Assembly: GCA_001600875.1 (NCBI GenBank)
Contig: BCLD01000001.1
Location: forward strand, 306,162 to 370,161
DNA length: 64,000 nt
From: Solicoccozyma terricola
Taxonomy: Eukaryota; Basidiomycota; Tremellomycetes; Filobasidiales; Piskurozymaceae
Direction of reading: 5' to 3'
Under the pieces are notes generated by a model that did no database searches, had not been told where the DNA came from, and was given only the letters and a program-made list of their open reading frames with translations. Of this stretch, positions 1 through 64,000 are shown piece after piece. The translations under genes and the position numbers were made by a program. Position 1 is the stretch's first letter. Every line of letters begins with the position of its first letter.

Positions 1-19
1 CCCCCCCCCATCTTCGCAG

Positions 20-3000
20 ACCATGAAACCGATTGATATCGACTCATCATCCGAAGAAGATATCAAACCCAAAGCTAAAGTTTCGAAACCTTCCATTCCT
101 GTTCAAAAGAAACGAAAGATAGAGACTGATGAAAGCGAAGAAGACGTAAAGCCTGTAAAGAAGAGATCAAGTTTAGGGAATGACATGGTGAAAAAGGAAT
201 CGACGATAAAGAAGGAAGTGAAAAAGAATGTTAAGAATGAATCAGGCAGAAGGTCAATCGTCAAGGATGATGATGATTTCGAAGATGTGAGTTGGGAGGT
301 GCCAAAATCGAGGAGGTTCGCGAGAGACTCAAATGTGACAACTTTGAAATGGACCTCAGGAAGACGACGTTGACATGGATGAAGCTCCGATCAACAATAT
401 CGCTGATATCTCAGAAACATCCGAGGAAGAAGAGGAATTCAAACCCAAGAAGAAATCAATTTCAAAACCCAAACCCGCCGTTAAAAAATCACCTGCAAAA
501 CCAAAAGTCAAAGCGCCTCCGAAGAAAAAGGATGATGGTGATGCGCCTGCGAAACCAAAATTCGAGTCAGTGCTGCGGTTTTTTCAGAGGCCAAATTAAA
601 GATGCTAGGGATTTTGCTGAATACCGCCTCCGGTTCGTGATGATAGCTTCGCAGCTGCAGCTGCTCGACGAGCCGCTGGACCGATTAATCCGGGAGGTAA
701 AGAGATCCCACAAGGTGCTCCGGACTGTTTGGCTGGTTTGACATTGGTGTTCACTGGAGAGTTGTCGACTTTGGCGAGGCAAGAAGCGATTGATTTGGCA
801 AAGCGATATGGAGCGTGAGTTTGGGGTAGTGCTCCGGCAGACGATCCAGCAGAGTTTTTGGTTGAATCGCTCTAATATGTCGGTTGTTATGCTATAGGAG
901 CGTGACTGGTGCACCTTCGGGGAAAACGTCCTATGTCGTCATCGGTGAAGGTGCTGGCCCGTCCAAGCTCAAAGCGATCAAAGCGAAGAACATCGCAACG
1001 ATAGATGAAGACCAATTCTTGGATTTGATCGCGACTCGACCTGGTGGAGAGTTCGATGGAAAACAGCTGGCAAAGATTGAAAAAGATAGGAAGGATATGG
1101 AGAAGAAAGCGGCAGAAATGGAGAACCGTGAGAAGGAAGAGGAGGCGATACTGAAACGAAAGGCAAAGGTGATGGCCAAACAGGGGGTGGCAACAAAGTA
1201 AGGGCATTCAAAAGGCAAAAAAAAATCGCTAGCTGACCACCCCCGGCTTCTCACCACAGGAAAACCTACGCCCCTAGCTCTCAACTTTGGACCACCAAAT
1301 ATGCTCCCACAAAGCTTAGCGAAATCTGCGGTAATAAAGCCCCTGTCGAGAGGCTCGCGGCTTGGTTGGAAGCATGGTGAGTAACAGCTCCATACACTTG
1401 CGAGTCATACGACTCAACGACTCAACGACTCAATATCTCCCACACAGGCCCAAGTACTACAAAGAAGGTTTCAAGAAAGGTGGCAAGGATGGTCTCGGTC
1501 TCTACCGAGCTGTGCTCATCTCCGGAGGACCTGGTATTGGAAAAACTACTTCGGCTCATCTTGCGGCAGCTGTCAAAGGCTACAACCCCATCGAGTTGAA
1601 TGCCAGTGATACCAGGAGCAAGAAGTTGATCGAGGTAGGCGAGACTCAGAAATTGAAATTGCTTCCTGGTCTCATGTCTTACGCCGTCAGAATGCTACGA
1701 ACGTAGACAACTCCTCGTTGGACGCATGGTTCGGAGGAAAAGATATTACCGTGAGAGATCCCTTTACGGCTTCGGAAAAGTATCGGCGCTAAAACGCTGC
1801 ACATGCCTCCCTTCAGACTGAAACGGTGGCGGGCATTAGGGTCGGCAAGCGAAGTTGTTTGATAATGGACGAAGTCGACGGCATGTCCGGTGGTGATCGA
1901 GGTGGTGTTGGCGCGCTCAATGTTCTCATCAAGAAAACTAGAGTAAGTGGTACGTATGTTTCGTGTCGCAACCAACAGCTCATCGCCTGTCAATTGCGAA
2001 CAGATTCCTATCATCCTAGTATGCAATGACAGCAAATCCCCAAAAATGAAGCCCCTGCAAAATACGACGTTCAATATGCCCTTCCGGAAGTGAGTTGAAG
2101 ATGCAGCTGAACGCTTCGGCAACCAAACTTATACTTGTTCTATGTGATGCGAAGACCGTCGGCCAACGAGATTCGGTCGAGAATCATGACGATCCTGTTC
2201 AAGTGGGTCTTTCTGTTTGACTACATTCGTACGGAGTCTGACCATCATCGTACACAGGGAGGGCATGAAAGTGAAGGGGAACGTCGTAGATCAACTCGTA
2301 GAGAGCACCGGGTCGGATATTCGCCAGATTTTGAACATGTTGTCAACGTGGCGTTTGAACCGACAGGATATGTCGTTTGATGAGAGTCAAAAACTGTCAG
2401 TTCCTCGCCCCATGCAGCTTTTTCTTCTCCGCGCGACTTATTGTAACACTCGACTTGGTTCAACACAGCGGTTCCATGAGCGAGAAACACAGCATACAGA
2501 CTCCGTTCAACATCATCCCTCAACTCATTGGTCCTTACTCATGGTCCAAGACAAGTAGAGCAACACTTGGCGACAAAATGGACCTGTACTTCCAAGATTT
2601 CTCCTTTGTGCCACTGTTCTTGCAGGTGAGAGCGGTTAATGTCTTTGCAAGGGAGCTCTTGCTGACCTACTTGTTACCAGGAAAATTACCTCAGGAACGC
2701 GCCAGCTCGAGTCGGCCCAATCAACGACACACCAGAAGCGGTCATGAGGCGACTGGATTTGTTCAGCAAAGCAGCAGACTCGATATCGGATGGAGATCTT
2801 ATTGATCGCATGGTCCATAGGTGAGTTTACTGAAGCGTCTAGATGGTATCAAATACTAAGCATTCAGTCGCCGTCCAGCTCGGAACAGCACTGGTCTTTA
2901 CTTCCCGCACATGCCTTCGCATCTACAATTCGACCGGCCTCCATGATCTACGGTCCCAGCGCGGAAGGAGGCTATAATGCGGTGGCTTTCCCTCAGTGAG

Positions 3001-3866
3001 CATCTCGCCAGTCCTGTCAGCGTATCCCTTCTGATTGATTGCTTGCTTCAACGCTGCAGATGGCTCGGCCAGAACTCGAAGCAGACCAAGCTTGGCCGAC
3101 AACTCGGTGACATTCAGATCCGCATGCGACTCAAGGTTTCCGGCAGTCGAAACGAGATCAGGCAAGAATACATGCCCGCCCTCGCGTACAAAATAGTACT
3201 TCCACTTACCAAGGCCGACGCAATGGTAAGTTTCTTCTGGCTGATGGATCGTAGATAGTTGTCGTTTTATTAAACCCTCTGGTTTAACAGGACCGAATGG
3301 AGGAGACGATCATCCCTACCATGGAGGACTACTATCTGAGCAAAGAGGATTGGGATGCTTTCGTTGAATTGGGCGTCGGTCACATGCAAGATGAGAAGAT
3401 TCTTAAGCTCATCCCGTCTGCAACAAAGGCATCGTTCACTCGAGCGTGAGTTTGGTGTCGCACCACAAAATGTCAACTCGTGGTTGACATCCCTTTTTCC
3501 TCAGCTACAACAAGAAAGATCATCCTGTAGCGTTCCACAAGGGGGATCTCTTTGCTGGCAAGAAGATGGGCGCGGAGAAGGGACCAAAACCAGATCTCGA
3601 GGACGTTCAAGAGGTGAGCCATACCTTGACAGCGAATTCCGCTTCAGTAGTTGACTTTTAATTCGCAGGATGATGGCCCAGAAGCTGGGGCGGGAGACAC
3701 CAAGTCCGGGGATGAGGATGATGGTGAAGATGACAACGACGATCTTAGCAAAGACAAGCTGATCAAGGTTGGGGGTGCAAAGGGGAAGGGTAAGGGCAAA
3801 GTGGCGGCGAAGTCCAAGGCTCCCGGCAAGTCTGTAAGCGCGAAGGCAAAGAAGTCGCCGAGTTGA
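20..3866 (+). CDS. RFC1: Replication factor C subunit 1 (RFC1), 5'-partial
   Basis: Large subunit of the RFC clamp loader, which opens PCNA and loads it on primer-template DNA in the nucleus. The visible part starts with an acidic/lysine-rich disordered region. A BRCT domain follows (about 740-1060; [13 protein letters not shown], then TSYVVIGEG). The AAA+ ATPase has Walker [10 protein letters not shown] (near 1530) and a Walker B-type LIMDEVDGM (near 1860). The RFC1 C-terminal domain (about 2880-3450) follows, and the protein ends in an acidic then Lys-rich tail stopping at 3864-3866. At least 13 exons are joined by short introns (e.g. 287-359, 566-646, 815-897, 1198-1259). Bases 1-19 look like the end of an intron (poly-C, then cttcgcag), so the in-frame ATG at 23 is probably internal. 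The PIP-box N-terminus would lie upstream of the window. Family assignment is secure; exact exon ends in the 2000-2900 part are less so. Confidence 0.95.
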
Positions 3867-4007
3867 GAGGACAATCCGTGAAGATCGTCGAACTGGCTCC
3901 ACTAATGACACATGAGTCTCTGTATATTACACTGAATGACACGATCTCGTTAATGATTGTTCGATAGGGGCGGGCATCCACCATTGGCTGGCAGACCTTG
4001 TCCGACC

Positions 4008-7000
4008 TTAGTTCTGAGCCATTCTGAAATCCTGTCTCCATTTCTCATTGCTTTCCAGTTGTTTGACAACAGCGTAAAATTTTGGGTTTTGAATCTCGTT
4101 CGTGAGGTGGTAGAGTGGGACGATGGCGCGAATAGCGGAACGCTGCATCTCCTCCTGCAAGTGCAAAGAAAAATGCATGTGAGCGTACAATCGAAGTAGC
4201 AGATTCCTCGGCGGCCATACGCACGTTCCGCTGAATATCCTGAGCCATTGAATCCTTCTTCGTGACGGTGATGTCTTGCATTGTAACAGTGATACCCTCT
4301 GCGCAATCGTCCAGACGTGCTAAAACCGACGTGGGCGCGACTTGAGCGAGGCGGTGCAGGGACATGTAACAGAGTACCTTGACGTCATCGAGGTCCTTCA
4401 ATCCACTTATAACTCTGTCGAGGAACTCGTTCACGTCGACGCGGGAGAGGCAAGTGGAAAGCTGCCAAAAATGGGATGCATCAATCAGCTTACTGTTGCA
4501 TAAGAGGATAGACGCAGTCTCTGACTCACCAGAATAGACATGGCTTCGAACGCGCCCTTTCTGTTTTCGAGCCCGTCGTCCATTTCGACTGGCGGTTTTG
4601 AACCCCACATGAGAAGGAAGTACAGGCCGTTCGCTTCAATGTGCGTGACTCACTGGTGAATGGGCCCATAGGAATCTTGCGGATCAGCTCGGGACGCACT
4701 TCGGTCTCTTTCAAGAGCAGCGGTAGAAGCGACGGGAGATGATCTTGTAAGAGGTACGGCTTGTGTTGGGCAGCTGCGCTGAAAGCAGCCACAGCGAGTC
4801 TCCGGACGACCTAGAGAAGACGACGTCATTCAACGCGGCAGAGGAGTAAGTATCTCGAGTATTCTCACATGTTCCGAGTCACCCATGAGAGAGAGGAAGT
4901 TGAAAATGAGCGGCGCAAGGATCTCGTCGAAGGAGTCTGAAGTATCGATGAATGCGTATCGAACTGCAGAAGCGACGGTGGCCCTCGTCCCAGCTTCGCT
5001 GGCGGTGACTCGTGCCTACGGTAGGTCAGATGTCAGAGATTTTTCCGAATGACGTAACTTGTAGCGCGACTCACCTGTAATTCTGGCAAGTATCGTGCAG
5101 GTCTCGTCGTGGTCAACTTGCCAAGAATCGCTGCCTTGACGTTCCGTGCACCATCGTCCTGACCAACGGAGTCGTCACTGAGGAGGGGTGACCAGAGGGT
5201 GTCGGCAACTCCCTCGAGCTGAGCAGGCGAGCAATGTAGGATAGCCTGTGGAAGGGGTAGAAGTCAGGAATATGGGAGGCTTCCGAGAGATAAAGTGGGA
5301 GAATGACTCGCCTCCTTCAGACTATGCAAGTACAAGAGTCGCATACCGGAGGAAGATGCGCCAGAAACTTGCTCCACAATGTTCGGCAAGTACTCCGGAA
5401 CATTGCCGACAGCGATATTGCCTTGAGATTCAACATTGATTAGCTGACATGTATAGCAGGACGGAGATTTGATAATAAACGCACCTGCGGCAAATGCCGC
5501 CGCACTCTTGATCTCTTCGACGGGCGAAGTATAACACTTGAGGACTCGAGGGAAAACGTCGGGTGCGAATGACATATCGCTGTGAGGATCATCAGATATA
5601 TGTTGCCACCAGGACTTAACAATAAACTCTACCACTCACATAGACCGTCCAACTTCACCCAGGGTCAACAAAGAAAGGTATTTCGCAGTATCAGGAGTTT
5701 TGGAGGACTGTCGAATGAAACGTAAGCGTGAAGGGCATTCAATTTCGACCCACAGGACATACCCTTAGTAGTTCGGAGTATTCTAGAATCAAATCCTGAG
5801 TTCGTAGACCTGACCGAAGTATAGCCACACCGCTACATTTGGCGACGGTCGCATATGCGTGCACTCCCCCCTTAGCTGCGGTAGGGATTGTCGTAGCGTT
5901 GCCTAGCGTTTCCCTCATCTTTTCCACCAATGTCACACCTACCGACGGATCAGTGGCCACATAGGCCGCGATAAAGGCCAACAAAGCATCGAGGGCGACT
6001 CCGTTGACCAACGAGGACTGCATGAGTACCATTACCTGAGGCATAAGCTGCGTGTCGACTGTGTTGCGGAGACTGGGCTGGGCTTGCATGAGAATGACGG
6101 CTGCGTGTAGTGAGAGTGGGAGATTGACAAGGTCGGTATCCACCACGAAGCTGCGCAACTCGACTGCGATGGCTTCTGCCGTATGAAGTGGAAGATTTGC
6201 GCCGACTCTGTGGAGAAGTAGGTCACTCAGAACGCGAATTTGGCAAGGCTCATCGAGTGGTAGCTCACCGATTCATCAGCGAAGGTAATGCGTGCAGAGC
6301 GGTTGTTTTAGTGGGCTTTTGACCACGTCTAAAGATCATCGGGAGCTGCTCCAGAACCGTATTCAACCACATCTCAAACACCTGGCCCTGACAATTGGGC
6401 GACTCGGCAATGTCCGCGATAACCTTGAGAGCGGTGAGCTGCGTAGAGTCGTTGCTCAGCCTCGCAGTGATAGTTGGCAGACATTCCTGAAATTGCGAGT
6501 GCAAAGAATCACCCTCAAATGCGAGAAGATCGCCCAAGGTGGACAATGCTTGCTCCTTGACATCGGCATCTGCAGAGGTATCTGAAAGGACGGCATAGGT
6601 TCCCGAGTAAATCAGCTGGAGACTCGAACCATATGTGTTTGGTAAAGGCGATGTGTTGCCTGATCGGGCTTGAGGTCGAAGTCCTCTAGCGAGGTTTGAG
6701 GCGGAAGCGAAGGCCTCCAGACTGATTCTGTGGTACCTGTTCGACATGGCTTTGACTATGATCGGCACGAGTTGATTTTGGATGTCGGCATATACCTTGG
6801 GTGGGTGAGTCCGGAAAAAGACGCCGAGGAAAGAGAGAACAGTGGCTGCGAGTCCAGCTGATGCTGCACCTCCGAGTGCTGAGCCATCTGCGGCCGCCAT
6901 AGCCGATCGAACACTGGTTGCCACTGCTCCTGCCTGGTTCTCTAGTCCACCACCAACGGCTTCAGTGAGGGCTTTGAGAACTACGAAGCTTTTTTCCTTG

Positions 7001-9074
7001 GTAGGGATGGACTTGCTCATCGATTGTTTGAGAATCGCCTTGGATAACGCTGGAACTTGCGCGATGAGCGGGTTGCTCCTGGGGACGCAGAAAGGAACTG
7101 TCAGCATGTCATGAAATAGGGAACCTCTCGCGAAAAAGGCGAACTGACGTATCCAAGGAATGCTGAGGATCACTATCCAGCCTCTTCCTCTTCAACGTCG
7201 TCGGTGCCTCTCCAGCCCCGACCGATTCCCCATACACCGTCGTCTGCCGTAGCAGTACCTCCCAAGCGGCGAATACCTCCAATCTCACGCTCTCCTCACG
7301 CTCGTTCAATCGAGAGATGAGGAGCGGAGACACTGAAATATACCATTCGTTTAGCATCTCAGGACGAGTGCCGATAAGCGCTTGGAGGAGACGCGCGGAG
7401 GAGCGTCTGGCTTTCCACGAGGTGTCTTCATCGTCTGTGTATCTGCAAGCGGGAGGCGGTTGGAAGAGTGTTCATACCTAACTCTTGGGAGACAGGCACA
7501 TACTGATCTTCAAATTCATCATCATCCATCGTCTCATCGTCTCCATCCTCCATCTCCTCGTCTTCTTCATCATCACCACCAGCATAATTCTGCCGGGACA
7601 GTAAGTGAGCGATTTTGAAACTGATAACGTCCCCGGCCCCGCGGAACTCACTGGGTCGTATTTCAACAACGTCGTCGCTCTCTCTACGATCTGACTCAAA
7701 AACGGCGTAATTTCTATCGGACACCTCAAAGTAAGAACCTCCAATGTCTGGGTCCAGGAAGCTCGTCAGCTGACCAAGGATGTCCGGACACTGACACTTC
7801 CCATCCCAAATCCCCATCGTCACACTTACCGTCAATCCACTCTCCACGGCTTCCTCGTCCTCCATTTCAAATGTCAACCCCAGAATCCCATTAATTAATC
7901 CGTTCAGAATCGGTCCCACTCTTCCTGGCATGACTTTCGCCAATCCACCGACAAGCTGAGCATACGCGACTTTCTTTGGATCATTTTTCGTCCCTTCTTG
8001 GAGTACCATTTCAAGAGACTGGCTGAGTGAGTCGAATACCTTACTTTCGGAGACTGGGAGTAAATATCCGAGGGAGATGATGGCTCTTTTTCGGATATGC
8101 GTTCGGGATGAAGAGAGGAGGGAGAGGAGGGCGGTTAGACAGGCGGATTGAAGAGCGGGTCGAGATGTGATTCGGGCGGGGAATCGTTGAAATAGCAGAG
8201 TGAGAATGTCGATCAATTCTACGGCGTGTTGAGTCGGTATCTCAGGCTGTTTTTGTTTGGGGAAAGTGACATGGAAGAATGAATCGTCGTCAGCAGAATA
8301 CCTTCTCCTCAAGTGCGAAAAGACACGAACACTTGATAATTGCTTGATGATGTTGCTCACGGATTTGTCAACGACATCTCCAGCTACAGGGCTCGAAGGT
8401 GGCATCTCTGTCAAGACGGCACGAAGAGCCAACGTTCCGATATCTCTCTTCTCCTCTTCATCGCTCCCAGTCTGAATCAACAACTTGGTTATTGAAGTAG
8501 CTATCAGTTGGGATTTCTGACATATGTATGTCAACGCCGCCAGTCTGTGCAGATAAACGCAGGATTGTATGCGTCAGTATCCGATTTTGGCATTAGTCTA
8601 TGACCAACTCCCTCAACTCACGCATCGACAGCCTTGTTCTTCACCTCTGAATTAGAATCATCAACCATCTCCCCGACAATCTCAAACAACTGTCTTTCAG
8701 TCGGTTCATCGAGATGGTAAATCGAAGCTCCGGAATTCATTTTCTTAGCTGGTGAGGAAGTGGGAAGTGCCTTGGCTGCTGATGCGGAGGTGGGAAGGGT
8801 GGGAGTTTGCGTACGGATCTCTTTGACTAGGTCGATTAGAGCCATGCATCTGAGCAAGCAGGACGTATCAGGAGCAAGCAGAACATACTATGATACCATA
8901 GAGGTGGAATAAAGGCTCACCGAAAATCAGCATCGGGGGACTTCATCTGTGTGCGACGGTCATCACGGTTAGCAGTCTGGTAAACCACCGCGATTGTTGG
9001 ATGATTAGAGATGGAAAGTACTGTACCTTGTCGATGTAAGACCTGAGCTGGGTGGAATTCATGGTCCTGGCCAT
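4008..9074 (-). CDS. CAND1: Cullin-associated NEDD8-dissociated protein 1 (CAND1/TIP120)
   Basis: HEAT-repeat solenoid that binds unneddylated cullin-RING cores and exchanges substrate adaptors. The start chosen is ATG at 9074 (MARTMNSTQLRSYIDK); a second in-frame ATG lies four codons on. The second exon gives MKSPDADFR, like the CAND1 N-terminus. Diagnostic parts in order: an acidic loop of Asp/Glu between HEAT repeats (about 7510-7590), ISRLNEREESVRLEVFAAW (near 7300), GNIAVGNVPEYLPNIVEQ and LLYLHSLKE (5330-5440), IPMGPF (near 4670), and the C-terminal block RSAIRAIVPLYHLT ending with TAA at 4008-4010. Many short introns interrupt it. It lies tail-to-tail with RFC1 (141 bp) and head-to-head with the aminoacyl-tRNA synthetase fusion. 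An importin-beta was considered, but the match runs along the full CAND1 length including both ends. Confidence 0.94.
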
Positions 9075-9276
9075 GATGACTGTGACAGCTGTGGACGTTG
9101 GTGTACGAGGATGATGACCCCCCTGGTTGAGTTGGACGAGGTGGACAACTACTCATGTGGACGGGGATGCATCGCCGCACCTGCTCATCCCGATTTCCCG
9201 AATTTCCTGCTAGATGGTCCATTAACCATCGGTTTCAACTCGTCGTACCACTTCTCGCTATCATCCCAACCCCAAG
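9075..9276. promoter_or_regulatory. Compact divergent promoter CAND1 / Glu-Tyr-tRNA synthetase
   Basis: Only 202 bp separate the two start codons, which point away from each other, so both transcripts must initiate in or very near this stretch. I see no clear TATA box. The half nearest the synthetase is pyrimidine-rich, as is common in 5' leaders here. This is inferred from geometry, not from a recognised motif. Confidence 0.5.
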
Positions 9277-12200
9277 ATGCTCATCCACCAGCATCGTCAT
9301 TCAACTCGTCTCTTGTCTAATCGACTTCCGCTTTACCCTTCCGCACATCGCCTGTTCAATCGTCAAATCCACCACTCGTCACCTCATGACCTCGCACTCC
9401 CACAACCATCTTCACCTGCTCCATCCTCGGATCGTCCGGTCAGACTCAGATTTGCGCCATCCCCTACGGGTTATCTTCACCTCGGTGGTCTTCGCACAGC
9501 TCTCTTCAATCACCTCCTAGCTCGTAAATGGGGTGGGAAATGGATATTACGAATCGAAGACACGGATAGAGCCAGGTTTGTCCCTGGATCAGTGGAGAGT
9601 TTGGTAAAGACATTGGAATGGGCTGGATTAGACTTTGATGAAGGACCTGGGAGGAAGGAGAGTGTAGGTCCATATATGCAGGTGAGTCCTGGAGCATGAT
9701 AGCATATGAATCAGTCGCTGATCTCTTGTTCAGTCCGAGAGACTAGGGTTATATCACCGACACATACAAACACTCCTAGACGTACGACAACCCCTTCATC
9801 TCTTTATAATATTCCATCGCTGAATCGTACTTTTACTTTTACTCTCATTATATCAGCAAGACAAAGCTTACCGATGTTTCTGTCCACCATCTAAATTGGC
9901 TGAAATTCAACAATCTCAACTCAAATCTCGTCAAACGAGTAGTTATGATGGTACATGTCGACATCTCACTGATGAAGAGGCTACTCGACGGAGAAAGGCT
10001 GGAGAGAAGTCTGTTGTTAGATTCAAGGTGAGTGTATATGAAGCCGGCGTGGTAGATGATCACTGGGATTGGCGACCGACTGGAAAATTCGCCAAAAGAA
10101 ATCTCAAGAAGCGCAATACTGAATCACTTTTTTGCATTGGCGAACTCAGTCGCAAAAGAACAGACAACCAGTTCCTGAGGATCTGATATTCGGATCTGCC
10201 AATGATCTCAGTGGTCAACGGCGATCCTCACCTATCGTTCAAACTTCTTTACCATATTCGGTATCTGAAATCACATCGCCTCTCCTTCCTCCCACAAACG
10301 AAACATCTATACATCCGGATGCCAAAGTGCAAGGTCATTTATTTGGTGGAGGGGACGATCTTGATGATTTCATTCTTTTGAAATCAGATGAATTTCCAAC
10401 TTATCATTTCGCAAGTGTGGTGGACGATTTTGAGATGGGTATCTCGCACGTCTTACGAGGAGAGGTCAGTCTTGCTACTCTTCTTCCTTTCTTCTTGAGT
10501 GAGGATAATGCTGATGTGGCGCCTGATATACTTTGGGGACGCTTAGGAATGGCTACCATCGACAACGAAACATATTCAGCTTTATCATGCACTAGGTTGG
10601 CAACCGCCAAAGTTCGGGCATTTACCATTGTTGGTCAACCCGAATGGTACCAAGTTGAGTAAGAGGAGTGGAGATGTCCAAGTCGAGGATTACATCGTGA
10701 GTACCATAAAAGTCGGGCCTTCTTGTTATGAGTTTCTTATGAAAGTTGTGATGGTAATAACAGAAACGAGGTTACGAACCAGACGCGTTGCTAAATTTCT
10801 TAGCATTGATGGGATGGGATCACCTCAACTCGGCCTCCCAGAGTCCAACGACCGTTCCATTCTTCCCTCCATCGGACAATCCCGATATGCTGATGGAGGA
10901 GACCTCCTCCAACGAGTTGTTCACCATGACCGGTCTCGTCGAGGCGTTTGATCTCAAGTACATCACCAGGAGACGTGCGATTGTTAATTTTGACAAGTTG
11001 GATTGGGTGAATAGGATGCATCTAAGAAGGCAGCTTATGCTGCCGGGGGACGCGGGGAGGAATGGTCTCGTGCTGAGATTTAAGGGATTCTTGAAGGATA
11101 TGAAGGTTTTGAGTGGAAATCCCTTGATAGAAGACGCTGCGTATGTGGACCAGGTCATGGATGCAGAGTTGGTGGGTGATTTGAGTCGGACCCGGGTCGC
11201 GTAGTCGCCAACTGACATGTTTGGGCTCGTCTTAGTCTCGAGTCAAGACGCTTTCGGAACTGCCAAAGCATGCTATACATTATTTCCTGCCACCCCGTTA
11301 TGAGAATCCGGAGGCTAAGAAGCTCCTTGCATCTGTGCAACCAAAAGATTATGGTACGTACTGCTACCTGTACCACACCTATTTTTGTGCTCATACATCC
11401 CGTCTCCCTCTCCCTCAGTCCAAGCGCTCGAAGCGGTACTGAAGGAGCTCGAATCGCAGGATAAGCAGGCCCCGTGGGACTACGACAGCATCTGGGAGGT
11501 CATACACAAGGTCATCGCGGATTTAGGTTACAAGCGAAAACCACAGCTTATTACACCTCTGAGACATGCGATCACTGGTCGAACTGTGAGAGGATCAACG
11601 ACGGAAGGTTGTTTACGGTTGCTGACTTCCGCATTCACCAGTCCGGAGCTTCTCTCCCTCTCACTATGTCGATAATTGGTCGTGATGCTTCCATTGAACG
11701 ATTGCGTCTGGCTCTCGATTACGTTGGACATGTGCGGGAGGGGCCAGCTGAAGCGAGCGATGTGAAAGAAGAGATATCTTCGTCGGTTGACCCAAGCAAG
11801 GGAAACTACAACGTCATCGAAGAATTGAAAAACAGAGGATTTGTGCAAGCACTGACTAGGTGGGTGGCGTCCGCGATTGATGTGTTAAATGGCTTTCAAC
11901 TGACATTCAAAGTAGCCCTTCGATTGCCGATGCCGCCTCAAACGGAGCTTGTGTATACTCAGGCGTGGATCCTTCGGCCAGTTCACTGCATCTGGGCAAT
12001 TTGCTACCCTTGCTCGTTCTCCTCCATTTTCAACTTGCTGGAAACAAAGTGCTAGCTCTGGTGAGTTCTGGTGAAAATCTTACTGGCTCCTCAGATTTAC
12101 AGCTGAATGTTGCTTGTGTTCTACCAGATCGGCGGCGCGACAGGTTCTATCGGAGATCCCTCTGGTCGATCATCGGAGAGAAATGCTCTCAGCCGGGAGG

Positions 12201-13584
12201 AGCTGGACCACAACGTCAAGGCGATCCACAATCAAGTCCGGATATTCTTCGACCGAGGTCTAGCTTACGCCAAACGCAGAATACCTGACAACGGGGCGGT
12301 TTTAGGCGAGAAAAGGATCCTGAACAACTTGGATTGGACTCAGGAGGTGACCTTACTGGACTTTCTGAGAGGTGTTGGAAAGCACTCTCGAGTAAACACG
12401 ATGTTGGCTAGAGACAGGTGAGCCGTGCACTTCCTCTTGTTCCTGAGCACATTTCGGCTGACGTTTAATCCAATCAGTGTCAAAAACCGTCTCGCCTCCG
12501 AGTCCGGTATCTCGTTCACCGAGTTTACTTATCAGCTTCTGCAGGCTTTTGATTTCCGACAATTGCACTACGATCACCGGTGTCAGATCCAGGTCGGGGG
12601 GTCTGACCAATGGGGAAACATCGTTGCGGGTATCGATCTCATCAAGCGTTCCAAGGCAGCGTCGGCGGCAGCAGCGGGACTTCCAGAGCCCCCTGCTGAG
12701 GATCCAGCTTTCGGCTTGACGATACCTCTGCTCACAACCAGCTCTGGAGAGAAATTTGGAAAGAGCGCAGGCAACGCTCTGTGGCTGGATTCTGCTCTGA
12801 CTAGCGTGACGACTTTCTACCAGGTCAGTTCGATGAGCTGCTGGAGGTCTAGTGTATCCGATCTGACGTTTCGTATGACCCCTACAGTATTTCTTCCGTA
12901 GCGCCGACGCCGACGTCGAAAAATATCTTAAGCTCTTTACTATGTTGCCTCTCGAGGAGATCACGCAAGTCATGGAGCGACATAACGTAAGCGTTTGCGT
13001 CTAGCTTGGCACACCAATCCCGCTGACGACTGCGGCTCTAGGCCGATCCACGGAGACGAGAAGCGCAACGCTTGTTGGCGGATGAGGTGACACATCTCGT
13101 CCACGGCGGTAAGCGCTAGACGGCTACCTGCGGAGAGCCTACACACTGACGTATTGGCATCAATTAGCGGACAAACTTGCAAGAGCGCAGACCGCCATGA
13201 GGGTCCTTTTCGACTCGGACATCAGCTTGTTGTCACCCGACGCCGTCGCCGCTGCCTTTGAGGGAGACCCAAGGTTGTTCAAGGCGCCGAGAGCAGAGTT
13301 GATCGATGTAGCTCTACCTCGACTGATAGCGAGCGCAAAACATGCCCGCTCCAAGAGTACGTCTACCGTAGTCACATTATCTGCATTCGCTGCAAAAAAT
13401 TGACCCGCCTTTTGCGCCTGCAGGCGAGGCCGCTAGACTCATCAATGGAGGCGGGGTCTCTCTGAACGGAGTCAAGGTTGACAATGCAACTGCAAAGTTG
13501 CTCCAATCGGATCTTCATCAAGCCAAGTTCGCCGTTTTGCGAATCGGCAAAGCATCTCACATTATCATCTATGCGACGGACTAA
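9277..13584 (+). CDS. Mitochondrial glutamyl-tRNA synthetase / tyrosyl-tRNA synthetase fusion
   Basis: One reading frame of 3,300 nt (1,099 aa) across 16 exons: 9277-9681, 9734-9781, 9857-10027, 10150-10464, 10547-10696, 10764-11171, 11236-11353, 11419-11585, 11642-11859, 11913-12060, 12128-12417, 12478-12823, 12888-12986, 13042-13108, 13168-13356, 13424-13584. Every junction is GT-AG and keeps frame. Residues 1-50 are Arg/His/Ser-rich, like a mitochondrial presequence. Residues 55-624 are a complete GluRS ([12 protein letters not shown] with the HIGH-type HLGG at 68-71; KLSKR at 349-353; C-terminal anticodon-binding helices). About 24 residues of linker (625-648) contain no Met and no stop. 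Residues 649-1099 are a complete bacterial/mitochondrial-type TyrRS ([12 protein letters not shown] with HLGN 693-696; [14 protein letters not shown] 905-909; C-terminal S4-like domain). By family, the two halves charge mitochondrial tRNA-Glu and tRNA-Tyr. The yeast counterparts MSE1 and MSY1 are separate genes. A single fused product is inferred from sequence; alternative processing is possible. Confidence 0.9.
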
Positions 13585-13686
13585 ACAAAGGAGAAGGAGC
13601 ATTACGCGTAAAGCCCACGACACACCGACGACCCATCTACGACCCATACAATAACCAAACGACCCATCCCGATTCAGCATTACATC

Positions 13687-15859
13687 CTATGCAGCAACCT
13701 GCTTGGCCATGTCAGACTTGTGTTGCGATGACCATCCCATGCGCCTCTTCATTTCCTGGACCACGCGACCACGCTCCGCTGCTGCTCCACTTTCACCAGT
13801 GAGCAGTGCTTTGTTCTCTACTGCTCTCCGCCCGAGGTAAGGGAGGACATCGGAGAGCTTGCCGTAAGGCAGATACTTGACGGTCATCGGAATATCATCC
13901 GTGACGAACGCTTCAGCCACTCTCTCGGTCAACTCATCAGCCATGCCTAGAAATTTGTGATGCCCCGTCGTCAGCCTAATTCAAGCCTGTGCCCAGTAGA
14001 CAACACGCACCATACAGTTGACCAACGCAGATCCTTCCTCGTATACCATCAACAGAACGCATCTTCCCTCCGTCCACAGCCTTTGTCAACCCCTTTGCCT
14101 TGAGTTGCTCAAGGATCAGCTCCACCGATTGACGATTATGCGTTCCAAAGAGGACACCGAGTTGAGGGGGTCTACCCGCATTGATATCTTCATGCAATTG
14201 AGAGATGACGACGCTTGTGGCTGAATCATATGCAGCGTCTGTCGCAGGTTTACTAGCAGAGTTTCGAAAGAAAAAAACGTTCTCTTCGGTCAGCATTCTA
14301 TGCAGCCACCTCTTTTCACGTACTGCTACTCACTCTGGCCAAACTGGATCGGGACCCCATCTGATCCTCCCTTCTTTAACCCACCTCCTCCTCTCCTGCT
14401 CATGATACGCCCCACGAACGAGTTTCAATCCTAGGACGTAATCATTTGCTTTGGCGTGAGCGATGGAAGCGGCGATGTGGCTAGGTGTACGTGTGAGGTA
14501 GCATTGATACGTTCCGCTGTGAGACGCAGATGAGAAGGGGTGATTGTGAGTATTCGGGGTAGAGGATGACAGGATCGAGGTGACGCGGGTCTCACTAGAT
14601 CAACGGTGATGGTTCACTCTCCTCCTTGGGTGTCAGCTTGTTAAACTCCTGAGACAGCATCATAGTATAGGCGTCCAACACGGGTTGATACCACGTATGT
14701 TCCGCATCAATCACGATTTTTATCCTGAATCGAATTCCAAGCCATCAGCATCCCTGCCAGTGAACCAATTGAAGGCGCCAAACCCCCACTGCTACCCACC
14801 CATTCTTCTTGGCTCGCTGTCCGATATCCCTCAAACACTCCCAAAGCTCTCTCAACGCAGATTCATCACCCTCTCTTACTCCTTCTTCACCTTGTAAAAC
14901 ACCGCCACCGCCAATTGGATCTTCCATCATCCCGAACGAAGCGAACGCAGATGTGGACGAAGTAGCAAAACATGCAGGTCGAGCTACGATTTGGGTGTCA
15001 AGTGATGTTGATGTTCCCGGGTATGGGATTGTACGTGGGTCGATAGATGGAGATGGTTGTCGATTTCGTAATCGAAGAAGGGAATTTGAAGCTCGATGGA
15101 GGAGATCAGGATCGCGTACGAGTCCAGTCTAGTGGTGCGGTGGTATGTTGTTTTGTGGTCAGTATGGAACCCCGATGGTAGCAGTGATAAAATAATCGAA
15201 CATTGGACACTTACAATCTTGACAGCCACCCAAGTCCCACCTCTACTCCCACATTTATTCTCAAACAAAGCAGCTTCCTCGATCGCTTTTATCGTCACGT
15301 CGAATTCCCCTTTGTTGATATTCCCACCCATAGTATCATGTTCTCTACCCGGTAACGTCTCTTCATCAACTTCTACGGAATACGCCAACAGCGTACCCAC
15401 ACCTCTATCCCTCAATTCCCTCATCGTATCTTCACAATCCAAAACACTCTCTCCTCCTACGAATTGCTTGAAGAATGTCTCTCGAATTGCTAGTTCGGTG
15501 AGCGGTTTTACACCAGGTATAGATGATCGAGTGAGTGTTGATAGGATGTATGGAGAGTTGTCAACGATGGATGGGAAGGAAGTGAGTGTGTATACGAGGT
15601 AAGTTCGGAGAAGGGATGTGAGGGATGCACGGGAGAGAGTTGTAGGTGAGGTCAATTCGGTATCGGCGTGTAGGGAGGTAAAGATGAAGGGTGAAGAGAT
15701 TAGGGTGAGGGAACTGAGAGTACCGATTGCAAGTCGTCGAGACCATCTTGATGTGGTGTTGGATGCAGAGGCGGAGGAAGTATTGCGACGAAAGGTGGAG
15801 CGGAAAGAGGCACGAGTTGTTTCACGTAGTAGCGAGGTATTGAAATATCTGAAAGACAT
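13687..15859 (-). CDS. PUT1: Proline dehydrogenase (proline oxidase), mitochondrial
   Basis: FAD-dependent enzyme of the inner mitochondrial membrane that oxidises proline to pyrroline-5-carboxylate, feeding glutamate synthesis and the respiratory chain. The start at 15859 gives MSFRYFNTSLLR, an Arg/Ser-rich presequence. A hydrophobic stretch follows near residue 50 (GTLSSLTLISSPFIFTSL). The catalytic barrel includes the family motif LKLVRGAYHEQE (near 14420-14450), VLFGTHNRQSVELI (near 14130) and the C-terminal YLPYGKLSDVLPYLGRRAVENK (near 13800-13880). The stop is at 13687. Introns are short. The gene is tail-to-tail with the synthetase fusion (102 bp). Between residues of about 270 and 330 there is a Gly/Ser-rich insertion that other family members may lack. 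Recognition is by the whole-domain match. Confidence 0.93.
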
Positions 15860-16834
15860 TGTTTGTCGAATGAAGACGACAAACGAGGCCAGGGGGGTTA
15901 TCCCAGGCGGGACCTGGTATATGAAGAGCAGACCGGCGCTCCACACGCTGACCTGCTCGAGCGTTGGTGGACTGTCCAATAGCCATCGCCTGACCATCGC
16001 CTGACCTGACCTTGAGCACGATGCAACATCCCCCCTCCCACTCGCCCTCCGCATTCGCCACCATCCACCGTTCAAGCGACGCGTATCCTCCATTCCCTCC
16101 CACCACCGCGACGCACCACCACAGTCGGCTACATCCATGCATCCACTGATAACGAAACGACCACGCGGGAACAGCACGATCCCACGAGATGTAGTCCGTG
16201 AGACAGGCAGCGCGAAGATCACAGGTCACTACGAGAGTTTGTGGCACTTCGTAGCTACTTAGCCGTGGCCTGCTGGCGGGTCTCCACGGCTTCGCACATC
16301 CCGCATGGTCAGATTTTGACGCTGGCTCGATTGATTGTCAAAATCATGCACCCTGGAACCTCTTAGAACATCCAATGGACTTTCTTTGTGGCGTTGCCTC
16401 TATCTTTTGATTCGGTCAAGCTGTCTTTACACTCTACCTTTTGCCTGTCTGACTCTGAGAGCTCCCAGATGACCCTCAGAGAACATTCACCTAATTCTTG
16501 ATTTCCCGCACAAAGTATTCCTCCCATTGATGAGGTGTCAAATCAGGATCGTGGGATGTTCAGTGATCCACCCTCGAAGGGTACCCATGCTGTTCTCATG
16601 GCAATCTGGCGCCAATAGTTACTCACCCGTGCACGTGATCCCCTTCCGCGCCCACCGTGAGACTAGGCTCATCGGAGATGTATGACCCCTTCTCCGCTTG
16701 CCCATCCCTTTCGCTTCATCAGCTTGGCCGCCACTTGTCACCAACAACTCACCTCTATCCCTCACATCCTCACCCCAAATCAATACACACACACACACAC
16801 ACACACACACATCAACCTTCCCTCTGGTGTCATC
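15860..16834. other. Divergent intergenic region PUT1 / BBP
   Basis: 975 bp between two outward-facing start codons. I see no convincing gene. It contains a (CA)n microsatellite at 16785-16811 just 24 bp before the BBP start codon, and pyrimidine-rich sequence at 16430-16470 and 16720-16780. No recognised operator or structural RNA. Confidence 0.5.
16785..16811 (+). repeat. (AC)n dinucleotide microsatellite in BBP 5' leader
   Basis: About 13 uninterrupted AC units, ending 23 nt before the BBP start codon at 16835. Directly visible. It is probably transcribed as part of the 5' UTR. Confidence 0.9.
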
Positions 16835-19666
16835 ATGTGGAGACCAGCTAATACTCGGGCAGTTACAGGTACAAACGATGTGAGTTTTTTCCCCTTTCCG
16901 TGTGATCGTCTTACATGTATAATCCTTAACTCATCTCGTCTTGCTTTCTTTTCTTACTCTCGGTCAGACTCCTCTACCTAACAGACGTCGTTTCGGACCT
17001 ATTACAGATGATGGTCCACCACCACCACCACCAGGAGGTGGCTATGGTGGTCCTCCTGGTGGAGGCGGTGGATACAGTGGACCACCAAGAGATCAGGAAT
17101 ATTTCAATGGGAGACCACCGGTTGGACATGGAGCGAGAGATGGCGGAGATGATGAGAGGGAAAGAGGTAGGAATATTAATCCTGTAGAGAGGGTTGCAGA
17201 ACCTGGTGAGTGTGCGAGCAGGGCGAATGATAGATTCTTTGATCGTTAGTCAACGGTCGTTAGTGGCGCGTGAGCGCAGCGAGGAATAGTATATCCGGAG
17301 CGTGAGCGAAAACTATTTTTGCTGCGAGCTCAGCGAGCTATAACTTTCCGAGCATAATCGAAGCACATCGTCTTTCCGAGAGAGCAAGTCATACTCTCCT
17401 CGATGGCGGTTGTGACAATCGAAGCGATCGATATATTGATCCTTCCGTTTAAGCGATCAAATAGTTTTGCGTGTCATTCTTTTTGAACAAAATCTCTAAC
17501 CTTTTCTCTTGCAAACCCTTTCCTTTCCTAATTCGTTCTAGCTTCCGACCAACCTCGTAAACGACGTTCCAGATGGGGTGACGCCGCAGACAAGACATCA
17601 ATGCCAGGTCTACCTTCAGCTATCATGGGGAATGTGTCTCAATCAGAACTCGATAATTACGCTATTCACGTTAGGTTGGAAGAAATCAATGGGAAATTGA
17701 GGACGGGAGATGTAGTTCCTCCTGAGAGGATGAGGTGAGTCTAGTTTGTGAACCTTGGGGGGATACAGTACTTATCAAACCCCCTGCCCGTCCCCCCCCC
17801 CCCCCCTTTTTATCTCTGCAACCAACTCCTTGACAAGATCGGCCGCTGGCCGTGCCCTCGCCAGAGGCGCACCTTGCCCTGCCCACTGCGTAGCAAACTC
17901 GTTGTTCCCTTTGACGGGTGCCGCTGCATGTAAACTTCATCGGAGTGCGTGGGAAGGTCCGCATTGCCCCATCAAAGCGCAACATGGATCAAGAGTGCTT
18001 TGAAAAGGTGAGTAGCCGCCCCCCCCCCCCCCCCCCCCCCCCCTTTTTTTTTCTCTTCCCAATAGATCTCCGTCGCCTGCACCTCAATACGACTCCCACG
18101 GTCGTCGAACCAATACTCGAGAAATCCGATATCGTAAAAAACTCGAAGACGAACGAGTCCGATTGATCGATCGAGCCTTAAAATCCGATCCAAACTTCCG
18201 ACCTCCAGCGGAATACCACGTCGCGAAACGAAACAATCGACCACAAGAGAAAGTATATATCCCTAAGGATGAGTTTCCAGAGATCAACTTCTTTGGTCTG
18301 CTCGTTGGCCCACGAGGAAATTCGTTGAAGAAGATGGAGGGTGAGAGTGGGGCAAAGATCTCGATCAGAGGGAAGGGTAGTGTGAAGGAGGGAAAGGGAA
18401 GACCGGATGCTTTCGCGGCGGATGAAGAGGATGAACTTCATTGCTTGGTGATGGCTGATACTCAAGAGAAAGTGGATAAGTGTGTCGCGTTGATTAATAG
18501 GGTCATTGAGACGGTGAGTTGAAGGGAGATTTGACCCTCGGCAGGCGGATAGTTAGAGCTTATACATCGACTGGTTGTTCCTCCGTCACAGGCCGCATCA
18601 GTTCCAGAAGGTCAAAACGATCACAAGCGAAATCAACTTCGTGAACTTGCTTCGTTGAACGGTACACTTCGAGACGATGAGAATCAGTTATGTCAGAATT
18701 GTGGAGAGAAGGGTGAGTTAGAGATGGGCTTGTTTACTTACATGGTTGAGGTGTCCGTCTAGGTACTGACCCTGCCCTTCTCATGGTCTTTCTAGGTCAT
18801 CGCAAGTTTGAGTGTCCTCAGGCTAGGACTTTCCACGCCAATGTCATTTGTCGTGCTTGCGGTAGTGGTGAGTTGTTCTTGCTGTCGTCATTGCCCTTTT
18901 GCTCCATCGTACTGACGTTCTTTCCCCCTGTACAGCCGGTCACATGGCACGCGATTGTACTTCCCGCAACGGACCTTCCGGAGGAGCCGCGCCAGTACAA
19001 GAATTCGACTCTGAATACCAGTCTCTAATGGCCGAGCTTGGGGAAGGCGGTGCACCAGCGGCAGCAGGTGCACCAGTTGGTGCTATTGCTAATGGTCCAC
19101 AAGGGCAGGGCGATCGACCACCTTGGGCTGGTGCTCAACCTCAGGGTGCTCCTGGACCTACCGGTCCCGACGGGAAGAAGATTCCACCATGGAGGATTCC
19201 GGAGAACTGGTTCTCGAATCGTAGGTTTCTGTTGTTACCGCCTGATGGGTTTGGTATCAGATTGCTGATGGATTGGTATGTCTATTTTGCCACAGGACCA
19301 CCTCAAGGTCCACCAGGAGGTGGCGGCGGTGGATACCAAGGAGGTGGCGGCTATCAACAGGGTGGTTACCAACAGCAACAACACCACCAAGCAGGCTACG
19401 CAGCTGCCGGATACGCAGGATACCAACAACAGACTCCCGAGTACGCTGCTTGGGCCGCTCAACAACAACAATACGCGCAAGCTTATGGTCAACAAGCTGG
19501 TGGAGCGGATGCATATGCTGCGTGAGTGATGAGGGTCTATGCTTGTTCGATTCTTGCAAAGCTGACGTGTTGGTCACTTTCGGTCAGTTATTACGCTCAA
19601 TTGGCTCAAGCTCAACAGGCTCAAGCTCAACAGCCTCAAGCTCAACAGGTTCAACCTGCCGCTTGA
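16835..19666 (+). CDS. BBP: Branchpoint-bridging protein (SF1/Msl5)
   Basis: Recognises the intron branch point during early (E-complex) spliceosome assembly and bridges to the U2AF-bound 3' splice site. Order of parts: short N-terminal exon [10 protein letters not shown]; Pro/Gly-rich stretch; helix-hairpin segment with RKRRSRWG (the ligand motif that U2AF65 binds in SF1); KH-QUA2 RNA-binding domain ([18 protein letters not shown]); two CCHC zinc knuckles ([14 protein letters not shown] and [14 protein letters not shown]); and a long C-terminal Gly/Gln/Ala-rich tail. The stop is at 19664-19666. Exons include 16835-16879, 16968-17205, 17542-17734, 18066-18513, 18592-18712, 18796-18867, 18936-19220, 19296-19521 and 19588-19666. 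Two introns (17206-17541, 336 nt, and 17735-18065, 331 nt) are several times longer than the others. The second contains C15 and C25 tracts. Confidence 0.95.
17792..17806 (+). repeat. Poly-C tract (C15) in BBP intron
   Basis: Fifteen consecutive C followed by TTTT, inside the 331-nt intron 17735-18065 of BBP, C on the sense strand. Confidence 0.9.
18019..18043 (+). repeat. Poly-C tract (C25) next to BBP 3' splice site
   Basis: Twenty-five C then nine T and TCTTCCCAATAG, which is the acceptor of the intron ending at 18065. The C run takes the position of the polypyrimidine tract. Confidence 0.9.
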
Positions 19667-20740
19667 TATCGAGGTATATCGACGGGTATCTAATGTCTAA
19701 CCAAGATCGTTGTGGCGGGGAACACTAACTAGGATAAAATGAAAGAAAACTGACTGGGGCAGCAGAATGGGATGTGCCTTCTTTTTCTAACCTGTAATAT
19801 CACTCACTGAACTCCTTCTCTTTACCGGAGGGAAGAGCGGTGGATTTTGTTGAATTCTAACCGTGACTTTTTAACTGAATGGATTTTCGTTGGGATGATG
19901 TAGCTAGCTGTCTGTCTAGCATCTAACGTCTGACTTCTCGTGGTTCTTCCAGCGAACCCTGATACTTGACGCATTTTTGTCTCATCATATGCAGTGGCAG
20001 GTACCGCGCAGGAACCCTGTTCCGTCGTCATTTGCGCAATTCGACGTTATGCTACTTCATCTCAAATACCCTGCTGTACAACACCTACTTTAAAACACGC
20101 TGGCTGGTAAGCGGTTGGTTGATCAAAGCGGTGCACCCCTGATTTGCAGGCTAAGTGCTCTATCAGCTTTCGAGTTGATGCCGATGGCTGGGATACGAGG
20201 TAGGAAGCGTCTAGATGCTGCTGGAGTATATGCGTGTCATGGAGATGACCTATGGGTAAGTGAGCGATGACACAACTAGCGATTGAAATGAAATGAGGTG
20301 ATTAGCCACCGCCACCGCCACCAACCATTATAATACATGTCATTATTCAATATCAACCATGTTCTCCTCCTACCTGGCCTTGTTCTCTCTCGCCCAGGAT
20401 TCATAGCAGCTGTAGTCACACAGAGCATCGTCGTGCTAGCCCTCGTCACCGTCTACCCCATCTCTGTCTCCTCCTTGCCATAGAGTGCCGCGGACCAACT
20501 TCCCACCGTCGTCGCTTACCATCCATCTCAGCCGACGTCCTATCGCACACCACTTTCAGGCGCGTCTCAACTCCCCCCGGTCTCTCGATCAATCAACGAA
20601 GTCAAAGTTTCAGGCCAACTGATCGGAGCGCCCTGTCTAAGTTCACGTTGCAAAAACGTCGACACACGGACGAAGACGAGCTTTCCGGCATCTTATCGTC
20701 GCAACCTCGCAACCTCACAACCTTATCACCTAGTCGCGCG
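19667..20740. other. Intergenic region BBP / BEM1
   Basis: About 1.07 kb between two same-strand genes. It should hold the BBP 3' UTR and the BEM1 promoter and leader. Small Pro/Ser-type frames exist but none has support. Pyrimidine-rich leader sequence lies at 20360-20620. No structural RNA or repeat recognised. Confidence 0.5.
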
Positions 20741-23620
20741 ATGAAGTCCCTTCGTCGCTCCCTCAACTCCGACAAGAACTCCGCCTCATCGTTCTCTACC
20801 ACCACCTCATCCATTCCCTCCCCTATCCCACTACCTTCAACTTCCTCTGCAGCGCAAGGTGGAAAAGTTCTTCCACCTCAAAAAGTCATTCGCGCTTTGG
20901 CAAGTCACAAATCCCAACTTCCGACTGTACTCAGTTATCAAAAGGGTGATTTCTTCTATGTTAGTGGGGAATTACCACCTGATGAGAATCAGCCTAGTGG
21001 ATGGTATCAAGCTTTGAGTGAGTGATTGGCGTGTATGGAGGAGAAGGGCACGATGAGTGGACGGTTGAACATCGCTGATCCTGCATGTCTTCCTTTGCAT
21101 CCAGATCCCCTCACTGGTTCTCGAGGACGAGTACCCAGAGATGATTTCGAAGAGTTTTTGAAAGGTGGACGAGCGACTAGTGGTACCATGTCAAATAATG
21201 GGTATGTGCTACTTTCCGAGCGTTGCAATTCCCCCTCGTCATTACGTCCTGACCTGCCGAATCACACGCGAATCGCAGACCAAGATCTTCTTCACCTGCG
21301 ATGGCTCATGGTCCAGCTTCAAATTATCAATCTCGTCCTCCATCCGGTGGTCGTGTCGGACCTCCATCAGCTGGATATGTACCCGGTGGTCAGCAACAGC
21401 AGCAACAGCAACAAAACGTTCCAAGAGGTTCCGGAGGTGCAGCACCGGAGAAGAGAACGAATCCGTAGGCGTCGCGGGATCATTGGCTATTTCTGGAATT
21501 GAGCTGATATCGGAATTCGACCGCAGACTGTATGCGATTGTGCAATACGATTTTGAAGCGGAGAGACCTGATGAATTGGATGCGAAAGCTGGAGAGCCTA
21601 TCATTGTTATTGCGCAGAGTAATCATGAGTGGTAAGCCTACCTCTTAATGCGTGAGCTTTTTGTTTGCTTCCCCCGCTTACCCCCCCCCCCCCCCCCCCC
21701 CCCATCTTGTCGTCCCAAGCCTCCGTCGTATTCAACGAGGTCGNNNNNNNNNNNNNNNNNNNNNNNNNNNNNNNNNNNNNNNNNNNNNNNNNNNNNNNNN
21801 NNNNNNNNNNNNNNNNNNNNNNNNNNNNNNNNNNNNNNNNNNNNNNNNNNNNNNNNNNNNNNNNNNNNNNNNNNNNNNNNNNNNNNNNNNNNNNNNNNNC
21901 CCCCCCCCCCCCCCCCTCCCCATTCTGCTGCCATCCTTGAAACAGGTTCGTCGCTAAACCCATCGGCCGATTGGGTGGACCCGGTCTGATCCCCGTATCC
22001 TTTGTTGAAATTCGCGATCCCGTCACGTCTCGTCCGGTCGAAAATGTTCAAGAACTCCTTGCTCGCGGTACTATCCCACAAGTTGAGGAATGGAAGAAAG
22101 CGACGGCGGAGTACAAGGCGTCTAGTATCCCTCTTGGACGATTCGATTTTGCTCCGAATGGTGTTGGGAATAACGTTGGTGGCGGGACGAGCATGAATAA
22201 ATCGTCTGGTTCGGAGGGGTCCGGTGCCGGACCGTCTAATCGTGGTTCCGCTCACGATCAACCTTTGCAAGCTACGATGGCTGGTGGGACGTACGGACCT
22301 CCACCGCCTAGAGAAGAGCGTTCGCAAGAGGCAACGACGAGTGAGACGGCACTCAAGGATGGTCAAATCCTCACGGCCAAAGTAGTTTCATTCCATTACG
22401 AGGCCAACTCTTTCTGGTTTCGAATCAACGCCACCTTCCTCTCTGATGATCCGTCGTTGCCAGCTACGAACCTCGTTCTTTATCGACTCTATGACGATTT
22501 CTACAACTTTCAAATCACACTTCTCGATCTCTTCCCACGTGAAGCAGGTCGTCATACTGGTGATTCGAATGATCCTACTGTTGGTGGTGATCGGATATTA
22601 CCTTATATGCCTGGACCGCTGGAAGATGTCAACGTGGAAATCACCTCTGGAAGAAGAGAAGAATTGAATACGTACCTGCTCGAGTTATTGGCACTTCGTA
22701 GGATGGGAGCTGGATATATACTCTGCCACGATCACGTGCTCGACTTTTTCTCACCTGGACCTGGTGATCAATCTATGCTAGTCCCAAGAGACGAAGCTTT
22801 GGCTGAAGCTGATCGTGGACGGATGGAGGATATACAATTGGAAGAGAGATTGAGGGATATGAACGTTGTCGATAACAACAACAACGATGAAAACGACTAC
22901 GACCACGACCACGACGATGAGCATCGACATTCGAGAGATAGAGAACAAGAGTTCTTTGGGAGGAACAGCGGGAGAGTGCCGTCTTCATCGGGTAACGGAC
23001 GACGTACCCCTTCTACGCATACATCATCTAGAGGAGAATCGCCGATGCCACCACCGCCGCCTCCCGTTGGTTATACTGGCGGTAACAACAACAACAACAA
23101 CAACAACGGAGATGTCAGACCGACTACATCGAATTCAGCTCGATCATCTGGAATAGCGGGTCAAGGAGCATCGGCCGCGGCGGCGTCACAACAAATGATA
23201 TCGCGATCTGGTGATCCGATGTTTTCACCTAGTTCGACTGTCAACACCACAAACTCGTGGGGTAGCGTCAATGCTCAGTCCCAGTCCCAGTCTCAATCGC
23301 AACCACAGCTACCAGGTCCATCTCGTACATCTGGAGCTGTTCAATCTTCTACAGCTGGTGTGAACCCGCCATTCATCAAGATCAAAGTACTCGATCGAAC
23401 AACAGACGACATGATTGCTATACGAGTTCCACCTAAAGTCACATACAATCAATTACTAGAAAAGATTCGAGATAGGCTTGGTAATGCAGTTAGACTTTTA
23501 CAATTTAGAGTGAATGGAGGAGGAGGAGGAGGAGGAGGAGGGTTTGGAGATCTTATTGATGATGAGGGGTTAGCGGAGTGGTTGAGAGTTGAAGAAAAGT
23601 TGGTTCTGTATGCTGAATGA
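20741..23620 (+). CDS. BEM1: Polarity scaffold Bem1/Scd2 (SH3-SH3-PX-PB1)
   Basis: Scaffold that brings Cdc24 (the Cdc42 GEF), activated Cdc42 and PAK kinases together at sites of polarised growth. Start ATG at 20741 (MKSLRRSLNSDK). Domains in order: Ser/Thr-rich N-terminus; first SH3 (ALASHKSQLPTVLSYQKGDFF, split by an intron at 21018-21104); a linker with a polyGln run; second SH3 (LYAIVQYDFEAERPDELDAK, completed after the gap-containing intron by FVAKPIGRLGGPGLIPVSFVEI); PX domain (ILTAKVVSFHYE, YRLYDDFYNFQ, RILPYMPGP, about 22370-22760); a long disordered acidic/His/Asn/Gln linker; and a C-terminal PB1 domain (IKIKVLDRTTDDMIAIRV, 23370-23600), which by family contacts Cdc24. Stop at 23618-23620. 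The intron 21633-21946 contains poly-C and 156 undetermined bases; the coding phase on either side matches. Confidence 0.95.
21681..21916 (+). repeat. Poly-C tract interrupted by an assembly gap (BEM1 intron)
   Basis: C23 (21681-21703), 40 bp of unique sequence, 156 N (21744-21899), then C17 (21900-21916), all inside the intron 21633-21946. The right edge of the gap is pure C, so the true homopolymer may be longer than shown. Confidence 0.9.
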
Positions 23621-23968
23621 ATGAGTGTGAAGGAAGGAGGGGGGAAATATACGGATCCGTCTGGCTACCTCTCCCTCTCTCTCTCTCTCTCTGTGAGAGA
23701 GTGTGTGTGCGTGTGCTGAGGGAACTTTCTAAATCGTGACGAGTCCTTTTATACCGTGTTTTTTTTTTTTTTTTTTCTTTAGCGAGCGAAGCGAAGCGAC
23801 CGAGCTGTTTTTACTTTCTCTCTTCTCTCTTTGGGGTGGTCTTGTGTGCTAAGAAAGTACGGAAAAGCGTGACCATGTATTGGATAACAACGATGGGATG
23901 TTCTTTTTCTTTCTCGATTGTATGCCACCCCCCGCGTCTCCCGTTCCCCAGAGAGCCGAGTGAGGAGA

Positions 23969-23995
23969 GGGGGTTGGGGTTGGGGTTGGGGTTGG
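23969..23995 (+). repeat. (GGGGTT)n G-quadruplex-capable repeat
   Basis: Four G4-5 runs separated by TT. It meets the simple G-quadruplex pattern. It is internal to the contig, lying 3' of BEM1, and is not a chromosome end. Confidence 0.8.
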
Positions 23996-24164
23996 AATTG
24001 CGCTAGATGGTACAGCAGCACGCTTCCTTGGCGAGACCATCCGCGCGTTCCTTTGTGTGACAGTGACAGTTTAGCTTTGCACATGGGGTGGTGGGGTGGG
24101 GGGTGGGTGGTGCTGCGGGGGGTGGTGGGGGTACTGTGGGTCATCCCATCCCATCCCATCCCAT

Positions 24165-24166
<2 letters not shown>

Positions 24167-24250
<84 letters not shown>
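24167..24250 (+). repeat. Hexanucleotide array (TCCTGC)14
   Basis: Fourteen exact tandem copies of a six-base unit (84 bp), directly preceded by about five CCATC pentamers. Perfect copies suggest recent expansion or length instability. Confidence 0.92.
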
Positions 24251-24251
<1 letters not shown>

Positions 24252-24854
24252 ACAGGTGCCCCATCGCTCCATCGCGCATCGCTGCATTGCTCCACTCACC
24301 AACGCGTACCAACGCGTCCTCGTCCCATCCCATCCCATATATCCACAGTCGACGTACCATCACCGTCGGCGACGGGATGATGCTCGAAGTCAACCGGCAC
24401 CCACCACCATCAACCTCCTATCCCACTTTACATATCCTCCAAGTTTCAGCCTTGCGACTCGTCGATCGATCCCACCCACTTCGTCCCCTGTCGGCACTTG
24501 GGACTAAGGAGGGAATTTCACGCACGGACTTGACCCCCCGAGTTCTCAAGCAAGATCACATTTCAGCCGCATTCCACAGTCTAGCTAGCAAACCGTTTTC
24601 GTGTGTGGTTCCGAGTGAATACATCGCGCTTCCTCGACAGCTTGATCGTCCTCCCTAGTCAAGTCACAGACTAACAGGGATCTTCACTCCCCATCCGTCA
24701 TCGTTCGTTCTCTCTCGGTCTTGGCATCATCAACTACCCTGTATCGTTCCCTGTATCTTTCAACTTTGTCTGGAACAAAGGACGTACTTCCCTTATCCCA
24801 TTCTCTACTTGGTCTCTCCGTCTCTCCGTCTCTACGTCTCTAGGTCTCTCAAAC

Positions 24855-27415
24855 ATGGGTCTCAACGCTCGTCGACCACATAATCTACCAGTGCTATGTT
24901 TACCGAATACATCAAACGCATCGACGTGAGTTCCCCTTCGTCTTCTTTATAGCCAACTCTTTGTGCCGAGTTCAACTTATGGAGCTTGGAACGTCGACTT
25001 TTCTCTTCCCCCCCACCACCCTCCCCCCACCACCCTCCCCCCGCCCCCACATTTTCTATCGAACAGATCTAATTCAATGGATGACGATCCTCATACGCCG
25101 CTCCCATACACACCATTCGCATATGAAAGGGTGAGTCTCGGTATCCATCTCGACCCAAGAAAAAGACAAAATTCCCACAACATTATGACTGATCAACTCC
25201 TGTTTCCTCCTCCTCCCTCCTCCCCTCCCCACCCCCTCTCCGCCACCGCCACGCAGTCTTATCCCATGATCATGACTCCTACACCTTCCATCACCTCTTT
25301 CGACTTGACCGAATCTATACCCAATTTCGGAAAACCTCAATCTTCATCCGTCTCTTCGTCAGATTTGGAATCTTCATTTGGGTCATTGTCATCATCCAAT
25401 TCTTGGTCGTCGTCGTCGTCTTTGTCTGGGTTAGTGGTTGATGGTTCAATGGATGGAGATCGAGATCGAGATCAAGAGGTTTGGACAGATAGAGAAGATG
25501 GGATTTTGGAGAGTGTGAGTGTTTAGCCCTGGTGAAAATAAACCCCCCCCCCCCCCCGTAAAAGCTGACACACACACACACACACACGCCCCATCTCATA
25601 TTCCTGTCCCCCGACGTAGTTCCTAAACAAACCACTTCGTCCATTCTCAACTCCTTATCCTCCATCCACTCTCCCACCTCCCGGTGCACTCGATGAACTC
25701 ACATCTCAAATCCTACACTTTCATCGTCCAGATGATATTTCTACATCATCACCAATCTCCACATCCACTTCTCTACCATCATTAACTTCAACAGCTTCAT
25801 CTGGAACAACAGCTCAAATTATCACAGCTTGTAAATCAAAATCTCATAATCGATCTCGTTCACTTTCAACTCAACCTTGGACACATTCATGGAAATCAAC
25901 GAGAAGACGACTTTTTCAAATAGCAAGAAAAGAAGCAATAGGTGGGAATCGTGAAGATCGTTGGAAAGGTAGGACAGAAATGGGACAAGATTCAATCATT
26001 CAAGGTGGTGGTGGTGATGGTGGTGGTGGTGGTGGTCGTGATGGTGGAATAATGAATGTGGTTCCAGGTGGAATGACCGTGAAAAGGGAAAATGGGATTT
26101 TGAAAATTCAAAGAAATGGAAGTTATTCGGGATTGGAGATCGAATCTGTTGCGGAAGATTTACAAGAGGTTGGTATCGATCACGGGATGGGTGAGGATGG
26201 ATCTATTGGTGTTAATAGGTTGGGTCAGGTTCTCAGGTCAGTGAGGATGGGTGTAACACGGATAGCAGAGGAGACATCGTGCTTAACTACCTCCTTCCCC
26301 AGGCTCAGTACATCTTTGCAAAGGAGTTCTCGCATTGCCCCTCAAATGATGAGCGGCAACAGCAGTGATATCACCAAAGTGTCAACTCTTTCGGAAATCG
26401 TGCAAACTACCCCTCGTGAGTGGTGTGGTTTTTCGGATGGTGAACGTTGGGGGGGGGGGGGGGGTTCGATTCGTAGTGCTGACTTGATCCCCCGTCGAAT
26501 GCTCCAGGACGTGTTTCCGGGGCAACCATAACCCCCCGCGCACCCAGTCTTCTCCAGCGAGGTCGTAGTTTCACCGCTGAAGATTTCGACACCTACATGT
26601 CATTATCCACTTCACCACCGAGGCACGAACCCTCGTCCGCTTCCATTCATCGAACGGCGCTTCTTCACGTCGAGGTCGAGTCAGACGATGATGACGACTC
26701 GATGGAATGCGACGATGCTGCTTTGTTCATGCCGTCCCGAGCTGAAATCGCACAAGTCGGTCGGACACATGCAAGGACGGCCAGTGAGACTTCAACAATC
26801 GTAGCCGACGATAGAACACTTTCAACTCCATCTCCAGAACGAGGACCATCTGCACCTGCCATCACACTTACGCAGAATTCCCCCTCTCCTGATGATCAAT
26901 CGGATGAATCATCACGACATGGATGGAATTTCGGATTGGATACACCGACGATGGAAAAGGGGGATCCTTTCGCGCAGGCTTTGCATCACGACTCTCTCGT
27001 TCTTGGTCGACCACCTGTCTTTAAAGCAGGCAGGCATCGACCTCCACCGCTTCATAGGTCGTTCTCCTCGTCGGACGCCACTCAACAAGGCAAGACGGCT
27101 CTGTCCGAGTTTATGGGTCCCAACATCGGAAACAGTACAGACAACAATTCACGAACGATATTCCCGTCTGCTCTTGGCCAAGCTAAGAAAAGTGGCAACC
27201 TCGCCGCAGCTTGGAATTTGCCTCTCATATCACCCACTGATACCGGCTCCGACGGAGGCCTGTCACTTCCTTTGCATATGTCAAAACGGCAAAAGTTCGA
27301 CATGAATGTCGCGGTTCCGCCCCCTCTGACCGACGGCGGTCTTTTCATTGGCATAGGAGCCAGCTTCGATAGAGGAGGTCTTCGAAGTCCCTTTGACGAG
27401 GCCAGGAGGTTCTAA
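24855..27415 (+). CDS. Ser-rich protein of unknown function
   Basis: I do not recognise this protein. The start ATG at 24855 gives MGLNARRPHNLPVLCLPN and follows a CT-rich leader. About six exons join in frame (donors near 24926, 25131, 25514, 26236, 26416), and the stop is at 27413-27415. Visible parts: a Ser-rich N-terminal third; a Pro-rich patch followed by a predicted helix, ALDELTSQILHFHRPDD; a basic helix, STRRRLFQIARKEA; a Gly-rich stretch; an acidic run (VESDDDDDSMECDD); and a C-terminal block with LPLHMSKRQKFDMNV that could be a nuclear signal. No membrane segment or catalytic motif is seen. It could be a regulatory nuclear or signalling protein; that is a guess from composition only. 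One of its introns carries C15 plus (AC)n, another a G16 run. Confidence 0.75.
25543..25586 (+). repeat. C15 tract plus (AC)n in intron
   Basis: C15 at 25543-25557 then GTAAAAGCTG and about nine AC units to 25586, inside the intron that begins with GTGAGTGTTTAG near 25514 and ends at CGTAG (25619). Confidence 0.88.
26449..26464 (+). repeat. Poly-G tract (G16) in intron
   Basis: Sixteen G on the sense strand in the intron 26417-26507 of the unknown gene. This is the one long intronic tract in the window with sense-strand G rather than C. Confidence 0.88.
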
Positions 27416-28160
27416 CAACCCGGTCTCCACATACGCATCAATCTCATATTCCATCGCCTGATAAATCCCACGGCAAGACGCTGGTCGCCTACCACCGGAC
27501 TTTTGTTCTTCGTTTTCGCTTTCTTGCATTCGTTTTGATCCATATACACGTTTTGATCCATATACACATCAAGGAACAAAGCTCGTTGTCGTTTCTCGTG
27601 CCACCATCTCTTGTTCTTCAACATCACCTGAGTAATCACCTCATTGTATGAGTGGATTGCCATCGAGACCTTGTCTTGTACTCTATAGTTGTCATCATGC
27701 CATACTCTGATTAGCGGAAGATAGCCTCTCATGCCACCAGCAGTCGAGCATTTGGCATTGGGTACGGCGGCGCGAAGAGCTCCATGTCAGACCTACAGTG
27801 GGCGACAAGGGCTACAGATATGATGCGCCGGGCGTGCTTGATCTGTCATTCGTCGTTTAATCATGATACGTTGCAATGAATTCGAGTCCCCACCCTCCTC
27901 TTGAAACGCAACGGGAAATTGTCGTGGCGTTGCAATGGTTGCGTATCGCCATACCCATTTGTGAACAGATTATCCTTGTCATATACACATTAGAATTGCT
28001 ACCAAACATAAATTAAGAAGATCCAAGGTCGAATCCTTTGAGAAAGGGAAAAATGCAGGAGTGTCCGGTGATAGAATGATCGTTACAGAGAGGAAAAGAG
28101 AAGAGAAGAGAAGAAAGAGGCAACAAAAAAAACCCCCGAAAAAAAAACCCCAAAACAGGG
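27416..28160. other. Convergent 3' intergenic region
   Basis: 745 bp between two converging genes. It contains an exact tandem duplication of an 18-bp unit (27531-27548 and 27549-27566) and an A/G-rich stretch at 28085-28150 next to the stop of the minus-strand gene. A short minus-strand frame at 27412-27732 has no homology or splice support that I can see and is not called. Confidence 0.5.
27531..27566 (+). repeat. Tandem duplication of an 18-bp unit
   Basis: Two exact head-to-tail copies of CGTTTTGATCCATATACA. Directly visible. Confidence 0.9.
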
Positions 28161-30612
28161 TCAGAATGTGTAAAATGACTCGGCCAAATCCTTCTCCTCC
28201 TGGTCCATGATCTGACTTGCTTCATTTTGAATAGATGAATTCGTATGCATAGTCGGCGCGACGGATTGACGACGTTCCAAAGCCGTTTTAGGCTTTGATT
28301 GAGAATACTATGGGGAGGGGGGGGGGGGGGGGGGGGGGGGGGAACGTCGCGTTAGTCTATGGGCGCAGAACCAAACCGTGTACTCGACACCGCTAACGAC
28401 TCACGTCTACCGACCCCAACGCTGACCTCCTGACATTACTATTCGACCTTGCTACGCCCTGACTCGTCGACAACATGGAGACTCTATACCTCGCCGATGC
28501 AGCGGGAGGTGGAGCTCTCCTAAATGACGCCTGGGACGTCGATTGACCAAGACCAGGACCATTCGGTGAGATGTTGGAAGGACTCTGAACGGAAGGACCA
28601 TTGGTTGGTAAACTTGCTTTCTTGGGACTGATGTTACGACCGATTCGAAGTATTGAAATACGTTTGGATGGTGACTTGTTCATTTGAATTTCGTTATCGA
28701 CTTTGACTTCGTGACTGGTGTTCTGAGTGGGTATGGATGAGGTTGAATTGACGGTTGAATGAGTATATTTCGAATCTCCAGATGTACTTTTCGTCATCAA
28801 ATGTTCTACTGGTATTCCACCTGTAGTAGAGAAAGAAGATTGATTCGACGGTTCGATAGCTGATTGAATACCTTGATTTCCATGAATGAGATTTTTTGTC
28901 TTTTTCGATCTTGATTTCTTCCCGAAAACAAGCAGTGTGTCATTCTCATTCTCATCGTCTTCATCCTCATCCTCATCCTCATCTTCACAACCGGACGACA
29001 CTATCTCTTCCATGATTTCCTTCTCCTTCTCATCAACACTCTGCACAGGGGTCAACAAAACATCCGAACTCGTCGTCAAACTACTTTCCAACGTCGATTC
29101 ATCTTGATCTTCAACGTGAGTATCTCTCGAGTCTTTAGAGGATATAGAACGATCATGTGAGGTAGATCGATCGTGCGAATTATGACGATCAATGGTGGAA
29201 AGCGCGTCGTCGTTGTCGTTGTCGTCGTGGAATGTAGAGAGGAGAGGTGAAGGTGGTAATGGGATGCATGACGGTTGGATAGGAGATGATTTGGATGACA
29301 AGGATGGAGGGATGTTGATAGTTGGTCGAGTTGGTCGTTGACTGTTGGGTGGTGGTGGCGTGTTTGTTGGTGTCGGAGAGTAGGGGATGGTTGTGGTGGC
29401 GGTGGCGGTGGCGGTGGCGATGGTGGTGATGGTGGTGATGGTAGATGCAGTATCAACACGGACCGGAATCGGTGGTCCAGTCGTCAATCCCACATCCGAT
29501 CGTACCGATTCTCGAACCGAGGAACCACCACCACCACCGACTGATCCTCCACGACTCGTCGTTGTAACCTCTTTTTCAATCTTATCAATTTTATTACTCG
29601 AGAACGCACGCTTGAAGAAACCTTTGATCGAATTACTACCCTTTTTTTTCTGAACGTTTGGTGATATGATCGTAACCTCACGAGGAGAGCCGATGGCGGT
29701 CGTACGAGATTGAGAATATTCACTCGTCGTCGTCGTCGGCGTCGTCGTCGTCTTCGCCTTTGGGACTTGTTGAACTTGAACTAACCCCGGAGATCTCCAT
29801 TCCATCCTCATCCCTACCCCATCTCCTAATCTCTCATCTTTACCAACACTCTCTACCGTACCACCAGTACCACCACCTACCGCCGCACCACTCGACGACC
29901 AAAGTGAATCCAAATACTCTGATTCAGGCGATCTACATGAATCATCATTAGATTCCCACATTGGCGATAAAGTTGGTTTAGGTTGACGTTGTGGGTGGAG
30001 TAGGCGGTGGTGGTCTTGAGATTGTTGGATTTGATGCGTTGATGTAGCTGTAGATAGAGGGGTAACACGTTGGTTACCACTACTACTACTACCACCACTA
30101 CCACCACCACCACCGGAGATGACACCTTCTGAATGTTTTCGTGTTTGTGAAGGACGAGATGGTTTAAGAGAAGGCATTGAGCGTGTTATTATCGAAGAGA
30201 GACGATTGCGTTTAGATGATGGGGGATGCATGTTTGGTTGATTGGAAGTGTTGGAAGTGTTGGTAGGTAGTGGTGGTGGTGGTGGTGGTGGTGGGGTAGT
30301 GGTGTAGGATGGTGTAAGTATGGAGGGAGATGTGGTAGTGTGGAGAGGTTGATGGATTGTGTGTTGATTGAATGAATGTCGATTGATTTCCTGTGTTGAC
30401 GTTTCCTCCTGGTCGTTGTTGTTGTTGTTGTTGTTGTCGTGGTCGTTGTTGTCGTCGTGGTCGTCGTTGATGATACTACTCTCTTTAACCATGCCTTCCT
30501 CTCCTTTCACCTCCTGACCAACCCCTTGCTCTCCTGACTCGGTGTCGACACTGTAGATCCCCATCCCCGTCCCCATGACCACCCTCGTCACCTCGTTCAC
30601 CTGATCCACCAT
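28161..30612 (-). CDS. Low-complexity Ser/Asn-rich protein of unknown function
   Basis: Not recognised. The first in-frame ATG is at 30612 (MVDQVNEVTRVVMGTG); a longer frame upstream starts at a GTG and has no ATG, so it is left out. The large exon runs to 28405, where GTGAGT begins a 97-nt intron (28308-28404) containing C26 on the sense strand. The last exon (28161-28307) gives YSQSKPKTALERRQSVAP and ends DLAESFYTF. Composition: an N-terminal Asp/His/Asn repeat; polyPro (about 30270-30290); many Ser/Thr-Pro sites; an acidic DEDEDEDE run (about 28960-28985); and two short basic segments, NSIKGFFKRAFSSNK and RISILRIGRNISPKKAS, that look more conserved than the rest. No domain, membrane segment or signal peptide is seen. 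The basic-hydrophobic patches could bind membrane or a 14-3-3 partner; that is speculation. Confidence 0.75.
28317..28342 (-). repeat. Poly-C tract (C26, minus strand) at a 3' splice site
   Basis: Twenty-six G on the plus strand, hence C26 on the sense strand of the minus-strand gene, 8 nt before its ATAG acceptor (28308). Confidence 0.9.
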
Positions 30613-31718
30613 CGAACCACCTGACCACAACCCGATAGGAGGTTCGAACCCGGGGGCGGAGGCGGGGCGGGAGGCGGGATGTTGCTGTATATTCTTGTTC
30701 AACAATGGGGCCCTCTTTTCTTTTTCCTTTAACCCGCGTTCGGCACTTTTCGTTCCTCCGCGTACGCGCGTGTCCTTTCGATCCGTGGATGGGTGGGTGG
30801 ATGGGTGGATGGTAGATGGGGTGGTGGATGGTGGATGGTCGTGGTCGAATGATGTTAAACAGCCTTGCAGAGATCCCCCCCCTCCTTTCCAGTCACTTAG
30901 TACCCCGTGTTGAAATCGTGTCCAACGTCTCGTGACGTTGAGTGGGTTTCTACGCTCCCTTTTTTTTTGTGGGATGGGAACGAATGAAACACCGTCGGTC
31001 CGGAGGAGGGCGTCGGGAGTCACGGATTACTTCGGATGTTTTCAAAAATTGGATCCAAAGCCGGTCCCTTTGTCGGTGGAATACTTTTTTACTCGTCGGT
31101 TGAGGTTTGGGTTGGTACGTACAAGGAGGATGTGGAGGATGTTAGAACCCCACCCGTAAACCAAAAAAGATTTACCCCATTCATATGCATGCCAATGGAG
31201 AGAAGAAAGAGAAGAAGAAGAAAAGAAAGAAAAGAATAGAAAGGGACAAAAAAGGTACAAAAACAAACTACGGGAAAAAGAGCTTCGTCGATCGACGAAA
31301 ACAAAAAAGAAACCACAACCTCCCTCTCCCCCCCCCTCTCCCCCCCCCCCCCCCCGTTTCCATGAATTAATCGGGGATGGGGTTTCTTTCAACAGACGAT
31401 GATTTGAAGATCATGTACGATCGATTTCCACCAACCACCACATCCTCAATAACCCTCCACTTGACTCCCCCNCCCCCCCCCTCCCCAACCGAGTTACACT
31501 GTAATCTAACCGAACGGGAACTTTCGGGTAACCTTTCTGTACCTTTCTCCCTGGTAGCCACGCTAGTGAGAATGAATAAGCATCCAACCTCCAACAATCC
31601 ACTCCCCCACCACACACCACACACCCCAAACCGTTCCCTTTGTCCTGAGGTATTTATGTAGTACAGGGCCCATGGGGGTGGTCTCGTCCGGTCTGCGCAG
31701 ACGGAGACAAGCGGGGCG

Positions 31719-31768
<50 letters not shown>

Positions 31769-31797
31769 CGGGGGGGGGGGGGGGGGGGGGGGGGGCT

Positions 31798-31831
<34 letters not shown>

Positions 31832-32571
31832 GGGGAGGGACAGCACCATGGCGTGCCTTTTTGTTCAGGTGAAATGATATGGAAACAAGAAACAAAAGGT
31901 CACACCCGGGAATGAAGGCTTTTGTTCGGAGCCCCGGAAGGGCACGTGCGGGTTGTTTTGGGACGACCGTTCACGGGGGAAAGAGAAGAAATGACGTGGA
32001 TTTAATGGATTGGGAGTTCGTTGTAGTATCACGTGTCTGAGCAGGTGGGAACAGTCCCCCCCCCCCCCCCCCCCAAACCCCGCATTCCGAAGGGCAATTC
32101 AAGTTCATCGTCTTCAACCTCGCTTCAGTTCGAGAACAACCAAAACGTGGATCCCCATCGCCTCAATCCACCCCCCCCCCCGGCTCAATCCAAACCACCG
32201 CTACCACCGCTATCACGTCTACCTCGCTTCACCGGTCTCCTAGGATCGGTTGGATATCATAGTCAGGGAGCTTGTGACGCGTGGATTGGAAGCGAGCGCG
32301 CGGGGAAGGCGGTAATATCCCAGTTCTCGACTGTACGGCAACGGAGAAAGGGTTCCCGGACTTTTTGAGGTTTGATTTGATATAGAATACAAAAGCCAAA
32401 GCAAAGTAAATAAAAAAAAACGTCAAGTCGTACGTAGATATCCTCGAGATTAGAACCCAAAAAGAAAAAAGGAAAAGAAATCCAAAAACAATCCAATCCG
32501 CTCTTTACGCCCAACCGACCCTCTTTTCGCAACCTTTTTTTTTTTTTGGCCGAAAAGGTAGGTTTTGTGCA
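30613..32571. other. Divergent intergenic region with extreme homopolymers
   Basis: 1.96 kb between two outward-facing genes. Contents: a GGAT/GGTG-type degenerate minisatellite (30785-30840), A/G-rich sequence (31200-31260), C16 (31340-31355), a C run with one undetermined base (31472), a roughly 111-bp nearly pure G tract (31720-31830), and C19 (32056-32074). No supported gene. The Pro- or Gly-only frames over the tracts are not called. Confidence 0.6.
31720..31830 (+). repeat. ~111-bp poly-G tract
   Basis: G throughout except C at 31769 and CT at 31796-31797. It is the longest near-homopolymer in the window, in the divergent intergenic region upstream of both flanking genes. Confidence 0.92.
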
Positions 32572-35500
32572 ATGACATCTACAACCGAATCAACGAACAA
32601 AGTTGTTATTCAAAAAGAAGATGAAGACAACCTCGAAATCAGTATCATTGAAACGAAAGGAAATTCCGGAATTTTAAATGGAATATCATCTATTGAATTA
32701 AACGCTTCTCCAGGGTCTTCGATGGTGTCGGGGACTGGAGATGCGACTGGGACTGGGACTGGGACTGATGATGAGACCAAGTATGAGACTCCGATTGAGG
32801 GTGGAGGTGAAAGTGTGATGGTAGATGGATCTGATAGAGTCGATGAGATGGAGAAAGGAGGGGGGATAGAACGGAATGAAAACGTACCCAATAGCGAGGA
32901 AAACGTACCCAATAGAGAGATCAGAGAAACAAAGAAAGGTGATGTTGTTGATTCGACAAAGGAAGAGGAAGAAGAGGAAGAATCAGGAATAAATGGTATC
33001 GTAACGATGATTGAGGAAACCGATCTGAAGAATCCAACTCGATTAGTTTCAAATACATTCGGAGATTCCTCGGAGGACGTCTTGAATTCACCTCCAATCC
33101 CATCATCACTCACTCAAATCACCACCAAAGAAACGATCGAAACCCTCGTTTCTCCACATGGTAATCAACCAGTAATAGACGATTATATCCAACCTCGATT
33201 CACAACTCGATCACCTGCATCTTCATCACATTCAAAAAGACAGTCGACGGGTGTGAATGTGCAACGGGAGAATGTAATGGACCTGAAAGAGACAGCAGAG
33301 ATGGAGTTGGGAATGGAGATGGATCAGGTGGATTTAGATGACATTTCGTTAGATGGAAATGACGTAGGGGAGTCGTCGTCGTCGTCGTCGTCGATGGAGA
33401 AAAAAACGTCGAGATCGAGTGCAGGTGCGGGTGCGGGTGCGAGTGCGGGGTTATTTGGTAGAGGATTAGGTTTTTTACAATCGACGTCTAGCGGATCGAC
33501 TAGTATCCCAATTGGGAACACCGCGATACCCGTGTCGCACATGACACGCTCATCGTCTTCAAATTCCGCGTTCTCAATGGCTGGTGGTGTGATATCATCT
33601 GGTACACCACCACCACCTCCACCACCACCACCATCACAGCCTAGATCAGTCTCATCAACGTGGAAAAACGGATGGAATGCTTTACTAGGTGGAACAACAG
33701 CCTCATCTTCATCACCTTTATCAATAGATACAGCAGGATCACCGATTAAATCATCATCGTCTCCTATAACGGCGGAATATTCACCTAGAGATGCAGCTAT
33801 ATCAGGGACTTTGTTATCGCTCAATACATCCGTTCATAGACCTTCAAATAGAACTTCATTATCGCAGAAACGTGTGTCGAAAGCTATCAATGGAGAGTCA
33901 GAGAATGCAGCGAGAAGGGATTCGGCGTTTGAGTTGGAGAATTCGGTACGAGCGGAAGATTTCGGAGAAGGATCAAGTGATGATGAAGATTATGATGTTG
34001 GTAGTGATGGGGGAGGAGCTGGGAGGATGTCGAAAGCGAAGACGAGGATGAAGAGGAGGGATAGTGAGGAAGAAGAGGATGCTGTGGAAGATGGAGTGGT
34101 CGGTGGAGTTGATTGGTGTGAGTGGAAGTCGTGTTGCATTCGACATGGCCACGCCGTTGACACTTTACTTGCGTAACTTGGCGTATCGTTAGCATTTTGG
34201 GGTGTTGTGATGAACGGTGAGTGCAGCAGCTGCTGGGACACATTCATTTACATCTTTCGTACTGATCTCTATTTGCCCTCCCTCGCATCCAGATTACGAA
34301 GAGGTGGCGAGACGGCGGCCCAAAGATTTATCAAGGTCCATTCAACAAGGGATACCGGCAGTCATCAGAGGGACTATGGTGAGTACTTGCAGTCTTCAAA
34401 CCCATACCAAGACGCGGCGTCTAAACCCCGTATCCCCGTATAACCCAGTGGCAACTCATGTCGTCATCAAAATCACCCGACCTCGAAGCCAAGTATTCAG
34501 CGTTGCTCAAACTACACTCCAAGCACGAAAAGTCGATAGAAAAGGACATTGCGAGAACGTTTCCTGGCCACGCGTACTTTCAACAGGCGGGAGGTGTTGG
34601 TCAAGAGAATCTTTTCAATGTCGTAAAGTCTTACAGCTTGTGTGATCCGGAAGTCGGCTACACTCAGGGTCTGGCGTTCATCGTAGCACCCTTACTTCTG
34701 TTGATGCCGGAAGAAGAGGCGTTTTGCGTGCTCGTGCGGCTTATGGAGTCGGTAGGTTGTTGAGATGTCTTTCCTGTTTGCTTGCAACGCAACCTGACGT
34801 GTCTACATAACAGTATGACCTCCGATCGCACTTTCTACCTGAAATGCCTGGTCTCCAGCTTCGATTATACCAATTCGACCGACTCGTCGAGGAGCTGCTG
34901 CCGGTTCTGCATCTGCGCTTCGTTCGGATAGGAATCAAAAGTTCCATGTACGCAAGTCAATGGTTCATGACCATGTTCTCCTACCGGTGAGTTTGACGAC
35001 CTCCGTCGTCAGGAACCGTTCTGATATCGTTTGAACGCGAAATTTGGAAGATTCCCACTTTCTCTCGTCTTCCGGATATACGACATCGTCTTCGCAGAAG
35101 GCGTAGAAGCCGTTTTCCGATTTTCTTTAGCTCTGTTGCAGATCAACGAGGAACATCTTTTAAAGCTGGACTTTGAAGATTGTTTGAGATTCTTACAAGC
35201 AGGATTGTTCGATGCTTATAAACAGACGGAGCAGCCTGATGAAGATGATTTGATAGAGGAGGATCATTTGGGACAAGGTGATTGGAAAGCGAACGAATTC
35301 GTTGTTGATGCATATAGGATGAGAATGTGAGTCTCGTCGGCGAGTAAATCAAACGTTCCTCAAGCTGACCCTCGGTACCCGGCACTAGATCCACATTTAT
35401 GCTTGATAGCTATGCCGGGGAACATATCGAGCGGTGTAAAGCTCTGAATGCTCACGCTATCGAAGTGGATACTCTTAGAAACGCCAACCGTAATCTGAGC

Positions 35501-35869
35501 TCTCAGGTGAAGCGTCAGGAGGCTGCGTTGGCGACCATGTGAGTCTGTGATATCGCTGGCAGCAGTCCGGTCCGCAGCTGCTGATGTGTCATGTATCTCA
35601 GGAACAACGAACACGTCGATCTAGTTCGCGAATTGGTTCAGTCACGGATTGAGAAAGAGGAGATTGAGACGGAACTCGTGCGGTACAAGATGCTGTTAGT
35701 ATATCCCCTTCTCCATGCCCGTCCTTGTTCACGACCAGCTGACCTGATTGGAAATCTTGATATTAGATACGCCGAGCTAGCACACGCACAGCAGGAGGCA
35801 TCAGCGTCAATACCGACTCAACGACTCTCGAACGGTAGTACTACCCGGAAGCTGGGCCTCTGGGCATAG
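32572..35869 (+). CDS. TBC-domain Rab GTPase-activating protein (Gyp5/EVI5-like)
   Basis: Accelerates GTP hydrolysis on Rab GTPases and so ends vesicle-traffic steps. The start ATG at 32572 (MTSTTESTNKVVIQK) opens a long acidic, Ser-rich disordered region of about 500 residues. The TBC domain starts across two introns with WGVVMNDYEEVARRRPKDL and continues GIPAVIRGTM. It has the dual-finger residues: IxxDxxR in IEKDIARTFPGH (arginine finger) and the Q of GYTQG (glutamine finger), so it looks catalytically competent. Later TBC motifs include SQWFMTMFSY and FRIYDIVFAEG. A C-terminal coiled coil follows (about 35400-35830; VDTLRNANRNLSSQVKRQEA, then RELVQSRIEKEEIETELVRY). The stop is at 35867-35869. 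TBC plus C-terminal coiled coil is the Gyp5/Gyl1/EVI5 layout; Sec4/Ypt1-type Rabs would be typical substrates by family. Which Rab is not shown by sequence. Confidence 0.92.
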
Positions 35870-36097
35870 ACAATTGAAGGACATCTGGAGCCCTGTAGCA
35901 TCATATTACGAAGATCCATGCACGTGCCGGGATGACGCAAGCATTCCGCCCCTGACGATGTCATTTGTTATCGATGTTGCGATAATAATGTTGATAGAGG
36001 CTTATGCGGGATAGCAAGAGGGGCTTGTCGCATCTCTTCCATCCTGCAAGGCAGTAAGCATCTTGCTCGGAACAGTCTAATTTCAACACAGCGCAGC

Positions 36098-38900
36098 ATG
36101 TCTCTGTCAGCTCAGTTAATCAAGGTCTCAGTCAAGGGTGACGCTATCCTCGATGATGCCAGATTGAACAAGGGTACGGCGTTCACAGAAAAAGAGAGGC
36201 GTATGTTGGGTATTAGAGGGTGGGTTAGTTTTCCTTGTGTTTTTTGTCAAAGTCTGTGCTGAGAGACTGGATTATATTAGTAAATTACCGTATCGGTGAG
36301 GATCTTTTCAATTTCTCGCTGATGAAGATGTTCAGCTGGGCGGGCAGGCAGATGTCGCTCACTCTTGGCTCTTTCCAAATACAGAGTGGATACCTTGGAG
36401 CAACAACGTCATAGAGCGTACTTGCAGTACAAGTCTAGAAATACCGACATTCGACGTAACACCTTCCTGCAAAGCTTGAAGTGTATTTCCCTGTCTTCCT
36501 ATACCTCAACGGATCATCTAGATGGCTTACATCAATTACTTCCTCCTGGTAGCCCAGAACTGGACTCTATTCTTCAGTTTGCTCAAATGTCACCTCGAGG
36601 AAATGGTGAGAAACACCAGAGCCATAGTTTCGTTTCGGATTCTCTCGCTCAACCCGTCTCCCTTCGCTTCAATCTCAAAGTTCCCCGTCATCTACACCCC
36701 AACAGAAGCGGACGCAATCGCATCGTACTCCCATTTATTCCGAAGATCGGAGGGTCTTTTCCTCTCTCTGCCGCTTCAAGACTCTATGGAAGAGGATTTC
36801 TTGAACGCGGTTGGTGATCGCAAGCTAGGGCTCGTAAGTAGCGACTTTCCAAATTGTCACATATTTGACTTAATCTTCCCGAACCATCACATAGATCGTC
36901 GTATCGGATGGTGAAGCCATTTTGGGAATTGGAGATCAAGGTTCAGGAGGCATTGGAATCTCTTCAGCCAAATCCGTTATATATACATTGGCAGCTGGGA
37001 TTGACCCCTTAAAAGCACTACCTGTGTGCTTAGACGTTGGGACTAACAATCAGGAGTTGCTCGATGATCCGCTTTACTTGGTGAGTCTGTTTGGTCCTTC
37101 CCCATTCTTCATCCCCGCTGACTTAGTTGGTTTATGCGAGCCTTAGGGATGGAATCATGAACGTATTCGGGGAGAAAGATACGACCGATTCGTGGATCAG
37201 TTTGTTCAACTAGTTATCAAACACCAACCTCAATGTCTGCTCCATTTTGAGGATTTTGTGAGTGAACTGAGTTGGTCATGAAGTAAGTGGAATATGATGC
37301 TCACGGATTTGCTTACTATGCAGGGCGTAATGAATGCGCAGACTTTGCTGGGGAGATATAGGACTAAGCACCCGGTGTTCAATGATGATATGTAAGAGGG
37401 CCTCTCATGGTTTTGCCACTTCGCTTTGACTGAAGAAGTTCAAACCTTTTTCAAGCCAAGGCACCGGAGCGGTGACGGTGAGTATATCTCCTATAGTCAC
37501 CCTAGTTGGCTCGCTTAAAATGACATCGTGTACAGCTTGCCACCTTACAAGCTGCGATCGGGGTCACCAAGAGCAAGGTGATTCACCTTCTTTTTTGCTC
37601 GCAGGCGACCGAACGCTTACAAAAGAGATTCCTTCCCCACAGCTCAGCGAACAGCGCATCATCATCTACGGTTCAGGATCCGCCGGTCTCGGTATCGCTC
37701 GTCAACTTCGGGATGCCATGGTTGTCACCGATGGTATATCTCAAGAGGAAGCATCAAGCAAGTTCTACCTCCTGGATGTGCATGGTTTGATCAAGAACTC
37801 ACTTGGTGATAAGATACGCGATGGTTTTGACAAACTCTTTATTCGGAAGGATGATGGGAACGGTGGATGGGGCGAAGGAGAGACCGGCTTAGCGGATGTC
37901 GTCCAAAAGGTCAAGCCAACGGTGATGATTGGAACCAGCACTCATGCCGGTGCTTTTACGGTGGGTAGACAGCGACAGGTTGATCGTATGCTTTTGACGT
38001 ATGCTTTTGAACGTGCTGATGATGGCACGACTCACAGGAGGACATCATCAAGGAGATGGCAAAGCACGTGGATCGTCCTATCATCTTCCCGGTGAGAGAA
38101 CTTAATTGTATTTTGTAGAGTAATCAGCTGACACCAACTCCGACCCAGCTGAGCAACCCGACCAGGTTGTGTGAATGCCAGTGAGTACATCGTTGGGAGA
38201 CCCATTCACTAGAAGCTATCCAGACGACTTACAACCCTTTGACTTTCTTCTCACAGACCCAATGATGCGAACAACTGGACTAATGGCAAAGCATTGATCG
38301 CGACGGGTTCACCTTTCCCACCGGTCGACATACCAGGTAGCGATCGCAAATACGTGCAAGTAGTCAAATCATTAATCGTGTGATGAATGAACGCTCACGC
38401 ATTTGCTCATACAGTATTGCAGAATGTAACAACGTCCGTACCAATCCTCGCGAAGTCTTGGGTCTCCCGCTGACTCTAATCAACCCGGCTTTTCACAGGC
38501 TCTCATCTACCCAGGTCTCGGATTGGGTACTATCCTCTCCAGCGCTTCTCGAATGACCGATAAGATGATTATTGCTGGTGCTCAAGCGCTAGCTGCGCTA
38601 TCTCCAGCTCTGAAAAATCCCGATGATGCTTTATTACCACCTTTCAGAGGTGATTTCAGCGTTTTTTTTTTTTCTTTCTGAATGTGCTGGAATCTTCATT
38701 AGCTGATGATAGTCTGCACTCGTTGACCAGACTCTCGAAGTGTCAATTTCGAAGTAGCACTTGCTGTCATCGATGCAGCTATCGAAGAAGGGGTTTCCAC
38801 TCTCGACGTGGTGAAAGATAAACGCCGAGAGTGGGCGGCTGCCAAGTTCTGGGAACCAGAATATGCAGAGTATGAATGGGACGGGACGACCGGGGTATGA
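36098..38900 (+). CDS. Malic enzyme (NAD(P)-dependent malate decarboxylase)
   Basis: Converts malate to pyruvate and CO2 with NAD+ or NADP+. The start ATG at 36098 ([15 protein letters not shown]) leaves a short N-terminus without a clear mitochondrial presequence. Key motifs: PVIYTPTE (catalytic Tyr), [10 protein letters not shown] (catalytic Lys region), [17 protein letters not shown] and FNDDIQGTGAV (metal-binding acids), and the Rossmann GSGSAGLG. The stop is at 38898-38900. Exon 2 is only 15 nt (36281-36295, encoding KLPYR across the junctions). Around 36481-36547 the expected NTFLQSLK and QNWTLFF segments are one base out of phase with any simple GT-AG join. A donor at 36474 (GTAACA) would keep frame but drop conserved residues, so this junction is unresolved. 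The upstream gap (35870-36097) contains one CACGTG (35921) and a TGACGCAA. Cofactor choice and compartment cannot be told from what I can see. Confidence 0.92.
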
Positions 38901-39748
38901 TATACGGGCAATTGCAAGCCATAGCCGTTCGACGATGTAGTGGAGCGCGCGCTTGCGTTTGTGTGTGTGGGAGGGAAGGGGGTTGTGTATGTATGTGTGC
39001 AGTTACTCAAGGGTGAAAACCGGGTCTCAGATAGCACAGCATCTCGTGCGAACAGTACCCTGCCACTGCCCGTGGTTGAGCTCGTATGGCTCCCCAACAT
39101 GATGATTTGCTGTGCAAAACTTTGGTCCGGGTGGCGTTTCTAAATGTATTTTGTTACCGGTGGTCCTTTTTGGTAGGCCGACGGACCCTCTGTAGTTATT
39201 CTGCACCTCCCTTGCTACGTCACTTCGGTAGGGACCTGAAGAGACATATGAGGAGCAGCGGCAGCAGCAACGGCAGCAGCGGCAGAGACGGGGTTATCTC
39301 GCGGCGTGGACTGAACAGTCATCTGCTCTCCTGCATCACGTTGGACTGGAGAGGACAGAGATGTCCAACGTTGTCCGTATGCCTCTGCTAAGTCTGGGGA
39401 TCTTGACACTGACCTCTCTCCTGACGAGCCGTAACACTTGGTGAGAGGAGGCAAGGGAAGTTATGTTGGAGGTCACGCATCGATCCCAGTAGAAAAAAAG
39501 AGCGGAAATTGTACCCCTGATCGGACCGGGCTAATACAAAAGCCTTTATCCATTGGTGGCTTCCTGTCCAATATGTCTGGAAAGGCCATGTAACATTTCG
39601 TACTCGTGCAGCATACATTACTACGAAGCAGTCATAACTCTGAAAGACCGCACGCAAGACAGAAAGGGAACTCTGGACCAGGGCGGGAGAGAAGAGGCAG
39701 AAGAGATAAGAGAGAAGAGAGCCGGCCGAGGTGCCGAGGAGGAGGTCT
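38901..39748. other. Intergenic region malic enzyme / CRZ1
   Basis: 848 bp holding the malic enzyme 3' UTR and the promoter and leader of the zinc-finger factor. A (GCAGCA/GGC)-type trinucleotide patch lies at 39250-39285, and a purine-rich leader (39660-39740) precedes the start codon. No additional gene is supported. Confidence 0.5.
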
Positions 39749-42700
39749 ATGTACGACGACGCCGGTACGGCTGTGGCACCGCGGGCAGGCCGGGAGGGGG
39801 ATGGAGGATATGACAGCGACGAGGGCCTGATGGTCAACTACTCGCCGTTCTCATACACCGCACCGTGCTCCCGATCCGCTGGAGACGGCCATTCATCGCA
39901 TCCTTCGCATCCTTCGCATCCACCACCTCTGCGCGGGATCTATTATTCGTCACCCAGGACGGATCCGGGACACAACGAAAATACAGACAGCAGGTCGACG
40001 GCCAGTACCGCCAGTCCGACATCGTCAACACCGCCAATACCACAGTCTCGTGCACTCCGTCGCCTGTCAGCAATATCGCAGGTCCCATCTCCTCGTATCG
40101 TCAACCAAGCACCCACGTCACACAGCTCCGTCCGGGTTACGCGGCATCCCTCTGCATCTGCCCTCGTTCGACTAGGTGTTACTCATCAGCGTCGTAGCAG
40201 GTCTGCAATCGACCTAGATCAGCTACAACGAAGGGTACCACAGTCAACACCTCTACTCCGGTCGCCATCCGCATACGATCAGCGGTCGGACTTGAATCTC
40301 GCTGGAAGGCAAACATCAACCTGGTACGAAGAAGATTTTCCGGATATTTGTAACCACCAACCTGGCGTACTCGTTTCAAGCAATTTCGGTTCCGACTCAC
40401 CAGCTGTAACTACTACCACCACACCGCTCCAACTTGAGATCACTCCGCCGCTCCCTGCACAGCGTCATTTCAGCCCTCCTCCCTCTGCATCTCCTTCGAT
40501 ATACTCCGTCCAATCAGCTTCGTCAAGGTTCAGTAACTCTTCAAGTCGGTCGCTTGCGCACCGATCAGCCAGCCGATACGACTTTTCGGGACAGGGTGGT
40601 GACATGCATCCTGTCTCAACATCTCCATCGTTGTCCGCTGCTACTGGAAATATAGACTCGTCAACCATCACCACCAAATCAACGTCCGCCGGATTTCAAG
40701 AAGCATCGGCGGACGACGCTCACTTTCACGGCGATTGGTCTGACTTCAGTGCAGCCCAGCAGTATCTTGTGAATCCTTTTCAACAGCAATCACAGGTGAC
40801 TTCGACGCTCTCTCAACAACATCTTGGCACGGAGCATACATCTACAGGATTATCCGAGTATCGTTCACGTCCTCCATCTCCACACTTTCTCCCTTCTCAC
40901 ACCCCTTCCCCTCTCATTGGCGGACACGGCGGACGTCGCTCCAGTCCTTTACCCGAAAATCTCGACTTGGATAACGAATATCTACTCAATCAGTACGGTG
41001 CTCTTTATCGCGTAGCATCAAACACTCCTAGCTACAACGGAAGCTCCTACTCGTACGGTCCCGGTGGATCTGACGTTGGAGAGAACGAATTGGACTTTGC
41101 AGCATTTGGTCTGGAAGATTCCGAGTTTGTCGATTTGAGTGGAGGAGAAGGTAGTGGTCAACAGTCTTACGAACCGAGTGATTACGGAGATTCAGCGGAC
41201 CAAACTGCAGGATTCGGGACTTTTGCCTTTCAACAGAGGCAACAATTAGGAGTTCCAGATTCAAGTAACAACTATTTGACAGGTCAGATTCATCAGGAAC
41301 AACATCATCACCAACAACAGAACACAGACCAAAGTCTCTTCCAAGGAGGCGGAGATATGCCCTACAGGGATCTGATGGGAGGCCCCGGATCATTACTTCT
41401 ACCGATCGAAAACAGTGTGGCTCATCGGAATGCTCAAATTATTGCATCGGGGACTGGGGTTGAGATTCAGCAAAGAGGAGAGATGGGGGTATCGGGGATG
41501 ATGGGTCAGACGGCTGGTGATGGTAGCCACCAAGGTCAGCCGCAAGCGTTCTTTCGTGGAATGGAAACAGATCACGCTCAGAACTTGGTCTATGCGGAAC
41601 CAGGTTCGATGAGTGGATTCGATTCGACAGGATATAGCGATCGTCAACTCGAGGTTCCGCAGGTGTCATCAACATCTGCCAGATATGTACCTCAGATGGT
41701 GCCGCATCTCTTCGATGGAAATGGTCCGTCCGAGTTTGCAAAGCGAATGAATTCTGAAGCGTCCGAGATGTCATTCTCCAATGACTCGGAGCCGTCCTCG
41801 AGGCAAAACTCGCTACAGCAGAAACAGTCGGCTACCTTGTCACAACATGAATCAATGGTGAACAATTCACATAGGCAGTCGATGGAATCACCTCGACCGA
41901 CGATGAGAGGTCCAGACAAGAAGACATCGCAGGCGCACAGAGGTGGTTTCTCATACCCACAGTTTCCAGGCGTTCAACCGAATCCTGGAAAACCTCAGTC
42001 TCCGCCTCAGCTCATCATTCCGGACTCGCCGATGCCGACCTCTTCTCAGCCTCACAATCAACAGAGCCAGCAAGGGATGCAGAATCATTTCCGACCTCAT
42101 CAGCCGGCTCTCAACACGCTTGTCCCACCCGTCAATCCTCACATGCCATATGGCAATTTCATTCCGAGCATGTCTCCAGTCGGGCCTGGAGGACCTAGTA
42201 TCAACATCGTTCCATCGACGCCCACCAGCGCGCTAAAGGATAATGTGAGAGGTATCTGGGAGAAAATGGCAATTCAAGCACGGACAGCGATGTCGACTCA
42301 GAATCAATACAACGCCAATACTGGCAAGCAGACGTCGGAAGACTTCCTTGCGGGAATGTCAACGGGAGATGGTCGACGAGCATCGCATGCCGGTGTGTTC
42401 GGAGAGACAGCCGACCTTGATTTTGAAACCCTCCTCCAGCAAGCCGCGATGTCTCAAGATACCTCGGATCCGGTTGTGCCTGGTACAGCCCCAGCGGGTA
42501 TCCCTGTTTCTGATCCCACTCAACCTGCAGTTACCAACCTTCGGGCTCCTGGGCAAGCGCATCGGCAGCGTTCTCGCAGCGAGAGTTACATGACCGCCAT
42601 CATACCCAACTTCTTCGATATGGCAATCAAGCAGGAACAGTTCAACATGCTGGCAATGATGGGTGGTGACACTGAGCAGATGGAAAGGCTCAGCCAGATG

Positions 42701-44231
42701 GTGGAGACAGGAGACTTCAGTAACGCCATGGATACCAGCGGGTCCGCACTTGGAAGCATATCCGGAAGCCCCTCTAGCATCGACCCGAAGGTCCTTAATC
42801 CACTCGAAGCTCATTCAAACCACTCGTCGCCATACATGGATATGTCGCAGCATGAACATCACGGTCATTACCAACAGCAAATGTCGATGGGACAATTTCA
42901 ACCACCTGTCGCGAGTTCAGCACCACCTTGGCAAACGTCTCATGTCATGGCTGGTCCCGAAGTTTACGGCGCCAACTTCATCGTCACAAACGATGGTCGT
43001 CGTATACATTTCGATTTGGGATATAGGGGCGGCAGCATGATACCGAGCCAGATTGAATCTTCGATGCGGAGCAGTATCGCACACAGCGATGTCAGTAGCG
43101 ATGGCGGTGTTGCCACCGACGTTAACATGTTTGAATCATCATCAACGAGTCCTGGTCGATCGAGACATCGTAGAGCTGTCCAGAGCGAGGACATGGGTAG
43201 ACCGGGAAGATGGGCGAGCGCAGAGGGCGATCACACGTGAGTTTAGTTGATGACGAGCCTATTCCCGGCCCCATCCACCGACAATCTTGCTGTCAATTTC
43301 CAGCGCCAACTTTTTGAGTAGTATCGTACACCCGGCCGATGGTTCACTCCTTCCACCAAACGATAACATGGTCTCTCATCCAAGACGACCCTCGAGTTCT
43401 CATTATCGACGTGCCTCGTCACCTTATGCACGCGGTCGATCTGCCAGCGTTGTCTCCTCTGCTTCTTCGGCTGGAGGTAGCCATGATTCCCCAGACCTCC
43501 CGCCTGCGAAAGCCAGTCCCTTACCTCAACCTCAGCCATATGGTGATCTAGCACCTCCCAGTCGAGCGCCAAATAAGCCCGTTAGGGCGCAGGTTACTAC
43601 GCCGGCGACAGATGTTGCATCAAAGGGTCGAAGAACGCATGATGGACAATTCATCTGTCCGGTTCCTGGTTGTGGTAGCACGTTTACAAGGTAGGGCGCG
43701 TGGTAGCACAATGTTTCTCGAGAAAGAGTCTGTTCTAACACCGTGCCCCCTCCCTCAGACACTTCAACTTGAAAGGGCATATCCGATCACATAACGAGGA
43801 GCGGCCATTCAAGTGCACTTTCACGGGATGCACAAAGAGTCAGTCGAGATTCGATGCCCTCTCGTTCTCTATCATAGCCTGACTATTTTTTTTTTAATAT
43901 TGTTCTAGGTTTTGCTCGACAACACGACTGCAAGCGTCATATGCAACTGCACGTCGGATTGAAACCGTTCGTCTGTGAAGGATGTCATCATACGTTCGCG
44001 CGATTAGATGCCTTGTCGAGACATCGTGAGTTGGGAATCAGCTGATTCGGAATGGGTGATCCCGTTGATTGACATTTTTACTTTCCCGCACCAGACAAAA
44101 CCGAGGCTGGTCTAGAGTGCGCTGTTAATCATCCTCTGCCTACCAACCCAGACGGCAGCCTGCTTTCTGAGAGCAAATATCGTGCGGAGATGGCTCGTCG
44201 AGCGAAAGCGAAGGAGGGGGTGGTGATGTGA
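39749..44231 (+). CDS. CRZ1: Crz1-like C2H2 zinc-finger transcription factor
   Basis: Candidate calcineurin-regulated transcription factor for calcium and cell-wall stress. The first ATG in the large frame is at 39749 ([11 protein letters not shown]). Five exons, 39749-43236, 43304-43690, 43759-43838, 43909-44025 and 44095-44231, give 1,402 aa. The first 1,160 residues are disordered, rich in Ser/Pro and Gln, with many SP sites. PSINIV at 816-821 fits the PxIxIT calcineurin-docking pattern. The zinc fingers are near the C-terminus: CPVPGC...[17 protein letters not shown]...[14 protein letters not shown]; and a third, variant finger, [26 protein letters not shown]. The [16 protein letters not shown] and [10 protein letters not shown] order and the TEAG-Cys ending match Crz1 rather than generic C2H2 factors. 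The fingers are split across three introns. Nuclear export or import signals were not identified. Confidence 0.88.
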
Positions 44232-44502
44232 GAAGGAGAGCCCAGCTGAGCAAAAGAGAGTTGCAAGAGCTGGCTGTGTTTCATCGTCCAATAATCTGTT
44301 GTCGGTAGATGCATGCATGGCGCTAGGCTGCTTGCCGATCATGCTGTGCAGTAGTTGTATGGTATCAACACCTTGATATGATATTTGTGCCTCTGCTTAC
44401 GTAAGATCCAACGCCAAAGTCGCCCAGTTAGTCGCCTACAAGTCGTTGGTGAGGTCGCTGCAGGGGGCCATTCACAATTTACTGAAAGATCCCCTCGCAC
44501 CC

Positions 44503-45599
44503 ATGCAGTATCACGGTGACGTCTCACTTCTACGAGGTGCGACCCTCGTCGTGGTGAGTGGCAGGAATGTCTTCCCCACGCTCCAAACAGCCGGGGGCTT
44601 ACACTACAGACCCTACAGCCTTCGGTCTCCTATGCCAACCTGTCACAGCTGACGGTGGACCTGTTCATCCATTCTCTCGGACTGGCGCGGATCGGTATAC
44701 TGGGTGATGGAAGTACTGTCGTCCCAATGGCCGGTCAACTTGAATGCGCCGAAGGTGCTGGTTCATCAGCCGGAGATCAACCACTGACTTCTGGAGGTCT
44801 TGAAGGTGAGGGGACTGGGTTCCCGAGAAGTAGTCTTGAAACTGCGGTGACTGACATCCATTGCAGTGTATGGTCGTCCTGGATGCTCTTATATATTCCT
44901 GCAGCAACGTTCTCCTCTTCTCAAAGTTCGTCAGCTGTCCACTTTATTTCGCGGGAAACTCAAGCTTACCGTTTGATATTCAATCATACTCAGTCTCGCA
45001 AGTCTGCGCACCTTGAACTCATATCCACCTTCATCCGTCATCATCCATTCTCCTCTGTCTTATTTCTCACCTCCCTCGACATCTCCACCGCTGCAGAAGA
45101 CGAAAGCGTGATCATGTCACCATGGAGAGCTCTCTTACCTCCCACAGCTGCCAACTCTACCAATGTCATGATCGAGAAACTTAAAGAGATCCCTCCATAC
45201 GTCCAAGAACCTGCCTACGACCCTCTACGCGAAGGTGGTCCGTCCAAAACAGCTGACATCGCATATCCTCCACCTCTTCCTGCGGGGGGTCTCTGTGGAT
45301 CACTACTGGCCGACTTGCAAAAAGAAGGACAGGGTACTGTTCCGCCACATGGGACGTTATGTGCTTGGTGTGCGGAGGGCGATAATCGTGGGGATGCGTT
45401 CGGGATGGCAGGTGTGGTTGCGTTTGTGTTAGGGATCGGTAAGTGGAGAAAGAGGAAACGGATACTTGTATTTATAAGCTAAGGGGCTCCGCTTACAGAG
45501 AAAGACTTGGAGCTGAAACAGCCACAAAGCTGGGAAGGTCTGTTCGGTGGACAAGGAGTTGCCGGTGGCACAGGAAGGGATTCGGACATTTATGGCTGA
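44503..45599 (+). CDS. Proteasome assembly chaperone 2 (PAC2/PSMG2/Add66)
   Basis: Works as a heterodimer with PAC1 to build the 20S proteasome alpha ring. The start ATG at 44503 gives MQYHGDVSLLRGATLVV, which after the first intron joins PSVSYANLSQLTVDLF, the family signature (human PSMG2 has TLLMPAVSVGNVGQLAMDL). Later family matches are LARIGILGDGSTVVPM, the conserved GDNRGDAFGMAGVVAFVL, and QPQSWEGLFGG near the C-terminus. The stop is at 45597-45599. Introns are short, including one at 45437-45497 in phase 1. Tail-to-tail with glucosidase II beta, 67 bp apart. Length (about 290 aa) fits the family. Confidence 0.88.
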
Positions 45600-45666
45600 G
45601 GTCCGCTCGTCTTCGTCCAATGATCTCTCATATGGGAAATTTGTTCGCATACACCAGATCCTGGGT

Positions 45667-47988
45667 TCATAACTCCTGCTTCAAAGTTACAGGCTTGGAT
45701 TGAGCGTTTTCTTCAGTCGGTTGCTTCTCCCATGTGAGATCAGGCCAACACAATGCTGGGCTTGTGACTTTGAAGAGGTATTCGCACTTTTCGGGCTCGG
45801 AAACCGAGAGAAGTTCGTTGGTAGTGCCGCATGTGATGTCGACCTGTTTTGACCGGATACTTAGTAGCCTATTCTCACACGATGAGATATCAAGTCTAAA
45901 ACTCACCTTGACACTTCGCTCCGGACCGTTCCAGCATTTAGCGCTTATGAGAAAACATTGTCAGGTCTCATCACCTTTCAATCAATAGAGCACGACTCAC
46001 CCAGCATTATAAAGCTGCTTTGTGTAGTATGCTTCGGTGTTCTTATCGGTGTCCGGCGCAGGATTCCAAGAATGGAAGTTCCTAGACAATTGGATGTTGT
46101 TTGGTAAATTGGTTAACGAGAGTCTGCTGAAACCCACTCACCCAAGATGTACGGTGCTTGAATCCCTGAGACTCTTCTGCGTCGCGCGTTGGAAGAAGCA
46201 GAGGGAATACATGTACCCGCTTTGCTCCTTTTCAACACATGTCCCATCCAATTTCTTCCACTCAGCTTGTGGTCCGAAATTCGTATCGAGCTGCTCAGTA
46301 GACTCTTTGGTCTTCCGGAGCTCATTGCGAAGGTTGCTGAGATCCGCTGTTAGAGTGTTGAAAGTCGCCCGTGCAGCCGCCGTGTCTGAAGCGCAGGTAA
46401 ATCAGCGAAGTTAAATCGCGGTATGACCTCGACTCACGAGGGGCCTCAGCGGATGAGACGGCCTTTCTAGCATCACTACCTAGAAGGCCCAAGCGAACGA
46501 GCCAAGTGAGAAGAGAGTCCCGTACAAACTCGTACGGCTCGTAAAGTGAGTCTGGGATGTATTGATCGATGCGATATACTATGACGCACGATGTCAACAA
46601 GTGAGTTGTAAAGGTGTAAGCTGTCAACTACTCACGGGTGCTGTCCTCGGCACTATCATCCGACGACTCGGCCATGTCCCCATCTCCAGCCATCAGTAAC
46701 CCGGTTAGATCCGTCTTTTGCAGCTCCTCCAATGTGCTTTGCAGTTCTCCTCGTGCACCTTCCTCCTCATCCGGTGATCCCTCGCCCCTGACAAAGTTTT
46801 CGGTGAACCCGACAACCGCAGCTTTTACCGCCATATCTTGGTAATTCGGGTTATAATTCTCGCTTAGCTCTTTGAGAATGCCTTTCAGGGTGTCGAGATC
46901 TTCTCCGGTCTTCTTGGCCTGCTCTCTCAGTCGATCGAGAGCTTCTCGGTGAGCTAGGAGGGAAAGATAGAGTGCTGTGGACACAAGCCGGATTAGCTGA
47001 GGAGGCTCTATCGAGACCGTTCTTCTCCTGGACTCACGAGACTGTCTTCGTTTCTCTAAAATTTCTTTATCTGCACTCTCATAACGTTCAAGTCGGACTG
47101 CAGTATCCATTTGGCGTCAGCATTTCCGAACAGATACGTCAAAGCAACCATCACTCGCCTCGAGCAGCCTCAACTTCAGCCTCCTTTGCGACCACTTCCA
47201 CCTCCAATTTGCTCAGAGTCACAGCCAGCCTCTTACGTTCACCTTTTGCAAAAGAGATGTAGCTTGAACGAATTTTGGAGCCCTTGACGTCCATTCCGAA
47301 GAATCAGCAGTCGGCCGGTAAAACGTCTCCGTCCGAGGCCAGACTCACGGTCTTTCGCATCTTCGTCTCGGCAGCTAGAGCATCCCGGTAATTCTTACCA
47401 ATCTCTGCGCACCGATCGGGACATTGGACCCACGAATCCCACTCGTCGGAGCCGTCGCAGCATTCCGGGTCTGTCGAAAGAATGTCAATCAGGAATGAAG
47501 GGGATCGAGGACATATCATATGACTTGCCACATATCCCATCATTGACTCGTGAAGACTGGATTATAGCAGGAATATGGCCTTCATTGGCGCAGTAGAAAG
47601 TGGAATCTGCACAGGCAGACGTTCCTATGATGGGAGTTCCACAAATGTCAGCTCTCATATCCTGTTCGAGCTGAACGCTGTTCATGCCAACCTGGCTCAT
47701 CGCTCCCATCGGGGCAATCGCAGTAATCGTCGTTCACTGCAGACCAAGAGATAGTCTTGCTCCCATCTAAACAGGTCCATGTAGGTCCATCGGTGGATGA
47801 GTGAGGTTGATACTGCGCTGCGACTGTCTCACAAGGACGGGGGAGGGGGGAGGAGGATTCAGCTAAAGTAGTAGGGTAGAAATGCAATCCCAACACGAAC
47901 GAGCTGGATCGACGCCGCGAACAGGGGTCGAAGTTGCTTGCACCTGGAAAGCCAGTACCAGAGCTGCCGCAGCGAGCAGGTTGTGCAT
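45667..47988 (-). CDS. GTB1: Glucosidase II beta subunit (GTB1/PRKCSH)
   Basis: Regulatory subunit of ER glucosidase II, which trims the two inner glucoses of N-glycans and so drives calnexin-cycle quality control. The start at 47988 gives [20 protein letters not shown], a clear signal peptide. Two LDL-receptor-A-like calcium motifs follow ([12 protein letters not shown] near 47710 and [11 protein letters not shown] near 47440), then a coiled-coil Lys/Glu region (about 46640-47280). A C-terminal mannose-6-phosphate-receptor-homology domain follows (ILGEW, then [30 protein letters not shown]). The protein ends KPVTLKQEL with TGA at 45667-45669. The last four residues, KQEL, resemble an HDEL/KDEL retrieval signal with one change. 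Introns are short throughout. Family assignment is secure from domain order. Confidence 0.93.
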
Positions 47989-48158
47989 CGTAGTGTGGCC
48001 TCTAGAAGGATATCGATGCAGTAGATCCACCGACAGCTGCTGGCTATTCAACTCCCATGCCGCCGCTCCACTCGCCACGTCATCACACATTGGTTGTTCA
48101 TCTACGCTACAGCTCATACAAATCGTATTCCTTGTCCCATCTCCATCTCCACGCATCA

Positions 48159-51100
48159 TCATTGTCCCAGTGTCAGTCCGTACGTTGCGTAGGTACCGTA
48201 CCTCCCGTCGTCCAGAGCTTCGTTAGTCCCGTCACCGCCATATCCACCGTCCCCTGCTTGGTTCGACTGCACATATTCAAAATCCAGAGGTAGGCCGTCC
48301 GCGAAGGCATAAAGGACTTGCGCAGCACCCAGGGTGAATGACGTCCGCCTATCGTCGTCGTCGTCGTCGTCCATACCAGGGATGGTATCACCATCCGAGT
48401 CGACCATCCTAAGACGTTCATTTACTTCCGCAGCCACTACCGAAACATCCATAACAGGAATGCCGGCCGCCTTCGGTCCACCACCACCACGCTTTTTACG
48501 CGGTACCCCGCGGTCTCCATCCAGGAGTAAGGTGGTTCTGCGCTTCTTGCTCTGGGAAGGACTGTGTGTGTCGTCCGTGACATTGTCCCATGCCTCGGAA
48601 GCTTTCGCTGATTTCTTCCTGTTGCGAACGGTTGGGAGATCGCCATTCCCAGGTGTGACAAAATCATTAGATTGTTTCGACGTCTTTGGCTTGTTCGGTC
48701 TCCTTTTCGCATAATGCCTCGCTCTGTTCAGACGAGTGATGACCTCGGGTGGTATGGCAGGACTTTGAAGATCCTCCTTCCTCTTGACAAATCGTACGGC
48801 GTGGATCTGTCTCTCAGGTGGGATGACAGGCTGAGCCCCCATGCTCTCCAGGTACGCCTGGACTGAACCACCCTTCTTCGCCTCAGCAACAGAGAAGTTG
48901 CCAATGTTATTGAGTAGGCCATTACGCTTGAGGCAGACGGAGCAATTGCAGTAACCTTCACATTTCGGGCAGATGAAAGTACGGTCATCTTCGTCGAAGG
49001 CGATGTTATAGCTGTTCGAAGGGAGAAAGGGGGAGGGATGGGGAAGGGAGGGATGGGGAAGGGAACCATCAGCCCTGGGATATGTGGTTTGGAGATTGTG
49101 AGAGGACCTCACCGGACTCTGACACAGCTGATACAAAAGAAACGTCCACATATGGGATCTTTGCTACGACACTTCATCTTCGGCAAGTCGCTACGACGGC
49201 GGCACTGATGACAGGGTTCCCCGGGAATATCCTAATTGAATGGGTGGGTGGGTGTCTTAGCGGATGGAGAAACCCTCAAATTTCTCCCTGCGCATCTATC
49301 AACTCACCCCGTAAGACTCGTAATCACCGATACCCCACCCCTTTGCTGTGATCTGCATCTCTGGAGCTTCGGAGACGGCTTCCATGAACTGTTCGACGGG
49401 AGGTGGATCTCTTGGAGTCTCGGGCACCGGTGGCATGTGGGTGTATTTGAACATGTCCAGCCGGCGCCGGCTCTTCGGTAGTAAAATGTCCACAAACGCA
49501 ATGCGTTGTCTGTCCTTCCCAGTAGGAAGATCTCGAGTGGTGCCATCCCATGCATACTGTGTTCGTCGTCGTCGAGACTGTCTCGGTCGAATATCAGTGG
49601 CACCGGGAGGCCGACCACGCTTCCTCTCTTGAACCTGGAGTGAGAGGCGGAGAGGATCGGCGTAGAGGGACTTTTAGCACCATAGCTGAGGTCTAGCTTG
49701 CGGATGACAAAATATCTCACATCGTCCAGACTCCGCCCGCTGTTGCCACCAAGGCCAAGTAAATTCAGCAGACGCTCATTATCAGCAATCTGAATGCGAC
49801 GCTGGGTCTCGTCTGTAAGTCAAGCATAATTGAGGGTAGGTCAGGTGTGATCTCCCAATGGGTCATCGCAGTCACGCAACTCACAGTCGTGTTCCTCTTC
49901 CTCGTCGCCATCGAGGTCATCGTGATTGTCATCGTGATTGTCATCGTGTTCATCATGATGATCGTCATGATGATCGTCAAGATGATCGTCATCTACGACT
50001 ATGATGGGATGGGAGGGTAAGGAGGGACTAGGAGGCTCCATCAAAGGTACGCTTGCTGGAGGACACAGTTGAACCTCAGATGTTGAAGCTGAAATTGATA
50101 GTTCCGCTCCTAATGACTCCACCTCCAATGGCTTCTTCTCCGTTACCTTGACAACCTCCTGCGACACGTCAGATGTTTCAAGAACCGTCGACGCCACGCT
50201 CAGCGCAATGAGAGCGTCAGTGGCTTCTAATCGATCTCTCTCTCCTGAAGATTCTTGGCGTGACATTTGAGAAGACAGTTGTTCAGTTGCACCACGTCGT
50301 TGCTGCGCTGATGGTTGTAGCACCGTCGGGTGGAGGACATTGAGATCGTAATGAACTTTTTCCAATGGTTCGGATGATTCTTGTCGAGGTGTATTAATCT
50401 TTGGAACGACGCCCGTTTGCGATTGGAGAATTGCAGGTGAGACCAATCGTTTTCGTTGCAATGACGATGTCCGTTGCAATGACGAAACCGGCTGTTCCTT
50501 GGTTACATCTACGTGATGAACCTTCTGCACAACCCGTCTATTCCGACGATTCAACTTCTCATCATTATTCATCTTCTCATCCTGTTTCATCTTCTCCTTG
50601 ATCTTAATCGCCGTCGCCGTCGCCGTCGCCGACGTCGACGTCGTTTCCTCTTCTATTTCATTCCGCGTAATAATCTCTAAATCCATTGTATTTCTCTTCT
50701 CTTGATTACTATTCTCATTCACAAGATGACGATCGTTTTCCTCCGTTATCTGAATTGATGAAGTAACCGGACGTAAAGGAGCAATAGGAGTGTTCTGGGT
50801 GGTGGGAAGGTGAGTATCAGAGTAAGGAGGTTGATATCGTGATGAAGATTGTTGAACATCTTGTTGTTGTGGTTGTCGTTGTTGTTCGCGTTGTTCGCGT
50901 TGTTCATGTTGTTCATGTTGTTCAGGTTGTTCAGGTTGTTCTTCATATGGCCGATGTACGTATGTAGCAAGAGACGACGGCGACAACGACGAGGAGGAAT
51001 AACCATTTGGAATCGGTAAATGATGAGAATCCTGATATCGATGTTGATGATGATAAGATGATATAGATGTAGATGTAGATGTAGATGTAGAATGTGGAAT

Positions 51101-51973
51101 GTCGGATGAAATGTGATTAGAATTTCCCTTATTTGTTGATTGGTAGATCGGATTAAACGAGGGTGAATACGATGGATATTCTTGAGTCGTCGTTGAATCA
51201 TCAACTACCTCATTGGATCTTCTATTCGAGGTTGGATTTGGATTGGGAACCATTAGAGTTTGAGGTGATTTTGGATGTTGGATTGTAGGAATACGATTAA
51301 ATAAACCTGTTGATGATGTTTGATACATCCCAGATTCTGAATTCCAATTTCTTGACAATTCGTGATTATTACGAGTCACATCATGTTGTTGTGATGATGA
51401 TGATGATGATGTGTTGTTGTTGTTGTAATTATATCTCGACCGTGGTTGAAAATCATCAACCATTCGAACAGATTGTGATTCTCGATTCAAAGTCATCCCC
51501 CTATTTACATCTCCTTGATCATCGTTATACCTTTTTGGAATATTCATTAATCGTTGTGGGAATGTATTTGCGATTGATTGTGAAGAAGAGGATGAAGATG
51601 ATATGGATTGGATAGGGAGATGTTGGAATGTGGATGATGGTATTGACGAAGTGGGGTATGGTTGAGTTTTCAAGAATGGGATGGAGTTGGGAGACGAATG
51701 AGTGATAGTTTCAGAATCCCCTGAGATTGTTTGAAGAGATTTTTGAGGTTCGTAGTAACCAGCCGACGCCGACGCCGACGACGACGAAGAGTTTAACATT
51801 CGATTTTGATTCTCCATACCTATCCCTCTCCCTCCTGAATCAACAACCTGTAGACCTCTTTCGTGTTGTAGGTTTTGTATACTTGGAAGAATAGGAGTAG
51901 GGTGATATGATGTTCGGTATATTATCGAATTGGAATCAATTCCTCCATCGTAGTTATCCGGTTCATAACTCAT
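48159..51973 (-). CDS. CDCA7-type zinc-finger protein (zf-4CXXC_R1) with AT-hook
   Basis: The start ATG at 51973 (MSYEPDNYDGG) opens a roughly 696-codon first exon (51973-49885) rich in Ser/Asn/Gln. It contains QREQREQ-type repeats near 50900 and ends in an Asp/His-rich tract (about 49890-49990). Later exons give RIQIADNERLLNLLGLGG, then an AT-hook-like KRGRPPG (near 49615). The 4CXXC_R1 zinc-binding domain follows (about 49215-48850): CHQCRRRSDLPKMKC, CGRFFCISCVRVRY, FICPKC, CNCSVCLKRNG, ending GGSVQAYLESMG. A basic/acidic C-terminal tail stops at 48159. In vertebrates CDCA7 partners the HELLS remodeller in maintaining DNA methylation. The Arg after CHQC, the Gly before FFC and the Arg of VRY match the human positions altered in ICF3 syndrome (from memory). 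Role here is inferred. No JmjC domain is present. Confidence 0.85.
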
Positions 51974-53713
51974 CCTTTTGGTTGGGGGGGGGGTGAGTTT
52001 CGCGGAAATGAAACCTAGAGATTTAATAATAACAGAGTCGTGGTTTGCATTTCCATCTCCATAAGCATGTTGAAGAAGATAATTGACCCTCTACCAAATT
52101 TTTGCTACCAGTTTGCGAACGGGGGTTGGAAAGGTTGAGAAGTCGAGACAGGTGATTTTTTACGTGTTACATGTGGGAAAATGACGGAAGACGTTTTAGG
52201 AATGTCCCCAGAAAATAACACGATCGGAGGAGGGAAATCGCAGTGGTTGATTTGTCCAAGAAGAAGGAACGGTTAATGGTGTGTGTGTGGTTTGGGAGGG
52301 GACATTCAAGGACTTGTGTTTGCCAATCTGTTCATACGAAGGTTAAGGGAGCAACCCACGCTTACGACCATCGTGAGTAAATCAACCGGTGGAGGGAGGT
52401 GGAGGGGGGAGGGGAAGAGGGAGTGAGTTTGACTTCGCCACCGCCACCGCCACCGCCACCGTGCTATGTCCCTTTCGTGTTATAGAGAGAAATAGAAATA
52501 GGGAAGAGCAAGTCTCTGGCTGAGTACAGTACATTTCAAGTTGTACCGAGGGACATACATTTGTGATGTTATGGCATGCCGAGTTGGGGTGGACGATCGT
52601 AGGACAACAGCCGTATGTATGATTTGTATGATTTGTCGTCGGAACTCGGAACTCGGACGTAGGGAGCCGTTCCATTCACAAGTTTTGAAAAATTCCCGGA
52701 TCAGCGGAACGAACGTGGGGGTGGTGGTGTCTACTGACGGACGGGAACCGAAGCCTGAGATCCCCATTTTTCCTGATTTTCTCCTATTTTATTATTTTAT
52801 TCCGGAGTGGCGTGGTGGGGGGGTGTTGGCGGGTACGAGCGAGCGAGAGGAGTCATAATACGTGTGTGTGGGAGTTCACAACGAAAGAATATGAACATGA
52901 CATGAACATCGATTTTGATGGTCCGCCGCCAACATCAGAACATGTGGTGGACAGGGATGCAGGGATGTCCCCGGGAAACACATGGCTTTGCTGATAATCC
53001 TTTGGCACGCATTTACCCTGCTCTCTCTCTCTCTCTTTGAATGCTCCTTGCATATCCATCCTTTGAATCTTTGATGGACCGGGAGGGAGGATCGATCCGC
53101 GTCGGTGACCAATCCGTTCATCCATACGTACGTCGGAGGTAAGAAGACGAAGACGAAGGCGGGGGTACACCTCTCCCAGACCCCCCCTTTCTCTCCTGAA
53201 CGCCACCATAATCCCAAAAAGAGGGATCCCTCCAGAGATCCTCTCGGACGATCTGTATTTTATTTATTTTCTCCCATGACACCGATGGATGTGTATATGC
53301 ATTCACCGGAGATGATCTCAAAGGGATTGATATGGCGTATGAGGGAGGGAGGGAGGGAGGGAGGGGGGCGGGGAGGGTTATCATGGTCAGGTCATACATT
53401 CCCTCAACATCCATTCACACCGGTCGATCCCTTTTGCGTCTTCTTAAAGGACCGAGGGGGATGTATAGCAAGTATCATTCCCCGTCCGTTTACGTTATAA
53501 CCATTATTTCTCCCTATTCTATATAGTATATCATTCCCATCCCCCAACCCCCCCCCCCCCACCGTATAGACGGACATCCCATTCCCCACCTCCCATTTTC
53601 CATCCTTCGATTCCACCCATTCGAATACCCCTTCCCACTCCTCCCGTCTTCCAGTCGTTCTTTCATCCCCTTCGTTATCCCGTTATCCCCTCCGTTTCAA
53701 ATCACCCCTCACC
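51974..53713. other. Divergent intergenic region CDCA7-like / membrane protein
   Basis: 1.74 kb with no supported gene. Contains G10 (51984-51993) directly upstream of the minus-strand start codon, a (CGCCAC)4 run (52437-52460), a (GGGA)n purine run (53341-53377), a CT run (53021-53036), C13 (53548-53560) and a strongly C/T-rich leader (53560-53713). Its length suggests promoters or long leaders for both genes. Confidence 0.55.
53341..53377 (+). repeat. (GGGA)n purine run, G-quadruplex-capable
   Basis: Consecutive GAGG/GGGA units ending in GGGGGGCGGGGAGGG. Visible directly. It lies about 340 bp upstream of the membrane-protein start. Confidence 0.85.
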
Positions 53714-54171
53714 ATGTCTCCAGTCAACACCACTTTAGGTATCAATTATGATTATCCTGAAAGTGTGACAATACATAAAGTAATCGCTGGACAGGTGAGT
53801 TGGCCCGTTGTTTCGAATTCCCCACATGGACACTTTTCCCGAAGGGAGTCTGGAACGAACGACAAGAACGACCCCCCTACAAATAAACAAGATGCTTACC
53901 CCTACCTTTGATTTGATATCAATAAATAAAAACAGTTCCTTGGATGTGTCGTTATGGCGGTGAGTGGGTTTCGCCTGAATTCCCACACCGTCTATTGGAT
54001 TGGATTGGATAGGATAAGAGCTGAACTTTTCCCACCTCACCGGGGGGTTCCTTTCTCAACTTTCCCAGATTCTCGCAGGAGGTACTCTCATGCAACAGGT
54101 GAAACCCCAACCTCCTTCACCCTCACCCACCTCACCTCCTATTTCTCATCTCCCACTGAACCGAACCCCTC

Positions 54172-54231
<60 letters not shown>

Positions 54232-55384
54232 ATCCCCACAACGCCTCTCCATCCAGGCCCACTACTTCCGTTCATTCCCACATGACGGACGTATCATGCA
54301 ATTATTCGTTCACCTCGCATGTATAATCTCACACGTCCAAACAGGGATGGTATTATACGCTGAATATACAGTATTCGTTACTTATTATGCGAATGCGGCG
54401 GTATTGACGAGACATAATGCGGTGAGTGGTGGGTTGTTCTTTCGAGGGGGGGATTTTTTTTTTGGGAAAGCTGATGCGGTTATGTGATATGTGTGCGGGG
54501 GGTCACGTTTTTTGTTTTTTGTTTTTAATTAGATCATTGATTCGCAAGCGGTGTTGACGGGTACCGTGTTAGTAATTGTTCAATGCTTCTACGCTCGACG
54601 AATGTGGACAGTGAGTTTCTTGCTTTTTTCTCACTTCTCGCTCGTTCACTAGGGTTTATTAGCAAACTAGAAACGCTGAAACACATGTCACTTCCATCGC
54701 CACCCGATTTCTTTTTTGCGTAAACTCTTTCGAATCATCTTTCCTTTTTTATTAGTTACAAGGTCGTCCAAATCTTATCCTCATCTTCTTCTCCGTTGTT
54801 ATTCCACTTGGATGGGGTCTTTCCCTTGCGTGAGTTTTATCATTTCCCCTTCCCAATGGTCCGAACGTCCAACTCGAATTCACTTTCCAACACACTTCCT
54901 CCCTCCCCCCCCCCCAACCCCTTCCAAACGCTATAGCTCAACAATCGCTCGCGTCTTCTTCCCTAAAGCATCTGACATGTCCACCATCTCTTGGCCGGAA
55001 ATTCAAGTTTGGGAATCAAGCTTCTCACCAATCCTCATCGCCGGATGGAGTTTAACATTGTTCATCAACCTTGTCATCTTCGTTGGGACGTGGTGGACTT
55101 TGAGAAAGTTTATTCATGATGCCGATGAGAGGTGAGAGTCGGGGTGTGGGGGTGGAGAGAGGGGGGGGGGGAGCTGGTGTTGCTGGGAAGCTGATTTCCG
55201 ACGAAATGTTTTGGAAATACATTCAAAGGTGTCGAACGGTTCTATGCAAGATGATTAGAAATCTAGCCGAGACCATGGTATGTGCTCGGTCGCCTTACCA
55301 TCCTATCGCGTACCAAACACCTCGTTGAATTTCCTGTTCTCCGTTTCCTCCTCTCCCCCCCCCCCCCCCCCCCCCCCCTCCTCC

Positions 55385-55459
<75 letters not shown>

Positions 55460-56091
55460 CGCCCCGGCTTCCAATCCCCTGTGTGTTGAAAACCCCCCTT
55501 TTCGTCTCTTTCTTTTAGCAAAATTCTTCATCATGTCACTACTCCACCTCCTAATCTCCCGAACCACCCTTCGTCAGAAGATGCAAGTCCCCTTCACCCT
55601 CCCTAACATTTCCCCACTCGTCAACCACCACTGCCCACGAAAGGCTTCCATCGCGTCCATCGTTTCAGACACTCTTACCACTGGCCAGAGTAGCAAACCT
55701 GACTGTAACGGCGATGCTTGTGAATGTGAAATTGGGAGGAAGTCCTCTCAGCGCAAAGATCAATTGGATTCCGCTTCACCATCGCCTGCTTGGGAAGCAC
55801 CGTTGGAATGGGCTGAGAAGCCGGATCGGCCTGATAGTAGCAATGAAGTGAGATTTTACCCAGTCTCATGCATTAAATGAAGCCTTCAACTGACCCGGAT
55901 TTCATCAAATGGTCCTTGCATTACAGCACGCCTCTCAATATAATTGGTCTGCCGAAGAACTCCTACGTCAACCAGATGATATCTTCACTCCCGCCGGACG
56001 TGCACCTGCATCACTTGCCACAACAAATACGACTCAAATCTCTGCCAGTCCAGTGAGAGGTTCCTGCATTTCGTCCGGCAGCATTCCTTGA
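53714..56091 (+). CDS. Multi-pass membrane protein (basidiomycete DUF6534-like)
   Basis: The start ATG at 53714 (MSPVNTTLGINYDYPE) follows a C/T-rich leader. Small exons encode hydrophobic segments: FLGCVVMA plus ILAGGTLMQ (first helix, split by introns), LFVHLACIISHVQTGMVLY, AVLTGTVLVIVQCFYARRMW, LILIFFSVVIPLGWGLSLA and ILIAGWSLTLFINLVIFVGTWW. That makes at least five membrane helices, then RKFIHDADER, IRNLAETM and a Ser/Pro-rich cytoplasmic tail with CNGDACECEIG, stopping at 56089-56091. The layout resembles the DUF6534 family of basidiomycete proteins of unknown function. Introns carry the longest C tracts in the window (C57, C24, C73). The join across 55276-55518 is unresolved: after NLAETM the direct GT-AG splice runs into an early stop, while the long downstream frame is in another phase. 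The 3' part of the model is therefore uncertain. Confidence 0.7.
54173..54229 (+). repeat. Poly-C tract (C57) in intron
   Basis: Fifty-seven consecutive C in the third intron of the membrane-protein gene, 38 nt upstream of the CATCCAG acceptor. Confidence 0.92.
55355..55458 (+). repeat. Poly-C tract (C24 + C73) in intron
   Basis: C24 (55355-55378), TCCTCCT, then C73 (55386-55458), ending about 60 nt before the TTTTAG acceptor at 55518. Longest uninterrupted homopolymer in the window. Confidence 0.92.
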
Positions 56092-56622
56092 CTGACCACA
56101 TCGTCTCGCATAGCTCGTGACGGTACACCGTATCGTCGATATCGCGTAGATCGCAGCACGCTCCTCCTCTTCATCGTCTTCATCGTTTTGGGAAAGTCTA
56201 GCTAATTGCCACCGTGTGTCCAACCATGGTGGAAGAGTGGCGGTGGCCGGGAAATATCGTAGTATAGCCATTCAGTCGAGTATATATATAATCTACCGAA
56301 TATATCATTCGCACGCTTAGTCTTGAATGTCACAGCTTCATTTCCAACTCCAATCTTTCGTCTTCCGCGTCCTGTAAGGCATATCAACGTGAACAGCCGA
56401 TGAGAAGAGGGGGGGGGGGGGGAAACGATTTTGCCCAGTACACCCACGGATATTCGGTTTGCAACAGCTCGCAAACAACCAAGAGCTACGGGACGAATTG
56501 AATTGCAAGCTTTAAAGATTCACCCTTCAATAGTTTACAGCAGCCTGGACATAGATCGTGATCATGAAAAACAGGGAGTCCTATCATAAATTACAAATAC
56601 ACCGATAATCGTTATAGTTCTG
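56092..56622. other. Convergent 3' intergenic region membrane protein / SEC3
   Basis: 531 bp between two stop codons. Contains G14 (56409-56422) and AT-rich sequence near 56280-56310 and 56560-56620. No gene or RNA recognised. Confidence 0.5.
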
Positions 56623-59600
56623 TTACGCTGGTCTCGCTTTCTTGAAGGTAGCTTCCACATCCGTTGATGTGTATTCGAGAGTTTGACCGCTGTCCGCGTA
56701 GCACTTTGCTATCAGCTCCAGCCATACGGCGACCTCTCGCGAGAGCGTGTTACTGCAGGCCGTCCAAACCACGCCAATCAAAGCTGCACTTTCGGCACTG
56801 ATCTCGGTGTTGGTCAACGCCGAGAGGACATTGCCACTCGATTCCCCATCTTCGATCGAAAAGTGCTTTTCGACACGTTTGGCGAGCGCCTCCACCGATT
56901 TGCGGAGATCCCTAATAGAGCCAGCATCCTTAACAACCCGTTTCAGGGCCGCTCGATTGTATGCGGGGTTAGCTGCCACATCGGAAGGCGAGGACGCTTG
57001 CAGTTGGCGGTTGACAGCGTCAAAGAAGTCCTGGACGTTTGGCAATGTCAGGATCGCTCCTTCGGACCTCTCAGGTGTGAATATGCTTACCATTTGCTTC
57101 CCGAAGGACCGACGAAGCACCGCTTTCACGTAAGCCACCATGTTCTCCTCGTAAATACGCTGAGCCCGCTCTTGGAAGCTCGCCAGAACCTGAACATCTT
57201 GCTTGGCAGTGTCCGAGACGTAAAAATACATGTTCTCTGTTTGAGCCAAGATACCGGATTAGGGGTGTTGGCAAGCAGAGGTGCTGTCAAGACTCACCGA
57301 TCATGATGATGAAGTAGTTGAGTTGACCTTTATCCTCCATTGCAGACGCATCTCCTCTCTCGAGCTTCGCCATCTGCTGTAGGGTCTCAAACATGGCTGA
57401 CACGATCCCCTCATATGCCGCGTTAGCGGTGCGACGCACACCGAGCTGGTCGTAGTCGACAAGTTGAGCTTCGACGTGATCCGCGAAGGACTGAAGGGCA
57501 ACAAGAAGAAATGAGTCAGCAGGTTCGCCGGCAGACACGTACAATCGACCTACTGGGAAGTGCTTGATAAAATACGCTACTCCCGTTCGCTTCTTAACAG
57601 TCAACTTGGTTGCTTCGATCGTCTTAATCTGGTCAGCCTGTTCGAGTGCAGTTAGTAATTCAACATCGTTACGAGTCAGATCACTTCCAGCACATACTAT
57701 ATACCGATCAAGCAACGCTTGAAGTCGCTGGAGTTGCCGTTGCAAGATAGACGCTAGGAAGGTTGCATTGCGCGCTTCTGCTTCCTGCAATTGTCTCTCG
57801 CAGGCCGCAGTGATGCCGAATACTTGACTGTAGCGGTTGTCAGCCATCGTCAGCGAGATGTTTACGTGAAGCAGCGTAAGAAGCGCGCACATAGGCTCCC
57901 TCTGCAAAGCGCCGTCAACCCAATCCTTGATCTCCTTCCCCAAAAAACCAAATATGAGGTCGAGAGCAGATCGCTGAAGCTTCACAGTGGCAGGTCGCAT
58001 ACCCTTAGCGATGTTCCTGCTAGCCACACGTCGGAAATAACTGTCCAGATCCATATAATCGGCGTAGGTAATGACGTTGTCCGTAATTTGAAGGAAGTCC
58101 GCGATGAAGGCCTCTTCGCGGAAGATCTGCTCCGAAATGCGCTTCAATGCACGTTCGAAAGCCTGTGGGAGGAGGTTATGTCCCTGTCGTTCACATGAAG
58201 GATTCAATATCCCAACTCACATCACTTGCTTTCATACTGTTGCCAGAGCGTTTATCTTTCTTGTTGTCTTGTCCTCTGAAGTTACCAACAACAGTGCGTG
58301 AACGAGCCAAGGGTCCGGATCTGACGGTTGCCAGAGCACCAGCGAACGCTGAATCCAAATACTATTGCCTCAGTGAACAAGGCATACATGCACTGTTCGC
58401 GATCAAGCACTCACACCCATCGTCCTTGTCGTCCTCGGCAGGGCGCTTGACTTGATTAATGTGGAAGACCAAACACGACTTCATCTCCTTGCCATGCAAG
58501 TCGCTCGCTGCGCCGAAATAGTTCTATATGGGCAGAAGGTAGGCTCCGTGGTGAGCGTGAGGAGGCATCACGCTCGAAGGGCACAACTCACGGCACACAG
58601 CTTCTGATATCGCTCTTCGTCCATCTCTTTGATGTAAAGGATAAGGCCACAGTATTGGCCAAGCTTGTCCTCGAGAGCGTCATGAGGCATTATCATACCA
58701 CCAGTCATGACATCTGGTGTCTTCGCTGCCTGGGTCGCAGCGAGATCCGCCTGCAATATGCGCAGATGTGTCAGCAGGAAGCTTAGCAGGGGGATGCCAG
58801 GAATCACTGACCTGAAACTTGAACATGATGAAGAGGTATTCGATGACCCGCAGACAGAACTGCCGATTCCGGGTTTCGTACTCCTTCAGCCTCTCCATAG
58901 TAGCGGCCATATCACCTGCATGTTGTCTGTCAATTTCCAAGTTTGTCCTCAAGAGGAGAATATACTCACTCGCGTCTCTACCCGCCTGTAATGCCTTGTA
59001 CAGCGAGGTCGCAGCAATTTCGAGCGCCTGAATACCACGTTCGCTTTCAAGTGACTCTTGCGTGAGGGCTTGCAAATCAGCGTCTGCAACTTGCACGATT
59101 TGCTGTTGTGGAAATCTTAGCTTGTTGCCACGCTATCAGAAGCGCTTCATTTCTCACCAGCAGTTGCTCCAACTCTGCCAAAAGGGCTCTCTGATTGGCC
59201 GTTTGAACCTGCAAACCTTTATTTTGCGACTCGATATAAGTGATGTCTTCGTTAACGACCTGTTGAGGAGGAGATGTCAGCGAGAGTCCACATTGGTCGG
59301 AGAATATTTACCCACATTCAGTTGCACCTTGTACCCAGAGAGGTTTCTGTCCATCTCATCGAGCTCCTGAACGGCTTCGTCCAATTGAGTCATGACTGCG
59401 CCGATTCGATCATCAGTCTCGAGGAAGGCGTGTATATTCGCCTGAAGCAAAATAGCAGTCAGCAATCCTTCAACGTATGGCGATGGGAAGCCTACTAACA
59501 GCTTCCAGCGCATTCAGTTCATCCAACAACCTCCCCTCGATTGCTTCAGCCGTCCCTTGATGGTGTGTCCCACTCTCCATACCAAAATCAAAGCCTTCCA

Positions 59601-61309
59601 ACATCTCCTCTACGTTCGCCATTGTCACATCTTCAAGATCCTCATCACGAGTCTCCTCTTCCAATAGTTGCCCAGCTTGAGGGAAGCTGTTCCCTCGAAG
59701 CAAGACCTCGCGGGAGTACGGTCCACTTTGTGGCGGAGGAACGAAAGATGCCCTTCGCACACGTCGGTCGCTGAGAATTTCTCCTTCGTCTGGGTTGGGA
59801 GAGTTGGCAGGTGAGGGTTGCGTAGTTGTGATGATTGGCGCCAAGAACTGGCGCTGTTGAGATACGCGAGGTGTAGGTTCGTCACGATCGATGGTGCCTC
59901 CATTCGTGACGTTGATATCCAGAAGCCCAACCGGTGCGTGAGACACTGAAATCCCTCCGTAGGGGTCAGGAGCCCTAGGTGTAGCTGGTGGTGGTGGCGG
60001 ATGAGGAGGAGGAATGGTAGCTTCAAAGGGAGGCAACCCGCTGACTGTACTGCTGCTCGCCGACTGATTTCTCAGATGACTTTGGCTCTCCTGCGATGGT
60101 GGTCTTCCACCTGGCCTATAAGGACTCCGTTGTGGAGGAGACATCCCAGCTTCTCTTCCATTACGACGTACGTCAGAATCGGTCGATTTCTTCCGCCGTG
60201 ACACAGGTGGTATCTCGGATGGGATGCCTTCTAACGTTGATGCTGAAGGACGAGAAATCGAAGATCCAGACGGTCGTCGATAATTTCCTGTACTGTCTTG
60301 ACTTGGAGTTCGACGAGAGACTATTGGCGTTTCAGACTGCTGTTGTTGAGTCGGCATAGGTATGACGACATTCATCGGAGGTCGCCCATACGACCCTGTA
60401 TCTGGCATAGCTCGACTCGAATCATCGGAAGGTCGCACGACAGATTGTTGACTTCCAGATCTTCCAGATGCACTGTTCGAGGTGTAGTATGACCTTCCAC
60501 CGCCTGATATCGACGACGACGCAACAGAGGAGGAAGAACCCTGGCGATCTCGGAAATTGGCGGGTGGAAGTAGATTCGGCATGTTGGATGGTGACAGGGT
60601 ACCATAGCGATTTGCCATCGGCGCCATTTGCTCTGTTAATAGTTCTGACCCTTATCAACTTGATATTCGACCAGGCTCAGGAGACGGTGTAACTCACCAG
60701 GTGGTGGATCGTTCAATTCAAAGTTGATCAGTTGAGGACTGCGGCCTTGTGTAAATTTGTTGTAGATTCTGACCATTGTATGTAGGAATTGGGTCTGATC
60801 TCGAGGTTTCTCAGTCGTCCATTGGTAGGTCCTGCTGGTCATTGTCAGGGAAAATGTCTGGGGCTAGAAATGCAAAGATGGGTTTTGTCAAGGTCTTGCG
60901 AGATTGCCATCCACCCCGCTCCGTACATACCCCTTGCACGTCAACCACTCGCAAATCCTGCAAAGCCCACGTCTTGCCTTTAGAGAAAGTCATATTGTTG
61001 TTCCTCTTGGCCTTGTGGAGCTGAACCTTGCCTCCTCGAGTGACTGATAAATAGAGGACAACGGAGGGCTATTCAGCTCCATTAGCTCTAGGCACACTGC
61101 CATCGCGACTGACCGGCCAGCATCAAATATCTCGACTTCCTTCCAGCGTCCTCTGCATTTACTGGAACTTCACCAGGCGGCGAGTCCTCCCATATCTTTA
61201 GATGAGCAATGTAAGTTTCATCGAGGACGCCATCTTCTGCTCTGCGGTTGAACAGTGAGTTGATGATTTGTTGGCGAGTGTCACCCTGCATCGGTGGGCT
61301 CTGCATCAT
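56623..61309 (-). CDS. SEC3: Exocyst complex component Sec3 (EXOC1)
   Basis: Membrane-proximal exocyst subunit that marks sites of vesicle tethering at the plasma membrane. The start at 61309 gives MMQSPPMQGDTRQQ. The N-terminal Sec3-type PH domain spans about 60690-61300 (YIAHLKIWEDSPPGEV, MTFSKGKTWALQDLRVVDVQG, FLHTMVRIYNKFTQGRSPQL); in yeast this domain binds PIP2 and Rho/Cdc42. A Ser/Pro-rich disordered linker follows (about 59700-60610). Then comes a coiled-coil region (ALEAVSRLP, FLETDDRIGAVMTQLDEAVQELDEM, 59250-59560). The helical Sec3 C-terminal domain includes CLVFHIN (near 58465), MRPATVKLQRSALDLIFGFLG (near 57960) and MYFYVSDTAKQDVQ (near 57210). The stop is at 56623-56625. Many short introns. 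Upstream lies the stop of the RING gene on the same strand (355 bp). Confidence 0.93.
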
Positions 61310-61663
61310 CTTTGTGGAGGCTTGCTCCCCCGCATACGATGAGCAGGACCGGGAGTGTGGGTGGTGTGGAGACTGGTGTGGTGAGTGACTACTGGGGTGA
61401 CTACTGCGGTGAGTACTGCTGCTGTCCCTCGTCGTAACGTTGGGCAGACTGGACTTGAATCGACCTCATAGCTCGATCAGGAGGACGCCGGGTCAATGAG
61501 GTTGCCACGTGAGCCAAACCATCGCACCCGGGTAAACACAGGATCATGATGTCGAGGGGACGGGCCATACTATCATCGGTACAACGCTACTGTATTGTCG
61601 TCAAGATCGGTCGTGACAAGAAGGAAATCTCAAGGCCATATTAGATGGCAGTCGTATCTCGTC
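61310..61663. other. Intergenic region RING protein / SEC3
   Basis: 354 bp between the stop of the RING gene and the SEC3 start, both on the minus strand; presumed SEC3 promoter. A short patch of GGTG/GTGA-type imperfect repeats lies at 61355-61425. Nothing else recognised. Confidence 0.5.
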
Positions 61664-64000
61664 TCAGGCCGAAATCATATCGGCTTCCGTCTCCTCCATC
61701 CATCCATCCGTGCGGCATCTCGGACACCGACAAAGTCTTCTCCCATCTTCGTCCTTGGTCCACCAATCAGCAACTAGAGCTCCAGTCCGCACACATGACG
61801 TATGGAACGAGTGACCGCAGGCGAGAAGGTTGAATGCTCCCTCGGTGTTTGGAGGTGCGATATGTTTCTGTCCCATCGCGATGAGGGGCAGGCACGCCTC
61901 GTTGGTGGGCTTCCAGCTGTCCCATTCACCGGGAAGAACGTCGTCCAGGTGTTCGGGGGGTGCAAACATGCACACGGGATGATCACAACGCCAATGAAGA
62001 GCCTTTTCACGGAGGGTTACCCATTCATCGAGGGTCAGTTTGCCAGCAGGTGGAATCCATTCTTGACGCTGCGAGGACTGTCGAGGTTGAGGTTGAGGTG
62101 ACATGCCAGGGGTTCTCGCTGGCGGATTCGCAGGAGCGGTGGTGCGACCAGCTTCGAAGGAAGCAATCCCACCGGGCGATCTGAGGAGTTGTGCAAAGAG
62201 CGAGGTACCTTGCGATGGGGAGTTAGGCTGTGCCGGGTTCGCATTGGTGTGGGGAATTGATGAGGAGTTGGACGACGTTGCATTGTTTGATTCTGGTGCC
62301 GATCCAGCTTGCTGGTGAGCGTCGGCTGGCGGCGGTGGCGCAGGTCCAAACGACGGTGGCTGTCCGTTCCCACCCTCAGCAGCATGTCGAGTCGCGAATG
62401 CTATCGCTCCAGCTGGCCCTCCCATACTGCTCATGATTCGATTGGCAGTGCGCATCGCTAGGAGAAATGCCGTGGGAACATCGAATACCACATTCCCAGG
62501 GGTTTCATTCAGCGGAGTGGCATTTGGAAGTACATCACCCGCGGATGCAGATGCAGCTGGTTGCGTATTATTCGCCCTGGTTGTTCGAGGTTGCTGCGCA
62601 GCATTGGCCGTGGTGGACGCCGGTGCATCGGGGGTTGCAGGTTGCGATACTCCCACTATACGTTCGGGAATGAGCGAAAAATGGAATGTCGCCAGTAGAG
62701 GAGGCTCATTCGCGGAACCGGTCATCGGCGGCTCCGTCGGATTGGCGGGGATGCCATTCCGCCCGTCCGTAGATGTACCAGCAGCGTCCACAGCCACTGC
62801 AGGCTGAGCCTCGTTACCCAGGGGGGTGGCAACGTTTTGAGGTTGCATCGGATGGATGAAAGAGAACAGTGGTTCATTGACGCCGGGAAGCCCAAACATG
62901 TCGCCCACTGCAGCTTGCATCGCGGCACCCGCCGGAGTAGCTGTACCGCTACCACTAGCAGCCACATTCGGCGTATCGGCTCCGTTGTTCGCAGGTCTAG
63001 CAGCATACGGACGTCCTCGTTGCTCCCTGGTGGTTTGCGTCGCCTGTGGTCGAAGCGAGTTGAAGCCTGCTCGATTGGAATCGGGGCGCCGTAGTGTGGT
63101 GGAGAGGGGATCAATGTCGAATCGGCAGGTGGGACTGATCGGGCGGAAACGGGATCAGTATGTTGTGCCAAATAGTTTTGAATGATTTGTTTCAACTCAC
63201 CAAGTGGTTTTAGATCGTAGCCAAGGTTCCAAACAATCCTCATGGAAGACATGACAACACGGAAAAACTTTCATCCCTGTCTTGTCAATCTCTGATTCCA
63301 TCGCCGCCGCGTCTTCGGTGTCCTTTGTTGTTTTCGGGAGCACCACTTTCTCCACCTCCTGTTCCGACCTCATCGAGCCGTCACTGACAATACTCGGTTG
63401 CCTTTCCATAACCACATCGCCCATTCCGTCCGCTACCGCCTTCAATTCTACCGCATTATCCTCCCATCCTTCCATGCAGACCGCACACTTGAACCCTTCT
63501 CCTTCATTCTCCGCTTTGACAACCCTATCGATTCTCCTCATCAAATCTGCGCCTGGGTCTTGCAATCCCTTCAGTAGCTCTTGAGCTCTAGCAGGATCCG
63601 GTGGAGGTGGTCTTCTTAAACCCGCAGCTTCTTGGAACAAGAACCACGGGAGGTTGAATTGGGCTTGTTGGTTACCATCGGCGTTGGGTGTGAAAGCGAA
63701 AGCAGCAGGGTTGAATCCTTGTTGTGGCTCAGTGCCTGGCGCAGAGGGAGGAGAGCCGAATAGCATTATGAAAGGTTCAGGAGGTGGACCTGGTACGAGA
63801 GGAGGGGCAGGAGGAGGGGGTTGCGCTTGATCGGCGGGTAACGTTTGATCAGGTTGTTGAGTCGATGATGGAGGAGGTTGATTCGCATTTCCACCTTCCA
63901 TTGCTTCCATTCTGAATCCTGGAGCACCTTCTTGTACTCGAGCACCCGCGATCCCGCCGCCGCTGCCACCACCGCCACCCTCTTGACTAACTTCTGGCAA
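61664..64000 (-). CDS. Double-RING E3 ubiquitin ligase candidate, 5'-partial
   Basis: The gene enters from the right edge, so its start codon is outside the window. The visible N-terminal part is Gly/Pro/Gln-rich. A RING-H2 finger follows: CAVC (near 63480), then 72 residues up to FPCCHVFHEDCLEPWL (near 63250-63210). An intron (63134-63196) splits the next codon, and the final CPTCRFD lies just after it. About 350 low-complexity Ala/Pro/Asn-rich residues follow. A second RING-like element near the C-terminus has WRCDHPVC (near 61985), then LLACGHSFHTSC (near 61810) and CPRCRTDGWME (near 61700), with stop TGA at 61664-61666. Both fingers keep Cys/His pairs in RING order but with unusually long loops. 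RING proteins recruit E2 enzymes for ubiquitin transfer; the substrate is unknown. No membrane segment is seen in the visible part. Confidence 0.8.

Follow-up and report, generated by a model that had tools for sequence, protein, structure and literature searches.

Described fusions and the Solicoccozyma locus

Animal EPRS is cytosolic, and both domains of the double-length TyrRS found in parasites are TyrRS. EPRS holds two complete synthetases, GluRS first, with a linker between them in a single polypeptide; its partner domain is ProRS, and its linker carries WHEP repeats (PMC4394549). To illustrate synthetases that carry a pair of catalytic domains, a 2024 AARS Online review points to metazoan EPRS and the parasite double-length TyrRS, the latter with two class I catalytic domains per chain (PMC11580382), and synthetase gene fusions in general have been termed common (PMC13215547). 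A 2010 survey did not find the Glu-Pro fusion in the fungi that it analysed (PMC2866331). Cryptococcus, Trichosporon asahii and Tremella are reported to carry a fusion of TyrRS with SAICAR synthetase, in which TyrRS is predicted to be cytoplasmic and the purine enzyme forms the C-terminus, and C. neoformans is listed as having separate mitochondrial GluRS (CNBK2470, 588 aa) and TyrRS (CNBJ0260, 478 aa) (PMC4301749). Yeast Arg5,6 comprises two mitochondrial enzymes made as one imported precursor that is cut internally (PMC8847149, citing Friedl et al. 2020), and internal signals and cleavage sites have been found in silico in Rsm22-Cox11, Etp1 and Atp25 (PMC8847149).

Here, we analysed a 64,000-nt stretch of Solicoccozyma terricola DNA (the window), part of a 2.43-Mb contig, in which one gene appears to encode GluRS and TyrRS as one long, probably mitochondrial protein. 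Like EPRS, this chain would join two complete synthetases, GluRS first, through a linker. It differs from EPRS in having TyrRS as the partner, in the bacterial type of both halves and in its target, which is probably the mitochondrion. With the parasite enzyme it shares two class I catalytic domains, albeit of two different amino acid specificities, and with the TyrRS-SAICAR synthetase protein the in-frame joining of a fungal TyrRS to another enzyme. Stand-alone fungal mitochondrial GluRS and TyrRS resemble the two halves in sequence and domain order but are encoded by separate genes. As in Arg5,6, two enzymes, here of probable mitochondrial location, are encoded together, internal cutting being a feature of Arg5,6. 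Among the matches listed from open-licence PubMed Central (titles and abstract openings), a Glu-Tyr fusion was not described, and none of those matches, as far as the available text goes, reported a fungal in-frame pair of different synthetases of probable mitochondrial location. A metabolic reason for such pairs is suggested by the title of a paper on EPRS that the AARS Online review cites; the fused gene would help to test whether synthetase pairs need a metabolic reason or reflect chance gene adjacency, and would allow tests in yeast of how two organellar enzymes are imported, in what stoichiometry they occur and how their dimer is built.

Gene structure and the two synthetase halves

The splice pattern predicted from sequence and homology consists of 16 exons (Table 1). 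Once joined, they form an open frame whose 3,297 nt count the stop codon, and no stop occurs ahead of the TyrRS end. The 15 introns are all of the GT-AG type and 52 to 122 nt long. Close to their 3′ ends, seven of them, introns 8 and 9 included, have a branch-like CTGAC, and five (introns 2, 3, 5, 7, and 10) lack a match to the branch pattern used. The initial annotation had proposed 16 GT-AG exons totalling 3,300 nt; the exons stood, whereas the computed length is one codon shorter. Its central proposal, an in-frame mitochondrial Glu-Tyr fusion, is well supported, since both halves lie in frame and are seemingly complete, and no further organellar-type copy of either was found in the assembly. 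By sequence, one frame combines two complete synthetases of different specificity.

Table 1. Features of the fused gene, with positions in the window
Feature	Position	Strand	Details and basis
Whole fused-gene coding span	9277..13584	+	16 exons, 1,098 aa, 122 kDa
Presequence-like N-terminus, residues 1-54	9277..9438	+	6 Arg, 7 His, 2 Asp, no Glu
GluRS part, residues 1-622 (exons 1-8 and the beginning of exon 9)	9277..11725	+	Presequence-like N-terminus, bacterial-type (organellar) GluRS, HLGG, KLSKR, Anticodon_2; PF00749, PF19269, TIGR00464, solved GluRS chains
Intron 8, 56 nt	11586..11641	+	If retained, stop at codon 624 and altered GluRS C-terminus; reading frame
Exon 9, 218 nt	11642..11859	+	Last GluRS helices, linker, first TyrRS residues in one unbroken frame
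Met603, inside last GluRS domain	11666..11668	+	No other in-frame ATG at residues 496 to 806
Linker, 28 residues (623-650)	11726..11809	+	Acidic, no Met, no stop; reading frame, codon usage
TyrRS part, residues 651-1098 (last portion of exon 9, then exons 10-16)	11810..13584	+	HLGN, KFGKS, S4-like C-terminal domain; PF00579, PF22421, PF01479, TIGR00234, 1y42
Intron 9, 56 nt	11860..11915	+	Precedes exon with TyrRS HLGN; if retained, stop at codon 732; reading frame

Residues 55-622 matched the bacterial-type GluRS model TIGR00464 with 424.7 bits (cut-off, 289.95). Specifically, a class Ib catalytic domain (PF00749) with HIGH-like (HLGG, residues 68-71) and KMSKS-like (KLSKR, residues 349-353) motifs is combined with an Anticodon_2 domain (PF19269, residues 486-618), as in GluRS of the bacterial or mitochondrial type. 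The alignment places R58, S62, E94, Y293, R311, and W315 at known active-site positions, and Ser297 where all three solved GluRS chains displayed have Asn.

The second half, residues 651-1098, matched the TyrRS model TIGR00234 with 343.1 bits (cut-off, 113.8) and ends in an S4-like tail. Its class Ic catalytic domain, KMSKS-like motif (KFGKS, residues 904-908) and S4-like C-terminal domain are those of a bacterial-type or mitochondrial TyrRS, and it aligns with a mitochondrial TyrRS structure, 1y42 of N. crassa (E=1.2e-81). Residues Y681, D685, D725, Y830, Q834, D837, D855, and Q856 likewise align with known active-site positions. The fourth-place Asn of HLGN (residues 692-695) occurs in none of the seven distinct aligned TyrRS chains, which have HIGH, HAGH, HVGH, or HIGS. 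Like Ser297 in the first half, this departure counts against the bifunctional enzyme proposed below. The TyrRS half had no match in viral contigs. Both synthetases had been annotated as complete, the first as a class I GluRS with HLGG and KLSKR and the second as a TyrRS with HLGN and KFGKS, and the family scores above cut-off and the four located motifs bear this out.

ProRS and WHEP are absent among the five Pfam matches of the chain (E ≤ 0.001), which sets it apart from EPRS proper. The TyrRS-SAICAR synthetase arrangement was also discarded: all three matches to SAICAR synthetase (PF01259) in the assembly lie on one contig (C14) and none in the fused protein, and the PRK08560-type TyrRS lies on another (C13). 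As a tremellomycete, the organism would lack the fusion described in Cryptococcus, Trichosporon asahii and Tremella.

The junction within exon 9

The transition between the enzymes takes place inside exon 9, whose length of 218 nt means that skipping it would break the frame. Thermus GluRS (1g59) aligned up to its residue 467 of 468, corresponding to residue 619 of the fused chain, and TyrRS alignments started at residues 649-654 in 21 of the 26 rows listed, the other five starting at 621 (5ihx), 674 (2pid), and 679-680 (three distant chains). The linker between them is coding-like. With a codon-usage score derived from the remainder of the same gene, it reached +3.64 in the fused frame, compared to −0.38 for the reverse complement and −5.92 and −5.64 for the other two forward frames, both of which contain stops. 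This score was attained by 43 of 5,000 base shuffles and, when the introns were joined and scanned, by 20 of 927 windows; of the gene's 1,071 coding windows, 346 do not exceed the linker. An AlphaFold model of exon 9 alone had low confidence (pLDDT, 49) and carries no weight for the linker. The exon had been annotated as spanning the GluRS end, the linker and the TyrRS start, and we found one uninterrupted frame with homology on both sides; the linker is free of stops and Met as claimed but measures 28 residues rather than roughly 24.

These features bear on whether two adjacent genes were misread as one through an error of assembly or gene modelling. The junction is known from a single assembly, which leaves some room for such an artefact. 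However, GluRS homology on one side and TyrRS homology on the other are separated by only 84 nt, in frame, within the same exon of a 2.43-Mb contig, and the stop-free spliced frame runs up to the TyrRS end; we consider this explanation highly improbable.

A second possibility is that shorter isoforms accompany the fusion, namely, a stand-alone GluRS arising by intron 8 retention or early polyadenylation, a TyrRS started at Met603 or from an internal promoter, or both. There is some ground for it: the stop that follows upon intron 8 retention, the A at position −3 of Met603 and the origin by polyadenylation of a GluRS-only form of animal EPRS (PMC4394549). Nevertheless, the intron-retained form would have its last GluRS helices replaced, 11 in-frame ATGs precede Met603, and the first 30 residues from this Met have a net charge of −1 with 5 acidic residues. 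Moreover, of the 21 possible joins between exon 10 and an ATG at or beyond 11100, 3 start at Met603, and the other 18 require introns of 154 to 775 nt, against 52 to 122 nt in this gene. Such isoforms are thus improbable, if less so than the artefact. Retention of intron 9 was rejected as the source of a useful product, since its stop follows a non-TyrRS tail. A TyrRS start within its own domain was also rejected, as no in-frame ATG lies between Met603 and Met807.

The N-terminus and internal processing

The first ATG has an A at −3, and the first 37 residues of the chain are basic and free of acidic residues. An R-x-I-x-x-S match at Arg29 resembles a two-step cleavage site, a pattern that also matches at residues 994 and 1050. 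On a charge index over 25-aa windows, a crude measure of our own and not a trained predictor, the best N-terminal window scored +5, and 1 of 1,074 windows scored higher. Together, the enzyme type and the presequence-like N-terminus indicate that the protein is probably mitochondrial.

The same index bears on the main rival to a chain that stays whole, a tandem precursor that would be imported intact, after which the mitochondrial processing peptidase would cleave it at or close to the linker, releasing separate GluRS and TyrRS. Fungal precedent exists in Arg5,6 (PMC8847149). In addition, residues 574-603, which end 20 residues before the first residue of the linker, are acid-free with a net charge of +5, and windows starting at 574-577 score +5, as does the best N-terminal one; with such a basic, acid-free segment shortly before the linker, the chain might be processed internally. 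It falls, however, within the conserved Anticodon_2 domain, and windows starting at 68-69 and 192-194 score as high or higher, so that the index is not specific. Furthermore, the junction windows (starts, 595-650) are acidic, with a best value of −1 and a mean of −6.1 versus −3.0 for the whole chain. We regard cleavage into two enzymes as unlikely, although it is the most serious of the alternatives.

Other copies and the proposed bifunctional enzyme

Scoring of the best candidates revealed no second organellar-type GluRS or TyrRS (MSE1 and MSY1 as gene names) in the 23.9-Mb assembly. All seven matches in the search with the TyrRS half, and eight of nine with the GluRS half, fell at this locus, the ninth being another GluRS with 37% identity. 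Seven single-exon frames at the five other loci that carry these domains had as best matches an archaeal-model GluRS, GlnRS, TyrRS PRK08560, TrpRS trpS, and TrpRS PRK12285; none of the seven reaches the family cut-off, and their cytosolic or mitochondrial labels are our own reading. PRK08560 and PRK12285 are archaeal/eukaryotic-type models. Within the candidates scored, a further organellar GluRS or TyrRS elsewhere is disfavoured.

The explanation that we rank as most likely, and think probable, is that the product of the gene is a single chain acting as a bifunctional glutamyl-tyrosyl-tRNA synthetase in mitochondria. A single precursor would be imported via the N-terminal presequence; equal production of the two enzymes and import by one presequence would hold provided that both are synthesised as a single chain. 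The GluRS half would charge mitochondrial tRNA-Glu and, as judged from its family, the TyrRS half mitochondrial tRNA-Tyr. TyrRSs of the bacterial/mitochondrial family work as homodimers, and for this reason we propose that the mature enzyme may be a dimer held through the TyrRS cores, from which two GluRS arms would extend, each on its 28-residue linker. That the bifunctional enzyme stays fused in the matrix in this form, so that decoding of Glu, Gln (via transamidation), and Tyr hangs on one gene and one imported protein, is a narrower claim, which we favour by a smaller measure. The GluRS half would probably also charge tRNA-Gln, feeding a GatB-type transamidation route. In fungi, GatF takes the place of GatC; GatC gave no matches in the assembly, a point against the proposal, although its 66-position domain could escape the search if split by introns, and GatB is present.

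Structure of the fused gene

Rebuilding the gene from the raw sequence yielded 16 exons separated by 15 GT-AG introns of 52 to 122 nt. The spliced frame spans 3,297 nt with its stop codon, one codon less than the 3,300 nt given in the initial annotation, and encodes a predicted protein of 1,098 residues (122 kDa). The in-frame fusion of GluRS and TyrRS described there was confirmed, with HLGG, KLSKR, HLGN, and KFGKS motifs at residues 68, 349, 692, and 904, respectively.

Exons of the rebuilt GluRS-TyrRS gene (window positions)
Feature	Coordinates	Strand	Basis
Exons 1-4	9277-9681, 9734-9781, 9857-10027, 10150-10464	+	rebuilt gene
Exons 5-8	10547-10696, 10764-11171, 11236-11353, 11419-11585	+	rebuilt gene
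Exons 9-12	11642-11859, 11916-12060, 12128-12417, 12478-12823	+	rebuilt gene
Exons 13-16	12888-12986, 13042-13108, 13168-13356, 13424-13584	+	rebuilt gene

Pfam places the start of a GluRS/GlnRS catalytic domain at residue 55, followed by Anticodon_2 (486-618), the catalytic domain of Trp/Tyr synthetases (680-997), and, at 1030-1093, the C-terminal and S4 domains of TyrRS. Both halves exceeded the cut-offs of NCBIfam equivalog models, i.e., bacterial-type GluRS (424.7 versus 289.95 bits) and TyrRS (343.1 versus 113.8 bits). Thermus GluRS aligned with the first half as far as its residue 467 of 468, while TyrRS alignments to solved structures start at residues 649-654 in 21 of the 26 rows listed (residue 650 for the mitochondrial TyrRS 1y42). 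Alignment also located residues that correspond to known active-site positions of such enzymes. The HIGH-type motif of the TyrRS half, HLGN, carries an Asn at its fourth place, unlike all seven distinct TyrRS chains compared, and Ser297 in the GluRS half occupies a position that is Asn in all three GluRS chains compared.

GluRS homology stops at about residues 619-625 and TyrRS homology begins at about 649-654, leaving a linker of ∼28 residues (623-650; window 11726-11809) that, as initially claimed, contains neither Met nor stop in the rebuilt frame. A codon-usage test found it coding-like solely in the fused frame. The GluRS end, the linker, and the TyrRS start all lie inside exon 9, the single junction-spanning exon already recognized in the initial annotation, so that joining them needs no splice choice; skipping of this 218-nt exon would shift the frame. 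Met603, in the last GluRS domain, is the sole in-frame Met between residues 496 and 806, and Met807 lies downstream of the TyrRS HLGN motif. Separate isoforms arising by intron-8 retention or from a Met603 start are possible, and animal EPRS provides a parallel for a GluRS-only form (PMC4394549). Enumeration of alternative starts (any ATG from 11100 on and any GT, joined to the exon-10 acceptor) returned 21 open-frame joins, three of them from Met603, with the other 18 needing introns of 154 to 775 nt.

Other synthetase loci in the assembly

A profile search of the assembly (23.9 Mb, 33 contigs; only best candidates scored, some stretches reading N) returned 12 GluRS/GlnRS domain matches, distributed among the fused gene (4), contig C1 at 1.866 Mb (3), and contig C2 at 0.122 Mb (5). 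The eight Trp/Tyr domain matches fell in the fused gene (2), on C13 (2), and at two places on C12 (3 and 1). The five additional loci were compared through seven single-exon frames, all of them fragments below family cut-offs, and their best models were archaeal GluRS (C1, two frames), GlnRS (C2), TyrRS PRK08560 (C13), TrpRS trpS (C12 at 0.72 Mb, two frames), and TrpRS PRK12285 (C12 at 0.246 Mb). When each half was searched against the assembly, all 7 matches of the TyrRS half and 8 of the 9 of the GluRS half fell in the fused locus; the remaining match was to the C1 GluRS (37% identity). No second organellar-type GluRS or TyrRS was found among the best-scored candidates outside N stretches. 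Because the other loci match other models and the half-searches return the fused locus, this gene appears to be the only source found of both organellar-type enzymes, although not in an absolute sense.

The COX1 profile search revealed no evident mitochondrial contig. Model stretch 71-171 matched twice, at C5:361370-361732 and C20:186027-186389, with no further COX1 match in the assembly; these two are perhaps nuclear copies of mitochondrial DNA.

Targeting and predicted processing

The first 37 residues of the fused protein lack acidic residues. An A lies at -3 of the first ATG, and no further in-frame ATG occurs until residue 134; thus, the gene shows no evident leaky second start of the kind used by Cryptococcus dual-localised synthetases (PMC7049704). 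By a crude charge index, a single 25-residue window out of 1,074 outscored the best window at the N-terminus. Among starts 595-650, acidic windows predominate and the mean score is -6.1. However, starts 574-577, just upstream of the linker, and 68-69 reach the same +5 as the N-terminus, and those at 192-194 range from 5 to 7, so the index fits an N-terminal signal but would also allow an internal one.

Most likely, a single precursor would be imported into the mitochondrion, its presequence would then be cut off, and the chain would stay whole. TyrRS enzymes of this type form dimers, so two fused chains would pair into a molecule bearing two GluRS arms. GatB is encoded in the assembly (C27:64469-65848, matched in four pieces), which makes it probable that the GluRS half also takes part in the transamidation route for tRNA-Gln; GatC gave no match in the profile search. 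The strongest rival to an uncut chain is a tandem precursor cleaved by the processing peptidase, for which Arg5,6 sets a precedent in fungal mitochondria (PMC8847149). Overall, the initial interpretation as a mitochondrial Glu-Tyr fusion is supported at the sequence level, with transcript, processing, and activity as predictions.

Comparison with known synthetase genes

A 2024 AARS Online review cites metazoan EPRS and the double TyrRS of parasites to illustrate synthetases that carry two catalytic domains (PMC11580382), and a 2010 survey reports the Glu-Pro fusion as absent from the fungi it analysed (PMC2866331). No Glu-Tyr synthetase fusion was described among the matches listed in the open-licence literature, and one may stand unnoticed in public annotations. 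The fused gene would belong to the dual-synthetase kind, in a variant for which we found no description. A Cryptococcus neoformans catalogue (PMC4301749) assigns mitochondrial GluRS (CNBK2470, 588 aa) and TyrRS (CNBJ0260, 478 aa) to separate genes, whereas S. terricola has one fused gene; section 10 of the catalogue once labels CNBJ0260 a SAICAR fusion, contradicting its own table. A TyrRS-SAICAR fusion of the Cryptococcus, Trichosporon, and Tremella type was not found by the profile search of our assembly, as the PRK08560-type TyrRS (C13:702607-703330) and SAICAR synthetase (C14:813291-814630) lie on separate contigs. Likewise, in contrast to the single-locus dual-localised TrpRS described for Cryptococcus (PMC7049704), the assembly holds two TrpRS genes, at C12:720806-721941 (trpS-type, perhaps mitochondrial) and C12:246434-246637. 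Together, these two features make a Cryptococcus an unlikely source of the genome, and the TyrRS-SAICAR result helps in its taxonomic placement.

Neighbouring genes

A gene convergent with the fused gene (13687-14329, minus strand) matches proline dehydrogenase (PF01619; 41.9 bits in one frame, cut-off 27, and 25.0 bits, below it, in the other), and its stop lies ∼100 nt beyond that of the fused gene. On the other side, a CAND1-like match occupies 6265-7191 on the minus strand (PF25782, 69.4 bits); minus-strand frames 7428-8573 and 8917-9234, without Pfam match, were assigned by eye to this gene, which would then be divergent from the fused gene. Farther along, the window reads N at about 21730-21900, as estimated from the X run in minus-strand frame 21638-22387, and in plus-strand frame 21941-23620 a PX domain scored slightly under the cut-off (20.2 versus 21.6 bits).
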